From the NCBI GenBank assembly GCA_947626755.1, contig CANQTP010000006.1, forward strand, positions 1 to 64,000: a stretch of 64,000 bases of DNA, given 5' to 3'. A program made the translations under genes and the position numbers. A model generated the notes under the pieces. It worked only from the letters and a program-made list of their open reading frames with translations, was not told the DNA's origin and did no database searches. Position 1 is the first letter of the stretch. Each line of letters opens with the position of its first letter. Shown here piece after piece: positions 1 to 64,000 of the stretch. The stretch comes from an uncultured Clostridia bacterium. GTDB taxonomy: Bacteria > Bacillota > Clostridia > Oscillospirales > Ruminococcaceae.

Positions 1-364
1 ATTTAAGGCTTCTCTTAACCCTGATGTCTTACTTTCTGTTCTTTTTGCTCATAAAAAGTAAATGCTGTTGCCGTGAACTCTATAATGTATTGCTTGACAA
101 AATCAGAAAAGTATAGTATAATATAAGGTAATTTATTGTGTTCGGCTAAAACACTTTTTTTCATTAAACGGTAATATTGACTAAATTGACCGTCCCATAC
201 GCCGTTTTTCCGCGAATTACCCTGTAAATGTCTCCATTGTCCGAGTATTTCGCCTTAACAACGATCATACATATCGTCCGACCTGCCCGCAGGATCTTCT
301 ATGCCCGTAAATCATGCTTTTCTGCGGCACAGTTCGGATATGACCCGAAAGGAATGGTACCATA

Positions 365-2257
365 GTGGCTAAAAACAAAGAACCCGAACTTAACGCTTAC
401 GGAGAAAAGATCGCGCCAAAATCTCCCGCAAAAAGACCCGCTCCCGTAAAGAAAACCAAAGCTGCCCCGAAGCAGCAGGCAAAACCTGCCAAGAACCGTC
501 CCGAACCAAAGACCGCGAACCGCAGAGCAGAACCCGAACACACCATACCTGCGGAAACGAATCTTCCCGCACATACCACAAACCACCGCTCCATTAAGAA
601 AACTCCGCTAAAGATCATTCCCTTGGGCGGACTTAATGAGATCGGCAAGAATATGACCGTTTTTGAATGCTCAAACGATATGTTCATTGTGGACTGCGGT
701 CTTGCGTTCCCCGACAGCGATATGCCCGGCGTCGATCTTGTGCTGCCCGATTTCACATACGTCGAGCAGAATGCCGACAAGATCCGCGGCATCGTCATTA
801 CCCACGGACACGAAGATCATATCGGCGGACTTGCCTATCTTCTTAAAAAGGTAAATGTTCCCGTTTACGCTACAAGGCTTACTATCGGGCTTATCGAAGG
901 GAAACTCAAGGAACATGAGATCCTTTCCACCGCAAAACTGAATGTTGTAACTCCAAGACAGACCGTTAAAATGGGCTGCATGGCTGTGGAATTTATCCGC
1001 GTGAACCATTCTATCCCCGATGCAGTGGCGCTTGCGATACACACTCCCGCGGGGATCGTAGTCCACACAGGTGACTTCAAGGTGGATTTCACACCTATCG
1101 AAAGCGAAATAATCGACCTTGCGCGTTTCGGAGAACTGGGAAACAGGGGCGTTCTTGCCCTTATGTCCGATTCCACCAACGCCGAAAGGCGGGGTCACAC
1201 CGCCACCGAACGCACCGTGGGAAACAGCTTTGAACGGCTTTTCGACACCGCCGAAGGAAAACGCATCATAATTGCAACATTCTCTTCAAATATCCACCGT
1301 ATCCAGCAGATAGTAAACAGCGCAATACGCTGCGGACGTAAAATCGCCGTTTTCGGCAGAAGTATGCTGAATGTCATCAGCACCGCCATGGAACTTGGCT
1401 ATCTGAAAGTTCCCGACGGGCTTATGATCGACATTGATTCCATGAACCGCTTCCCGCCCGAAAAAATAGTTCTCATCACAACGGGAAGTCAGGGCGAACC
1501 CATGTCCGCACTGTCCAGAATGGCTATGAACGAGCACCGCACCGTTACAATAACGCCTATGGATTTTATCATAATCAGCGCAACGCCTATCCCCGGCAAT
1601 GAAAAGCTTGTTACAAAAGTTGTGAACGAGCTTATGCGGGCAGGCGCGGAAGTTATTTACGAGTCGATGTATGACGTCCACGTTTCGGGACACGCTTGTC
1701 AGGAAGAACTGAAACTCATGCTTTCCCTGACGAAACCGCGGTTCTTTATCCCCGTACACGGCGAATACAAGCACCTGAAAAAGCACGCGGGACTTGCCTA
1801 CAGTCTGGGATTTGAACAGGAAAGCGTTATAATAGCAAGCATAGGAAATGTTATCGAAACAAACGGCATTGATATGAAGATAACAGGACAAGTTCCTGCG
1901 GGACGGGTATTTGTTGACGGTCTTGGCGTTGGAGACGTGGGATCCATCGTTCTCCGCGACAGGAAACACCTTTCCGAGGACGGTCTTATAATTGCCGTTG
2001 CTACAATTGAAAACGAGACAGGCGCAATACTTGCGGGACCTGACATCGTTTCAAGAGGATTTGTATATGTCCGCGAATCGGAAGAACTTATGTCGGACGC
2101 CCGAGCGCTGCTCATGCGGACGCTGCAGGGCTGTCTCGACAGCGATATGCACGACTGGAACACCATCAAAGGCAGAATGAAAGACGAATTGGGCGACTAC
2201 ATCTACATGAAAACCAAGCGCCGTCCCATGATACTTCCCATAATAATGGAGATCTGA
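365..2257 (+). CDS. rnj: Ribonuclease J (metallo-beta-lactamase/beta-CASP) with a basic Pro/Ala/Lys-rich N-terminal extension
   Basis: ITHGHEDHIGG metallo-beta-lactamase motif, MSDSTNAERRGHT, PVHGEYKHLKKH; GTG start after AAAGGAATGG. Confidence 0.93.
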   Translation: MAKNKEPELNAYGEKIAPKSPAKRPAPVKKTKAAPKQQAKPAKNRPEPKTANRRAEPEHTIPAETNLPAHTTNHRSIKKTPLKIIPLGGLNEIGKNMTVFECSNDMFIVDCGLAFPDSDMPGVDLVLPDFTYVEQNADKIRGIVITHGHEDHIGGLAYLLKKVNVPVYATRLTIGLIEGKLKEHEILSTAKLNVVTPRQTVKMGCMAVEFIRVNHSIPDAVALAIHTPAGIVVHTGDFKVDFTPIESEIIDLARFGELGNRGVLALMSDSTNAERRGHTATERTVGNSFERLFDTAEGKRIIIATFSSNIHRIQQIVNSAIRCGRKIAVFGRSMLNVISTAMELGYLKVPDGLMIDIDSMNRFPPEKIVLITTGSQGEPMSALSRMAMNEHRTVTITPMDFIIISATPIPGNEKLVTKVVNELMRAGAEVIYESMYDVHVSGHACQEELKLMLSLTKPRFFIPVHGEYKHLKKHAGLAYSLGFEQESVIIASIGNVIETNGIDMKITGQVPAGRVFVDGLGVGDVGSIVLRDRKHLSEDGLIIAVATIENETGAILAGPDIVSRGFVYVRESEELMSDARALLMRTLQGCLDSDMHDWNTIKGRMKDELGDYIYMKTKRRPMILPIIMEI

Positions 2258-2303
2258 AAGAAAGGAGAGAAACTGCCGCAGAATATCGGCAGAGTGTACG
2301 ATC

Positions 2304-4298
2304 ATGACGGGTAAACGATGGATAGCTTTTAAAATGGTATCGCTTCTGCTGGTGGTAGTTTCGCTTGCCTGCGCATTCTCCGTTTATGAAGTAAGCGAAG
2401 TGAAATTCTGGACGCTTCTTGCAATTACTTCACTGACGGCGCTTGCATTCCTGACGCTGTTTTCCGCTTCTCAGAAAAATCTCCACCGTTTCGTCACCGA
2501 AATGGAATCACAGCTCAATCTTACCGAGAGAGATTCTCTTTACAAATTCCCCGCTCCTGCCGTGATAATCGACAGCGACGGCATTATAATATGGTACAAT
2601 ATCGCTTTCACCGAGCAGGTCTACGGAAATGATGCTTTCGGGCTGCCGATCACGAAAATAATTGACATCGACTTGCAGAAAACTCTTGAAAACAAGAACT
2701 CCACCGTAAGCTATGAAACGGGACATTTCCGCATTTCGGCAGTCACCACCGAAAAGACCGATTCGGACTACAATATAATTTCCGACCTGACGCTTCTGTA
2801 TTTTGACGACATCAGCGACTATATCACCCTTGAAAATCGTTTCAACGACATTCGTCCCGCGGTCATGCTCATATCCGTGGACAACTATGACGATATTCTT
2901 TCCAACGAGAAAGACAGCGAGAAAGCTCACACCATGATCCAGATCGACAAGCAGCTTGAAACATATTTCGAGGAATATCATGCGCTTATGAAAAAACTTG
3001 GCAGCGACAAGTTTATCGTCATTGCCGAGGAGCGGGATCTTAACGCAATGATTGCAAATAAATTCAAGATACTTGACAATGTACGGAACATCAAAGTTGC
3101 GGGAAAATCTCCCGTTACCCTTTCCATAGGCGTGGGAAGAAATTCCGAAAGTATGCAGGAAAGCGAAAAGGACGCCAGACAGGCTCTTGAAATGGCGCAG
3201 GGACGCGGCGGCGATCAGGCTGCAATAAAAAGCGATTCCAACTTTGAATTTTTCGGCGGCGTTACAAAGGGTATCGAACGGACAACAAAAGTCAAAACAA
3301 GAGTTGTTTCCACCGCTCTTATCGAGCTTATAGGCTCCTGCGGAAATGTCATCGTCATGGGACACCGCTTCGGAGATCTTGACAGCGTAGGCGCAGGAGC
3401 GGGACTTGTGGGAGCTATCCGCCGTCTTGATCCCGAAAAGGAAGCTTACATGGCAGTCGATCCCGACAAGAATCTTGCAAAGCCCATTATTGAACGTCTC
3501 AACGAAAATCTCACCGATGAACTTCCCATATTCGTGACACCTGCGGAAGCGCTTGAAATGATGAACGATCGGACACTGCTGGTGATCGTTGACACACACA
3601 ACAAGGACATAATCGAAAGCACAGAACTTTACGAAAAGGCGCAGCATATTGCCGTTATCGACCATCACAGGCAGACGGTGAATTTCATAGACAATGCGGT
3701 GATATTCCATCATGAGCCGTATTCTTCCTCCGCAAGTGAAATGACTGCGGAGCTTATACAGTATTTCAGCGGAGTGGAAAAGCTGCCAAGCTATTACGCA
3801 GATGCAATGCTTGCGGGGATCATGCTTGACACCAAGAATTTTGTAATGCGCACAGGCGTGCGGACGTTTGAAGCGGCAGCATTCCTGCGGAAATTGGGCG
3901 CGGACATGGTAGCGGTAAAGGGACTTTTTGCAAATTCCTTCGACTGCATACGCCACCGCTCGCAGCTTGTTTCCTCGGCGGAAATTTACCGCCGCTGTGC
4001 CGTTGCGGTAGATGAGACGAATTCGGGAGACTCCCGCATAAGTGCGGCGCAGGCAGCCGATGAGATGCTCGGCATAGAAGGTGTTGACGCCAGCTTTGTT
4101 ATTTTCAACACTCCCGACGGCGGGATAAACATTTCCGCCCGGTCTCTCGGGGCGATGAATGTACAGATAATCATGGAAAAGTTAGGCGGCGGCGGACATC
4201 AGACAATGGCGGCGGCGCAGTTCAAGGATATGTCGATACATGACGCAAAGGCAAAACTTATCGGTGCGATAGATGAACACATTGCAAACATAAGCTGA
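2304..4298 (+). CDS. gdpP: GdpP/DhhP-type membrane cyclic-di-AMP phosphodiesterase (two N-terminal TM segments, degenerate GGDEF, DHH/DHHA1)
   Basis: DHH motif VIDHHRQT, GHRFGDLDSVGAG, GGGGHQTMAAAQ; GGDEF-like region without a canonical motif. Confidence 0.9.
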   Translation: MTGKRWIAFKMVSLLLVVVSLACAFSVYEVSEVKFWTLLAITSLTALAFLTLFSASQKNLHRFVTEMESQLNLTERDSLYKFPAPAVIIDSDGIIIWYNIAFTEQVYGNDAFGLPITKIIDIDLQKTLENKNSTVSYETGHFRISAVTTEKTDSDYNIISDLTLLYFDDISDYITLENRFNDIRPAVMLISVDNYDDILSNEKDSEKAHTMIQIDKQLETYFEEYHALMKKLGSDKFIVIAEERDLNAMIANKFKILDNVRNIKVAGKSPVTLSIGVGRNSESMQESEKDARQALEMAQGRGGDQAAIKSDSNFEFFGGVTKGIERTTKVKTRVVSTALIELIGSCGNVIVMGHRFGDLDSVGAGAGLVGAIRRLDPEKEAYMAVDPDKNLAKPIIERLNENLTDELPIFVTPAEALEMMNDRTLLVIVDTHNKDIIESTELYEKAQHIAVIDHHRQTVNFIDNAVIFHHEPYSSSASEMTAELIQYFSGVEKLPSYYADAMLAGIMLDTKNFVMRTGVRTFEAAAFLRKLGADMVAVKGLFANSFDCIRHRSQLVSSAEIYRRCAVAVDETNSGDSRISAAQAADEMLGIEGVDASFVIFNTPDGGINISARSLGAMNVQIIMEKLGGGGHQTMAAAQFKDMSIHDAKAKLIGAIDEHIANIS

Positions 4299-4299
4299 A

Positions 4300-4447
4300 T
4301 TAATGCGTAATTCGTAATGCGTAATTCGTAATTTAAAGTGCAGATTTAGCTTTGTGTCATGCACGGTATACGTTAGGCTGAAAATCACAAAACTTTGCCT
4401 GAAAGCGTGCAGGCTCAGCCTGCTTGGTCGCCGCCTTTCGGCGGCGA
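4300..4447. repeat. Composite repeat: heptamer array (TAATGCG/TAATTCG) + arm + GCAGGCTCAGCCTGC palindrome + GC hairpin
   Basis: taatgcgtaattcgtaatgcgtaattcg, then gcacggtatacgttaggctgaaaatcacaaa...gcaggctcagcctgc, then tcgccgcctttcggcggcga. Confidence 0.85.
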
Positions 4448-4486
4448 AACTACTATTGAAATTATTTAGAAAGGAAATAGAGAAAT

Positions 4487-4933
4487 ATGAAAGTTATTTT
4501 TTTGCAGGACGTTAAAGGTTCGGGAAAGAAGGGCGACGTCAAGGAAGTTGCCGACGGTTATGCAAGGAATTTCCTTATAGGAAAAGGTCTTGCGGTGGAA
4601 GCTACCGCAAAGAATATGTCCGACCTTGCAGGAAAGAAGTCCTCCGAACAGCACAAAGCGGACGTTGCCAAGCAGGAAGCGCAGGAAGCCGCCGCTAAGA
4701 TCAAGGGAAAGACCGTGGTCTGCAAATCAAAGGCAGGACAGGGCGGAAAACTTTTCGGATCGGTAACTGCGGCGAACATCGCGGATCTTATTTCCGAACA
4801 GCTTGGAGTTTCCGTTGACAAGAAAAAAGTTTCCCTTTCTTCGGAAATAAAAACTTTCGGAACTTACACCGCAGAAGTGAAATTCCTTGCGGGTATTTCC
4901 GAAAAAATAACCGTTGAAGTTACTGAGGAATAA
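4487..4933 (+). CDS. rplI: 50S ribosomal protein L9
   Basis: [30 protein letters not shown] signature; RBS GAAAGGAAAT. Confidence 0.97.
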
Positions 4934-4966
4934 TTTTTACCGAGAGATCTGAAAGGAGCCGTCGGA

Positions 4967-6316
4967 ATGGATCTTACAGAAACGGGTATTGAAGGTCTGC
5001 CTTACGATGTTGAAGCGGAAAAAGCCGTTATAAGCTGTATTCTTGCGCACCCCGAAGATATTACGCTTGCGCTGGAATACATAAAGCCCGAAAGCTTTTT
5101 TATCGAAAATCATCAGAAGCTTTTTGCCATAATGCTCAGTAATTTTACCATCGGAAAAAGCATAGATATTATAACTGTAATTGATGAAGCGGTAAAGGAA
5201 AAAATATTCGAGAATTCTTCCGAAGCAAAGCTGAAGCTTGCGGATCTTGTGCGGGACGAGATGATCTTCCCGAAAAATCTCGAAAGCTACTGCAAGATAG
5301 TTGAGGAAAAATTCTATACGCGTCAGCTCATCACCGCGGCAAGAGAGATCATAGAATCCTCGGTAAACGAACAGGGTTCGGCAACGGAACTGCTGGACCT
5401 TGCGGAACAGAAAATTTACGATATTCGTCAGGGAAAAGCCGCAAACGGCATCACTCCCATCAAAAACGCTCTTGTTGACGTTTACGACGAACTTGTAAAA
5501 AAGTCGGGTCCCGACAGGGAACTTTACCTCGGCATAAAATCGGGTTATAACGATCTTGACAGCTTTATATACGGTCTTAAAAGATCGGATCTTCTTATAC
5601 TTGCGGCTCGTCCCGCTATGGGAAAATCCACACTTGCAATGAACATTGCCGCAAATGTCGCAAAAAGAAAGGATTCTCCCGAAGTTGCGGTATTTTCTCT
5701 GGAAATGTCCACCGAGCAGCTTGTTACAAGAATGCTTTCCGCAGAAAGCCTTGTTGAAAATAAAAGGCTCATGCGCGGAGATATTTCCAACGACTTATGG
5801 AAACAGCTTGCGGAAGGCGCGGACAGACTCAATCAGATGAATATTTATATTGACGATACTCCCGGAATGTCCGCCGTTCAGATGAAGGCAAAACTGAGAA
5901 GAATGAAAAATCTCGGACTTGTCATTGTGGATCATATCCAGCTTATGAGCGCAGGACGAAGGATCGACAACCGTGTAAACGAAATGTCAGAAATAACCCG
6001 TCAATTAAAGCTTATGGCAAAGGAAATGAACGTTCCGATAATTGCGCTTTCCCAGCTTTCCCGTGCAGTGGATTCAAGAACGGACAAACGTCCTATGCTC
6101 TCCGATCTGCGTGATTCGGGATCTATCGAGCAGGACGCAGATATAGTTATGTTCCTGTACCGCGACGGATATTATAATAAGGAAAATCCCGATACAAGTT
6201 CCGAATGTATCATTGCAAAGAACCGTCACGGCGAAACGGGTACTGTCAGACTACAGTACAACAGCCAGTTTACATTGTTTGTCGGACTGGACAGATCAGG
6301 CATTTCCCCTGACTGA
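4967..6316 (+). CDS. dnaB: Replicative DNA helicase DnaB
   Basis: LPYDVEAEKAV, Walker A ARPAMGKST, VIVDHIQLM, QLSRAVDSRTDKRPMLSDLRDSGSIEQDAD. Confidence 0.97.
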   Translation: MDLTETGIEGLPYDVEAEKAVISCILAHPEDITLALEYIKPESFFIENHQKLFAIMLSNFTIGKSIDIITVIDEAVKEKIFENSSEAKLKLADLVRDEMIFPKNLESYCKIVEEKFYTRQLITAAREIIESSVNEQGSATELLDLAEQKIYDIRQGKAANGITPIKNALVDVYDELVKKSGPDRELYLGIKSGYNDLDSFIYGLKRSDLLILAARPAMGKSTLAMNIAANVAKRKDSPEVAVFSLEMSTEQLVTRMLSAESLVENKRLMRGDISNDLWKQLAEGADRLNQMNIYIDDTPGMSAVQMKAKLRRMKNLGLVIVDHIQLMSAGRRIDNRVNEMSEITRQLKLMAKEMNVPIIALSQLSRAVDSRTDKRPMLSDLRDSGSIEQDADIVMFLYRDGYYNKENPDTSSECIIAKNRHGETGTVRLQYNSQFTLFVGLDRSGISPD

Positions 6317-6340
6317 ACATGACCCGGAGGAAATGACTAT

Positions 6341-7702
6341 ATGTCGGATCTTATCAGAAAAGTATTATCGGATATTCTTGCCCGCGGCATGACAGACAGC
6401 GGAGACACTGTCTGCTGTGCCTTTTCGGGAGGAGCGGACAGCACCGCTCTTATTCTTGTTATGAAAGAACTTTCGGAGCAGCTTGGAATATCAATTTCGG
6501 CAGTTCATATAAATCATATGCTCCGCGGAGCTGAAAGCGACAGAGATGAAAATTTCTGCGCCGATCTCTGCAAAAAACTTGACATACCTTTGAAGATCTA
6601 CAGGCGCGATGCGGCGGAATTTTCCCGCAGCTTGGGAATGTCGGTGGAAACAGGCGCAAGGGAAATGCGCTATAAAATTTTCTCGGAAATTCTTGACGAG
6701 GGAAAAGCTTCTAAAATTGCCACTGCCCACAACCTGAATGACAACGCGGAAACGGTCATTTTCCGACTTGCACGGGGAACGGGCTTGAAAGGACTTTGCG
6801 GGATCCCTGCCGTAAGAGGAAATTTCATACGTCCGCTTTTAAACTGTTCCCGGGATGAAATTGAAGGATTTCTTGCGGAGAAAAAACAGGATTTTGTCAC
6901 CGACAGCACAAACCTTTCAGACGATTACGTCCGAAATAAGATCCGTCACAATATCCTGCCGCTGCTTTCGGAAATACACGGCGGCTTTCCGCAGAATATC
7001 CCCGCTCTGGCAAAGTCGCTTTCCGAGGACGAAGATCTTCTTTCAGCCGAAGCGGCAAAACACATTGACAGCGATCTGCGGACTCTCCACCCTGCGATCC
7101 GGAAAAGAATTATCATAAATTTCCTTGAAAACCATAATATTGAAATATCTTCAAAACGCATTGAAGAAATTAACTCCGCTTTATTGACAGGAGACGGCAT
7201 ACAAAAAAATGTAAATTCCAACGGAAATCGACTTATTTCCACAAAAAACGGCAGAATTTTCATTTCCAAACCCAAAGCCGTCAGTGAAACCATTGATTTT
7301 CTTAAAATAGAAAAAGACGGAAGTTATCCCTTTTCATGTGACAGAATTGTGATAATATCAAAGGTAATTAACGAAAAAATGAACGATAACGCTAATGTTA
7401 ATAAAAAATTAACAAATCACCTTGCGGATTATGATAAAATACAAGGTGGTGTACTTTTGCGGAACAGACAGCGGGGAGACAGGATAAAACTTCCGAACAG
7501 CCCCCATACAAAGGAACTCCGCAAAATTTTACAGGAACGTCTGCCCCGTGAAGAACGTGCCGTATCGGCAGTTCTTGCGGACGAGATCGGCGTTTTCTGG
7601 TCTGAATGCGCGGGAATAGCGCAAAGAGTAAGACCCGATGAAAATACAAGAACATTTCTTGAAATACAGGTAAAACGACTCCCGAAAGGAACGGCGGAAT
7701 GA
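6341..7702 (+). CDS. tilS: tRNA(Ile)-lysidine synthase
   Basis: PP-loop FSGGADSTAL; HNLNDNAETVIFRLARGTGLKGL; overlaps hpt by 4 bp. Confidence 0.95.
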   Translation: MSDLIRKVLSDILARGMTDSGDTVCCAFSGGADSTALILVMKELSEQLGISISAVHINHMLRGAESDRDENFCADLCKKLDIPLKIYRRDAAEFSRSLGMSVETGAREMRYKIFSEILDEGKASKIATAHNLNDNAETVIFRLARGTGLKGLCGIPAVRGNFIRPLLNCSRDEIEGFLAEKKQDFVTDSTNLSDDYVRNKIRHNILPLLSEIHGGFPQNIPALAKSLSEDEDLLSAEAAKHIDSDLRTLHPAIRKRIIINFLENHNIEISSKRIEEINSALLTGDGIQKNVNSNGNRLISTKNGRIFISKPKAVSETIDFLKIEKDGSYPFSCDRIVIISKVINEKMNDNANVNKKLTNHLADYDKIQGGVLLRNRQRGDRIKLPNSPHTKELRKILQERLPREERAVSAVLADEIGVFWSECAGIAQRVRPDENTRTFLEIQVKRLPKGTAE

Positions 7703-8241
7703 ATTTTTTTGAAAGCGACAGCAGGATAGGAAGAACGATAATTTCCGAAAACGACATAAAACAAAAAGTCAGAGAAACAGGAAAATTTTTAAGTGAAAAA
7801 TATGATGGCAAACCACTGCTGCTGATAAGCATTTTAAAGGGAGCGTTCATATTCCTTGCGGACATCTGCCGCGAACTGACCATTCCTTGCGAGATAGGAT
7901 TCATGCGGGTAAAAAGCTACTATGAGGGAACTTCCTCATCAGGCGATGTGAAGATCCTTATGGATATTGATCAGAATATTGAAAATTACCACGTTGTTGT
8001 AATTGAGGATATTATAGACACGGGACGGACCCTTCACGATGTTGTGGAGATCCTGAAAAGCAGAAAGCCTCTTTCTCTTGAAGTTGTAACTCTTCTTGAC
8101 AAACCCGAGCGGCGGCTCGTGGACTTTAAAGCAGACAGATCGTTATTTACTATACCCGACCTTTTTGTGGTGGGATACGGTCTTGACTGTGGCGAAAATT
8201 ACAGAAATCTACCTTATATAGCTGAATATATTCAAAAATAA
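7699..8241 (+). CDS. hpt: Hypoxanthine phosphoribosyltransferase
   Basis: PRPP-binding VVVIEDIIDTGRTL; directly after tilS and before ftsH. Confidence 0.96.
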   Translation: MNFFESDSRIGRTIISENDIKQKVRETGKFLSEKYDGKPLLLISILKGAFIFLADICRELTIPCEIGFMRVKSYYEGTSSSGDVKILMDIDQNIENYHVVVIEDIIDTGRTLHDVVEILKSRKPLSLEVVTLLDKPERRLVDFKADRSLFTIPDLFVVGYGLDCGENYRNLPYIAEYIQK

Positions 8242-8275
8242 AGGGAAAATCCCCCTAAGAAAGGAACGATAACAT

Positions 8276-10222
8276 TTGGGCAGAAAAAGCAATAAAGGCT
8301 TGATAATTTACGTTGTTGTAATGGCTGCGGCACTTATTTTTGCCGTTCTGCTGCTGCGGCAGTCGACAAAACCCGAGTCGCAGTACACATATTCGGAAAT
8401 TATGGAGTATTTCGACAACTATCAGGTTTCGGAAATGAACTTCGACCTTGGAACAGGCGAACTGGAAATGTATATTGACGGCAGCGACACACCTATAATT
8501 TATACAGTTCCCAACGTAACAGTGTTCCTGAACGAGATCCAGACAGGCTCGGAAAATTACCGTCGGGAATATAATGAAAGACACCCTGACGCTCCCCTTA
8601 AAATGGAGTATTACAAAATTCAGGATACTTCATGGCTTTACAATCTTCTTCCGTCACTTCTCATAATCGGTCTGATGATATTTTTCTTCTTCTTTATGAT
8701 GAGACAGGCGGGCGGCGGCGGAAAGATGAGCGGCTTCGGAAAAGCCAACGTCAAGAACACTTCCAACAAGAAAAATACCTTTGACGATGTTGCAGGCGCA
8801 GACGAGGAAAAAGCCGAACTTGCTGAGATCGTTGACTTCCTGAAAAATCCCAAGAAATACACAGAAATGGGCGCGCGTATCCCGAAAGGCGTTCTGCTGA
8901 TAGGTCCTCCGGGTACAGGTAAAACTCTTCTTGCAAAGGCAGTTTCAGGCGAAGCGGGAGTGCCGTTCTTCTCAATTTCCGGTTCGGACTTTGTGGAAAT
9001 GTTCGTGGGCGTAGGTGCGTCCCGTGTCCGCGATCTTTTTGAAACGGCAAAGAAAAATTCTCCGTCCATAGTTTTCATAGACGAGATAGACGCAGTGGGA
9101 CGCCGCAGAGGTGCGGGTCTCGGCGGCGGACATGACGAGCGCGAACAGACTCTTAACCAGCTTCTTGTTGAAATGGACGGTTTCGACCTTAACGAAGGCG
9201 TTATAGTTATTGCGGCAACTAACCGCCGTGATATTCTCGATCCCGCACTGCTCCGTCCGGGACGTTTCGACCGTGAAGTTATGGTAGGCTATCCCGATGT
9301 AAAGGGCAGGGAAGCTATCCTGAAAGTTCATGCCAAAAACAAACCCCTCGGTCCTGATGTGGATCTTAATGTAATTGCAAAAACTACCCAGTTCTTCACA
9401 GGTGCGGATCTTGAAAATCTTCTGAATGAAGCCGCGCTCCTCGCCGCAAGAGCAAACCGCAAGGCTATCATTGAAAGCGATATTGAAGAAGCTACTCTGA
9501 AAGTTATTGCAGGACCCGAGAAGAAATCCCATATCGTCACCGACAGAGACAGACGTATCACCGCATATCACGAAGCAGGTCATGCTGTTGCGGCATATCA
9601 TCTTCCCGAATGTGAGAAAGTCCATCAAGTTACAACTATCCAGCGCGGTCAGGCAGCGGGACTTACCGTCTGCCGTCCCGAAACTGATGATTCCCACGTT
9701 ACAAAGGGAAAACTCTATCAAGATATTGTCATGACCATGGGCGGACGTGTTGCGGAATCAATCTCATTCTCCGATGTCTGCACGGGTGCAAGCGGTGATA
9801 TTCAGCAAGCGACCAAGAAAGCAAGGGCAATGGTTACCCAGTACGGTTTCTCCGAAGCCCTCGGACCTGTTCAGTACGGCGGGGATTCCGATGAAGTTTT
9901 CCTCGGCAGGGATTACGGACATACACATCAGTACAGTGAAGCCACCGCAAATCTTATAGACAGCGAAGTCAAGAGGATCATCACCGAAGCATACAACGAA
10001 TGTGAAAAGATCCTCACCGAACATAACGATCAGCTTGTAAAAATTGCCGAATATCTTATTGAAAATGAGAAGATGGACGGCGACAAGTTTGAAGAACTTA
10101 TGAAGAGCGTTGAAAACGAGGAAAATTCCGTTCAGGGAATAACTCTTGAAGAGATAGGCGCAGATGAACTCGACATTGTAAAGGACATCGAGGAAAGAGA
10201 AAATAAAAAAGACAGCGAGTGA
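8276..10222 (+). CDS. ftsH: ATP-dependent zinc metalloprotease FtsH
   Basis: [27 protein letters not shown], zinc motif HEAGH; TTG start after AAAGGAACG. Confidence 0.97.
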
Positions 10223-10242
10223 TCAATTCTGAAACATTCGAT

Positions 10243-10279
10243 ATGGGGGAAAGCGCTGCCGCGCTTCCCCCATTTTATT
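10243..10279 (+). terminator. Intrinsic terminator downstream of ftsH
   Basis: GGGGGAAAGCGCTGCCGCGCTTCCCCCATTTTATTT. Confidence 0.8.
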
Positions 10280-10294
10280 TAAGGGAGAAATTTT

Positions 10295-11062
10295 ATGGTA
10301 TTATTGTTTTTAGGGGACGTAGTAGGCGAGATCGGAAATAAATTTGTAGGTTCAAAACTCCGTTCGCTGAAAAAATTCTACGGCGCGGAAATTGCAGTTG
10401 TCAACGGTGAGAACAGTGCATCGGGGAACGGCATCACACCTCATTCCGCAAAGTATCTTTTCGACCACGGCGCGGATATTATCACCACGGGAAATCACTG
10501 TTATCGCCGCAGAGAAATTTATGAAACCTTTGAAAGCAAGGAGAATCTCCTTCGCCCCGCAAATTTTCCCGAGGGGAATCCGGGACACGGCTACTGCATT
10601 TACGACATGGGAAGCTGCTGCATTGCCGTGATAAATCTTATGGGAACGGTATACATGGAAGCCCTCGACAATCCCTTTGCAAAAGCGGACGAGATCCTTG
10701 AAAAGATAGACACACCGAATATATTTGTAGATTTCCACGCGGAAGCCAGCGGCGAGAAGAAAGCAATGGGATTTTATCTTGCAGGAAAAGTAACTGCCGT
10801 TCTGGGAACGCATACTCACGTTCAGACGGCGGACGAAATAATTCTCGGCGGACACACGGGTTACATCACCGATGTGGGAATGTGCGGACCCGAACTTTCC
10901 GTTCTGGGGATCAAATCTGAAATTGCAATTGAGAAGCAAAGATACCATTCGCCTGTTAAATTTATCGAGTCGGAAGAGCAGCCGTTCATAAACGGAGCAG
11001 TTCTGGAATTTGACAAAAGTAATGGTAAATGTGTTAAAATTGAACGGCTAATAATTAGATAA
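10295..11062 (+). CDS. ymdB: YmdB-family metallophosphoesterase
   Basis: FLGDVVGEIG, TTGNHCYRRREIY, VDFHAEASGEKKAMG, GTHTHVQTADE. Confidence 0.93.
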   Translation: MVLLFLGDVVGEIGNKFVGSKLRSLKKFYGAEIAVVNGENSASGNGITPHSAKYLFDHGADIITTGNHCYRRREIYETFESKENLLRPANFPEGNPGHGYCIYDMGSCCIAVINLMGTVYMEALDNPFAKADEILEKIDTPNIFVDFHAEASGEKKAMGFYLAGKVTAVLGTHTHVQTADEIILGGHTGYITDVGMCGPELSVLGIKSEIAIEKQRYHSPVKFIESEEQPFINGAVLEFDKSNGKCVKIERLIIR

Positions 11063-11282
11063 ACCGCTGAATTAATATTTTATCTATTGAATTAGCTTGA
11101 AAGTTGATGTATACTAACAGTAAGTTCACGAATAAATTATTTTTTTCCATATGCTGCAATAATATGTTAAGGAAATAATATTCCTTAAAGAGTTATTTGA
11201 GTTTATGCTGTGACACAGGAAACTGTAATTTTGCCGGTCAGCAAAAACACTGCAAAAACAATATGAATTCGGGAGGATTCTT

Positions 11283-11543
11283 ATGGAGGTTCTTAAAGTT
11301 TCTGCACGTTCACATCCAAATTCTGTGGCAGGCGCTATTGCAAGCGTGATGCGTGAGCATGACTCTGTGGAAGTTCAGGCAGTAGGAGCGGGCGCTTCAA
11401 ACCAAGCGATAAAAGCGATCGCAATTGCGAGAGGTTACCTTGCGCCGATAGGCATTGATCTTATTTGTTATCCTGCTTTCGCAAATGTATTTATAGACGG
11501 GGAGAGCAGAACGGCTATCCGCCTGATATGCGAAAAAAGATAA
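11283..11543 (+). CDS. spoVS: Stage V sporulation protein S
   Basis: MEVLKVSARSHPNSVAGAIA...GAGASNQAIKAIAIARGYLAP. Confidence 0.96.
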   Translation: MEVLKVSARSHPNSVAGAIASVMREHDSVEVQAVGAGASNQAIKAIAIARGYLAPIGIDLICYPAFANVFIDGESRTAIRLICEKR

Positions 11544-11703
11544 CGGCAAGAGTCATAAACAGGTCATAAATATGAACTGCAATTTATAAAATATATCCGC
11601 CGCAAGGCTGAAAAAATATTGACATGGCAATTTGACATTAAAGTTTCTGACATAAGTAAAGTGAGTTGCAGCATGGAACAAGCAACAAGGCAAAGCCTTG
11701 TTG

Positions 11704-12262
11704 TAGAGTTGAGAGTTAAGAGTGGAGAGTTGAGATATACGCATTATTGCAATATCTCAACTCTCAATGCTTTTATAGATTTAATTTTACTTTACCTCAC
11801 AGCAGGTAATAATTTGAAGATAACAAAGTAAAACCTGAATGGGTGCAGGCTCTGCCTGCAAAATTACCGTCCATATTATATGGGCGGTAATTCTTTTGTA
11901 GATTTAATTTTACTTTATCTCACGGTATACATAAGTTAGAAATCACAAAGTAAAGTCTGAAAGGGTGCAGGCTCAGCCTGCACCGCCTATATAGGCGGGA
12001 AAAATTTTTTTAATTTAAGTCTATAAAAAATTGAGAGCCAAGATATAAGCGTTACTGCAATATCTCAACTCTCAACTTTTAACTCTCAACTCTTTAATTA
12101 CGCATTACGCATTACGAATTACGCATTAAAATGCGTGCAGGCTCAGCCTGCAAAATTCCCGTCCATAATTGAATGGACGGGAAAACTTTTTGTAGATTCA
12201 GCTTTACTTAATGCACGGTATACGTTAGGTTGAAAATCACAAAGTAAAGCCTGAAAGCGTGC
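11704..12262. repeat. Composite repeat block: two GAGAGTT/ATATCTCAACTC modules, three arms with GCAGGCTCAGCCTGC-type palindromes, three variable hairpins, one ATTACGM heptamer array
   Basis: Arms at ~11776-11859, ~11893-11981, ~12190-12262; hairpins TTACCGTCC..GGGCGGTAA, CCGCCTATATAGGCGG, CCCGTCC..GGACGGG. Confidence 0.85.
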
Positions 12263-12266
12263 CTTG

Positions 12267-12512
12267 CTAAGGATTAATGTTAAGAATCTTGCTTATATCA
12301 CTGTCGGACATACCAAAAGCTTTCATTTTGGCAAGGATCTCGTTATCTCTTTCTGCTCTGCCTTTTTGAATAGCTTCTTCCAGCTCGGACGCTTTGTCAT
12401 GCATGGCTTTTTCACGCATACGGGCAAGCTCTTTTAATCTTTCGTTGTTATTCATGTTGTAAAGATCATCTATAGCTCTGTCTAATGCTGACATTTCGGC
12501 TGTTCTCAACAT
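12267..12512 (-). CDS. Candidate RpnS-like small protein (C-terminal Rpn ORF, 81 aa) with its own SD
   Basis: AAGGAGG-8 nt-ATG (SD at 12521-12527, ATG at 12512), in frame with the Rpn C-terminal fragment. Confidence 0.5.
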   Translation of the reverse strand: MLRTAEMSALDRAIDDLYNMNNNERLKELARMREKAMHDKASELEEAIQKGRAERDNEILAKMKAFGMSDSDISKILNINP

Positions 12513-12622
12513 CTCAAACTCCTCCTTCTTGGTGGATCTGATAAATTGTAACCACAAGTTTTTTCTGTCGTTCTTATCTATTCCATCTTTTACCTTTTTA
12601 AGTTCAAAAAAGTGTATCTGCA

Positions 12623-12823
12623 GCAGGCTGAGCCTGCACGCTTTCAGGCAAATTTTAGTGATTTTCAACTTAACATATACCGTGCATGATGTAAAGTTGG
12701 ATTTACAAAATGTTCCGCCTATATAGGCGGAAGTTTTTATGTAAATTCAGCTTTATTTAATGCACGTTATACTTAGGCGGGAAATCACAAAGTAAAGCCT
12801 GAAGGCGTCAAGGCTCAGTCTTG
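12623..12823. repeat. Complete inverted-arm MITE-like element inserted in the Rpn gene
   Basis: GCAGGCTGAGCCTGC at 12623-12637, outward-paired arms, central CCGCCTATATAGGCGG, CAAGGCTCAGTCTTG at 12809-12823. Confidence 0.88.
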
Positions 12824-13081
12824 TAGAATTTTTCATTGATACTTGTCGGCTCGATCTCGGGATTCTTTATGCGTATGTTATGAAGTTCACTTTCGGGAAT
12901 GTCAAGCATATCCGAAAGAAAAGCCTTTAAAATATCTTTGTTGTTTTCGTTACCAAAAAGCATCTTAAACACAATATCCAGTTTCGGAGATAACATTGTT
13001 TCGTCTTTTGCCACTTAAACCGCCTCTTTTCAATTATATTATAACACGCTCAACTTAAAATTGCAATAGAAACCTACTGCA

Positions 13082-13207
13082 AAAAGTTGAGAGCCAAGAT
13101 ATAAGCGTTACTGCAATCTCTCAACTCTCAACTTTCAACTTTCAACTCTCAACTCTTTAATTACGCATTACGAATTACGCATTAAAATGCGTTCAGGCTC
13201 AGCCTTG
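13082..13207. repeat. Composite repeat abutting the gyrA stop codon
   Basis: ttgagagccaagatataagcgttactgcaatctctcaactctcaac..., ATTACGC array, caggctcagccttg. Confidence 0.85.
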
Positions 13208-15676
13208 TTCTTCGGCAATGGGCTCTTCGACTTTAGCGGTTTCCGCAGTGTCGTCATGATCGGCTACAGTGAACGCCGCCACGCTTTCATTTTCGGAAAC
13301 GCGCATAAGCTTAACTCCGGTTGCGTATCTTCCCATTACCCTGATGTCGCTTACGCGTATGCGAATTATTACTCCGCCTGTGGAGATCATGATTATATCT
13401 TTGTCATTGTCTACGACCTTGACTCCGCATACATGACCCTTTTCTTCCGAAACTTTGTAGTTCATCATGCCGTTTCCGCCGCGGTTCTGCAGCCTGTATG
13501 CGGAAACTTCACTTCTTCTTCCGAATCCCTTGTCCGTTACAGTCAGAACATCTTCGCCGTCATGGACAATTGCCATTGATACCACGCAGTCGTCACCACG
13601 CAGGGAAATCGCTTTTACACCATGTGCCGAACGTGCCATTGCGCGTATCCTGCTTTCGTCAAAACGTATTGCCATGCCCTGCTTTGTGGCTATCATTATA
13701 TGCGCAGTTCCGTCCGTAAGAACTACGGAAGCTATCTCGTCTCCCTCGTCAAGACCGATGGCAATAAGTCCGTTCTTGCGGACATTCTTGTAAGCGTCAA
13801 GAGAAGTCCTCTTTATCTTGCCTTTCTTAGTTATCATTATAACGTATTTGCCTTCGCTGAAATCTTCCGTTCCCAGCACTGCGGCAACGTTTTCACCTTC
13901 GCCAAGGGGCAGGATATTTACAATATTAAGTCCGCGGGATTGTTTTGAACCCTCGGGAATTTCAAAGCAGCGAAGCTTGTACATTATTCCCTTGTTGGTT
14001 ATAAACAGCAGATTGTCGTGGCTGGAACTGATAAGCATTTCCTGAACGAAATCTTCTTCCCGCTGCTTCATTCCCGAAACGCCCTTGCCGCCGCGGTTCT
14101 GCGCTCTGTACGCGCTGACGGGCTGACGTTTGATATAACCGATGCTTGTGTAAGTTACAACACAATTTTCTTCGGGAATAAGATCCTCAACGTCAACTTC
14201 TCCCGAAATTGTTTCAATTGCAGTTCTTCTTTCGTCGCCGTACTTGTTCTTTGTAACTTCCAGCTCGTCGGAAATTATCCCGAGGATCTTTTCATGGCTT
14301 CCCAGAATTTCGAGAAATTCCTCTATTTTTGCATGAAGCGCGTTCAGTTCATCTTCAAGTTTCTGACGTTCCAGACCTGAAAGCTGTACAAGGCGCATTT
14401 GCGCGATAGCTTCCGCCTGTGCTTCGGTAATTCCGAAACGCTCGATAAGTCTTGTTTTGATTTCTGATGCGTCACGGGAGGAACGGCATATTTTTACCAC
14501 TTCGTCAATGTTGTCAACGGCTATCATCAAGCCTTCTAAAATATGCGCCCGCTCTTTTGCTTTTTTCAGGTCAAATTCCGTGCGCCTGCGGATAACTTCC
14601 GCCTGAAATTCTATATATTCGTGAAGTATCTGCTTTAACGTGAGGACTTTCGGTTCGCCGCGGACAAGTGCAAGCATGATAACTCCCACTGTGTCCTGAA
14701 GCTGTGTATACGCAAATAATTTATTCAGAACTATCTGGGGGATAGCGTCTTTTTTAAGTTCGATAACTATTCTTACCGCGTGCTCCTTGTCCGACTCGTC
14801 GCGGACAAAATGTATGCCGTCAACGCGTTTTTCCTTTGCAAGATTTGCAATGCTTTCCACAAGTCTTGCTTTGTTTACCATATAGGGAATTTCGGTGACG
14901 ATAATGCACTGACGTCCTTTTATTTCTTCAATTTCCGTTCTTGCGCGGAGGGTAATTTTGCCCCGTCCCGTAGAATAAGCGGCACGAATTCCCGCACGAC
15001 CCATAATAACTCCGCCTGTGGGGAAATCGGGACCCTTGATGTACTCCATAAGCCCCTCTGCGGAAATTTCAGGGTCTTTTATCATAGCCTGAATAGCATT
15101 TACTACTTCCCGAAGATTATGGGGCGGAATATTTGTAGCCATACCTACAGCAATACCGATAGAACCGTTTACCAAGAGATTGGGGAAACGTGACGGCAGG
15201 ACTTCCGGTTCTTTAAGGTGATCGTCATAGTTGGACTGATAGGGAATAGTATCTTTTGTAATATCCGCAAGCATTTCCCCTGCGATCTTGGACATTCTTG
15301 CTTCCGTATAACGGTAAGCAGCCGGAGGGTCGCCGTCGGTAGAACCGAAGTTTCCGTGACCGTCAACAAGGGGATAGCGCAGTGAAAAATCCTGTGCCAG
15401 ACGAACTAACGCGTCATAAACGGAAGCGTCGCCGTGTGGGTGATATTTACCCAGAACTTCACCGACGGTGTACGCGCACTTGCGGTAAGGTTTATCCGCG
15501 GTATTTCCCGCGTCGTTCATGGTATAAATGATACGCCTGTGAACGGGTTTAAGACCGTCCCTGACATCGGGCAGCGCACGGGAAACAATTACCGACATTG
15601 AATATTCAAGAAATGACTTTTTCATTTCGTTTTCAATATCAACGTTTATGACCTTTGAATTTTCGTCGTTATACAA
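13199..15676 (-). CDS. gyrA: DNA gyrase subunit A (TTG start at 15676 preferred over the ORF-track start at 15712)
   Basis: [40 protein letters not shown] 9 nt upstream of TTG; the upstream MFHVEH is a parS-like site. Confidence 0.95.
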
Positions 15677-15695
15677 TATTAACAACTCCTGACTA

Positions 15696-15711
15696 TGTTC
15701 CACATGGAACA
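15696..15711. promoter_or_regulatory. parS-like site (variant)
   Basis: TGTTCCACATGGAACA, one base from the TGTTCCACGTGGAACA copies. Confidence 0.65.
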
Positions 15712-15717
15712 TTTTAA

Positions 15718-16377
15718 TTAAACAGCTTTATAACGGACTCCCATTATATTTGAAAGTTTTTCCTTTATCTTTTCGGTATCTTCTTCGGAAAATCCCCTTT
15801 TCGGGATTATGAATACATAGGATTTGTTTATAACAAGTATGAACATATCCGACTTGTCGATAAGATTTACGATCGGAGAATCAAGATGTATCACCGATGC
15901 GGGAGGTTTTTTATCTTCTTCGGAAATTTCTTCGCTTTCCTCATTTTCCGCACTTTCGGGATTTTCCGTCTTTTCCTCGACAGGTGACATATCCGAAATT
16001 ATTATCTTGTCGGTGTAGAATTCCGCCTTGTACGGTGTGCCTTCAAGAGAATCAAGACCGCTTTTCAGCTTTTTCTTGTTTGTTATGGGCTGGCTTATGA
16101 ACCATACCCCGATAAAAACGCATAGCGTCAGGCAGAACACAGGCATTACTTCATTTCCGTTGCTTGTCATTATCATCATCACCGATGAAGCCGTTGCTAC
16201 AAGGACGATAAGAATTTTCCATATCAGCGACTTATAAACATACTTTTTCTGATAAATTTTATATCCTTCAAGAATTTCTTCGGGACGGCTGTCATAATTT
16301 CCCGAAGCGATAAATTCTCCCTCGTAAGGCGAAATATCATTATTTTCCTCGTCAAACATCTCGCTCAGTATTCCCAT
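15718..16377 (-). CDS. Membrane protein of YcxB-like type, between gyrB and gyrA
   Basis: Two adjacent hydrophobic segments ([31 protein letters not shown]) and a C-terminal domain ([10 protein letters not shown]) typical of YcxB-like proteins. Confidence 0.65.
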
Positions 16378-16398
16378 TGAAAATATCCTTTCAGAATC

Positions 16399-18446
<2,048 letters not shown>

Positions 18447-18468
<22 letters not shown>

Positions 18469-18716
18469 TGTTTTAGCGATCTTTTTTTAAGTGTTGATGC
18501 CGAGATCTGCGAAATATATACTTTTTCTTCTTTGCCGTCATTGCAGACAATAAAAGACTTCGGCATTTCATAACTTACATTGAAAACATTCCCGTTTTTT
18601 TCGGAAACTGCAAGAAAATCCTTTGTATGCTTGCTGACGGAAGTGTTTTCTATATCAAATATCCCGATTATATTTTTCCCTCTTACTACCGTCTCTTCTC
18701 CGAGATGAAGATACAT
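18447..18716 (-). CDS. remB: RemB-family (DUF370) extracellular matrix regulator-like protein
   Basis: MYLHLGEETVVRGKNIIGIFDIENTSVSK; position between recF and gyrB. Confidence 0.85.
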
Positions 18717-19834
18717 CAGACTATCCTTCCTTTTTTCATTTCAAATATTTTCCCGCTTGCCATTTCCGTGACAGATCTGCTGTCACAGCAGGTCATAAGC
18801 ACCTGCATTCCTTCAATGTTATTCAGGATAAATCTTTTCCTTACCGGATCGAGTTCCGAAAGAACATCGTCAAGCAGCATAACGGGATAGTCTCCGCATT
18901 CTTTCTTTATGATCTCCGCATGAGCGATCTTCATTGAAAGCGCCGCGGAGCGGGCTTGTCCCTGCGAGCCGAAATCCCTTACAAGAAGTCCGTTGACGTA
19001 AACTCCCACATCATCTCTGTGTACTCCGACATTTGTAAAACCTGTTTTCATATCCGTGTCCGCAGAATCCTCTAATTTTTCAAGATAAATTTTTGCAAGC
19101 TTTCCTTTAAAATCTTCCTCACCTTCAAGATTTTCATAGACGGTGGAAAAATATTTTATATCAAGATTTTCATTTCCTTCCGTAACGGAATCATACAGTA
19201 TCTTTGAATGATGGTTCAGCATCTTGCAGAAAGCGTATCTCAGAACGGAAATATAAGCTCCCGTTTCCGCAAGCTGACTGTTCCACACGTCAAGGAATGA
19301 ACTGTCATGACTGTCCGATCTGAATATATTCTTTAACGCTGCATTTCTTTGCGAAAGGATATTTTCATATTTGTTAAGAGCATTTATATATGAAGGCTTC
19401 ACCTGCGAGATCGACAGGTCAATGAAGCTTCTTCTGTTGTCGGGAGAACCTTTTGTAAGGTTAAGATCTTCGGGAGTGAACACCACGCAGCGGAAATTTC
19501 CGAAAAGTTTTGAAATAAGCGGAAGCTTTACGCCGTTAAGAGTTACAAGCTTGTCCTTAACATTATTTCTTTTAACGGAAAACTCTATTTCCTGATCCCT
19601 TACTTCGTCTTTAAATGTTATCCCGACTTTTGCTTTTTCCTTATCAAAGCCTATAAGATCCCTGTCCCTTGTTCCTCTGAACGAGCGGCAGCCCGAACAT
19701 AACCACACGGCTTCAATGAGATTTGTCTTGCCTTGGGCATTTTCCCCGCAAACTATATTCATTTTCGGATCAAGAGATATGTTTATATTTTCAAGATTTT
19801 TGTAACCGTCCGCGGATATGCTTTTTATTATCAA
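18716..19834 (-). CDS. recF: DNA replication and repair protein RecF
   Basis: GENAQGKTNLIEAVWLCSGCRSFRG; LLDDVLSELDPVRK. Confidence 0.96.
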   Translation of the reverse strand: MIIKSISADGYKNLENINISLDPKMNIVCGENAQGKTNLIEAVWLCSGCRSFRGTRDRDLIGFDKEKAKVGITFKDEVRDQEIEFSVKRNNVKDKLVTLNGVKLPLISKLFGNFRCVVFTPEDLNLTKGSPDNRRSFIDLSISQVKPSYINALNKYENILSQRNAALKNIFRSDSHDSSFLDVWNSQLAETGAYISVLRYAFCKMLNHHSKILYDSVTEGNENLDIKYFSTVYENLEGEEDFKGKLAKIYLEKLEDSADTDMKTGFTNVGVHRDDVGVYVNGLLVRDFGSQGQARSAALSMKIAHAEIIKKECGDYPVMLLDDVLSELDPVRKRFILNNIEGMQVLMTCCDSRSVTEMASGKIFEMKKGRIV

Positions 19835-19851
19835 AACTTTTCCCTCTAATA

Positions 19852-20061
19852 CTATTCTACAATAATTTCCTTACCGTTTATTGTTACAATATCTCCCGGA
19901 CGGATCTTTTTTCCTCTCATAAGGCAAACTTCGCCGTTTACCGATACTTTTCCATCAAGTATAAGACCTTTTGCTTCCGAACCTATGGCGGCAGCTCCCG
20001 CAAATTTCAGAAGCTGATCGAGCTTGATGAATTCCGTGGTAATTTTAACTTTGCTGTCCAT
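19852..20061 (-). CDS. yaaA: S4-domain RNA-binding protein (YaaA/RlbA family)
   Basis: FIKLDQLLKFAGAAAIGSEAKGLILDGKVSVNGEVCLMRGKKIRPGD; between dnaN and recF. Confidence 0.92.
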   Translation of the reverse strand: MDSKVKITTEFIKLDQLLKFAGAAAIGSEAKGLILDGKVSVNGEVCLMRGKKIRPGDIVTINGKEIIVE

Positions 20062-20062
20062 A

Positions 20063-21169
20063 TCATTCGTCCTTCAGTCTCATGGGGAGAACAAGGAAAG
20101 TATATGCATTTCCTTCCATAGGAACTATCTTCATGGGAGAAAGTCCGCCGTTAAGAAGGAATCTTACCTGATCCGATTCTGTTGCTTTTAAAGCGTCCAG
20201 CAGATAGCGGCAGTTGAATCCTATGGTGACCTGTGAACCTGAAATATCCGCTTTCAGCTCCTCATCAAGCTTTCCCAGAGCTGTTGAGCAGGAAATTTTT
20301 ATGATACCGTTGCCCATAATGCATTTTACGGGAGCTTTTGCCTTTTCATTTATGAGGAGCATACATCTTTCAAGGCTTGCAATAAGATTTCTTGTGTTTA
20401 CTATTATTTCTGTAGAATGATTTGCGGGGATAGAAGCCTTGTAGTTGTGGAACTCTCCTTCCAGAAGTCTGGAAAGAACTGTATATTTGCCGATCTCAAA
20501 TGTAATATGCTTTTTGGAAACATGGATAGTTACCGTGTCATCGCCGTCATCTTTAAGAAGCTTTGAAACTTCTGAAAGAGCCTTTGCTTTTACAACGAAA
20601 TTATAGTGGTTGTCCGTTTCCACCGTTTCGGAACGGACTGCAAGGCGGAAGCCGTCAATAGCTACAAGATTGAAATTTTTATCCATGATGTCGAAAAGTT
20701 CGCCCATGAGTATAGGCTTGTTATCAACCACTGCAACGGCAAATATCGTCTGTTCTATCATATTACGGAGCATAGGCTGGGGAAGGGTGAAATCATCTCC
20801 CGTGTCAAAATCGGGAATTGACGGATACTCGTCCGCAGACATTGCAAGGATCTTGTATTCTGCATTTTCTCCCTTGATAGTCGTGGAAAGATTTCCGTCT
20901 ATTTCTATTTCGATAGTCTCAAAGGGCATTTTTCTTACAATATCGCTGAAAAGCTTGCTGTTAAGGATACATTCTCCCACATCGTCAGACTGAACTTCAA
21001 TTTTAGTAAGTATTCCCAGTTCAAGGTCATAGCCCGTAAGTTCAAGAGTTCCGTTTTCAAGATGGAGCTTTACTCCTTCCAGAGCAGAAATAGGGGATTT
21101 CTGTGGTACTGCTCTTGAAACATTTGCAAGAGCTTCATTGAGTTCTGTTTGTTTGCATACAAATTTCAT
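20063..21169 (-). CDS. dnaN: DNA polymerase III subunit beta
   Basis: MKFVCKQTELNEALANVSRAVPQKSPISALEGVKL; C-terminal MKIVPMEGNAYTFLVLPMRL. Confidence 0.96.
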   Translation of the reverse strand: MKFVCKQTELNEALANVSRAVPQKSPISALEGVKLHLENGTLELTGYDLELGILTKIEVQSDDVGECILNSKLFSDIVRKMPFETIEIEIDGNLSTTIKGENAEYKILAMSADEYPSIPDFDTGDDFTLPQPMLRNMIEQTIFAVAVVDNKPILMGELFDIMDKNFNLVAIDGFRLAVRSETVETDNHYNFVVKAKALSEVSKLLKDDGDDTVTIHVSKKHITFEIGKYTVLSRLLEGEFHNYKASIPANHSTEIIVNTRNLIASLERCMLLINEKAKAPVKCIMGNGIIKISCSTALGKLDEELKADISGSQVTIGFNCRYLLDALKATESDQVRFLLNGGLSPMKIVPMEGNAYTFLVLPMRLKDE

Positions 21170-21229
21170 AGTACAAGTTCCTTTCGGTTGAAAACTTTAT
21201 GATGTTAATGAGATCTTCTCAAAAATTTT

Positions 21230-21600
21230 GTTATAGATAACAATAATATCTATATATATATAACAGTAACAGTAATAGGGCAGGTATAAACTGTTGAAAA
21301 TGCTTTCAAAAGCTTTCCTGCGCCTGAAAATTTTTCCGCCCGTTCCGTAATGAAAACTTGTTGAAAATCTGAAAGAATTTTTCCTTCGGACGGAAAAGGT
21401 TAAAAGTGTTCATTAAGGTGGAATTTTACCTGAAAACTATGTTAAAAATTTATCAATTGGAAATATAAGGCGATAATTTATAAACAAAAGGTTGAAAACA
21501 GATTTATACAAAAAGTAATGTAACGGAGTTACATAGTGTAAAACCTGCATTTAAAGTTTTTAACATTGTTTTCAACACTATGTTGAAAACTCATTTTAAA
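21230..21600. other. Candidate oriC (dnaA-dnaN intergenic): A/T-rich stretch plus TGTTGAAAA repeats
   Basis: TGTTGAAAA at 21292-21300 and 21359-21367, GTTTTCAACActaTGTTGAAAAC palindrome at 21568-21590, TGTAACGGAGTTACA at 21519-21533, AT-rich 21237-21277. Confidence 0.6.
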
Positions 21601-21639
21601 AACAGACAGTAAAATTTACTTTACATCAAAAATTCCCTG

Positions 21640-23001
21640 CTAATTCTTGATATTGGCAATTATGTCGTCGATCATTTCCTTGGTTCGTATATCCTGATTT
21701 ATCAGCTTTTCGATGTCGTTATAATAGTACATGATGGTGCTGTGATCTCTGCCGCCAAGCTCCATTCCTATTGATTTGAAAGACATATCCGTGACGGTTT
21801 TCAGGACGTAAGAACTTACCTTTCTTGCGTTTGAGATCTGTGCGCTTCGCTTCTTTGAGCATATGTCCTCAGCGGTGACTCCGTAAACGCTGCCCACTTC
21901 GTTGAGTATCCTTTCAACTGTAATGGGGGAAGTCTGCTCGTCGGAAATTATCTCCCTGATAGCTTTCTGCGCCTGAGACATTGTTGGAGGAGTTCCCATC
22001 AGGTGCTGACCTGCTTTTAATTTTTTGACGCAGCCTTCAAGCTGCCTGATGTCTCTTTTCAGTTTATTTGCAATAAGTTCCGAGATCTCATCGGTTAGAG
22101 TAAGGTTCAGGAGTTCGGATTTGCGCCTTACGATCGCCATTCTTGTTTCAAAGTCGGGAGCGGAAATATCCGCGATAAGACCCCACTCAAAGCGTGTTCT
22201 GATCCTGTCCTCAAGGGTCTTGATGTCTCTTGGCGGTCTGTCGGAAGTGAGAACTATCTGTTTGCCTTCCTGACGGAGCTGGTTGAATGTGTGGAAAAAT
22301 TCCTCTTGAGTGGATTCTTTTCCCGCAATGAACTGGACGTCATCTACAAGAAGAACGTCCGCGCTGCGGTATTTCTGGTGGAACTGGCTGGTATCCTTTT
22401 TCTGCTGGATAGCGTTTATAAGTTCATTTGCGAAAGCTTCGCCCGTAACATATATGATATTGGTTTCGGGAGCGCGCTTTTTGATCTCGTTGCTGATCGC
22501 CATCATAAGGTGAGTTTTTCCAAGACCTGAAGGACCGTGTATAAATAACGGGTTATAGGTGCTGCCCGGTTCTTTTGCAACAGCCGTGCAGGCTGCATGG
22601 GCAAATTCGTTGGATCTTCCGACTATAAATGTATCAAAGGTATAGTCGTACTCGGCATTTGAGAAAGATTTTTCCAGTTCTTCTTTGCGTTTGTTGGGAT
22701 CGTTGTCCTCCTCATCGGTAGGATTATTGACGATCATGACATTTATTTCCACCTGAAAGCCGAGGACTTCCGAAAGAGCGTCGGCGATGATCTTTGAGTA
22801 GTTCTGATTGATGATATTAGCGTGAAAATCGGAAGGAACGGAGAAATAAGCCACATTTCCGTCCAGTTTAACGGGAACGAGGGAAGAGATCCAGAGGTTA
22901 TAGGCAATATTGGTAATTTCGTTGTTATTGACTTTTTCCAGAAAATAGGTTTGTGCTTTTTCAAAGACTTCGGGAAAAGATTTCATATTAAATGCCCCCA
23001 A
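21640..23001 (-). CDS. dnaA: Chromosomal replication initiator DnaA
   Basis: NPLFIHGPSGLGKTHLM, LLVDDVQFIAGKE, GGRDHSTIMYYYNDIEK; ATG in MKSFPEVFEK at ~22986 also possible. Confidence 0.97.
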   Translation of the reverse strand: MGAFNMKSFPEVFEKAQTYFLEKVNNNEITNIAYNLWISSLVPVKLDGNVAYFSVPSDFHANIINQNYSKIIADALSEVLGFQVEINVMIVNNPTDEEDNDPNKRKEELEKSFSNAEYDYTFDTFIVGRSNEFAHAACTAVAKEPGSTYNPLFIHGPSGLGKTHLMMAISNEIKKRAPETNIIYVTGEAFANELINAIQQKKDTSQFHQKYRSADVLLVDDVQFIAGKESTQEEFFHTFNQLRQEGKQIVLTSDRPPRDIKTLEDRIRTRFEWGLIADISAPDFETRMAIVRRKSELLNLTLTDEISELIANKLKRDIRQLEGCVKKLKAGQHLMGTPPTMSQAQKAIREIISDEQTSPITVERILNEVGSVYGVTAEDICSKKRSAQISNARKVSSYVLKTVTDMSFKSIGMELGGRDHSTIMYYYNDIEKLINQDIRTKEMIDDIIANIKN

Positions 23002-23056
23002 TATTACTTTCCTGCATATTTGCTGTTAAAACTTTCCGTATCGGATATACTATATT

Positions 23057-23085
23057 ATTATAGCATAAATTTCATGAAATTGCAA
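23057..23085 (-). promoter_or_regulatory. Predicted dnaA promoter
   Basis: Minus strand TTGCAA-17 nt-TATAAT. Confidence 0.6.
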
Positions 23086-23123
23086 GGGTTTTTATATGTA
23101 ATTTTGTAAATTCGGGCTTATTT

Positions 23124-23364
23124 GGAGAGTTGAGAGTTAAGAGTTGAGAGTTGAGAGCAGGCTGAGCCTGCACGCATTCAGGCATAGTTTTGAAATTTTT
23201 AAATTATTGCCTGCCGTGAGGTAAAGTAAGGTTATATCTGCAAAAAATTGAAATCTATGATATAACTGTTACTGCAACATCTCAACTCTCAACTTTCAAC
23301 TCTCAACTCTAAAGCAGGCTCAGCCTGCTCAACTCTTTAATTACGCATTACGCATTACGAATTA
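23124..23364. repeat. Composite repeat upstream of dnaA
   Basis: GAGAGTT array, GCAGGCTGAGCCTGC, arm, ctgcaacatctcaactctcaac, second GCAGGCTCAGCCTGC, ATTACGM array. Confidence 0.87.
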
Positions 23365-23380
23365 ATTTTCGTTTTTCCTA

Positions 23381-23409
23381 TTGACAAACCTATACTAAAA
23401 TGGTATAAT
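23381..23409 (+). promoter_or_regulatory. Predicted sigma-A promoter
   Basis: TTGACA-17 nt-TATAAT. Confidence 0.75.
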
Positions 23410-23443
23410 TATATTAAAGTAAATTCCGAAAGGACGATGTATT

Positions 23444-23713
23444 ATGGAAGTTATTGTTAATGGCGGCACCATCTCCGAACAGGAGAAGAATAATTATATC
23501 GAGTATGTAAAGGCTAAAAATCCCAATAAAGAACTCGTTTCATTGCAGATAGACATCGACGGCGATTTCGCCGAGCTGAAATATCAGTTCGAGGATATCC
23601 CCTTCGAGCGTATCCGCCGCGTTACAGGCTATCTGACAGGTACTCTCGACCGCTGGAACGATGCTAAACGTGCCGAGGAAAGAGACCGCGTAAAACACGG
23701 CATCTGCTGTTAA
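23444..23713 (+). CDS. Small stand-alone protein resembling the C-terminal part of anaerobic ribonucleotide reductase NrdD
   Basis: FERIRRVTGYLTGTLDRWNDAKRAEERDRVKHG resembles NrdD C-termini; RBS GAAAGGACG. Confidence 0.65.
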   Translation: MEVIVNGGTISEQEKNNYIEYVKAKNPNKELVSLQIDIDGDFAELKYQFEDIPFERIRRVTGYLTGTLDRWNDAKRAEERDRVKHGICC

Positions 23714-23773
23714 ACCGCGGGACAAGCCGTTATTTTCCGCTTCGGGAATATTTTTATAGTCATATTGAACTGC

Positions 23774-23868
23774 AAAAAGGGTACATTATCTGTGTAGATC
23801 ACGTTTTAACGGAATATTCCGCGGAATGTTCCGTTATGAACGTGTTTATATAGAGTGTTCCCTTTTTT
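23774..23868 (+). ncRNA. Candidate rod-like structured RNA or long imperfect terminator hairpin
   Basis: Nested pairings AAAAGGG/CCCTTTT, CACGTT/AACGTG, AACGGAA/TTCCGTT around TTCCGCGGAA, then a T-run. Confidence 0.35.
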
Positions 23869-23911
23869 CTGCGGAAAATCTGTCTTTTTGACGGTTTTCC
23901 GCAGATTTTTT
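23868..23911 (+). terminator. Intrinsic terminator
   Basis: TCTGCGGAAAA...TTTTCCGCAGA followed by TTTTTT. Confidence 0.75.
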
Positions 23912-23961
23912 CCGTTACGTTTAAAAAAATGTTAAAATTATAAAAAAATTTGAAAAAACCC

Positions 23962-23991
23962 TTGACAAAGCCTATGGAAATGTTATATAAT
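23962..23991 (+). promoter_or_regulatory. rpmH promoter
   Basis: TTGACA-18 nt-TATAAT. Confidence 0.75.
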
Positions 23992-24092
23992 TTATCATTG
24001 ATGGGGTGTCTGTGCCCTTATTGTATCTAAGAGCGATACGTTATGTATATTATGTATCTGTTTATACGAATTTTGCAGAAGGAGGAGATAAC

Positions 24093-24227
24093 ATGAAAAG
24101 AACTTACCAGCCTAAGAAGATCCATAGAAAGAAAGAACATGGCTTCATGAAGAGAATGTCCACAAGAAACGGACGTAAGGTTCTTGCAAGAAGACGCGCA
24201 AGAGGAAGAGCAAGACTTACTCACTGA
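24093..24227 (+). CDS. rpmH: 50S ribosomal protein L34
   Basis: [44 protein letters not shown] (44 aa); GGAGGAG RBS. Confidence 0.98.
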
Positions 24228-24262
24228 CCTTTAGTGGCAGGTTTCGCGAGTCAAACAATGAA

Positions 24263-24310
24263 TAAGACCACATACCGAGGGTATCGCGCCTTTGAATTGT
24301 GGTCTTTTTG
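24263..24310 (+). terminator. Hairpin between rpmH and rnpA (terminator or attenuator)
   Basis: AAGACCACA...TGTGGTCTTTTTG. Confidence 0.6.
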
Positions 24311-24320
24311 TTTAATAGGT

Positions 24321-24680
24321 ATGAAGTATACTGTTAAGATCAAAGATAATAAGGATTTTGTCACGCTTTATAAAAGAGGTAAATATACGGCGGGTAAATA
24401 TGTAACTATTTATTACAAAAAGAATAAAAGCGGACTTACAAGATTAGGTATAACTACGGGAAAAAAGATCGGAAATGCTGTTGTAAGAAGCCGATGCAGA
24501 CGAATTATCCGCGCGGCGTATTCCGCTTGCGAGGATATTTTCCCGAAAGGCTATGACTATATTATTACCGCCAGATCTGAATGTTGCAAGGCAAGATCAA
24601 CGGATATCGAAAACTTTTTCAGGAAAAAAGCCGTCCTGTTTATTGAAAATAGTAATAATTCTGCAAAGAATAACAAATAG
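24321..24680 (+). CDS. rnpA: Ribonuclease P protein component (start MKYTVK)
   Basis: RLGITTGKKIGNAVVRSRCRRIIRAAY. Confidence 0.93.
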   Translation: MKYTVKIKDNKDFVTLYKRGKYTAGKYVTIYYKKNKSGLTRLGITTGKKIGNAVVRSRCRRIIRAAYSACEDIFPKGYDYIITARSECCKARSTDIENFFRKKAVLFIENSNNSAKNNK

Positions 24681-24686
24681 TATATT

Positions 24687-24971
24687 ATGAAGAAAATTCT
24701 GCTGTTTTTGATAAAAATTTACAGAAAGTATATTTCTCCGCTGAAAAAGCCTTGCTGTAAATATTATCCGAGCTGTTCGGCTTATGCAGAACAAGCACTT
24801 GAAAAGCACGGCGCTTTCAAGGGAAGTCTGCTTGCGGTATGGAGAATTTTCCGCTGCAACCCGTGGAGTCTGGGCGGGATAGATCATGTCCCCGATAAAT
24901 TTGAATTTTATACTTTAAGTAAAAGATACGGCAAAGGGAAAACCGTTCCCGATGAAGAAAATAAGCTGTAA
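24687..24971 (+). CDS. yidD: Membrane protein insertion efficiency factor YidD
   Basis: [50 protein letters not shown]. Confidence 0.96.
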
Positions 24972-25037
24972 AGGCAGTTTTCTTTACAAACGAAAATGAC
25001 AGCGTGGCGCTGTTTTCATAAAATTCCGGAGGTAAAA

Positions 25038-26198
25038 ATGGGTTTTATAAGTGAAGCTATAGGTACGGTCCTCGGATTTATAATGTGGCTGATGTACCTT
25101 ATCACGCACAACTATGCAATTTCTATAATTCTGTTTACTTTGGTAACAAAGATACTGCTTTTCCCGCTTTCGGTAAAGCAGCAGAAATCTTCCGCGGCTA
25201 TGACCGCTTTCCAGCCGAAGCTTGAAAAACTTAAAAAACAGTACGCAAACAACCCGCAGAAGCTTCAGGAAGAGCAGATGAAGCTCTATTCCGAAGAAGG
25301 CATAAATCCTATGTCCAGCTGTCTGCCGCTGTTTATACAATTTCCTATACTGTACGGTATTTTCGATGTTGTTTACCGTCCCATAACCCATATCCTGCGT
25401 TTCGGCAAGGACGTTATAAATCAGGCTAAGGAAATAACACAGCAGATCCTCACTGAAAGCGGCGGAGTTCCCGCGTATTTTGAACACCGTCCCGAAATTT
25501 ATATTGTAAAAGAGATCCAGAAAAACCCCGGAGCGTTTTCGGGAATGGGTAACTCCGATTTTGTGGACGCTGTAGTAAATTTCAATAACAAACTTTTCGG
25601 GATAGTGGATCTGGGCGATATCCCTACGCTTCACCCCGATGTGTGGAATGCGGCTGCGGTCATTCTGATAATGATACCTATTATGTCGGGTCTTATCCAG
25701 ATAATCATGACTATCTACAGTCAGATCCGCATGAAGAAGATGAATCCCGACGCTCCAAGCATGGGCGGTATGAATATCATGTTCTATGTAATGCCGCTGT
25801 TTTCCGTGTGGATCGCGTTCAAGTACCCTGCGGGTATCGGTTTCTACTGGACAATGTCCTCTTTCTTCAGCCTGATACAGTCGATAATACTTTATAAAGT
25901 CTATACGCCCGAATATGTTGCTTCCCTTGTGGAAAAGGATAAGCAGAAGCGGAAAAAGAAGAACCGTCCCAATATGTATCAGCGTATGCTTGATGAAATG
26001 GCTGCCCAACAGGGACAGACAGGCGGCACGGCTTCTTCCGGAAAAATTGCAGTTTCGGGAGTAAACAATGAGGAAGATACCGAGATAAAAATTTCAAAAT
26101 CAAAACAGAAAGAATATGAAAGAATGCTGATCCGTGAAGCACGCCGCAGACAGGCGGAAAAGTACGGTGACGAATTTATAGACGATGATGAGGATTAA
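25038..26198 (+). CDS. yidC: Membrane protein insertase YidC/OxaA
   Basis: LFPLSVKQQKSSAAM, NPMSSCLPLFIQFPILYGIFDV; GGAGGT RBS before ATG 25038. Confidence 0.95.
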   Translation: MGFISEAIGTVLGFIMWLMYLITHNYAISIILFTLVTKILLFPLSVKQQKSSAAMTAFQPKLEKLKKQYANNPQKLQEEQMKLYSEEGINPMSSCLPLFIQFPILYGIFDVVYRPITHILRFGKDVINQAKEITQQILTESGGVPAYFEHRPEIYIVKEIQKNPGAFSGMGNSDFVDAVVNFNNKLFGIVDLGDIPTLHPDVWNAAAVILIMIPIMSGLIQIIMTIYSQIRMKKMNPDAPSMGGMNIMFYVMPLFSVWIAFKYPAGIGFYWTMSSFFSLIQSIILYKVYTPEYVASLVEKDKQKRKKKNRPNMYQRMLDEMAAQQGQTGGTASSGKIAVSGVNNEEDTEIKISKSKQKEYERMLIREARRRQAEKYGDEFIDDDED

Positions 26199-26252
26199 TG
26201 TGTATTATGCCGGAAAATACGGTTCCGGCAAAAAATAGAGAGGAAGGTCAGT

Positions 26253-27083
26253 ATGTCAGAAAAAAGAAAAATTTTTACTGCAAAGTCCATAGAGGAAGCT
26301 AAGGCTATGGCAGCAGAAGAGTACGGCGTTGATGAGAGCAGGATAACTTTCAATGTTGTGGAAGAACCCAAGAAAGGACTTTTCGGAAAGGTCAAAGGAG
26401 ACGCAAGGGTAGAAGCCGTTTATGAACTTTCAAAAGGCGATGCGGCGGCAAGTTATATCAGAAATATTCTTAAGAATATGAATATCGACAGCGATGTTAC
26501 AGTCTCCGAAACGGAAGAAGGCGCAGTTATCGACATTGTGGGCGATACCACAGGCGCAGTTATCGGCCGCAGAGGTGAGACACTTGATGCTATACAGTAT
26601 CTTGCTTCAATGGCTTGCAACCGCGGAGATAAGGAGTATTACAGAATTACCGTTGACTGCTGCGGTTACCGCGAAAAGAGAAAAGCTATCCTTGAAGAAC
26701 TTGCGGAGAAAATTTCCAAAACAGTTATCCGCACAGGCAGAACTTCTTCTCTTGAACCCATGAATCCTTATGAGAGAAGAATTATCCATTCAACGGTTGC
26801 AAATATCGAAGGCGTTACTTCAAAAAGTGTCGGCGACGAGCCTTTCAGAAAAGTTATCATTTCCCCGACAAATCCCCGCAGAAACGATAATCACAGAGGT
26901 TATAACGGCGGATATAACGGCGGTTACAAGGGCGACAGACGTCCCCGCAGAGACAAAGACCCCAGCGAATATACGCCCCGTCCTATGGATATGATGAAAA
27001 CTTCATTTGAAAAGGACTATAAACGTCCCAAGCCCGAGGATTCAATGATCGAGGGCGATCTTTACGGAAAGATAGATATATAA
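26253..27083 (+). CDS. jag: Jag/KhpB RNA-binding protein (Jag-N, KH, R3H) with Gly/Tyr/Arg-rich tail
   Basis: GAVIGRRGETLDAIQYLA KH motif, LEPMNPYERRIIHSTV R3H, tail GYNGGYNGGYKGDRRPRR. Confidence 0.93.
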   Translation: MSEKRKIFTAKSIEEAKAMAAEEYGVDESRITFNVVEEPKKGLFGKVKGDARVEAVYELSKGDAAASYIRNILKNMNIDSDVTVSETEEGAVIDIVGDTTGAVIGRRGETLDAIQYLASMACNRGDKEYYRITVDCCGYREKRKAILEELAEKISKTVIRTGRTSSLEPMNPYERRIIHSTVANIEGVTSKSVGDEPFRKVIISPTNPRRNDNHRGYNGGYNGGYKGDRRPRRDKDPSEYTPRPMDMMKTSFEKDYKRPKPEDSMIEGDLYGKIDI

Positions 27084-27146
27084 AAGCTGAAATTTACGGC
27101 GGGAGCGGCGAATACGCCGTTCCCGCTTTTATTCGGGAGAATTTTT

Positions 27147-28511
27147 ATGTCAACTATTGCTGCGATCTCAACTCCACGGGCGGCGGGAGGAATTTCGGTA
27201 ATAAGAATTTCGGGAGAAAATGCCCTGTCCGCCGCGGAGAAAATATTTTTCCCCGTTTCCTGCAAGGAAAAAGCTTCGGAAATGAAAGGCTATACCTGCG
27301 CTTACGGGAAAATTTCCGACGGTGAAAATGTCCTTGACGATGGCGTGCTGACTGTTTTCCGCGCGCCTAAATCTTATACGGGCGAGGACGTTGCGGAAAT
27401 TTCCTGCCACGGCGGGATATTTGTCACCGAACAGGTGTTAAGACTGATACTTTCAAAGGGAGTCCGTCCCGCAGAGGCGGGAGAGTTCACAAAACGGGCA
27501 TTTCTCAACGGAAAAATGAGCCTTACCCAAGCGGAAAGCGTTATGGATATAATTTCCGCAAACGGAAAGGCAGGGCTTCGTTTTGCATCTGCGCTGAAAG
27601 AAGGTTCGCTTTTCAGAAGGATAAAAAACGTTTCGGACAGCATTTTAAAATTGCTGGGCTCTCTTGCAGCATGGGTGGACTATCCCGAGGACGATATTCC
27701 CGCAGTTACCGATGAGGAAATTTTTGAAACTCTGGATCTTGCGGTGAAAGATCTGGACAGTCTGCTTTCTTCCTACGACAGCGGACGTATTCTCCGCAAA
27801 GGCATTGACACTGTTATTGTTGGCAAGCCGAATGTTGGGAAAAGTACTCTTATGAATATGCTTTCAGGCTGCGAAAGAAGTATCGTTACCGATATTGCGG
27901 GAACTACAAGGGACATTGTGGAAGAATCGGTTCGTCTGGGGGATATTGTCCTGCGGCTTTCGGACACTGCGGGAATACGTTCCACAGAGGATAAAGTTGA
28001 AAATGTGGGAGTCCGCCTTGCACAAAAGAAACTTGAAACTTCCGAGCTTATACTTGCGGTCTTTGATCTGGGAAGTGAAATTTCCGCGGAGGATATTTCC
28101 GTTGCGGAAAGCTGCAAAGGGAAAAATGCAATTGCCGTTCTTAATAAATCCGACTTGGAGCAGAAGTTTGACTTTTCGGGAATAGCCGACAACTTCAAGG
28201 AATCCGTTACTATTTCCGCTGAAAACGGGGACGGTGCGGAGAAGCTTTCGGAAGCGGTGAAAAAAATTTATGATCCGGGAAAAATTGTCCCCGATGCGGG
28301 AATACTTGTGAACGAACGTCAGCGTTCCTGCGCTGAAAAGGCAAGAAACGCATTTTCCGAAGCGGTGAACGCTCTCCGCGGCGGTGCAACTTTAGACGCG
28401 GTGAATATTCTTATAGACGACGGTGAAAATTCACTTCTTGAACTTACGGGAGAACGAGCTTCCGAAGCGGTGGTAAACGAAGTGTTCTCACATTTTTGTG
28501 TGGGAAAATAA
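27147..28511 (+). CDS. mnmE: tRNA modification GTPase MnmE
   Basis: MSTIAAISTPRAAGGISVIRISG, GKPNVGKSTLMN, C-terminal CVGK. Confidence 0.97.
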   Translation: MSTIAAISTPRAAGGISVIRISGENALSAAEKIFFPVSCKEKASEMKGYTCAYGKISDGENVLDDGVLTVFRAPKSYTGEDVAEISCHGGIFVTEQVLRLILSKGVRPAEAGEFTKRAFLNGKMSLTQAESVMDIISANGKAGLRFASALKEGSLFRRIKNVSDSILKLLGSLAAWVDYPEDDIPAVTDEEIFETLDLAVKDLDSLLSSYDSGRILRKGIDTVIVGKPNVGKSTLMNMLSGCERSIVTDIAGTTRDIVEESVRLGDIVLRLSDTAGIRSTEDKVENVGVRLAQKKLETSELILAVFDLGSEISAEDISVAESCKGKNAIAVLNKSDLEQKFDFSGIADNFKESVTISAENGDGAEKLSEAVKKIYDPGKIVPDAGILVNERQRSCAEKARNAFSEAVNALRGGATLDAVNILIDDGENSLLELTGERASEAVVNEVFSHFCVGK

Positions 28512-28513
28512 AA

Positions 28514-28529
28514 TGTTCCACGTGGAACA
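28514..28529. promoter_or_regulatory. parS site
   Basis: TGTTCCACGTGGAACA, matches TGTTNCACGTGNAACA. Confidence 0.85.
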
Positions 28530-28544
28530 TTCTGAGGTGATGTT

Positions 28545-29111
28545 ATGAAGATAAGTTTAAAGCGTGTAAATATTTTCAGCGAAGATATGAAAAGAATAAA
28601 ACAGCTTTACAATACTGCATTTCCCGATGATGAACGTGCGCCGCTGATTTTGCTTGCACTTAGATCCGAGAAAAGCGGAGCAGATTTCTGGTCGCTTTAT
28701 GCAGACGGGGAATGGTTCGGGCTTGCATATGCCATCACGGAAGATGATCTTACATATCTTTTTTATCTTGCTGTTTCGGAAGAAAAGCGGGGGCAAGGTC
28801 TTGGAAGCAAAGCATTGCAGACTTTGAAAATGAAATATTACGGAAACAGGTTTTTCCTTGCTCTTGAAAAAATTGATGAAAATGCGGAAAACTATTCCGA
28901 ACGTCTGAAACGCCGCCAATTTTATATTAATAACGGACTTGAACCCCTTGGTTCTACCATAAAGGAAGGCAAAGTCAGGTATGACGTCATGGGTGTCGGC
29001 GGAAATGTGAGACCCGAGGAATATGTCCGAATGATGAGAAATTATCTTGGAAAACGTCTTAGCAAAATGGTTTCTATGGATGATGACAATGTTCCACGTG
29101 GAACATTTTAA
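28545..29111 (+). CDS. GNAT-family N-acetyltransferase
   Basis: LTYLFYLAVSEEKRGQGLGSKALQTLK acetyl-CoA loop. Confidence 0.85.
   Translation: MKISLKRVNIFSEDMKRIKQLYNTAFPDDERAPLILLALRSEKSGADFWSLYADGEWFGLAYAITEDDLTYLFYLAVSEEKRGQGLGSKALQTLKMKYYGNRFFLALEKIDENAENYSERLKRRQFYINNGLEPLGSTIKEGKVRYDVMGVGGNVRPEEYVRMMRNYLGKRLSKMVSMDDDNVPRGTF
29090..29105. promoter_or_regulatory. parS site inside the 3' end of the GNAT gene
   Basis: TGTTCCACGTGGAACA; encodes part of the C-terminal NVPRGTF. Confidence 0.85.
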
Positions 29112-29129
29112 AAGAAAGGACTGCTCAGA

Positions 29130-31001
29130 ATGAGCTATTTTATAGATTCTTACGATGTAGCCGTTATCGGCGCAGGTCATGCGGGTATAGAAGCCGCACT
29201 TGCCGCCGCTCGGCTCGGGGCAAAAACTTTGCTGTTTACAATTTCACTTGACAATGTTGCAAATATGCCCTGCAATCCCTCTATCGGCGGAACTGCAAAG
29301 GGACATCTTGTCCGTGAGATCGACGCCCTCGGTGGGGAAATGGGAAAAGCCGCTGACGCGTGCTTTATTCAGAGTCGTATGCTCAACAGGGGAAAAGGTC
29401 CTGCCGTCCACAGCCTGCGTGTTCAGGCGGATAGAGTCAAATACCACAATCATATGAAGCATATCTGTGAAATGCAGGAAAATCTTTGTCTCAAACAAGC
29501 GGAAGTTACCGAGATCCGCCTTGAAAACGGAAAAGTTTCCTCCATAGTTACCGCTCTCGGCGGCGAATATAAGGTCAAGACTGCAATAATTGCCACAGGT
29601 ACATACCTGAAAGGACGTATTTATGTCGGAGATGTGTCCTACGAAAGCGGTCCAGATTCCACTTTGCCCTCAAAGGGGCTTTCCGACAGCCTGAAAAGTA
29701 TCGGCGTGAAACTGCGAAGATTCAAGACAGGAACTCCAAGCAGAGTTCACCGCCGTTCCATAAATTTTGACGTTCTGGAAAAGCAGAACGGTGACGAGGA
29801 TATTCAGCCCTTTTCTTTTGAGACCGAAAAGGACGGCTTGAAAAATATCGTTTCCTGCTATATTGCCTACACCAACGAGGAAACGCACAAAGTTATCCGC
29901 GACAATATCCACCGTTCGCCTATGTATTCGGGAAAGGTCGAGGGCGTGGGTCCGAGGTATTGTCCGTCCATTGAAGATAAAATTGTCAGATTTGCCGACC
30001 GTTCAAGGCATCAGCTTTTTATTGAACCCATGGGTCTTGACACGGACGAATACTATCTACAGGGAATGTCCTCATCTCTGCCCGAAGATGTGCAGATTGC
30101 GTTTCTGCATACGATAAAAGGTCTTGAAAATGTGGAGATCATGCGAAACGCTTATGCTATCGAATATGATTGCTGCGATCCGCGGGATCTGCGGCATACT
30201 CTGGAATTCAAAAATATAGGCGGGCTTTTCGGTGCGGGACAGTTCAACGGAACTTCCGGTTACGAGGAAGCCGCCGCTCAGGGACTTATTGCGGGAATAA
30301 ACGCCGCACGTTACTGCAAAGGTCAGGAGGGGATAACTCTTTCCCGTTCTTCCTCCTACATTGGAACGCTTATTGACGATCTTGTTATAAAAGGCTGCTC
30401 CGACCCTTACAGAATGATGACTTCAAGAAGCGAGTACCGTCTCATTCTCCGTCAGGACAACGCGGACGAACGTCTTACTCCCATAGGTCACGAGGTGGGA
30501 CTCATTTCCGAGGAACGCTATGAGAAATTCCTTGAAAAGCAGCGACTTATCAGGGAAGAAATAAAGCGCGTAAAAGAAAAGACAATTTCCCCGTGTGAAA
30601 AGCTGAATGCGCTTCTTGAAGAAAGGGGAACTGCTCCGCTTTCTTCGGGGATAAAGATGTCGGAACTTATAAAACGTCCGCAGATCTCCTATCAGGATCT
30701 GGCGGAATTTGACGAGGAACGGAAACAACTTCCCGATGAAGTTGTTGAACAGGTAAATTTGCAGATAGAATACGAGGGATATATTTCCCGACAGATGCAG
30801 GAAGTGGAACACGTCCGCAAATTAGAGGAAAAAACGCTTCCGAAAGATTTTGATTACAAACAGATAAAGGGACTTTCCTTGGAAGCACAGGAAAAACTCA
30901 ACCGCGTTCAGCCTGAAAATGTAGGTCAGGCAGGACGAATTTCGGGAGTTTCCCCCGCAGACGTAAGTGTATTGGTCATCTGGCTTGCAGGACAAGCATA
31001 A
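29130..31001 (+). CDS. mnmG: tRNA uridine-5-carboxymethylaminomethyl modification enzyme MnmG
   Basis: DVAVIGAGHAGIEAALAAARLG, CNPSIGGTAKGHLVREIDALGG. Confidence 0.97.
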   Translation: MSYFIDSYDVAVIGAGHAGIEAALAAARLGAKTLLFTISLDNVANMPCNPSIGGTAKGHLVREIDALGGEMGKAADACFIQSRMLNRGKGPAVHSLRVQADRVKYHNHMKHICEMQENLCLKQAEVTEIRLENGKVSSIVTALGGEYKVKTAIIATGTYLKGRIYVGDVSYESGPDSTLPSKGLSDSLKSIGVKLRRFKTGTPSRVHRRSINFDVLEKQNGDEDIQPFSFETEKDGLKNIVSCYIAYTNEETHKVIRDNIHRSPMYSGKVEGVGPRYCPSIEDKIVRFADRSRHQLFIEPMGLDTDEYYLQGMSSSLPEDVQIAFLHTIKGLENVEIMRNAYAIEYDCCDPRDLRHTLEFKNIGGLFGAGQFNGTSGYEEAAAQGLIAGINAARYCKGQEGITLSRSSSYIGTLIDDLVIKGCSDPYRMMTSRSEYRLILRQDNADERLTPIGHEVGLISEERYEKFLEKQRLIREEIKRVKEKTISPCEKLNALLEERGTAPLSSGIKMSELIKRPQISYQDLAEFDEERKQLPDEVVEQVNLQIEYEGYISRQMQEVEHVRKLEEKTLPKDFDYKQIKGLSLEAQEKLNRVQPENVGQAGRISGVSPADVSVLVIWLAGQA

Positions 31002-31017
31002 TGTTCCACGTGGAACA
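31002..31017. promoter_or_regulatory. parS site between mnmG and rsmG
   Basis: TGTTCCACGTGGAACA. Confidence 0.85.
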
Positions 31018-31035
31018 ATTTCGGGTGGTGTTGAA

Positions 31036-31743
31036 ATGCTTTTGAAATATAATGAATTTGCGGAGATATTTGCAGGCGAGGGAATGGATATTTCCGCGGA
31101 GATGTACGGAAAGTTTGAAATTTATGCCCGCTTGCTTGTGGAGTGGAACGAAAAAATGAATCTTACGGGGATCACCGACCCGCGGGGAATTGCACTGAAA
31201 CATTTCCTTGACAGTGTGATCCCACTTAAATTTCTGAATGTTCCCGAAGGTGCAAAGTTAATTGATGTTGGAACGGGCGCGGGATTTCCCGGACTGCCTA
31301 TGAAGATTTACCGCCCCGACATAAAACTTACGCTTCTTGACAGCTTAAACAAGCGGGTGAATTTCCTTTCCGAAGTCTGCAAGGAAGCGGAGATCAATGC
31401 GGATTGTATTCACGAGCGTGCAGAAATTGGAGGACGTTCCGAAAAGTATCGGGAAAAGTTCGATATTGCCGCCGCCCGTGCAGTTGCTTCAATGCCTGTT
31501 CTGGCGGAATATTGTCTGCCGTATGTGAAAGTCGGCGGAGTTTTCTGCGCATTGAAAGGTCCTAACGAGGACATAAAAGCAGGGGAGTCGGCGGTAAAAA
31601 TTCTGGGCGGGGAAATTTCCGAAGTAAAGGAGTATTCCCTGCCTGACGGCGATAAACGCGTTCTTGCAGTAATAGGAAAGGTTTCAGAAACGCCCGACAA
31701 ATACCCCAGAAACAGCGGACAAATTTCAAAAAAAGCGCTTTGA
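31036..31743 (+). CDS. rsmG: 16S rRNA (guanine-N7) methyltransferase RsmG
   Basis: WNEKMNLTGITDPRGIALKHFLDS, LIDVGTGAGFPGLPMKI; start MLLKYNEF. Confidence 0.95.
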   Translation: MLLKYNEFAEIFAGEGMDISAEMYGKFEIYARLLVEWNEKMNLTGITDPRGIALKHFLDSVIPLKFLNVPEGAKLIDVGTGAGFPGLPMKIYRPDIKLTLLDSLNKRVNFLSEVCKEAEINADCIHERAEIGGRSEKYREKFDIAAARAVASMPVLAEYCLPYVKVGGVFCALKGPNEDIKAGESAVKILGGEISEVKEYSLPDGDKRVLAVIGKVSETPDKYPRNSGQISKKAL

Positions 31744-31841
31744 AAAATTTATAAAAACAGCGGATTCCGACATAATTTTCCCGAAAAACGCGGTAAAATG
31801 GTTTCAGAAGAAAAACCATGACGTTAAAAGGAAGTGTTGAA

Positions 31842-32636
31842 ATGCCGCTGTTTTTAAAAGAAAAGGTCATAAACAAGGTCATTCAGGTAGATGTTGACAG
31901 GATAGAACCTAACCCCTATCAGCCGAGACACGATTTTGAGGGCTTGGAAGAACTTGCGCAAAGTATCCGCCAGAACGGAATTTTGCAGCCGCTGACGATC
32001 CGTCGGGAAAATGATAAATTTCAGCTTGTGGCAGGGGAAAGGCGTTTGCGGGCAGCGAAGCTTGCGGGACTCACAAGCGTGCCATGTATACAAATGGAAA
32101 TGACGGGACGAAATTCCGCCATGATGGCGTTGATTGAAAATATCCAGCGTCAGGAACTTTCGGTTTTTGACGAAGCGGAAGCCATAGCGAAACTTATCGA
32201 CTATTACGGAATGACGCAGGAGGACGCGGCTATAAAGCTTGGAAAATCCCAGTCCACAATTGCAAATAAGCTGCGTTTGCTGAAACTTCCCGAAACTGTT
32301 CGGAAAAAGATATATGAATACGGTCTAACCGAACGTCACGCGCGGGCGATGCTGAAACTTGATTCCGAGGAAAAGCAGCTTGAAGCCGCAGAAACAATAC
32401 ATAAGCGCGGGCTTAACGTCACTGCCGCGGAAAATCTCATTGAAAGTATGCTTGAAAAGCAGAAAGAAGCGGAAAGTTTCAGGAAGCGCAGTGTGGTTTT
32501 CAAGGACGTGCGTCTGTTCGTGAACACCATAAACAAAGCCGTTGAAATGATGAAAGCCGCGGGTATAAACGCGGATTCAAGGAAAATTCAGGACGATGAT
32601 TTTATAGAATATATTGTTCGCATACCCACAAAATAA
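31842..32636 (+). CDS. noc: ParB-family nucleoid occlusion protein Noc
   Basis: IEPNPYQPRHDFEGLEELAQSIRQNGILQPLTIRR, AGERRLRAAKLAGL; follows rsmG. Confidence 0.88.
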   Translation: MPLFLKEKVINKVIQVDVDRIEPNPYQPRHDFEGLEELAQSIRQNGILQPLTIRRENDKFQLVAGERRLRAAKLAGLTSVPCIQMEMTGRNSAMMALIENIQRQELSVFDEAEAIAKLIDYYGMTQEDAAIKLGKSQSTIANKLRLLKLPETVRKKIYEYGLTERHARAMLKLDSEEKQLEAAETIHKRGLNVTAAENLIESMLEKQKEAESFRKRSVVFKDVRLFVNTINKAVEMMKAAGINADSRKIQDDDFIEYIVRIPTK

Positions 32637-32668
32637 AAAAAGCAGCCGCGAAAAACGGCTGCTTTTTT
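32635..32668. terminator. Bidirectional terminator between convergent noc and parB
   Basis: AAAAAAAGCAGCCGCGAAAAACGGCTGCTTTTTT. Confidence 0.85.
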
Positions 32669-32673
32669 GTCTA

Positions 32674-33543
32674 TCAATACATTGTAAGTTTGTCGGCAAT
32701 TTCGGAAAGGTCGTCCTGATTGTAAAAATCAATTGTAATACTTCCCGATTCGCCATTTTTTGAAACGATACGGACTTTCTTTTGCAGATGCTTTTCAAGA
32801 CTCAGCTGCATTTCGGTAAGGAAGTTCATATTCTGCCGCTGCTCTTTTTCCTTGGCAGGGGAACTGCTTTCGGGAGCGTTCTCCTCGGACTTCTTGGAAA
32901 GTGCTTTTTCAATGTCGCGGACGGTCATTTTCCCCGAAGAAGCGGCTTTTGCAATTGAGATCATCTCTTCCTCGGTCTCTGCGGCGGCGATGGCTTTTGC
33001 CTGTCCAACGGAAATATCGCCTTTCCGCAGCATATTTATCAGTTCTTCGGGAAGATTCAGCAGTCTTACGAAATTTGCAATAGTGGAACGCGACTTTCCG
33101 AGAGTTTTTGCAAGCTGATCCTGAGTCATATTATACTGATCCATTAAAGTGCGGTACGCGGAAGCTTCTTCCACGGGGTTCAGATCCTCGCGCTGGATAT
33201 TTTCGATAAGCGCGATCTGGGCTGTTTCGGAATCGGTAAATTCTTTAATTATAGCAGGAACTTCACTAAGTCCCAGCATACGGCAGGCGCGCCAACGGCG
33301 TTCTCCCGCGACTATCTGATAACCCGAACCAAGTGGGCGGACGATTATCGGCTGAATAAGTCCGTGTTCGCGGATACTGTCCGCAAGTTCCTGAATGGCG
33401 GCTTCGTTGAAATCCTGCCGCGGCTGATTCTTGTTAGGCTCGATCTCGGACATTCGCAGGGTGCGGGTGCTGTCGCTGTTGTCGCTGCTGTTGTCCCCGA
33501 AAAGTGCTTCAAGACCGCTGCCTAATGATTTTTTATCTGCCAT
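32674..33543 (-). CDS. parB: Chromosome partitioning protein ParB/Spo0J
   Basis: KKSLGSGLEALFGD, IEPNKNQPRQDFNEAAIQELADSIREHGLIQPI, AGERRWRACRMLGL. Confidence 0.94.
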   Translation of the reverse strand: MADKKSLGSGLEALFGDNSSDNSDSTRTLRMSEIEPNKNQPRQDFNEAAIQELADSIREHGLIQPIIVRPLGSGYQIVAGERRWRACRMLGLSEVPAIIKEFTDSETAQIALIENIQREDLNPVEEASAYRTLMDQYNMTQDQLAKTLGKSRSTIANFVRLLNLPEELINMLRKGDISVGQAKAIAAAETEEEMISIAKAASSGKMTVRDIEKALSKKSEENAPESSSPAKEKEQRQNMNFLTEMQLSLEKHLQKKVRIVSKNGESGSITIDFYNQDDLSEIADKLTMY

Positions 33544-33566
33544 GTTCCTGTTCCTTTCTTTCAGAA

Positions 33567-33582
33567 TGTTCCACGTGGAACA
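33567..33582. promoter_or_regulatory. parS site between parA and parB
   Basis: TGTTCCACGTGGAACA. Confidence 0.85.
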
Positions 33583-33585
33583 TTT

Positions 33586-34377
33586 TTATTTTGCCGTGTT
33601 CTGCTTTTCCGCTGCCTTTCGGCGTTTCAGAAATTCTGCCGTGAATGCTTCATATGCTTCCGCGCCTTTGGAGGACTTGTCGTAGTAAATTACAGGCTTT
33701 CCGAAACTTGGAGCTTCGCTTATGCGGACATTTCGGGGAATTACCGTGTTAAAAAGCTTGTTGGGGAAATATTTCTTTACTTCGTTTACAACCTGTGCGG
33801 TGAGGTTGAGACGGCTGTCATACATGGTGAAAAGTATTCCTTCAACGTCTATGGTGGGATTGTGCCGCTGCTTTACAAGGCGTATGGATTCTATCAGCTG
33901 GGAAAGTCCTTCCATGGAGAAGTATTCGCAAGTCATGGGAATAAGCACCGTATCGCAGGCGCAAAGCGCGTTTATCGGGATAAGCGACAGGGACGGGGGA
34001 CAGTCAAGAAGTATGTAGTCGTAGTCTTGTTTTATGGTGAGAAGCTGCATTTTCATGCGCTTATGCATATTATCAACTTCGATAAGTTCAATATCCGCAG
34101 CCGCAAGCGATGATGTAGAGGGTACAAGGGAAACGTTCTTGAATTCGGTTTTTATAACGGCGTCCTGTATTCTGCGGAGACCGAGCAGGACTTCATATGT
34201 GGAGACTTCCACTGATTTCTTTTTTATGCCGAAGCTGCTGGTGGTGTTTCCCTGCGCGTCCATATCCACGCAGAGGACTTTTTTATTTTTCTGTCCCAGA
34301 CAGGCGGCAAAGTTCACGACTGTTGTGGATTTTCCAACGCCGCCTTTCTGGTTTGCCACCGCGATTATTACTGCCAT
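33586..34377 (-). CDS. parA: Chromosome partitioning ATPase ParA/Soj
   Basis: MAVIIAVANQKGGVGKSTTVVNFAACLG deviant Walker A. Confidence 0.95.
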   Translation of the reverse strand: MAVIIAVANQKGGVGKSTTVVNFAACLGQKNKKVLCVDMDAQGNTTSSFGIKKKSVEVSTYEVLLGLRRIQDAVIKTEFKNVSLVPSTSSLAAADIELIEVDNMHKRMKMQLLTIKQDYDYILLDCPPSLSLIPINALCACDTVLIPMTCEYFSMEGLSQLIESIRLVKQRHNPTIDVEGILFTMYDSRLNLTAQVVNEVKKYFPNKLFNTVIPRNVRISEAPSFGKPVIYYDKSSKGAEAYEAFTAEFLKRRKAAEKQNTAK

Positions 34378-34454
34378 TATGCTCCGTCCTTTCATTCATA
34401 ATAAACCTATTATACCACACTTTTATATATATTGCAAGCAAAATTTATAGTTAT

Positions 34455-34627
34455 AGAGTTGAGAGTTGAGAGGCAGGCTGAGCCTGCACCCAGTCAGACA
34501 ATGTTTAGTTATTTCCCGCCTAAGTATACCGTGCATTAAGTAAAGTTACATCTGCAAAAGCATTAAGTGCAGAAATATAAGTGTTTCTGCAATATCTCAA
34601 CTCTCCACTCTTAACTCTCAACTCTTG
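34455..34627. repeat. Composite repeat upstream of parA
   Basis: gagttgagagttgagag, gcaggctgagcctgc, arm, tgcaatatctcaactctccactcttaactctcaactc. Confidence 0.85.
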
Positions 34628-34714
34628 TTAGAAAATGCTTATTATGATATAATAAATTTATAAAAATATGTAAGATTTCCCTCTGAATGTTGTTATTATA
34701 AGTAGAGAGCAAAA

Positions 34715-34793
34715 TCAGCTTTGCTTTATGCGCGATGTGTATAAAGTTGATTTAAACAAAATAAAACCTGAAAGGGTGCAGGCTCAGCCTGCT
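34715..34793. repeat. Diverged partial arm plus GCAGGCTCAGCCTGC
   Basis: cagctttgctttatgcgcgatgtgt...aaaacctgaaagggtgcaggctcagcctgc. Confidence 0.65.
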
Positions 34794-34837
34794 TGTTATT
34801 ATAAATAGAAAGCAAAATTCAGCCTTGAGGTGAAATT

Positions 34838-35398
34838 ATGGACGATAAAGATATTATAAAAATGTACTGGGACAGGGATCAGCGGGCAATTTCCGAAACG
34901 TCGGTAAAGTACGGTCCTTACTGTACGGCAATTGCGGTGAATATCCTGAACGACCTGAGAGACGCCGAGGAATGCGTCAACGATACATATATAAATACTT
35001 GGGAAACTATCCCGCCCAATAAGCCCGTGATACTGTCGGCATTTCTCGGGAAAATTGTGAGAAACCTCTCTTTTAATAAGTATAAGCACGAACACAGACA
35101 GAAACGCGGCGGATTTGAGATAGAAATTATCCTTGACGAACTCTGCGAGATCGTTTCCGATACCGAAAATGTGGAGGACAGCGTTATCGGGAATGAACTT
35201 TCGGAAGCCGTGAATAGGTTTGTAAGCAAACTCCCCAGCGAAAAGCAGTATATTTTCGTCAGGCGGTATTGGTATTCCGACAGCCTGAAAACTATTGCGG
35301 GGAAATGCAGCCGCACGGAAAATTCCGTTTCCGTGGAGCTTAACCGTATCCGCGGGAAATTAAAAACCTACCTTAACGAAAGGGGTTATGACATATGA
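34838..35398 (+). CDS. ECF-type sigma-70 family RNA polymerase sigma factor
   Basis: DAEECVNDTYINTWETIPP (region 2), LPSEKQYIFVRRYWYSDSLKTIAGKCSRTENSVSVELNRIRGKLKTYL (region 4). Confidence 0.88.
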   Translation: MDDKDIIKMYWDRDQRAISETSVKYGPYCTAIAVNILNDLRDAEECVNDTYINTWETIPPNKPVILSAFLGKIVRNLSFNKYKHEHRQKRGGFEIEIILDELCEIVSDTENVEDSVIGNELSEAVNRFVSKLPSEKQYIFVRRYWYSDSLKTIAGKCSRTENSVSVELNRIRGKLKTYLNERGYDI

Positions 35399-37128
35399 AG
35401 AAGGAAAAATTCTACGAGATCCTCGGCGATCTGGACGAGAATATAATAAAAGCCGCCGAAACCCCTCCCGCAAGAAAAGCGAAATTTGCGTGGATAGGTT
35501 ACGGAACGGCTATTGCTGCCTGTGTTGCTCTTATTATAGGCATCGGAACTCTTGTAAAATATCCGAGCGATAATATTTCCACCGATACAACGATCCAACC
35601 TATTACAAGCGAAACTTCAGCTTCCGTGTCGGTGAATACCTTTACCGCACCGCCCGAAGAAACTTCCGTTACCGTGGCAGTGTCTTCCGAGACAACTGTT
35701 GAAACTTCGGAAACGCCTGCTGTTACAGAGTCCGAAACAGTCACGGCAATTCCCACAGCAACGGAGACTACAGCGAAAACAACAAATTCCGAAACTGCAA
35801 AAACGGAGACAATGGCAGCTTCCGAACCGCCGATTTCAGAAGTAACATCATATCTTCCTTTGACTCCCGAAAATTACATAAGCAATGAAAATATCATGAC
35901 TCTTGCTTCCGCAGAATATCCCGTAATGCCGCAGTATTCCGAGGAGGACAGAGAAGAACATAATACTTGGCTCACTGCCAGACGTGAGCTGCGGGATCAG
36001 CCCGAAATATATGCCGACTGTTTTGACGATTTCTTTATAAACAGTGCTAAAACTTTTCTTTCCGAAAGCAAAAACGGCAATAAAATTTATTCGCCCGTCA
36101 GTCTTTATGTTGCTCTTGGAATGTGCGCGGAGATAACCGAAGGCAATACAAGACAGCAGATACTTGACGCGCTTTCGCAGAATGATATGGATTTTCTCCG
36201 TAAATATGTAAAAGCCGTCTGGCTGTCAAATTATTCTGACGACGGACTTGCGGAATGTATCTTTGCGGATTCGCTCTGGACAAACAGCGAACTTGCCTAT
36301 GAGCAAAGCACCGTTGACTCTCTTGCGGAAAATTACTTTGCATCGGTCTTTTCGGGAGATCCGTGTTCTTACGAATATAACAAAATGTTTCAGGACTGGG
36401 TCAGCGAGCAGACAAAGGGTATGTTTATCCCCGCGTCGGACAGTGTAATGTCCCCCGAAATGGTGTTCACGCTTGCATCGACCGTATATTACAGCGGAAA
36501 ATGGGAAAGCAAATTCCGCGAAAGCGAAACAAGACCCGCCGTGTTCCATTCACCAAACGGCGATACGGAATGTGATTTTATGAATCAGACAACTGTCGAT
36601 GAATATTATTGGGGCGGCAAATTTGCAGCTATAGCGATGGATCTTGAATACAACGGCGGAATGCGGATAATTCTTCCCGATGAAGGAGTTGCCCCCGAGG
36701 AGCTTTTCAGCGATGAACAAGCTGTAAAATTTATGCTTGCGGATCGTCCTTCGTTATATCAGAGCAGAAAATATACGATGATAAATATTTCCGTACCGAA
36801 ATTTGATGTTTCTTCGGATATAGACCTTGAGGACGGACTCAGACAAATGGGGATCACCGATATATTTGACAGTACAAAGTCGGATTTTACCCCGCTTACA
36901 GACGATACGGACATTATAGAATTTGACGCTAAGCAAAATACCCGAGTCCTTATAGATGAAAACGGCTGCAAGGCTTCGGCGCTGACCGTAATGCCGGCAG
37001 CCGGTGCGGGAGAACCCGATGAGAAAGTTGATTTTATAGCCGACAGACCGTTCATATTTGAAATTGTCAGCGAAACAGGATTCCCGCTGTTTGTTGGTAT
37101 TGTTAATTTTCCAGCCGCCGCAAGCTAA
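35395..37128 (+). CDS. Membrane-anchored serpin: cytosolic anti-sigma-like N-terminus, one TM, Thr/Glu-rich linker, serpin domain
   Basis: TM GTAIAACVALIIGIGTLV; serpin motifs NKIYSPVSLYVALGMCAEITEGNTRQQI, STVYYSGKWESKF, IDENGCKASALTVMPAAG, DRPFIFEIV; ATGA overlap with the sigma gene. Confidence 0.88.
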   Translation: MKKEKFYEILGDLDENIIKAAETPPARKAKFAWIGYGTAIAACVALIIGIGTLVKYPSDNISTDTTIQPITSETSASVSVNTFTAPPEETSVTVAVSSETTVETSETPAVTESETVTAIPTATETTAKTTNSETAKTETMAASEPPISEVTSYLPLTPENYISNENIMTLASAEYPVMPQYSEEDREEHNTWLTARRELRDQPEIYADCFDDFFINSAKTFLSESKNGNKIYSPVSLYVALGMCAEITEGNTRQQILDALSQNDMDFLRKYVKAVWLSNYSDDGLAECIFADSLWTNSELAYEQSTVDSLAENYFASVFSGDPCSYEYNKMFQDWVSEQTKGMFIPASDSVMSPEMVFTLASTVYYSGKWESKFRESETRPAVFHSPNGDTECDFMNQTTVDEYYWGGKFAAIAMDLEYNGGMRIILPDEGVAPEELFSDEQAVKFMLADRPSLYQSRKYTMINISVPKFDVSSDIDLEDGLRQMGITDIFDSTKSDFTPLTDDTDIIEFDAKQNTRVLIDENGCKASALTVMPAAGAGEPDEKVDFIADRPFIFEIVSETGFPLFVGIVNFPAAAS

Positions 37129-37135
37129 GGCTTTT

Positions 37136-37328
37136 TAGAGAGTTGAGAGCTGAGATATTGCAGAGACGGTTATATCATAGGTCTCAACTTTTTGCAGATT
37201 AAACTTTTCTTAATGCACGGTATACGTTAGACTGAAAATCACTAAAATTTGCCTGAAAGCGTGCAGGCTCAGCCTGCTCTCAACTCTCAACTCTTAACTC
37301 TCAACTCTTTTTCAGGCTCTCAACTCTT
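37136..37328. repeat. Composite repeat between serpin and sbcC
   Basis: agagttgagagctgagatattgca, arm gcacggtatacgttagactgaaaatcac, gcaggctcagcctgc, CTCAACT array. Confidence 0.85.
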
Positions 37329-37336
37329 ACGAATGC

Positions 37337-40300
37337 TCACAACTCTGAGACGACATAATTATCAATTATCATAGAGCCGCCTTGAGCTGTTTTTTTGACT
37401 TCAATGCAGCAGGGGATAACATTCCGCAGTTCTTCAACGTGGGAAATTATTCCAATACTGCTCTTTCCGTTTGAAAGGCTGCAAAGTACGCTGATCGCTT
37501 CTTTAAGGGAATTACTGTCAAGAGAGCCGAAACCTTCGTCAATGAACATGGCGTCAATGCGAATCCCGCCTGAACGGCTCTGCGCCACTGCGGAAAGTCC
37601 CAAGGACAGCGCAAGGGAAATGAGGAATTTTTCTCCGCCCGAAAGCCCCTTTACGCCGTATCTTACATCTCCTTCGGAAAGCGTGTTTTCAACTTCAAGA
37701 TCAAGTCCCGATTTGGAATTTGCCGCAAGTTCGGTTTTAACGCGGAGGCGGAACATTCCGCCGTGAATGTCCGAGAGAATTCTGTTAGCTTCCGAAACAA
37801 CAAGACTCAGCATCATACTTAGAACATAGCGTGTAAAGGAAATTCCCTTGTCACCCCGCATAAATCTGGCGAACTCTATGCGCTTGCCGTTCTTCTCGGC
37901 GGCGGCTCGGAATTTCTCGTAACGTTCGGAATAGTTTTTGAGAACTTCTCCAAGATGTGTGATGCGGTCGGTGCAAAGAGTATGTTCTTTTGAAAGGCTG
38001 TCGTAATTTTCTTTTGCAAGAGCGGCTTTTTCGGAAAGTTTTGCGGTGTCGGGCGGCTCTTTTCCCGAAAGTTTTTCGGAAAGTTCCTTAACGGTGTTTT
38101 CCGCAAGCAATCGGCTGTCGGAATATTCCTTGACATTTCGGGAATATTCCTCGGCGGCGGCTTCGGGAAGAAGCGATGTTCTGAAACTTTCCTCATCGGG
38201 AATTTCTGCGGCGGAAAGCTTTTGCAGGAAAGCAGCTTCCGCGCTTGAAAGACGGTTTTCCGCGGAGGAAAGCTCCTCTTTTGCCTGTGAAAGCGAGGTT
38301 TCCGCGCCTGTAAGATGTTTCTGCGAATTTTCAAATGCCAAGTCGGCGGCTTTCTTTTCCTCCGAAAGTTTTCCGATCTCCGCTTTTATGCCGTTTATTT
38401 TCAGAATATAGCTTTGCTTGTCGGGACAATCCTTTGAAAGACGGGTATTTAAAACGGCAATTTCCGTTTCCGCAGCTGTTTTTTGTTGTTTGAGATCTTC
38501 AATATCATTTGAAATTTTCTTTTTGCTGTTTTCAAGATCCTGCTTCTGCGTTTCAAGTGCGGAAATGCGGTTTTTCAGTTCGGGAATAAGCCTGTCCTGC
38601 GCTTCAGCTTCGGAAAGTCTGTCCGCCGTTTCCCTGAAAATTTCGGGGGAATAGCCTGTCTTCAAAATTACATTTTTGCAGTCGGAAATATATTTCTGCG
38701 CGTTGTTTACGCGTTCCTGCCGTGCGGCTTTTGCTTCTTTGATCTTTGAAAGTTCCTCTCCTGCGGCATCGAAATTGTCACGGGCGGTCTTTACCTGCTC
38801 GGAAGTGACATTTTCCGCAGAAAAGTGCGCGGGGGCGGGGTGGGAAAGGCTTCCGCAGACGGGGCAGGGACGTCCTTCTTCAAGCTTTGAGGAAAGCTCC
38901 GCCGCCGCATTTTCAAAATATATCCTGTAAAGACGGTCATACTCCGCACCGAAAGCGTTCTTTTTGCTTTCAAGTGAAGCTTCGCTTTCGGAAAGTTTCT
39001 CTATTTCCGCAAGAATACCGTTCAGCGCGTTTTCGTAAGTGCGCAGATTTTCATAACTTTCCCTGCCCTTGTCAAGCAAGGCTTTTTTCTTGGTAAGTTC
39101 GGGAATTTTGCGGGAAAACTCCGAAAGGATCTGTTCCTGCTTTGCTTTTGCGGCTGAAATATCCGCGTCGGTCTTTTGAACGGAATTGTTCGCGATCTCA
39201 AGTTGTGAAGCTTTTTCGGAAATTTTTTTTGCAAATGCGGCGGCGCTTTTTTTCGCAAGATCAATTTTTTCATATGCTTCCGAAAATTCTTCTAAAACGG
39301 CAAGTTCGCTTTTCAGCGCGGAAATGCGTTCTTCCGTTCCTGCGGTCTCGGCGCGTTTTTCAAGAAGCTTTTCATACTCCGATTTTGCGGCGGTATGGGC
39401 ATTTTCCGCATCGGAAAGCGCCTTTTTTCTTGCGGAAATATCCTGCCGCGCGCCGCAAAGTGAAATGTATTCGGGACGCGCTTTTAAAGCCTTTTCATGC
39501 ATTGAAAGCAAGCTGTTTATCCGTGAAACTTCCTCTGCCTTGCCGTTTAATTCATCAAGGGAAAGCTTTGCCTTTTTAAGTTTGTCAAAATCTGCGGTAA
39601 TGGCGCTTGCTTCCGCAAGAGCTTTTTGCGCAATTTCAAATTCCAAGCCAGCGGCTTTTACTTTCGGGGAAAGTTCATTCAACTTTTCGGAAAGTTCTTT
39701 TGATTCTTCGGAAAGCTGTTCGATACTTTCTGCCTTTTCCGCAGCGAGAAGCGCGTTAAGTTCCGTTTCCTCGGTTTTCAGAGTCCTGCGTTCTTCCTCA
39801 GCCGTTTCCGCAAGTTTTTTGGAAAGCAGAGTGAACTTTTCCGCGCCGAAAAGCGTGGAAAGTATCTTTTCTTTTTCGTCGCTTCCCGATGTGAGAAGCC
39901 GTTCAAACTTTCCCTGCGGCAGAATGATGACCTGACGGAACTGCTCCGCGGAAAGTCCTGTAAGTTCCTCGGCTTTCTGTCTTACAAAAACTTGTTTCGG
40001 ATTTTCAAAGAACGGGATAAATTCGGCCGAATTTTCGTCAAGGTGAAAACAATCCTGCTTTGTTTCAAGTTTCTTGCTCCGTGGTGTAAAACCGATATAG
40101 CGGGTAAATTTGTATCTTTTGCTGCCGATCTCAAAAATAAACTCCACTTCGGTGGGAATGTCGGCAGCTTCGGGGAGAGCGCAGCGCATTTCGGAACGTT
40201 CGCCGCCGCTGGATTCCCCGTAAAGCGCATACATCATTGCATCAAGAATGGTGGTTTTTCCCGCGCCCGTTTCTCCATGGATAAGGAACAGCGCGCCCGC

Positions 40301-40372
40301 TTTTTCAAAGTCAACTTCGGTTTTCCGTGCATAGGACGCAAAGGCTTGGAAACTTACTTTTATAGGTTTCAT
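37337..40372 (-). CDS. sbcC: AAA-family exonuclease subunit SbcC
   Basis: IHGETGAGKTTILDAMMYALYG, zinc-hook CPVCG, GLSGGEKFLISLALSLGLS, DEGFGSLD. Confidence 0.95.
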   Translation of the reverse strand: MKPIKVSFQAFASYARKTEVDFEKAGALFLIHGETGAGKTTILDAMMYALYGESSGGERSEMRCALPEAADIPTEVEFIFEIGSKRYKFTRYIGFTPRSKKLETKQDCFHLDENSAEFIPFFENPKQVFVRQKAEELTGLSAEQFRQVIILPQGKFERLLTSGSDEKEKILSTLFGAEKFTLLSKKLAETAEEERRTLKTEETELNALLAAEKAESIEQLSEESKELSEKLNELSPKVKAAGLEFEIAQKALAEASAITADFDKLKKAKLSLDELNGKAEEVSRINSLLSMHEKALKARPEYISLCGARQDISARKKALSDAENAHTAAKSEYEKLLEKRAETAGTEERISALKSELAVLEEFSEAYEKIDLAKKSAAAFAKKISEKASQLEIANNSVQKTDADISAAKAKQEQILSEFSRKIPELTKKKALLDKGRESYENLRTYENALNGILAEIEKLSESEASLESKKNAFGAEYDRLYRIYFENAAAELSSKLEEGRPCPVCGSLSHPAPAHFSAENVTSEQVKTARDNFDAAGEELSKIKEAKAARQERVNNAQKYISDCKNVILKTGYSPEIFRETADRLSEAEAQDRLIPELKNRISALETQKQDLENSKKKISNDIEDLKQQKTAAETEIAVLNTRLSKDCPDKQSYILKINGIKAEIGKLSEEKKAADLAFENSQKHLTGAETSLSQAKEELSSAENRLSSAEAAFLQKLSAAEIPDEESFRTSLLPEAAAEEYSRNVKEYSDSRLLAENTVKELSEKLSGKEPPDTAKLSEKAALAKENYDSLSKEHTLCTDRITHLGEVLKNYSERYEKFRAAAEKNGKRIEFARFMRGDKGISFTRYVLSMMLSLVVSEANRILSDIHGGMFRLRVKTELAANSKSGLDLEVENTLSEGDVRYGVKGLSGGEKFLISLALSLGLSAVAQSRSGGIRIDAMFIDEGFGSLDSNSLKEAISVLCSLSNGKSSIGIISHVEELRNVIPCCIEVKKTAQGGSMIIDNYVVSEL

Positions 40373-40373
40373 A

Positions 40374-41516
40374 TCAGACACCCTCCTTATCATCGGATTC
40401 AACGGCGGCGAAAGCTTCGGCAAGCCAGCCAAGCTCGTCCTCGTCCGCTTCCTGATCCCGCTGTTCTTTAAGATAAAGTTTTGCAAGGGAAATAATGTCG
40501 AGTTCGGCGGCTTTTTCGGAAATTTCGGCAGTATTTACACTGTCTGAGCTCTTTTTTCCTATGAATCGGATCAGATTAGGGTAAATTTCCTTCATTTTCA
40601 TGTGGATCCCACTGTTATTGTATTGATCGGTAACGATCATTTTTATAAGATCCGACTTATTTTCATCTGTTTCGGAATTTTTCAGGATATTTTCATATGT
40701 ATCTTCAATGACCCGCAGGCGGTACTCTTCGGGAGCAGGCAGTTCCGAAATGGTTTTCGTGTCCGTGTCGAAAATTGTAAAGGTCTTTTGCTGTACACCC
40801 TCGCTAAAAGCATAGGGCAGGGGAGTGCCGCTGTACCTTACTATGGTTTTTGTGACGGGGGAATAGAGAGTCTGGGGTTTGTGGATATGTCCGAGGGCAA
40901 CATAGTCAAAGCCGTCAAAAGCGGAAAGGGGAATGCGGTCCGCGCCGCCTACCGAAGCGGAAGCATTTGCGGAAATGTCGCTTTCGGCGGGATAAGCACC
41001 TGCGGCAAAACAGTGAGCAGAAAGGATATTGCATTTATCAGGATCCGCTTCGTCAAGAATTTTCTTAGCGGCAGCTTCCATAACGCTTGCGGCAGTGGGT
41101 TTGCAGTTAAGGATAAGCGCGGCATATGAAGGATTGAAGTATGGCATAGAGTAAATGGCGGCATTTCCGATAATGACGGGCTTGAACGCGTCCTCAAAAT
41201 TTCCCGAAATATAAAGATTTGCGGCTTTTAAAAGTTCGCTGCATGAGGAAAGACGAGCCGCGCCGTCATGGTTTCCCGCACAGACTATGACGGGGATCTT
41301 CATTCCGAGACAAAGCTCCGAAACCAGATCGCTCCAACATTTTATAGCTTCCGCGGAAGCTACCGAGTTGTCGAAAACATCTCCCGCAATTATCACCGCA
41401 TCGGCATTTCCGGCGGCTTTGCAAAAGCTTTTGCAGAAGTTCTGCTGATAATGCAAAAGCGGAGTATTTATCAGTGAGATCCCGATATGCAGATCGGAAG
41501 TGTGAAGTATTTTCAT
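40374..41516 (-). CDS. sbcD: Exonuclease subunit SbcD
   Basis: MKILHTSDLHIG, VIIAGDVFD, VCAGNHDG, YVALGHIHKPQ. Confidence 0.95.
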   Translation of the reverse strand: MKILHTSDLHIGISLINTPLLHYQQNFCKSFCKAAGNADAVIIAGDVFDNSVASAEAIKCWSDLVSELCLGMKIPVIVCAGNHDGAARLSSCSELLKAANLYISGNFEDAFKPVIIGNAAIYSMPYFNPSYAALILNCKPTAASVMEAAAKKILDEADPDKCNILSAHCFAAGAYPAESDISANASASVGGADRIPLSAFDGFDYVALGHIHKPQTLYSPVTKTIVRYSGTPLPYAFSEGVQQKTFTIFDTDTKTISELPAPEEYRLRVIEDTYENILKNSETDENKSDLIKMIVTDQYNNSGIHMKMKEIYPNLIRFIGKKSSDSVNTAEISEKAAELDIISLAKLYLKEQRDQEADEDELGWLAEAFAAVESDDKEGV

Positions 41517-41597
41517 AGCAGTTCTCCTTATAAAAATAAGAGCCGGATCGCTCCACGTCTGATGCCATGGGTACGATCCGGCTCCGATCGTTTCTTA

Positions 41598-43952
41598 TCA
41601 GAGTTTCCAGAGTTCTTTCGCGTACTGTTTAACAGTTCTGTCGGAGGAGAATTTGCCGCTGCAGGCAATATTCATCCAGCATTTCTTGGAGAAAACTTCG
41701 CGGTTCTTGTAGTCGTAAAGCGCTTTCAGCTTGGTATCAACATAACCCTCCAAGTCGGCAAGCAGGAAATAATGATCGGGCTTATGCCAGCTTGTGCCGT
41801 TGATAAGCGCGTTGAAAAGTTCGCCGAACATTCCCGTGTCGCCGTCGTTGAAAGTTCCGTCTACAAGCGTGTTGATAACGCGTTTTACACGTTCGTTGGT
41901 GTAGTAAATTTTCTCTTTCGGACGGTAATTGGGCTTGATCTTTTCGATCTCTTCAACTCTCGCGCCGAAGATATATTCATTTTCCCAGCCTGCTTCTTCA
42001 ACAATTTCAACGTTTGCGCCGTCGTAAGTTCCCAGAGTTACCGCGCCGTTGAGCATGAACTTCATGTTGCCCGTGCCGCTTGCTTCAAGTCCCGCAGTTG
42101 AGATCTGTTCGGAAATATCCGCCGCGGGAATAAGCTTTTCCGCATAGGAAACGTTGTAATTCTGCACGAAAAGCACTTTCAGCTTGTCTTTTGTCTCGGG
42201 ATCGTTGTTGACAAGTTTTGCAACTTCGTTTATATACTTTATAATGCCCTTTGCCCTGCGGTAAGCGGGCGCGGCTTTTGCTCCGAAAATAAAGCAGGTC
42301 GGCTGCAAATCGGGAAGTTTATGATCTTTTATCTGGAAATACAGATCCACGATGGAGAATGCATTTAAAAGCTGTCTCTTGTATTCGTGGAGACGTTTCG
42401 CCTGAATGTCAAACGCCCAGTCGGGGGAAAGCTCAACGCCCTCATGCTTCTTGATATATTCGCAGAGCTGGACTTTCTTCTGATGTTTGATGTCCATAAA
42501 TCTCTGGATCGTGTTCCTGTCATCAACAAACTTTTTCAGTTCTGCAAGCTTGTCAAGGTCAGTTACCCAATCGCTGCCGATCTTTTCGGTAATAAGCGCG
42601 GAAAGTTCGGGATTGCAAAGACCAAGCCAGCGGCGGGGAGTAATTCCGTTTGTCTTGTTCTGGAATCTTTCGGGGAAAATTTCATACCAGTCTTTGAGAA
42701 CATCATTTTTAAGAATATCCGTATGCAGCTGCGCAACGCCGTTGGTATGCGCGGAAGCAAAAATTGCCATTCTTGCCATGTGGATACGTCCGCCCTCAAC
42801 TATTTTCTTGTCGGCGATCTGCTTATCGGTCTGACCGATGGAACGGAGATATTTTTCAAGGTGAGCGTCTATCATCAGGACAATTTCGTAAACCGTAGGA
42901 ATAACGCTTCTGAACAGATCAACGTTCCACTTTTCAAGAGCTTCTCCCAGAACGGTGTGGTTTGTGTAATTGCATACCTTGCTTACAATGTCAAAAGCTT
43001 CCTTGAAGGACATTCCCTCTTTGAACATGAAAATTCTTATAAGTTCGGGAATTGCAACAGTTGGGTGGGTATCATTCAGCTGTAAAGCGTAACATTCGGC
43101 AAATTTTGAAAAATCATCGCCGTGAGTCTTTTTATATCTTCTGATAATATCCTGAACAGACGCGGAAACAAAGAAATACTGCTGTTTCAGTCTGAGTCTG
43201 AGACCCTTTTCGGTGTTGTCATTGGGATAGAGAACATTTGAAATAGCTTCCGCAAGGATAGTGCTTTCGCTTGCTTTTATATAGTCCTGATTATCGAACG
43301 CGCCGAAATCAAATCCCGAAAGCGATTCGCTCTGCCAGAGACGAAGTGTGTTCACCGCTTTCATTCCGTAACCGATAATAGGAACGTCATAGGGAACGGC
43401 AAGAACCGACTGATCCGCAAAATCAACTCTTACCGCTTCATTTTCCGCTCTTACGCTCCAAGCGTCGCCGTAGTCGAGCCATGCATCGGCGGATTCCTGC
43501 TGGAAGCCGTTGCCTATGGACTGTTTGAAAAGTCCGTAACGATAGCGTATACCGTAGCCGTTCAGGGGAATGTCATGTGCGGCAGCGGAATCGAGGAAGC
43601 AAGCTGCAAGACGTCCGAGACCGCCGTTTCCGAGAGCGGCGTCCTCAATTTCTTCCAGACAGGCAATGTCAACACCCTGCTCGGAAAGAATTTCCTTTGC
43701 CTCGTCAAGGAGACCCGCGCAGTAAAGGTTATTGAACACGGCACGTCCCATAAGGAATTCCGCGGAAAGGTAATAAGCTCTGCGGCGGTTCTCGTTTTTC
43801 TCCTCGGTCTTGTCCCAGAGCGGGATAATTTCGTCCATTACGGCTCTTGAAAGAGCGTTATGGAGCTGTTTCGGGGAAGCGTTTTTAATGTCCGTTCTGC
43901 CGTCCACCCGAAGATTTTCGTTTATCTTCGTCAGAAACTGTTCTTTGTTCAT
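41598..43952 (-). CDS. glgP: Glycogen/starch/alpha-glucan phosphorylase (copy 1)
   Basis: YYLSAEFLMGRAVFNNL, GNGGLGRLAACFLDS, EASGTGNMKFMLNGAVTLGTYDGAN. Confidence 0.96.
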   Translation of the reverse strand: MNKEQFLTKINENLRVDGRTDIKNASPKQLHNALSRAVMDEIIPLWDKTEEKNENRRRAYYLSAEFLMGRAVFNNLYCAGLLDEAKEILSEQGVDIACLEEIEDAALGNGGLGRLAACFLDSAAAHDIPLNGYGIRYRYGLFKQSIGNGFQQESADAWLDYGDAWSVRAENEAVRVDFADQSVLAVPYDVPIIGYGMKAVNTLRLWQSESLSGFDFGAFDNQDYIKASESTILAEAISNVLYPNDNTEKGLRLRLKQQYFFVSASVQDIIRRYKKTHGDDFSKFAECYALQLNDTHPTVAIPELIRIFMFKEGMSFKEAFDIVSKVCNYTNHTVLGEALEKWNVDLFRSVIPTVYEIVLMIDAHLEKYLRSIGQTDKQIADKKIVEGGRIHMARMAIFASAHTNGVAQLHTDILKNDVLKDWYEIFPERFQNKTNGITPRRWLGLCNPELSALITEKIGSDWVTDLDKLAELKKFVDDRNTIQRFMDIKHQKKVQLCEYIKKHEGVELSPDWAFDIQAKRLHEYKRQLLNAFSIVDLYFQIKDHKLPDLQPTCFIFGAKAAPAYRRAKGIIKYINEVAKLVNNDPETKDKLKVLFVQNYNVSYAEKLIPAADISEQISTAGLEASGTGNMKFMLNGAVTLGTYDGANVEIVEEAGWENEYIFGARVEEIEKIKPNYRPKEKIYYTNERVKRVINTLVDGTFNDGDTGMFGELFNALINGTSWHKPDHYFLLADLEGYVDTKLKALYDYKNREVFSKKCWMNIACSGKFSSDRTVKQYAKELWKL

Positions 43953-44125
43953 AAGAAATGACCGTCCTTTTCTAAAATTTGCCTGAAATTTACCATAAAA
44001 AATTCAACGCATAAAGCCACATTATATTTTAGCACATTATTCTTAAATACGCAACTATTTTATGCGGATTTTGTGCAAAATACACATTTTAATTATATTT
44101 TGTTTGTAACTAAAATCTTTTATTA

Positions 44126-44340
44126 AGAGTTGAAAGTTAAGAGTTGAGAGCAGGCTGAGCCTTTCCGTAGAGTTGAGAGTTAAGAGTTGAGAGTTGAGAT
44201 ATTGCAGGGACGCTTATATCTCAACTCTCAACTCTTAACTCTCAAAACTAAAATGTAGATTGTACTTTACCTTGCCGCACATTATACTTAGGCAGAGGAT
44301 AGCAAAACTTTGCCTGTAGGGGTCAAGGCTCAGCCTTGCA
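44126..44340. repeat. Composite repeat downstream of the Rpn locus
   Basis: aagagttgaaagttaagagttgagagcaggctgagcc, tgagatattgcagggacgcttatatctcaactc, arm, caaggctcagccttg. Confidence 0.87.
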
Positions 44341-44590
44341 TATATTTTCTGATGATTTCTTCCGGCACGCCGTCTGCTGCCATTAGTGCAAGTAGGTCGG
44401 ATCTGCCTTTTGCAATGCCTTCTGCTCTACCTTCTGCTTTTCCCTTGGTGTAATTTTCTGCCATTAAAGTATTATAATCCCAGAGTGCCTTCTGACGGGC
44501 ATTATATTCCAAGCGTTTCTGTTCGTCCTGGCTTATAACTTCAAGCGTATCGACCGCTTCTCTGATGTATTCATTACTGCTTGCTGCCAT
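44330..44590 (-). CDS. Stand-alone duplicated Rpn C-terminal ORF (RpnS-like, 86 aa) with a divergent tail
   Basis: MAASSNEYIREAVDTLEVISQDEQKRLEYNARQKALWDYNTLMAENY identical to the upstream Rpn C-terminal segment; different end LLALMAADGVPEEIIRKYMQG; GAGG-8 nt-ATG. Confidence 0.6.
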   Translation of the reverse strand: MAASSNEYIREAVDTLEVISQDEQKRLEYNARQKALWDYNTLMAENYTKGKAEGRAEGIAKGRSDLLALMAADGVPEEIIRKYMQG

Positions 44591-44607
44591 ATCAAATTCC
44601 TCATTTA

Positions 44608-44898
44608 TCAAGAATTAATGCTGAGTATTTTATTTATGTCACTTTCCGATATACCGAAAACTTTCATTTTTGCAAGAATTTCTGCTCTGCCTTTAGATAT
44701 GCCCCTTGCTTCGCCTTCTGCTCTGCCTTCTGCTCTGCCTTCTGCCTTCCCTTTGATGTAATTTTCTGCCATTAAAGTATTATAATCCCAGAGTGCCTTC
44801 TGACGGGCATTATATTCCAAGCGCTTCTGTTCGTCCTGACTTATAACTTCAAGCGTATCGACCGCTTCTCTTATATATTCATTACTGCTTGCTGCCAT
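44608..44898 (-). CDS. Candidate intragenic RpnS-like small protein (96 aa, in frame)
   Basis: AAGGAGG (44907-44913) 8 nt upstream of in-frame ATG 44898 inside the Rpn gene. Confidence 0.5.
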   Translation of the reverse strand: MAASSNEYIREAVDTLEVISQDEQKRLEYNARQKALWDYNTLMAENYIKGKAEGRAEGRAEGEARGISKGRAEILAKMKVFGISESDINKILSINS

Positions 44899-45465
44899 AT
44901 CAAATTCCTCCTTCTTCTCTGCTTTCAAAAACTTTATCCAATCATACAGGACGGTGCCGTCCTCGGTTTTTGGAAGCTTAGGCAACTCTATCAAATGCCA
45001 TTCCATTATGTCTGTATAGCAAATATTTTCGCTGTCCTCGCGTATGTGATAGATCGTGTGGAAACGCTCTGTTTCTTTGACATATTTGAAGTCTAAAATG
45101 TTTATTCCAATGCATTTCTTGAAGTTTGAGTATATCTTGTCTATATTAGTCTGATCTACAAGCATTTTTGAGACATAGAACGCACTCCGTTCCGCCCAGG
45201 TTGCCATATAGGAAAGCTGGATCTCAATGTCGATCTCCGTGTCGTCGTTCATAGTAAGATAAACGTCCAGTATTCCCTGCTTCGAGTCCTCATGGTTTTT
45301 GGGAAGATTTGCATTTTTAAGAACAGTCTTCTTGATGTCGTCCACAGGGATATTCAGAACTGCACTTAAAAAGCCTTTCCTGACTTTATCATTATGCATT
45401 ATTTCCTTAAAAGCAAAATCTACTTTCGGCGACATCATGAAATATTCCTGATCTGGCACTTTCAA
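44608..45465 (-). CDS. Rpn-family recombination-promoting nuclease/putative transposase (PD-(D/E)XK)
   Basis: MMSPKVDFAFKEIM...KQGILDVYLTMNDDTEIDIEIQLSYMATWAERSAFYVSKML. Confidence 0.92.
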   Translation of the reverse strand: MKVPDQEYFMMSPKVDFAFKEIMHNDKVRKGFLSAVLNIPVDDIKKTVLKNANLPKNHEDSKQGILDVYLTMNDDTEIDIEIQLSYMATWAERSAFYVSKMLVDQTNIDKIYSNFKKCIGINILDFKYVKETERFHTIYHIREDSENICYTDIMEWHLIELPKLPKTEDGTVLYDWIKFLKAEKKEEFDMAASSNEYIREAVDTLEVISQDEQKRLEYNARQKALWDYNTLMAENYIKGKAEGRAEGRAEGEARGISKGRAEILAKMKVFGISESDINKILSINS

Positions 45466-45532
45466 ACACTCCTCTATACTTTCTTGTCAATTATATTATA
45501 TCACATTTTTTTTATGATTGCAATATAAAAAT

Positions 45533-45810
45533 AAGAGTTGAGAGTTGAAAGTTGAGAGTTGAGAGCAGGCTGAGCCTGCACGCTTTCAGGGTTTGCTTTG
45601 TGATTTTCAACCTAACGTATACCGTGCATGAAGCAAAGTGCAGTCTGCAAACAATGATCCCGCCTATACAGGCGGGAATTGCTGTTTGTAGATCGCGCTT
45701 TACTTTGCCGCACATTATATTTAGGCAAGAGATCACAAAACTTTGCCTGTAGGCGTGCAGACTCAGTCTGCCTCTCAACTCTATAATTACGCATTAAGAA
45801 TTACGCATTA
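45533..45810. repeat. Complete inverted-arm element (45565-45771) flanked by heptamer arrays
   Basis: GCAGGCTGAGCCTGC 45565-45579, CCCGCCTATACAGGCGGG centre, GCAGACTCAGTCTGC 45757-45771, then ATTACGC-type array. Confidence 0.88.
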
Positions 45811-45865
45811 AAAAGTATTGCAAATTATTTAAGAATATGTTATAATATATACAGTAAGGGAGGTC

Positions 45866-46321
45866 ATGCATATGGTAATAGTATGGCTGATAGTTTTTGC
45901 GGCGGCTCTCGCTGTGGAAGCCGCTACTTCCGCTCTTGTATCGATCTGGTTCGCTGTCGGCGCGCTGGGCGCGGTATTTGCGGCGGCACTGGGTGCGAAC
46001 CTTGCGGTGCAGCTTGTGGTTTTTGCAATTCTGGCAGGAATTCTGCTGATTTTTACAAGACCGCTTCTGAAAAAGCTGTTTCCCAACAAGTTCATTCCTA
46101 CCAATTCCGAACTCGATGTGGGCAAGACCGCTGTCGTTATCGAAACAATAGACAGCTCCACAGGAAAAGGCAGGGTCCGCCTTGCAGATGTTGACTGGGC
46201 GGCTGTTTCGGAGGACGGGAGCAGTATTCCCGAGGGCGAATCGGTAATTATCAAGGAAATACGTTCCTCGCGGGTGGTAGTCCGCAAAACGGAAGAAAAA
46301 ATTTCCGCAGCAGAAAAATAA
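45866..46321 (+). CDS. NfeD-family membrane protein
   Basis: Hydrophobic N-terminus and C-terminal OB-like domain (VGKTAVVIETIDSSTGKGRVRLADVDWAA); followed by an SPFH gene. Confidence 0.88.
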   Translation: MHMVIVWLIVFAAALAVEAATSALVSIWFAVGALGAVFAAALGANLAVQLVVFAILAGILLIFTRPLLKKLFPNKFIPTNSELDVGKTAVVIETIDSSTGKGRVRLADVDWAAVSEDGSSIPEGESVIIKEIRSSRVVVRKTEEKISAAEK

Positions 46322-46344
46322 TTGTTTGAAAGGAAGTCGTTTTT

Positions 46345-47310
46345 ATGCAGTTTCTCATAATAGGTCTGGTAATTCTCCTGATAATCATTTTTATCGCGGG
46401 TATCAAATTTGTACCGCAGGCATCGGAGTACGTTATTGAACGTCTGGGAACATACTCCCGCTCGCTTTCGGCGGGTCCGCACTATGTGATACCGTTTCTG
46501 GAAAAAGTCGCAAAGCGCGTTTCCATAAAAGAACAGGTAGTGGATTTCAAACCGCAGCCCGTTATTACAAAGGATAACGTTACAATGCAGATTGACACGG
46601 TAGTCTTTTACCGCATAACCGATGCGAAACAGTACACCTACGGCGTTGAAAGACCTATTTCTGCCATTGAAAATCTTACCGCCACAACTCTCCGTAACAT
46701 AATCGGCGAACTGGAACTGGACGCAACGCTCACTTCCCGTGATGTTATCAATACCAAGATAACAGCGATCCTTGACAACGCCACAGATCCTTGGGGAATA
46801 AAGGTAAACCGCGTTGAACTTAAAAACATCATTCCGCCCCGTGAAATTCAGGATTCCATGGAGCGCCAGATGAAAGCGGAACGCGAACGCCGCGAGAAGA
46901 TACTTCAGGCGGAGGGTGAAAAGAAGTCCCAGATCCTTGTTGCAGAAGGTGAAAAGGAATCCAAGATCCTTAAAGCGGAAGCGGAGAAAGAAGCGGAGAT
47001 CCTCCGTGCGGAAGCGGAAAAGCAGGCAATGATCCTCCGCGCCGACGCGGTTCGTCAGCAGAAGATACTTGAAGCGCAAGGTGAAGCGGAATCCATTCAG
47101 CTTGTCCAGAACGCTCTTGCGGAAAGTCTTGTAAAGCTGAACCAGTCCGACCCGAAAGAAAATGTTATTGCTCTCAAGAGTCTTGAAGCATTTGCCAAAG
47201 CCGCAGACGGTCGTGCTACAAAGATAATCATTCCCTCCGAGATCCAAGGTCTTGCGGGCATGGTCACCTCCATAAAAGAGCTTGCTGCCGACAACAAGGC
47301 TGAGCCTTGA
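46345..47310 (+). CDS. SPFH/Band 7 (stomatin-like) protein
   Basis: VPQASEYVIERLGTYSRSLSAGPHYVIPF, coiled coil AEKEAEILRAEAEKQAMILRADAVRQQKILEAQGEAES. Confidence 0.93.
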   Translation: MQFLIIGLVILLIIIFIAGIKFVPQASEYVIERLGTYSRSLSAGPHYVIPFLEKVAKRVSIKEQVVDFKPQPVITKDNVTMQIDTVVFYRITDAKQYTYGVERPISAIENLTATTLRNIIGELELDATLTSRDVINTKITAILDNATDPWGIKVNRVELKNIIPPREIQDSMERQMKAERERREKILQAEGEKKSQILVAEGEKESKILKAEAEKEAEILRAEAEKQAMILRADAVRQQKILEAQGEAESIQLVQNALAESLVKLNQSDPKENVIALKSLEAFAKAADGRATKIIIPSEIQGLAGMVTSIKELAADNKAEP

Positions 47311-47512
47311 CCCATTCAGGCATAGTTTTGTTATTTCCCGCCTAAGTATACCGTGCATTAAGTAAAGCGCAGTCTGCAATTAGTTTTAAGAGTTAAGAGT
47401 TGAGATATTGCAGTAATTGCTTATATCTCAACTCTCAATTTTTTGTAGATTTAATTTTACTTAATGCACGGTATACGTTAGGCAAAAAATCACAAAACAA
47501 ACCCTGAAAGCC
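47296..47512. repeat. Composite repeat overlapping the SPFH gene stop codon
   Basis: caaggctgagccttga, arm, ttaagagttgagatattgcagtaattgcttatatctcaactctcaat, inverted arm. Confidence 0.87.
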
Positions 47513-47576
47513 GGCGGTGGCTTCCCCGCCCTTGTAAACTTTTTATTACGAATACCTTTAAGTTGAAAATTTACTA

Positions 47577-47605
47577 TTGCTTTTTTGGGAATAATAAGTT
47601 ATAAT
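47577..47605 (+). promoter_or_regulatory. Predicted promoter of the GH130 gene
   Basis: TTGCTT-17 nt-TATAAT. Confidence 0.6.
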
Positions 47606-47664
47606 TATTTTAATGTGAGTCCGTAAGGCTCAGAGAAATTTTAAAATTGAAAGGTCGGTTTTTA

Positions 47665-48690
47665 ATGAAAGTTAAAGTTGTAAACGGTGTATCCATGCCC
47701 AATATCCCTTGGCAGGAAAAGCCTGCGGACTGCAGAGACGTCATATGGCGCTACGATGCAAACCCAATCATCAAAAGAGATCAGATAATGGTCAAGAAAG
47801 CTAACGGCTACAGAGAACCTTCCAACTCTATCTTCAACAGCTCGGTAGTTCCTTTTGAAAAGGGCGACTACAAGTTTGCGGGCGTTTTCCGCGTTGACGA
47901 CAGAGAGAGAAACATGGAACTCCATGTGGGCTTCTCCAAGGACGGCATCAAGTGGGATATTTCCGAGGAAAGAATCAAATTCAAATGCGATATTCCCGAA
48001 GTTGCTCAGTGGCAGTACGGCTACGATCCCAGAGTCTGCAAGTTAGAGGACAGATACATTGTTACATGGTGCAACGCTTACGGCTGGAAACCCACCATCG
48101 GCATTGCTTATACATATGATTTTGAAACTTTCACTCAGCTTGAAAATGCTTACCTTCCTTTCAACAGAAACGGCGTAATGTTCCCCCGCAAGATAAACAA
48201 CAAGTACATGATGATGAGCCGCCCTTCCGACAGCGGTCACACACCTTTCGGAGATATGTTTATCAGCCAGTCTCCCGACCTTACATACTGGGGCGAACAC
48301 AGACACGTTATGGGGCCCTCCAAGGGCTGGGAATCCACCAAGATGGGCGCAGGTCCTATTCCTATTGAAACAGACCGCGGCTGGCTCATTTTCTACCACG
48401 GCGTTCTGACTTCCTGCAACGGTTATGTGTACAGCTTCTCCGCTGCTCTGCTTGACAAGGACGAGCCTTGGAAAGTCCTCAAGAGAGGTGCTTCTTACCT
48501 GCTCAGCCCTCAGACAATGTACGAGCTTGTGGGCGATACCGATGCGGTAACATTCCCCTGCGCAAACCTTGTTGACGCCGACACAGGCAGGATCTGCATC
48601 TACTACGGCTGCGCCGACACCTGCACTGCTCTTGCGTTCACAACAGTTGACGATGTTATGGACTTCCTTGACAATAACAGTCAGGTATGA
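47665..48690 (+). CDS. Glycoside hydrolase family 130 mannosyl phosphorylase-like protein
   Basis: ANPIIKR, GYREPSNSIFNSSVVPFEKGDYKFAGVFRVDDRERNMELHVGFSKDG, MGAGPIPIETDRGWLIFYHGV. Confidence 0.88.
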   Translation: MKVKVVNGVSMPNIPWQEKPADCRDVIWRYDANPIIKRDQIMVKKANGYREPSNSIFNSSVVPFEKGDYKFAGVFRVDDRERNMELHVGFSKDGIKWDISEERIKFKCDIPEVAQWQYGYDPRVCKLEDRYIVTWCNAYGWKPTIGIAYTYDFETFTQLENAYLPFNRNGVMFPRKINNKYMMMSRPSDSGHTPFGDMFISQSPDLTYWGEHRHVMGPSKGWESTKMGAGPIPIETDRGWLIFYHGVLTSCNGYVYSFSAALLDKDEPWKVLKRGASYLLSPQTMYELVGDTDAVTFPCANLVDADTGRICIYYGCADTCTALAFTTVDDVMDFLDNNSQV

Positions 48691-48709
48691 TGATCCGATG
48701 AGCTATTAT

Positions 48710-48738
48710 CCCTCTCCCGCTGCGGAGAGGGATTTTTT
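48710..48738 (+). terminator. Intrinsic terminator after GH130 gene
   Basis: CCCTCTCCCGCTGCGGAGAGGGATTTTTT. Confidence 0.85.
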
Positions 48739-48801
48739 ATGCTTGAAATCTGCGGAAAAATATGTTATAATCAATGAAAATGCAACGAAAGGACAGCTGC
48801 T

Positions 48802-51513
48802 ATGAAAAAATTCTTTCTCAACGGCGAATGGAAATTCCGCCTTTCAAAGGAAAAACCCGACATCAACGCTCCCTTTGACGATGTTATCACTCTCCCGTCC
48901 ACCGTTCAGCAGATGAAGAAACCGCCTGTTACCGATGAGCGAAGCGACGGCTATCTTACCGATCCGCACCGCTTCGAGGGCTATGCGCTTTATGAACGCA
49001 CCGTGACCGATCTGCCGCAGGAAGGCGAGCGTTTCCTTGTTCTGGAACGCACCCGCACAAGCAGCCTTTGGGTAAACGGACAGTTCGCGGGTTCACAGAA
49101 CAGTCTCTGCACTGCCCATAAGTATGATATTACAAAATTCGGCTCTTCCGTGAAGATAACTCTTATGATAGACAACGTTTCCTGCCCCGTTCCCGGAGGA
49201 CATATGACTTCTCCCGATACCCAGACCAACTGGCTCGGCATCACAGGCGGGATATATATTGAATGCAGGGATAGTCTCCGCTTTGACAATGTAAGGATCT
49301 TCCCGGATATTTCCGATATGACGGTAAAAGTCTGCGGAGATGTTGTCGGCGGTGACGAAATAGAAGTCAATGCTTCGGTAAGCGGTTTCCCTGCCGTAAA
49401 AGCAAAAATTTCAAAGGATTCCCCGTTCTTCATCTACAGAATGGACGGCGCAAAACTCTGGAGCGAACATTCTCCCGTTACATATACAATGAATATCTCC
49501 TGCGGGAATGACAATTCAAGATATGTTTTCGGCATGAGGAAATTTTCCGCAAAGGGCAGGGAACTGCTCCTCAACGGCGAGAGGATATTCCTGAGAGGAA
49601 AGCATGACGGCATGATCTTCCCTCTGACAGGCGCCGCTCCCACCGATAAGGAAAGCTGGGCAAAAGTCCTTTCCACTGCAAAGGAGTACGGCATAAACCA
49701 CTACCGTTTCCACACCTGCTGTCCTCCCGAAGCGGCTTTTGAAGCTGCGGACGAACTGGGCATTTATCTTGAACCGGAGCTTCCTTTCTGGGGAACTGTT
49801 GAGGACGAGATCACCGAGGGGCAGCAGTACCTTATAGATGAGGGCTTCAGGATACTTGACAGTTTCGGGGATCACCCGTCCTTCTTTGCCATGTCTCTTG
49901 GAAATGAACTCTGGGGCAGCAAGGAACGTCTCAACGAGATCCTCGGCGGTTATAAAAAGCACGATCCTCGTCATCTTTATACACAAGGCTCAAATAATTT
50001 TCAATTCTTCCCGCTGACGGTGGAAAACGATGACTTTTTCGTTGGCGTGAGATTTTCCAAGGAACGTCTTTTCCGCGGCTCTTATGCAATGTGCGACGCT
50101 CCTCTCGGACATATACAGACTGCCGCTCCGAACTCAAATTATGACTATGATGCGTGTATTGATCCCTTGGAGATAAATTCCGCGCAGAGCGGCGGAGGAA
50201 CTATTGAAATACAATATGGGACGGGCGTTAAGACCGTTTCGGTGGACGAAGTTTCCGGAGAGTTCATTTCGGAGATACCTGTTGTTTCGCATGAAGTGGG
50301 ACAGTATTTCATGTACCCCGATTACGGCGAGATCCCCAAGTATACAGGCGTTTTAAAGCCTTACAATCTTGAAATTTTCAGGGAACGTCTTGAAAATGCG
50401 GGGCTCGGACATCTTGCGGACAGATATTTCAGGGCAAGCGGACGATTTGCGGCGGAATGTTATAAGAATGAGATCGAGACCGCTTTGCGTTCAAAGGAAC
50501 TCTCGGGGTTCCAGCTTCTTGACATTCAGGATTTTACGGGGCAGGGAACTGCGCTTGTGGGAATCCTTAACGCTTTTATGGAAAGTAAAGGCGTTATAAC
50601 TGCTGCCGAATGGAGAGGTTTCTGCAGCGAACGTGTCGTTCTCGGCTGCCTGCCGAAATTTGTTTATTCCTGCGGGGAGAAACTTTCGTTGGGTGTAAAG
50701 CTTTACAACTTTGCAGCGAAGCCCGATGTTGACCCGAAAGTTACCGTCCGCCTGCTTGTAAATGACAAGGAAACAGTTTCTGCGGAAGTTTCTGCAAAGG
50801 GAAGCTTTAAAGGCGGGGTTTTCGATCTCGGAACGGCAGAATTTGAAGTACCTGCGTTTTCAGAGCCGCAGAAGGCAGTTCTTGTGCTGAATCTGGGAAG
50901 TATCTGCAATAAATATACGCTATGGATATATCCCGAAGTTTCCGAAGCAAAGGAAGATGTTCCCGACGGTCTGACCGTAACGAATGACTGGGAAAAGGCA
51001 AAAGCCGCTCTTTCCGCGGGAGGAAAAGTCCTGTTCATGCCGAAGGCGGTAAAAGAAGAATTTTCCGTTGAAGGAACATACTGCACCGATTTCTGGAATT
51101 ACCCCATGTTCAGTTCCATTTCGGAATCCATGAATAAACCTTTGCCCGTGGGAACGCTTGGTCTGCTGATAGACAATTCCCATGCGGCACTGGAAAATTT
51201 CCCGTCGGAAACCTATTCCACAGCGCAGTGGTATGATATTGTAACGGGATCGCGTGCGCTTATAACGGACGGTTCGGGAATAGAGCCTATTGTTCGCACC
51301 ATAGACAACTGCAAGCGGAACCACAGCCTTGCGGACATTTTTGAAGTGAAAACAGGCGGCGGAAGTCTGTTGGTATGCGTTTCCGACCTGCTCGGAAAGA
51401 CTTCCCCCGAAGCGGAAGCTTTGCTTGAAAGTCTGGAAAAATACGCCGTTTCGGGTAAATTCCTGCCTGAAAAAACGGTTGACATTGAATATCTCAGCAA
51501 ATACTGGGCATAA
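48802..51513 (+). CDS. Glycoside hydrolase family 2 protein
   Basis: FFLNGEWKFRLSKEKP, sugar-binding/jelly-roll region, ILRGKHDGMIFPLTG, NHYRFHTCCPPEAAFEAADELGIYLEPELPFWG, MSLGNELWG. Confidence 0.88.
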   Translation: MKKFFLNGEWKFRLSKEKPDINAPFDDVITLPSTVQQMKKPPVTDERSDGYLTDPHRFEGYALYERTVTDLPQEGERFLVLERTRTSSLWVNGQFAGSQNSLCTAHKYDITKFGSSVKITLMIDNVSCPVPGGHMTSPDTQTNWLGITGGIYIECRDSLRFDNVRIFPDISDMTVKVCGDVVGGDEIEVNASVSGFPAVKAKISKDSPFFIYRMDGAKLWSEHSPVTYTMNISCGNDNSRYVFGMRKFSAKGRELLLNGERIFLRGKHDGMIFPLTGAAPTDKESWAKVLSTAKEYGINHYRFHTCCPPEAAFEAADELGIYLEPELPFWGTVEDEITEGQQYLIDEGFRILDSFGDHPSFFAMSLGNELWGSKERLNEILGGYKKHDPRHLYTQGSNNFQFFPLTVENDDFFVGVRFSKERLFRGSYAMCDAPLGHIQTAAPNSNYDYDACIDPLEINSAQSGGGTIEIQYGTGVKTVSVDEVSGEFISEIPVVSHEVGQYFMYPDYGEIPKYTGVLKPYNLEIFRERLENAGLGHLADRYFRASGRFAAECYKNEIETALRSKELSGFQLLDIQDFTGQGTALVGILNAFMESKGVITAAEWRGFCSERVVLGCLPKFVYSCGEKLSLGVKLYNFAAKPDVDPKVTVRLLVNDKETVSAEVSAKGSFKGGVFDLGTAEFEVPAFSEPQKAVLVLNLGSICNKYTLWIYPEVSEAKEDVPDGLTVTNDWEKAKAALSAGGKVLFMPKAVKEEFSVEGTYCTDFWNYPMFSSISESMNKPLPVGTLGLLIDNSHAALENFPSETYSTAQWYDIVTGSRALITDGSGIEPIVRTIDNCKRNHSLADIFEVKTGGGSLLVCVSDLLGKTSPEAEALLESLEKYAVSGKFLPEKTVDIEYLSKYWA

Positions 51514-51608
51514 TGGCTTAGATACGCGGTTTGAAAGTATTTTGCCGAAACTTAGGTTAAATTTTTTAAAAGACTACGTAAAAAAATTAAGTATTTTTTG
51601 TGTTATGC

Positions 51609-51637
51609 TTGCTTTAGTTTGCAAAATAGGGTATAAT
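51609..51637 (+). promoter_or_regulatory. Predicted promoter of glgP copy 2
   Basis: TTGCTT-17 nt-TATAAT. Confidence 0.6.
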
Positions 51638-51742
51638 TAAAAGGAATAAGCATTATTTATGGAAAGTATCTGTTAAAATTATGAAGAACTTTACCGCATA
51701 AAAAAACAAAGATCATATCATGAACAGATTGGAGAAGATATT

Positions 51743-54139
51743 ATGGTTCCTGTAATAAGTAAAGAGGATTTTCAGCAAAAACTGCTGAATGAGCTTCAGG
51801 TGGGCTTCAACGTTACCCCCGCAGAAGCTTCCGACAACCAGTTCTATAAGGCTCTTTCTTCGGTAGTGGTAAGCATTCTCCGCGAGAGAAGGCATAAATT
51901 CCGCACCAAGAATCAGTCCGCAGGCAGAAAGGAAGTTTATTACCTTTCTATGGAGTTCCTTATGGGACGTTCCCTGAAAACAAGCCTTTTCAACCTGAAT
52001 ATCAATGAAATGGTAAACGAGATATTCAAGGAGTGGGACGTTAATCTCGAAAGGATCTATGAATACGAGCCCGACGCGGGTCTGGGAAACGGCGGTCTGG
52101 GACGTCTTGCCGCCTGCTATCTGGACGGTCTTGCTACCGACGGCTACCCCGCAATGGGATATTCGATATGCTATGAATACGGTATCTTCAAGCAGAAGAT
52201 CGAGGACGGCTGGCAGACTGAACTTCCCGACAACTGGCTGCCCGGCGGCGAAAGCTGGCTCGTTCCCAGACTTGACAAGGCGATAGACGTACACTTTGAG
52301 GGCGATCTTACCGAATACTGGGACGATAAGTACCACCACATTTCCTATACGAATTACAACACCGTGCAGGCTGTTCCTTATGATATGTATGTTCCCGGCT
52401 ACGGAAATGACGCGGTGTCCGTTCTGAGACTGTGGCAGGCTAAAGCTCCCTCTTTCGACATGGCAATGTTCAATCAGGGCGACTATGCAAAGGCTTTGAG
52501 TCAGAATACCGTTGCGCAGGCAATTTCAAAAGTCCTTTACCCTAACGACAATCACCTTGAGGGAAAAAGTCTCCGTCTCCGTCAGCAGTATTTCATGTGC
52601 GCCGCTTCCGTGGGCGATATTGTCGACAGGCACATGAGAGTTTACGGAACTCTTGACAATCTCCATGAGAAAGTCGCTATCCATATAAACGATACCCACC
52701 CCACACTTGCCATTCCCGAACTGATGAGAATACTCCTTGACGACTGCGGCTACAGCTGGACAAAGGCATGGCATATCGTTACAAATACATTTGCATACAC
52801 GAACCACACCGTTCTGGCAGAAGCTCTGGAGAAGTGGGACGTCAACCTTGTAAAACAGATAATCCCCAGAATTTTCTCCATTATCGTTGAGATCAACAAC
52901 CGCTACTGCGCGGATCTTATGGAACGTCTCGGCGACAGCGCGAAAGTTACAAGAATGTCAATTATCCAGAATAATCAGATCCACATGGCACTGCTCTGCG
53001 TTTGCGCTTCCCACAGCATAAACGGCGTTTCAAAACTTCATTCCGATATTATCAAGAAAGATGTTTTCAAGAACGAGTACGCCGACACGCCTTACAAGTT
53101 CAAGAATGTTACCAACGGTATCGCTTACAGACGCTGGCTTTTACAGTCCAATCCGGGACTTACCAAGCTGCTTGAAGATACCATCGGCGACGGTTTCAAG
53201 AAAAATGCGGGAGAACTCATCAATCTGAATAAGTTTGAGAACGACAAGGACGTTATTTCCCGCCTTGCCGACATCAAGAAGCAGAATAAAGAGCGTTTTG
53301 CAAAATATGTCAAGAGCAATTTCGGAACGGTTCTCAACACCGACGCTATCTTTGATGTTCAGGTAAAACGTCTCCACGAATACAAGAGACAGCATCTTAA
53401 CGTGCTGAATATCATCGCGGAATATAACAAGCTTCTTGAAGATCCCGATATGGAATTTATCCCCAAGACATATATTTTCGCGGCGAAAGCTGCTCCGGGA
53501 TATTACCTTGCAAAGCAGATCATCAAGATGATCTGGGCGCTTGGCGAGGAGATAAAGAAGAATCCCAAGATCAACGAGAAATTGCAGGTATTCTTCCTTG
53601 AAGACTACCGCGTTTCCCTTTCCGAACTGCTGATGCCCGCCGCGGAAGTTTCCGAGCAGATCTCCCTTGCGGGAAAAGAAGCATCGGGAACAGGAAATAT
53701 GAAGCTTATGCTTAACGGCGCACTCACTCTCGGAACGCTTGACGGTGCGAACATAGAGATCAAAGATCAGGTCGGAATAGACAACATCTTTATTTTCGGA
53801 ATGACCGCCGATGAAGTTCTTGCAAAACAGGCGCAGGGTTATCACCCCGAGGAATACTGTGCAAATAATGATGTTATCGACAAGGCTATAAATAAGATGT
53901 ATCACGGAATAAACGGCTGCACATTTGAGGAAGTTGCAAACTCCCTGAAGTTCAAGGATCCGTACATGGTACTTGCGGACTTTGACGCATATCAGAGCGC
54001 GCAGCAGTATGTTTCTGAATGTTACAAGGACGTTTCCAAGTGGAACAAGATGTCGCTGCACAACATAGCGGGCGCGGGAATATTCTCCGCAGACAGAGCG
54101 GTAGAAGATTATGCCCGTGACATCTGGAAGCTGAAATAA
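51743..54139 (+). CDS. glgP: Glycogen/starch/alpha-glucan phosphorylase (copy 2)
   Basis: YYLSMEFLMGRSLKTSLF, GNGGLGRLAACYLDGLAT, EASGTGNMKLMLNGALTLGTLDGANIEI. Confidence 0.96.
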   Translation: MVPVISKEDFQQKLLNELQVGFNVTPAEASDNQFYKALSSVVVSILRERRHKFRTKNQSAGRKEVYYLSMEFLMGRSLKTSLFNLNINEMVNEIFKEWDVNLERIYEYEPDAGLGNGGLGRLAACYLDGLATDGYPAMGYSICYEYGIFKQKIEDGWQTELPDNWLPGGESWLVPRLDKAIDVHFEGDLTEYWDDKYHHISYTNYNTVQAVPYDMYVPGYGNDAVSVLRLWQAKAPSFDMAMFNQGDYAKALSQNTVAQAISKVLYPNDNHLEGKSLRLRQQYFMCAASVGDIVDRHMRVYGTLDNLHEKVAIHINDTHPTLAIPELMRILLDDCGYSWTKAWHIVTNTFAYTNHTVLAEALEKWDVNLVKQIIPRIFSIIVEINNRYCADLMERLGDSAKVTRMSIIQNNQIHMALLCVCASHSINGVSKLHSDIIKKDVFKNEYADTPYKFKNVTNGIAYRRWLLQSNPGLTKLLEDTIGDGFKKNAGELINLNKFENDKDVISRLADIKKQNKERFAKYVKSNFGTVLNTDAIFDVQVKRLHEYKRQHLNVLNIIAEYNKLLEDPDMEFIPKTYIFAAKAAPGYYLAKQIIKMIWALGEEIKKNPKINEKLQVFFLEDYRVSLSELLMPAAEVSEQISLAGKEASGTGNMKLMLNGALTLGTLDGANIEIKDQVGIDNIFIFGMTADEVLAKQAQGYHPEEYCANNDVIDKAINKMYHGINGCTFEEVANSLKFKDPYMVLADFDAYQSAQQYVSECYKDVSKWNKMSLHNIAGAGIFSADRAVEDYARDIWKLK

Positions 54140-54195
54140 AAAATTTGCCCCTGCCATTTCAATTGACGGGGGCAGGCTTTTAGAATAAATATTGC

Positions 54196-54498
54196 AATTT
54201 TGCGCGAAGCGCAAAATTGAGGAAAAAGTTCGCCAGCCTTTCAAGGCTGCGGGGTCGAGGGGCGGAGCCCCCGCCGCCGCCCGCAGGCGGCGGAATTCCC
54301 CTAATTAAGAGCTCCGCTGGGGGTGAATTGCTGTCGCAGACAGCAAGAGGGGGAAGCCCTGCGATAGAGGGCTTCCCCCTTGAAATAAGCAAATTATTTA
54401 GTTTTTGCCTTTTGAAACAGTCCGGTGGACTGTTTCAAAACAAATTTAAAGTATGTTTTTCGACAGACTGAAACCCCCGCCGAAAACGGCGGGGGTTT
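54196..54498. repeat. Cluster of consecutive hairpins in an intergenic region
   Basis: AATTTTGCGCgaaGCGCAAAATT, CCGCCGCCcgcaGGCGGCGG, TGCTGTcgcagACAGCA, GGGGGAAGCCCTgcgatagAGGGCTTCCCCC, GAAACAGTCCggtGGACTGTTTC, AAACCCCCGCCGaaaaCGGCGGGGGTTT. Confidence 0.75.
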
Positions 54499-54499
54499 G

Positions 54500-54528
54500 T
54501 TGACATTTATCTGAAAAACGGTTATAAT
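54500..54528 (+). promoter_or_regulatory. Promoter of the toxin-antitoxin pair
   Basis: TTGACA-17 nt-TATAAT. Confidence 0.75.
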
Positions 54529-54550
54529 AAAGGTAAAGGAGATGATGTTT

Positions 54551-54799
54551 ATGAGTACAAAAGACATTGTAAAAGCAAAATATCTTGTTGACCCGCGGAA
54601 ATATGCCGTAAGCGTTCTTGCTTCTCTTTCGGACGAGAAAATGATGGAGTTCATAGCATTATTTGCCGATGAAAATACACTTGCCAGACTCGAATGCGAA
54701 ATGCTTGAAAATGATCCTGCAAGCAAAAGATATTCAAGCTTTGATGAGATACTTGAAGAAGTTGAGGCGGAGATGAGAGAAGAAGATGGCGAAGTATGA
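54551..54799 (+). CDS. Putative antitoxin of a type II TA pair
   Basis: Small acidic ORF overlapping a YafQ-like toxin gene; AAGGAGATG RBS. Confidence 0.65.
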   Translation: MSTKDIVKAKYLVDPRKYAVSVLASLSDEKMMEFIALFADENTLARLECEMLENDPASKRYSSFDEILEEVEAEMREEDGEV

Positions 54800-55067
54800 A
54801 CTGGAACAAACTGCTTTTTTTCGCAGAGATCTGAAAAGAGTGATCAAAAGAGGATACGACATTAATTTATTGCGCGAAACTGTAACACAGCTTACCGAGG
54901 GTATAACTTTGCCGGAAAAATACAAAGACCATACTCTTACAGGCAACTGGAAAGGATACCGCGAGTGTCATATCCAACCTGATTGGCTGCTTGTTTATAA
55001 AATCAATAAAAATAAACTCATACTTTCTCTTATGCGAACAGGCACACACAGCGACCTTGAATTTTAA
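54786..55067 (+). CDS. YafQ/RelE-superfamily mRNA interferase toxin
   Basis: FRRDLKRVIKRGYDINLL...LPEKYKDHTLTGNWKGYRECHIQPDWLLVYKI...LMRTGTHSDLEF. Confidence 0.9.
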   Translation: MAKYELEQTAFFRRDLKRVIKRGYDINLLRETVTQLTEGITLPEKYKDHTLTGNWKGYRECHIQPDWLLVYKINKNKLILSLMRTGTHSDLEF

Positions 55068-55072
55068 AATTA

Positions 55073-58000
55073 TCAATTCTTTGCCTTATTCATAATATCT
55101 ATCACCGACTGCATAAGTTCAATGGGCTTCTCTCCTTTGACTTTAACGGCAATGTATGACCTTTCCCCGCCGTTGACGGTAACACGTCCCTTGAATGCGG
55201 ACGTAAGCGCCTGTATCTGAACAATATCCGCAGTTTTCAGATAAAAATACATTATATCTCCATGCTGGGAGATCTCCGTCATGGTGAGCTGACTTGCCAT
55301 GTTCCGCACAAGAGATACGCTTATAAGACCTTGTATCGCCCGCGGCGGATCACCGTAACGGTCGATAAGTTCATCAATAAGTTCCATGCTGTCCTCATTG
55401 CTTCGCAGGGCGGCAATTTTTTTGTACATATCTATGCGCCCCGAAAGGCTTTCAATATAATCATTGGGAATGTATGCGTCTATCCTTACATCTATGAGAC
55501 AATCCTCGGGCTTCGGCGGCGGAGCTTCTCCCCTGCCTTCGGCTATGGCTTCATTAAGAAGCTGTATATACATATCATATCCAACAGCTTCAATATGCCC
55601 GTGCTGCTTTCCGCCCAGAATAGATCCCGCTCCGCGTATTTCCAGATCGCGCATGGCTATCCTGAATCCGCTGCCGAACTGGGTAAATTCGCGAATGGCG
55701 TCAAGACGGCGGGCAGCTATTTCCGTAAGTGCTTTTCCCCGCCTGAATGTGAAATACGCAAACGCTCTCCTGCTTGAACGTCCCACACGTCCGCGGAGCT
55801 GATAAAGCTGAGAAAGTCCAAGATTATCCGCATCTTCAATGATAAGCGTGTTCACGTTGGGAACGTCCACACCTGTTTCAATAAGCGTGGTGCAGACCAG
55901 AATGTCTATCTCATGTTCAAGAAGACTCTGCCAGATCTCCGAAAGCTGATCCTCCGAGATCTGTCCGTGAGCAATTCCTATACGCGCATCGGGGATAAGC
56001 TCCTGCAATTTTGCCGCGCAAAGGTCAATGCTGTCTATGCGGTTGTGGATATAGTATACCTGTCCTCCGCGGCGCAGTTCCTTGTTTATTGCCTGAACGA
56101 TAACTCCCATGTCGTGTTCAATGACATATGTCTGAACGGGGTGACGGTCAACAGGCGGCTCTTCGATAACGCTCATGTCGCGGATACCGCTCATCGCCAT
56201 GTTGAGAGTCCGCGGGATAGGCGTTGCGGAAAGCGTGAGAACGTCCACTCCCGCAAATGCTTCTTTGAACTTCTCCTTATGGGCAACTCCGAAACGCTGT
56301 TCCTCGTCTATGATAACAAGTCCCAGATCGCGGAATTTAACATCTTTCTGCACAAGTCGGTGCGTGCCGATTATCATATCTATTTCGCCGCGCCTGAGCT
56401 GCTTCAGGATCTCTTCCTGTTCTTTTTTGGAGCGGAAGCGGGAAAGCAGTTCTATCTTCATGGGGAAATGTTCAAAACGTTTTAATGCCGTCTGATAATG
56501 CTGCCATGCAAGAACTGTTGTAGGCGCAAGTATCGCGCACTGCTTGCTGTCCTCCATGCACTTGAACGCCGCGCGGAAGGCAACTTCCGTTTTTCCGAAG
56601 CCCACGTCCCCGCAAAGGAGTCTGTCCATGGGAACAGGCTTCTGCATATCTTCCTTTATCTCCTGAGCGGAGCGGAGCTGATCGTCCGTTTCGTTATAGG
56701 GGAATCTTGTTTCAAAATCACGCTGCCAGTCGTCGTCCTCTGAAAAGGCAAATCCCGGAGTCTGACTGCGTTTCGCGTAAAGTTTTATAAGTTCGTCCGC
56801 CATATCCTTGACGGCTTTCTTTACGCGGGCGCGGGTCTTTTGCCAATCAGTTGAAGAAAGCTTATTGAGTTTCACCGAACCGTTGTCGCGGGGACCCATG
56901 TATTTTGAGACTGCATCAAGCTGATTTACGGGAACATAAAGTACGTCCGTTCCCGCGTACTGAATGGTTATATAGTCCTTGGTAACGCCTTCAAGCTCGA
57001 TCTTTTTGATGCCCACAAATTTTCCTATGCCGTAAAGAGCGTGAACTACAAGATCCCCCGGGGCAATATCCGAAAGTGAGCGTATTTCCTCGCCCTTCTT
57101 GGTCTTGCGGAGTTTTTTCTTTGAAACAACAGCACGCGCTTGGGTGATAAGCGCAGTTTTTATATCGGGATAGTCGTAACCTGCGCTTGTGCAGCCCGAC
57201 ATAAGCAGGACATTTCCCGCAGTTAATACGGAATCTTCATTTGCAATGCTGCACTTTATGCCTTCGTCCCGCAGATCCTTTTCAATAATGGGCAGAGTTT
57301 TGTCCGAACCTGCCATCACGGCGACACTGTAACCGCGTTCGCAGAAGTTTTGCAGATCCTCGATAAGCTGTCGGATCTCGCCGCCCCAAGGCGCAGTCTG
57401 ATTTGCGGAAACGGCTATAAGCTTCTTGAAACGCAGATCCGCTCCGCGGGTGAAAGCGTCAAAATGTAACAGCGGGAACGCCGCCGCTTTTGAATAAACC
57501 TCGGGGAAGTTCAGCATATAACCTTCCAGACCCTTGCAGAGTTCTCCCGTTTCAAGAAGGAGTTTGACGTCCTCCATGTGCTGGGAAATTACAGCGCGGG
57601 CTTTTTCGGAAGCATTGAAATATTCGCTGAAAATGACAGGCGAAATATCGGGAAGATAGTCAAAGACAGTTTCCGGCTTTTCATAAGCAAGAGGGATATA
57701 TTTGTCGATGTTGCCAAGTTCAAGACCTGTGCTTGCCCTGTCTATGTCGCGGGAAAGAGCGGCTCGGACGATCTCCGTGCGCTTTCCCCTGACGGAAGCG
57801 GAAAGCTTTTGCAGCGCGGAAACAAGCGCTTCGGAAGATTCAAAAAGCGTTTCGGCGGCAGGGGAAATTTTTATATTCTGAACGGGATCGGTGCGGCGCT
57901 GTGATTCAACATCAAAAAATGAGATGGTGTCTATCTCATCGCCCCACAGTTCGATACGTAACGGAAGTTCTTCCTGAACGGGGAAAATATCAATAATAGA

Positions 58001-58540
58001 CCCGCGTACGGAAAACTGCGAAACGCCTTCCACCTTGTCGCAGCGGGAATATCCTGCGGAAACAAGTTTTCTTATAAGTTCCCCCGTGTCAACTTCCCCG
58101 CCTGCGGAAATGGCAATTGTACGGGAAAGCAGGATATTTTTCGGGATAGTTACCTGCATGACCGCTTCTGCGGAAGCGCAGACAATGATATTTTCGCCTT
58201 CGGCAAGCCGCGAAAGCACTCCGAGACGGGTATGCTCGTACTCGCGGGAAACAGTTTCAACAGCTGTAAAGGTAAAATCCTTTGCAGGGAACACATAGGA
58301 AACCGTTCCGCCTGCAAGGGAATTGATGTCGTCTGTGAGACGTCTTGCGGCGGCTTCGTCGTCGGTGATGATGAGGACTGGAGAATTCCTGCGGGATCTG
58401 AGCAGTCCAAGCGCGAACTGCGCCTTGTGTATCGCGGAAACGCCCGAAACGGCGGCGGGAGTCTGATGTTTTTCCAGAGCGTCCAGCATATCGCGGTACG
58501 GGGTAAAATTTTCAATTGCGGAAATAAAAAGATTTGACAT
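55073..58540 (-). CDS. mfd: Transcription-repair coupling factor
   Basis: GDLVVHALYGIGKFVGI, DRLLCGDVGFGKTEVAFRAAFK, IIDEEQRFGV, LYQLRGRVGRSSRRAFAYF. Confidence 0.97.
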   Translation of the reverse strand: MSNLFISAIENFTPYRDMLDALEKHQTPAAVSGVSAIHKAQFALGLLRSRRNSPVLIITDDEAAARRLTDDINSLAGGTVSYVFPAKDFTFTAVETVSREYEHTRLGVLSRLAEGENIIVCASAEAVMQVTIPKNILLSRTIAISAGGEVDTGELIRKLVSAGYSRCDKVEGVSQFSVRGSIIDIFPVQEELPLRIELWGDEIDTISFFDVESQRRTDPVQNIKISPAAETLFESSEALVSALQKLSASVRGKRTEIVRAALSRDIDRASTGLELGNIDKYIPLAYEKPETVFDYLPDISPVIFSEYFNASEKARAVISQHMEDVKLLLETGELCKGLEGYMLNFPEVYSKAAAFPLLHFDAFTRGADLRFKKLIAVSANQTAPWGGEIRQLIEDLQNFCERGYSVAVMAGSDKTLPIIEKDLRDEGIKCSIANEDSVLTAGNVLLMSGCTSAGYDYPDIKTALITQARAVVSKKKLRKTKKGEEIRSLSDIAPGDLVVHALYGIGKFVGIKKIELEGVTKDYITIQYAGTDVLYVPVNQLDAVSKYMGPRDNGSVKLNKLSSTDWQKTRARVKKAVKDMADELIKLYAKRSQTPGFAFSEDDDWQRDFETRFPYNETDDQLRSAQEIKEDMQKPVPMDRLLCGDVGFGKTEVAFRAAFKCMEDSKQCAILAPTTVLAWQHYQTALKRFEHFPMKIELLSRFRSKKEQEEILKQLRRGEIDMIIGTHRLVQKDVKFRDLGLVIIDEEQRFGVAHKEKFKEAFAGVDVLTLSATPIPRTLNMAMSGIRDMSVIEEPPVDRHPVQTYVIEHDMGVIVQAINKELRRGGQVYYIHNRIDSIDLCAAKLQELIPDARIGIAHGQISEDQLSEIWQSLLEHEIDILVCTTLIETGVDVPNVNTLIIEDADNLGLSQLYQLRGRVGRSSRRAFAYFTFRRGKALTEIAARRLDAIREFTQFGSGFRIAMRDLEIRGAGSILGGKQHGHIEAVGYDMYIQLLNEAIAEGRGEAPPPKPEDCLIDVRIDAYIPNDYIESLSGRIDMYKKIAALRSNEDSMELIDELIDRYGDPPRAIQGLISVSLVRNMASQLTMTEISQHGDIMYFYLKTADIVQIQALTSAFKGRVTVNGGERSYIAVKVKGEKPIELMQSVIDIMNKAKN

Positions 58541-58556
58541 AACTTAATTTTCAACC

Positions 58557-59183
58557 TTAACTGTTATATTTGTTCATAGCTTCATCGGTTCTGCCCTTTA
58601 CCATAAGTTCAAGGGAAGATACTGCTTTGTCTGTGCCTTGCTCCATAAGTTTCCGTTCTTCTTCGGTGAAATGCGACAGCACCCACGCCGCAAGGTCGTA
58701 GTCCTTGTGGGGCTTCTTCCCCACGCCTATTTTTATTCGCGGGAAAGTGTCAAAGCCGGTGAGATAGATAATGGATTTCATGCCGTTGTGACCGCCGTCC
58801 GAGCCTTTTCGGCGGATTCGTATATTTGACGGTTCAAGGCTGATGTCGTCAAAGCAGATAATGACATTTTCGGCGGGGATCTTGTAGAAATTCATGGCTT
58901 CGACGATCGCTTCGCCGCTGTTGTTCATGAACGTTGTGGGTTTCATGAGCAGGCAGGTGACGCCGTTTACTTCCGCAACCGCAGTCAAGGACTTGAACCG
59001 CAGTTTTTTCAGCTGAACGCCGCATTTTGCGGCAAGTTTGTCAAGCGTCATAAATCCTGCATTATGGCGGGTATTTTCGTACTTTTCGCCGGGGTTTCCC
59101 AGACCGGCGATGATATATTCGGGCGAGCCTGCGGGCTCGGATTTTTCTTTGCTTATCTGATTAAAAATATCAAATATACTCAT
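58557..59183 (-). CDS. pth: Peptidyl-tRNA hydrolase
   Basis: IIAGLGNPGEKYENTRHNAGFMTLDKLA; KPTTFMNNSGEAI. Confidence 0.95.
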   Translation of the reverse strand: MSIFDIFNQISKEKSEPAGSPEYIIAGLGNPGEKYENTRHNAGFMTLDKLAAKCGVQLKKLRFKSLTAVAEVNGVTCLLMKPTTFMNNSGEAIVEAMNFYKIPAENVIICFDDISLEPSNIRIRRKGSDGGHNGMKSIIYLTGFDTFPRIKIGVGKKPHKDYDLAAWVLSHFTEEERKLMEQGTDKAVSSLELMVKGRTDEAMNKYNS

Positions 59184-59184
59184 A

Positions 59185-59220
59185 ATAATGCGTAATTCGT
59201 AATGCGTAATTCGTAATTAC
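59185..59220. repeat. Heptamer array (TAATGCG/TAATTCG), left flank of the four-helix-bundle gene
   Basis: taatgcgtaattcgtaatgcgtaattcgtaatta. Confidence 0.88.
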
Positions 59221-59230
59221 ACACTGCAAA

Positions 59231-59585
59231 TTATGATGTTTCCCCCTTCTGTGATTTTGTTATTGACATAAGTATTTTCAGTAATTCCTGACAATCATAA
59301 TATATACTTTCAAATTCCTGTTCGGAAAGATAATTAGTTTCATATAACAATTCGATCCAATATTCTGTTTCACTTGCTTCCTTCAAAGCAATATTCATTT
59401 TTGCATAAAAATCCGATCTGCTCTGACCCCTTACGGCTTCTTTAACATTTGCGCCGATACTTGTTCCGCTTCGCAGAAGCTGCTTTGATAAAATATATTC
59501 TTTCTTTGTACTGCACATATACTGATATAATTTTACGATCCGTACCGCAAATTTTTTACTTTTATCAACAATTATATTTTCTTTC
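59231..59585 (-). CDS. Four-helix bundle protein (23S rRNA IVS / S23 family)
   Basis: SKKFAVRIVKLYQYMCSTKKEYILSKQLLRSGTSIGANVKEAVRGQSRSDFYAKMNIALKEASETEYWIELL. Confidence 0.92.
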
Positions 59586-59616
59586 ATTCTGAACACTACC
59601 TTTAATTTATATTCAA

Positions 59617-59674
59617 AATGCGTAATCTTGCAGAAATTTACAATTGCGAATTACGCATTACAAATTACGAATTA
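59617..59674. repeat. Inverted, degenerate heptamer array, right flank of the four-helix-bundle gene
   Basis: atgcgtaat...gcgaattacgcattacaaattacgaatta. Confidence 0.75.
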
Positions 59675-59734
59675 TAGCAGACTTGCCCCCTCCGGAAGCC
59701 GGAGAGGGTACGAAAAATAAATGTTGTTTTTGCC

Positions 59735-59763
59735 TTGACAGCGAGGCATAAATCCATTATAAT
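59735..59763 (+). promoter_or_regulatory. Promoter of the 57-aa ORF
   Basis: TTGACA-17 nt-TATAAT. Confidence 0.75.
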
Positions 59764-59796
59764 ATAAGTAACAACTATTATAAAGGAGTGAAAAAT

Positions 59797-59970
59797 ATGT
59801 CGGATAAAGAACTTGTAACAATGTTAATAGACATATACACTAACTTGCAGCGCATATTAAGCTCTGATGATATTGAAAAGGAAACCGAGTATCAACTAAA
59901 AGTCGTAAAGGCTAAACTCGAATCAATGGGTGTTGTAACATCGGATCTGAACATCAATAAGAAAAATTAA
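59797..59970 (+). CDS. Hypothetical 57-aa protein
   Basis: AAAGGAG RBS, consensus promoter and terminator; MSDKELVTMLIDIYTNLQRILSSDDIEKETEYQLKVVKAKLESMGVV. Confidence 0.7.
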   Translation: MSDKELVTMLIDIYTNLQRILSSDDIEKETEYQLKVVKAKLESMGVVTSDLNINKKN

Positions 59971-59983
59971 GTTTAAATTGTTT

Positions 59984-60017
59984 GTGCAAAGTCCCGAATG
60001 GGACTTTGCACTTTTTA
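59984..60017. terminator. Intrinsic terminator
   Basis: GTGCAAAGTCCCgaatGGGACTTTGCACTTTTTATTTT. Confidence 0.85.
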
Positions 60018-60019
60018 TT

Positions 60020-60979
60020 TTAATTAAAAATAGTTGAAACGGGCTTGTCGGCGTAAATTCTCTGGATAGCCTGTGCAAATACCGGAGCAACGGGAAGCAC
60101 GGTTATCTTGTCTATCTTCTTCTCTTCGGGAAGCGCAATGGTGTCAAGCAGGATAAGTTCTTTTATAACGCTGCTCTTGATCCTTTCAATGGCAGGTCCC
60201 GAAAGTACACCGTGTGTCGCGCAGGCGTAAACTTCCTTTGCACCGCCTATTTCCATGATGGCTTTTGCCGCGTTGCAAAGCGTTCCCGCCGTGTCGATCA
60301 TATCGTCCACAAGAACGACGCTCTTGCCCCGAACGTCGCCGATAATGTTCATTACCTCGCAAACGTTGGCTTTCTGACGGCGTTTGTCAACAATTGCAAA
60401 GGGAACTCCCAGACGCTGTGCAAAATTCCGCGCTCTCGTTACCGAACCAAGGTCGGGGGAAACTACCATTACATCGTCCTTGCTGTCTCCGAATTTTTCA
60501 ATGAAATATGGCGCAAGGATAGGAACTCCCAGCAGATGATCTACGGGGATATTGAAAAATCCCTGTATCTGCGGGCAGTGCAGATCCATTGAAAGCACTC
60601 TGTCCGCGCCTGCTACCGAGATGAGATCCGCAACAAGCTTTGCAGAAATAGGATCGCGGGCTTTTGCCTTTCTGTCCTGACGGGCATATCCCATGTAGGG
60701 AATTACCGCCGTGATGCGTCCTGCGGAAGCTCTCTTGAATGCGTCTATCATGATGAGAAGTTCCATCATGTGGTCGTTTACGGGAGAACTTGTGGACTGT
60801 ACCACAAATACGTCCGAACCCCTTACACTTTCCTGAATGGAAACGCTTACTTCACCGTCCGAAAACGTCACAACTTCCGACTGTCCCAGAGGAAGTCCCA
60901 GCTGTTTTGCGATCTCGGCGGCTACTGCGGGATTGGAGTTTCCCGTGAAGATCTTAATGTCCTTGCCGTGCAGATTCAT
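60020..60979 (-). CDS. prs: Ribose-phosphate pyrophosphokinase
   Basis: IKIFTGNSNPAVAAEIAKQLGLPLG, YARQDRK, VVLVDDMIDTAGTLCNAA. Confidence 0.96.
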   Translation of the reverse strand: MNLHGKDIKIFTGNSNPAVAAEIAKQLGLPLGQSEVVTFSDGEVSVSIQESVRGSDVFVVQSTSSPVNDHMMELLIMIDAFKRASAGRITAVIPYMGYARQDRKAKARDPISAKLVADLISVAGADRVLSMDLHCPQIQGFFNIPVDHLLGVPILAPYFIEKFGDSKDDVMVVSPDLGSVTRARNFAQRLGVPFAIVDKRRQKANVCEVMNIIGDVRGKSVVLVDDMIDTAGTLCNAAKAIMEIGGAKEVYACATHGVLSGPAIERIKSSVIKELILLDTIALPEEKKIDKITVLPVAPVFAQAIQRIYADKPVSTIFN

Positions 60980-61043
60980 TTTAAATATCCCCTTTACTAT
61001 TAACTTCTTGTATAAAATTTGTCGGAATAAACTCTCCGCAAAA

Positions 61044-62441
61044 TTATTTCCTGTTCAGACGATTTTTAAGACGTCTTTCTGCGAAACCGTCCTTGAACCG
61101 AAGTTCACCCCGGTCTATGGCAAGCGCCTTGTCGGGAACGTCCTTTGTTACCGTTGTTCCTGCCGCAGTGTAAGCCATTGCTCCGATCTTAACGGGAGCA
61201 ACAAGGTTGGTGTTGCAGCCTATGAATGCGTTGTCGCCGATGACAGTGCGGTACTTGTTTGCACCGTCATAGTTGACTGTTACCACACCGCAGCCGAAGT
61301 TGACGTTTTCGCCCACGTCGCTGTCGCCGATGTAAGTAAGATGCGCAACCGACGTTCTTTCGCCGATGGTGGAATTCTTCACTTCCACAAAATCGCCGAT
61401 CTTGACTTTTGCCTTTATGTGACTGTCAGGACGGATATGCACGAACGGTCCTATCTTTGCGCCGTCGTCAACGGTGGACTCGTATGCCTGAACGCTGTTG
61501 AGAGTAACGCCGTCTCCTACGGTGCAGTTTTCAATAAGACAATTGGGACCGATAACGCAGCCCTTTCCGATAACGGTATTTCCCCGCAGTATCGTTCCCT
61601 GCAAAATTTTTGTTCCCGCGCCTATTTTTACGTTCCTGCCTATGGAAACCCCGTCCGTGCAGAGGAATTCCACGCCATTGTCAAGATGTTTTTCTATCAC
61701 TGCGTGCCTTGCAGTGTCGTTCAGCATAAGCAGTGCCTTGCGGTCATTTGCCCCGAGGACAACTTTTTTGTCGGGGGAAATATACGCGTCCGCGCGCTTT
61801 CCGCCGCTTATAAGAATGTACACCGAGTCGGTGAGGTAGTATTCGCCTTGGGAATTGTTGGGCTTTATCTCTCCAAGTGCGGCAATAAGGTCTTTTGTCC
61901 TGAACCAGTAAGCGCCGCTGTTTATTTCGCGGACAGCTTTCTGCTCGGGGGTGGCGTCTTTGTCTTCAACAATGCCTGTAACGCCGTTCTGCCCGCGGAG
62001 GATACGTCCGTAACCTGTGGGATCGTTCACTTCGGCAGTTATGATAGTTACCGCGTTTTCCTGACGGATATGCTGTTCAAGTGCGGCGGTAATGGTATCG
62101 CTGTCTATGAACGGCGCGTCTCCGCAGAGAATAAGCACATTCCCGTCAATGCGGGGGCTTTCCTTCAGCCAGTCGATCGCCATCATAACGGCGTGACCCG
62201 TTCCCATTCTCTGGGGTTGTAAAACTGTTGTATAGCGGTCGCCGATGTAGTCCTCTATGACCTGTGCATTATAGCCTTTTACAACGCAAAGGTCGGAGAT
62301 CTCCGCCTTTTCGCAGGCACTTACCACCCATTCGAGCATGGGTTCGCCCAGCACTTCAAACATGGGTTTCGGAAGTTCCGACTTCATACGTTTGCCCTGT
62401 CCGCCCGCCAGAATGACGGCGCAGGAAGATATATTACTCAT
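61044..62441 (-). CDS. glmU: Bifunctional GlmU (start MSNISSC at 62441)
   Basis: AVILAGGQGKRMKSELPKPMFEVLG, left-handed beta-helix repeats, NYDGANKYRTVIGDNAFIGCNTNLVAPVKIG. Confidence 0.95.
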   Translation of the reverse strand: MSNISSCAVILAGGQGKRMKSELPKPMFEVLGEPMLEWVVSACEKAEISDLCVVKGYNAQVIEDYIGDRYTTVLQPQRMGTGHAVMMAIDWLKESPRIDGNVLILCGDAPFIDSDTITAALEQHIRQENAVTIITAEVNDPTGYGRILRGQNGVTGIVEDKDATPEQKAVREINSGAYWFRTKDLIAALGEIKPNNSQGEYYLTDSVYILISGGKRADAYISPDKKVVLGANDRKALLMLNDTARHAVIEKHLDNGVEFLCTDGVSIGRNVKIGAGTKILQGTILRGNTVIGKGCVIGPNCLIENCTVGDGVTLNSVQAYESTVDDGAKIGPFVHIRPDSHIKAKVKIGDFVEVKNSTIGERTSVAHLTYIGDSDVGENVNFGCGVVTVNYDGANKYRTVIGDNAFIGCNTNLVAPVKIGAMAYTAAGTTVTKDVPDKALAIDRGELRFKDGFAERRLKNRLNRK

Positions 62442-62735
62442 AGTATAATTCACCCGATATATTAAATTTTGTAAACAAACAATTATCAATGTAAAACTCA
62501 ATACACATAATATTATGCCATAAATTGAAATATTTTTCAAGCAAATTTCACCGTTTTCTTCAAACAGCCGATTTATTGTGCAAAATATACAAAAAATGTG
62601 CTTTAAATTTCCTGCTATTTCGTATGGAAAACAGAAAGAAAATCTGCTATAATATGTTTATGACCGTATGCGCCGATCCGAGTCAGTGCGGAATGGCGGT
62701 GCGGAGTTCAAAATTTTTATTTGGAGGTAATACCA

Positions 62736-64000
62736 ATGGCAAAAAAATATTGTTATCTCTTTTCGGAAGGTAATGCCGATATGAGAGAACTCCTCGGCGG
62801 TAAGGGCGCTAACCTCGCTGAAATGACCAAGATATTCGGCGCGGAAAGAGTTCCGCAGGGTTTCACCATTACAACTGAAGCCTGCACACAGTACTACGAG
62901 GACGGAAGAAAGATCAATGACGAGATATTCGCCGAGATCAACGAGTACATCGGTAAGATGGAGGAGATCACAGGCAAGAAATTCGGAGATAAGGAAAACC
63001 CGCTGTTGGTATCGGTACGTTCAGGCGCAAGAGCTTCAATGCCCGGTATGATGGACACCATTCTTAACCTCGGTCTTAACGAGGACGTTGTCAACGTTAT
63101 CGCCGAAAAATCCAATAACCCCCGTTGGGCTTGGGACTGTTACAGAAGATTTATCCAGATGTATTCCGACGTTGTTATGGAAGTCGGCAAGAAATACTTC
63201 GAGCAGCTCATTGACGAAATGAAGGCTAAGAAAGGCGTTAAACAGGACGTTGAACTTACTGCCGACGACCTGAAAGAACTTGCTAACCAGTTCAAGGCTG
63301 AATATAAATCCAAGATCGGTTCCGACTTCCCCTCCGATCCTAAGGAACAGCTCATGGGCGCTGTAAAGGCTGTTTTCCGTTCATGGGACAACCCCCGTGC
63401 TAACGTTTACCGCCGCGACAACGACATTCCTTATTCTTGGGGTACTGCCGTTAACGTTCAGTCCATGGCATTCGGTAACATGGGCGACGACTGCGGAACA
63501 GGCGTTGCATTCACACGTGATCCCGCTACAGGCGAAAAGAAACTCATGGGCGAATTCCTCACAAACGCACAGGGCGAGGACGTTGTTGCCGGCGTTCGTA
63601 CTCCTATGAAGATCGACGAAATGGCTACCAAGTTCCCCAAGGCATTTGAGGACTTCAAGGACGTTTGCTCTAAGCTCGAAAATCACTACAGAGATATGCA
63701 GGATATGGAGTTCACCGTTGAACACGGTCACCTCTATATGCTCCAGACACGTAACGGCAAGAGAACCGCTCAGGCTGCTCTCAAGATCGCCTGCGACCTT
63801 GTTGACGAAGGCATGAGAACCGAGCAGGAAGCCGTTGCTATGATCGATCCCAGAAACCTCGATACACTGCTTCACCCTCAGTTCGACGCCAAGGCTCTTA
63901 AAGCTGCAACACCTGTCGGAAAGGGCTTGGGCGCTTCCCCCGGAGCTGCCTGCGGTCAGATCGTATTTACAGCTGACGATGCAGAAGCCTGGAAGGCACA
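62736..64000 (+). CDS. ppdK: Pyruvate, phosphate dikinase (3' truncated by window end)
   Basis: MAKKYCYLFSEGNADMRELLGGKGANLAEMTKIFGAERVPQGFTITTEAC; GGAGGT RBS. Confidence 0.95.
   Translation, partial: MAKKYCYLFSEGNADMRELLGGKGANLAEMTKIFGAERVPQGFTITTEACTQYYEDGRKINDEIFAEINEYIGKMEEITGKKFGDKENPLLVSVRSGARASMPGMMDTILNLGLNEDVVNVIAEKSNNPRWAWDCYRRFIQMYSDVVMEVGKKYFEQLIDEMKAKKGVKQDVELTADDLKELANQFKAEYKSKIGSDFPSDPKEQLMGAVKAVFRSWDNPRANVYRRDNDIPYSWGTAVNVQSMAFGNMGDDCGTGVAFTRDPATGEKKLMGEFLTNAQGEDVVAGVRTPMKIDEMATKFPKAFEDFKDVCSKLENHYRDMQDMEFTVEHGHLYMLQTRNGKRTAQAALKIACDLVDEGMRTEQEAVAMIDPRNLDTLLHPQFDAKALKAATPVGKGLGASPGAACGQIVFTADDAEAWKA

Follow-up and report, generated by a model that had tools for sequence, protein, structure and literature searches.

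The window (the whole 64,000-nt stretch of DNA that was analysed) carries a full-length Rpn nuclease gene, rpnL, with an intragenic rpnS inside it and a small stand-alone rpnS immediately downstream on the same strand (Table 1). The family matches of the rpnL product, PF12784 (3.9e-45) and TIGR01784 (3.5e-39), span the nuclease domain, and the catalytic pattern is intact, with D65 and E79 invariant and Q81 at a column conserved in at least 90% of an alignment of 46 sequences; the PD-(D/E)XK residues of RpnA are D63, E82 and Q84 (PMC5350276). These features identify the product as a predicted PD-(D/E)XK nuclease of the Rpn family. The open reading frame given in the initial annotation (45465-44608, minus strand) stands, with a small change to its start: GTG 45459, with AGGAG 9 nt upstream and a protein of 283 residues, is preferred over TTG 45465. 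The locus had also been read as an Rpn defence locus, with which the family match agrees, whereas the neighbouring open reading frames are housekeeping-like in appearance, and an anti-phage role is assigned by family only. No plasmid relatives of the window Rpn region were found.

In the predicted full-length model (mean pLDDT 82.9), the N-terminal domain is built of mixed strands and is accompanied by one long helix (residues 210-267) containing a series of four-residue repeats; fewer repeats would make this helix shorter, as proposed for E. coli. A solved-structure relative of the full-length protein was also sought by fold comparison with Foldseek, which gave no significant match (the top match, the EcoT38I endonuclease, had E=0.076, below significance), and a PDB sequence search with the Rpn protein returned no significant relative.

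Table 1. Features of the rpnL/rpnS locus and of the second Rpn locus in the window.
Feature	Position	Strand	Basis or remark
rpnL, full-length Rpn nuclease, 283 aa, GTG start	44608..45459	-	PF12784, TIGR01784, invariant alignment columns
Internal Shine-Dalgarno AAGGAGG of intragenic rpnS	44907..44913	-	sequence and homologue constraint
Intragenic rpnS, internal in-frame ATG 44898, 96 aa	44608..44898	-	SD-ATG kept in 57/60 homologues
4-aa repeat segment (GRAE-type, 12-bp), intragenic copy, 25 aa	44683..44757	-	repeat reading
Tail type B, intragenic copy (EILAKMKVFGISESDINKILSINS)	44611..44682	-	tail comparison
Stand-alone rpnS, ATG 44590, 86 aa	44330..44590	-	17 nt past rpnL stop
GAGG Shine-Dalgarno, stand-alone copy (S-type leader AAATGAGGAATTTGAT)	44599..44602	-	sequence
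4-aa repeat segment, stand-alone copy, 18 aa	44396..44449	-	7 aa shorter than that of the internal copy
Tail type A, stand-alone copy (LLALMAADGVPEEIIRKYMQG)	44333..44395	-	same tail DNA as rpnL on contigs C75, C161
Direct repeat, 201 nt, upstream copy	44713..44913	.	self-comparison
Direct repeat, 201 nt, downstream copy	44405..44605	.	94% identical to upstream copy
RpnS part with intact internal start, second Rpn locus in window	12267..12512	-	locus 12267-13014

The intragenic rpnS is preceded by AAGGAGG at a spacing of 8 nt from its in-frame ATG, and the 96-residue product initially annotated from this start was confirmed in the sequence. Such a motif at Shine-Dalgarno (SD) spacing is rare, being found at 4 of the 1902 ATGs on both window strands. 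An alignment of homologues, proposed earlier as a check for a conserved internal SD-ATG, places Met at the internal-start column in 57 of 60 full-length proteins and bears the proposal out, as the SD is kept in 57 homologues with a strong synonymous bias. Codon -5 has G as its third base in 57/57 homologues, where codon use predicts 17.4, regardless of the amino acid encoded (AAG 44, GAG 5, ACG 5, AGG 3). At codon -4, Glu is written GAG in 55 of 56 cases, compared with a background of 33% (P=8e-26, a value that is optimistic given the kinship shared by the homologues; yet the SD is kept in proteins only ~50% identical). Because the spacing of AAGGAGG is rare and the SD is conserved with this synonymous bias, the internal SD-ATG is not attributed to chance, and the pattern of synonymous constraint is that expected of a ribosome-binding site held within coding sequence. 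Lachnospiraceae relatives have the same internal SD and one core bearing varied tails, and in the stretches read from them no stand-alone copies of the window type were noticed. RpnS sizes in the source genome range from 74 to 107 aa, with a conserved core.

The stand-alone copy repeats this arrangement, with GAGG at the same 8-nt spacing from its ATG, and its start, its length of 86 residues and its tail are as first described. The duplication from which it was recognized is real but larger than the ~150 bp originally estimated, covering 201 nt, and on the 5' side of the start clear homology extends as far as the GAGG in the SD. Over the first 47 codons of the core the two copies are separated by 4 synonymous changes and no nonsynonymous one; beyond it they diverge, with repeats of 25 (internal) and 18 (stand-alone) residues and different tails. 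The shorter repeat segment and the other tail give sequence support to the altered specificity that the initial annotation had suggested for the duplicate. The predicted stand-alone protein consists of a long helix (residues 23-72) and a short tail helix, in a model with a pTM of only 0.34. Its tail is that of the C75 rpnL, with a different repeat segment, and no exact cognate for it was found among the other rpnL genes.

An intragenic RpnS with a stand-alone duplicate, as annotated at the outset, matches the published RpnL/RpnS systems, in which the E. coli Rpn nucleases RpnA-E have an RpnS made from an internal start (Zhong et al. 2023, PMC10327210). Because the same authors report stand-alone RpnS copies behind both rpnE and rpnC, find that YpaA is expressed and describe loss of the separate gene by fusion, the basic arrangement of rpnL and stand-alone rpnS is already known. 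Shared between the window and E. coli are an Rpn nuclease with an internal SD-ATG for its C-terminal part, a long helix past the internal start with four-residue repeats that vary in number, a variable tail, and stand-alone downstream copies (ypaA, rpnCS) with loss by fusion. The systems differ in family, the window Rpn belonging to PF12784 and RpnA to PF04754 (PMC5350276), and the source genome additionally has arrays with two spare copies and tail exchange between subfamilies. RpnS is longer here because about 48 residues separate the internal start from the repeats, compared with 8-20 in E. coli, a layout that we treat as a variant and not as a defining difference. The rpnE-ypaA pair resembles the window pair in that the spare copy starts at the internal SD and mismatches its neighbour in repeats and tail, and differs in that E. 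coli K-12 RpnE is annotated as inactive.

Spare RpnS copies recur. The source genome has 33 Rpn matches and at least seven Rpn genes of the window subfamily that are full or near-full length. Spare copies follow rpnL on contigs C146, C168, C14 (two) and C28 (two), the C73 rpnL has one that is cut by the contig end, and C14 has another after a more distant Rpn; the congener G019 has five such loci and the congener G015 about eight, two copies in G015 being frameshifted. Arrays reach two spare copies after one rpnL. Most copies begin at model position 188-194, which is the internal start, and their leader is usually ATGAGGAATT where internal copies have AAGGAGGAATT; ypaA of E. coli K-12 begins exactly at the position of the rpnE internal SD, 12 nt past the rpnE stop. 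Elsewhere, sequence such as TAAATGAGGAATTCG follows the rpnL stop with no RpnS behind it (L004, L008, L013 and the end of L014), an apparent remnant of lost spare copies. Compared with the nearest relative, spare-copy cores show 58 synonymous and 15 nonsynonymous codons (P=4e-24; neutral expectation 3.3 nonsynonymous per synonymous), counts in which part of the change falls on the branch of the relative. This ratio indicates that the cores are kept as protein by purifying selection, and gene conversion from rpnL copies may contribute to the low nonsynonymous divergence. At L069, on contig C10 of G015, the rpnL belongs to subfamily 1 and the stand-alone RpnS behind it to subfamily 2.

In E. coli, repeat number sets RpnL:RpnS recognition, and RpnCS with one repeat added no longer neutralises unless a matching repeat is placed in the toxin (PMC10327210). 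Given this effect of a single extra repeat, the repeats and tails of neighbouring genes were compared. None of 17 readable rpnL-headed pairs from three related genomes matched in both repeat length and tail, and the two pairs of equal length differed in tail or repeat sequence. Among complete E. coli genomes, repeat number was equal in 0 of 11 distinct two-unit rpnE alleles and the repeat segment in 0 of 6 rpnC alleles; both repeat number and tail of ypaA were unlike those of its neighbour in 11/11 rpnE-ypaA alleles read. Random pairing in rpnE would give about 7% equal repeat numbers, and neighbours' repeat lengths are weakly correlated in the MAG set (P=0.02). Because repeat numbers drift quickly, mismatch is also what random pairing yields, and selected avoidance of matching, which is indistinguishable from random pairing, was set aside. 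What the sequences indicate is that nothing keeps the spare copy matched to the neighbouring rpnL. The repeat-number rule comes from E. coli RpnC alone, whose RpnS has a different build; if it is valid beyond RpnC, the spare protein would not be its neighbour's antitoxin.

The tails themselves are distributed across the family. Several types occur in the source genome, and types A and B are found on both of two subfamilies with cores only 27-31% identical in DNA, compared by position; in G019, tail type C is likewise on both subfamilies. Exact shared tracts around the stop extend for 132 bp between C75 and C161 (77 bp of it 3' flank), 90 bp between the C168 spare copy and the C63 rpnL, 83 bp between C168 and a C28 spare copy, and 65 bp between the window spare copy and C161. 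In G104, from another genus, 66 nt are shared at 85% between contigs of 90 and 179 kb in a pair with nuclease parts 32% identical, the 99th percentile of other pairs being 59%; this likeness points to an older, diverged exchange, which assembly error would not produce. The rpnE-ypaA alleles read have an L tail of one type and an S tail of another except in fusions. In the fused (single-unit) E. coli alleles rpnE ends in the ypaA (S) tail, and the VCSW5 fused allele combines the S tail with the long L-type repeats typical of rpnE, though such alleles may have arisen as simple deletions that bring no benefit. The comparisons thus characterize Rpn tails as modular and exchanged between subfamilies.

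The window also holds a second Rpn locus, at 12267-13014 on the minus strand, in which a palindromic repeat element of about 190 bp stands in place of the catalytic middle and the RpnS part with its SD-ATG is intact. The same replacement is seen at C4 and C25, which are of the other subfamily and share the site, and in the congener G019. One element motif has five exact copies genome-wide, and three of them fall in Rpn genes.

We put forward, at about even confidence, that the stand-alone RpnS is an expressed, mostly non-cognate, spare C-terminal cassette for re-specifying Rpn genes. The observed constraint on the internal SD, the recurrence of spare copies, their precise start and their mismatch with neighbours are its foundation. 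The stand-alone cistron would have arisen by a duplication beginning at the internal ribosome-binding site, and its translation probably depends on coupling or reinitiation just past the rpnL stop. Its core would be kept as protein while its recognition part (the repeat helix and tail) is unlike that of the neighbour, so that it most probably does not serve as the neighbour's working antitoxin. Recombination in the shared core or in the 12-bp repeats would move the spare repeats and tail into rpnL, and because the toxin and the intragenic antitoxin are read from the same DNA, their specificities would change together, presumably to the benefit of the cell. The core selection, inter-subfamily tail exchange and fused E. 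coli alleles described above are further observations in favour of this reading. A wider form of the proposal, which we advance only tentatively, is that the stand-alone rpnS genes and nuclease-dead remnants together form a genome-wide cassette library that re-specifies toxin and antitoxin in one step, its members entering rpnL genes, across subfamilies, through recombination within the common core and the 12-bp repeats.

Several observations would also fit a rather unlikely alternative, that the stand-alone RpnS is an immunity protein against another RpnL, in the same cell or incoming, with the same repeat number and tail: the genome holds the Rpn genes of the window subfamily counted above, the first C14 spare copy and the RpnS part of the C73 rpnL share 318 bp of identical sequence, spare cores are conserved, and nuclease-dead remnants recur with intact RpnS. 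An exact match to another L was, however, found for 1 of the 17 spare copies compared in three genomes, and the window copy departs in its repeat segment from the C75 rpnL whose tail it shares. Its operon position, coupling-like spacing and near-identical core could instead mark it as a second antitoxin that raises the dose for its own neighbour, and the YpaA protein is produced in E. coli (PMC10327210), but repeat number or tail is unlike the neighbour's in every pair in which both were read, and one additional repeat abolishes neutralisation in RpnC; we consider this improbable.

We give similarly little credence to the reading that the copy is a functionless product of slippage or unequal exchange at the 12-bp repeats. 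The region is rich in repeats, apparent scars of loss are seen at the four loci listed above and two G015 copies are frameshifted; against this, in most spare copies the frame is open and the SD and start are preserved, the majority begin at the position of the internal SD, and nonsynonymous changes in the core fall far below the neutral expectation. The genome assembly is fragmented (198 contigs, with several Rpn copies at contig ends), so some contig-end copies may be mis-joined, but an assembly artefact is a very improbable source of the stand-alone gene, since the window copy sits inside a 92-kb contig, the separate assemblies G015 and G019 show the same layout with different sequences, and the layout is present in complete E. 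coli genomes.

The cassette proposal bears on the reason for the rapid variation of Rpn C-termini, and on how the cell can survive a change in a toxin and in the antitoxin encoded in frame within it. That the tail of the spare RpnS belongs to a pool swapped among Rpn genes suggests a way for the defence to change its specificity. If spare RpnS copies are donors, new tails would come from next door and the change in toxin and antitoxin would be automatically matched; "second copy" RpnS proteins, among them YpaA of E. coli, would then be predicted not to neutralise their neighbours. Displaced C-terminal toxin tips are comparable exchangeable modules. Recognition domains also move between restriction-modification genes (cited in PMC5350276), and both share with the Rpn genes a conserved N-terminal enzyme, an exchangeable recognition part and adjacent spare modules, the difference being that one Rpn module encodes part of the toxin as well as the antitoxin, so that a swap changes both. 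The main texts of PMC10327210 and PMC5350276 contain no account of the consistent mismatch between neighbours, of two-copy arrays and nuclease-dead remnants with intact RpnS, of a longer RpnS with its start far ahead of the repeats, or of inter-subfamily tail exchange and selection on the spare core, some of which may be reported elsewhere.

A phage-borne free RpnS acting as an anti-Rpn protein was also sought and rejected, as tblastn of the stand-alone protein against phages recovered a full Rpn homologue and nothing else, and viral contigs, when scanned, yielded no such protein. Full-length Rpn homologues with 28-29% identity are carried by phages PQ006094.1 and MT835532.1. The window Rpn locus is flanked at 44112-44262 and 45520-45564 by heptamer repeats (GAGTTGA/GAGTTAA) in inverted orientation, and a 19-mer of these repeats, which often adjoins Rpn genes, was counted 65 times in the genome and its reversed control 7 times.
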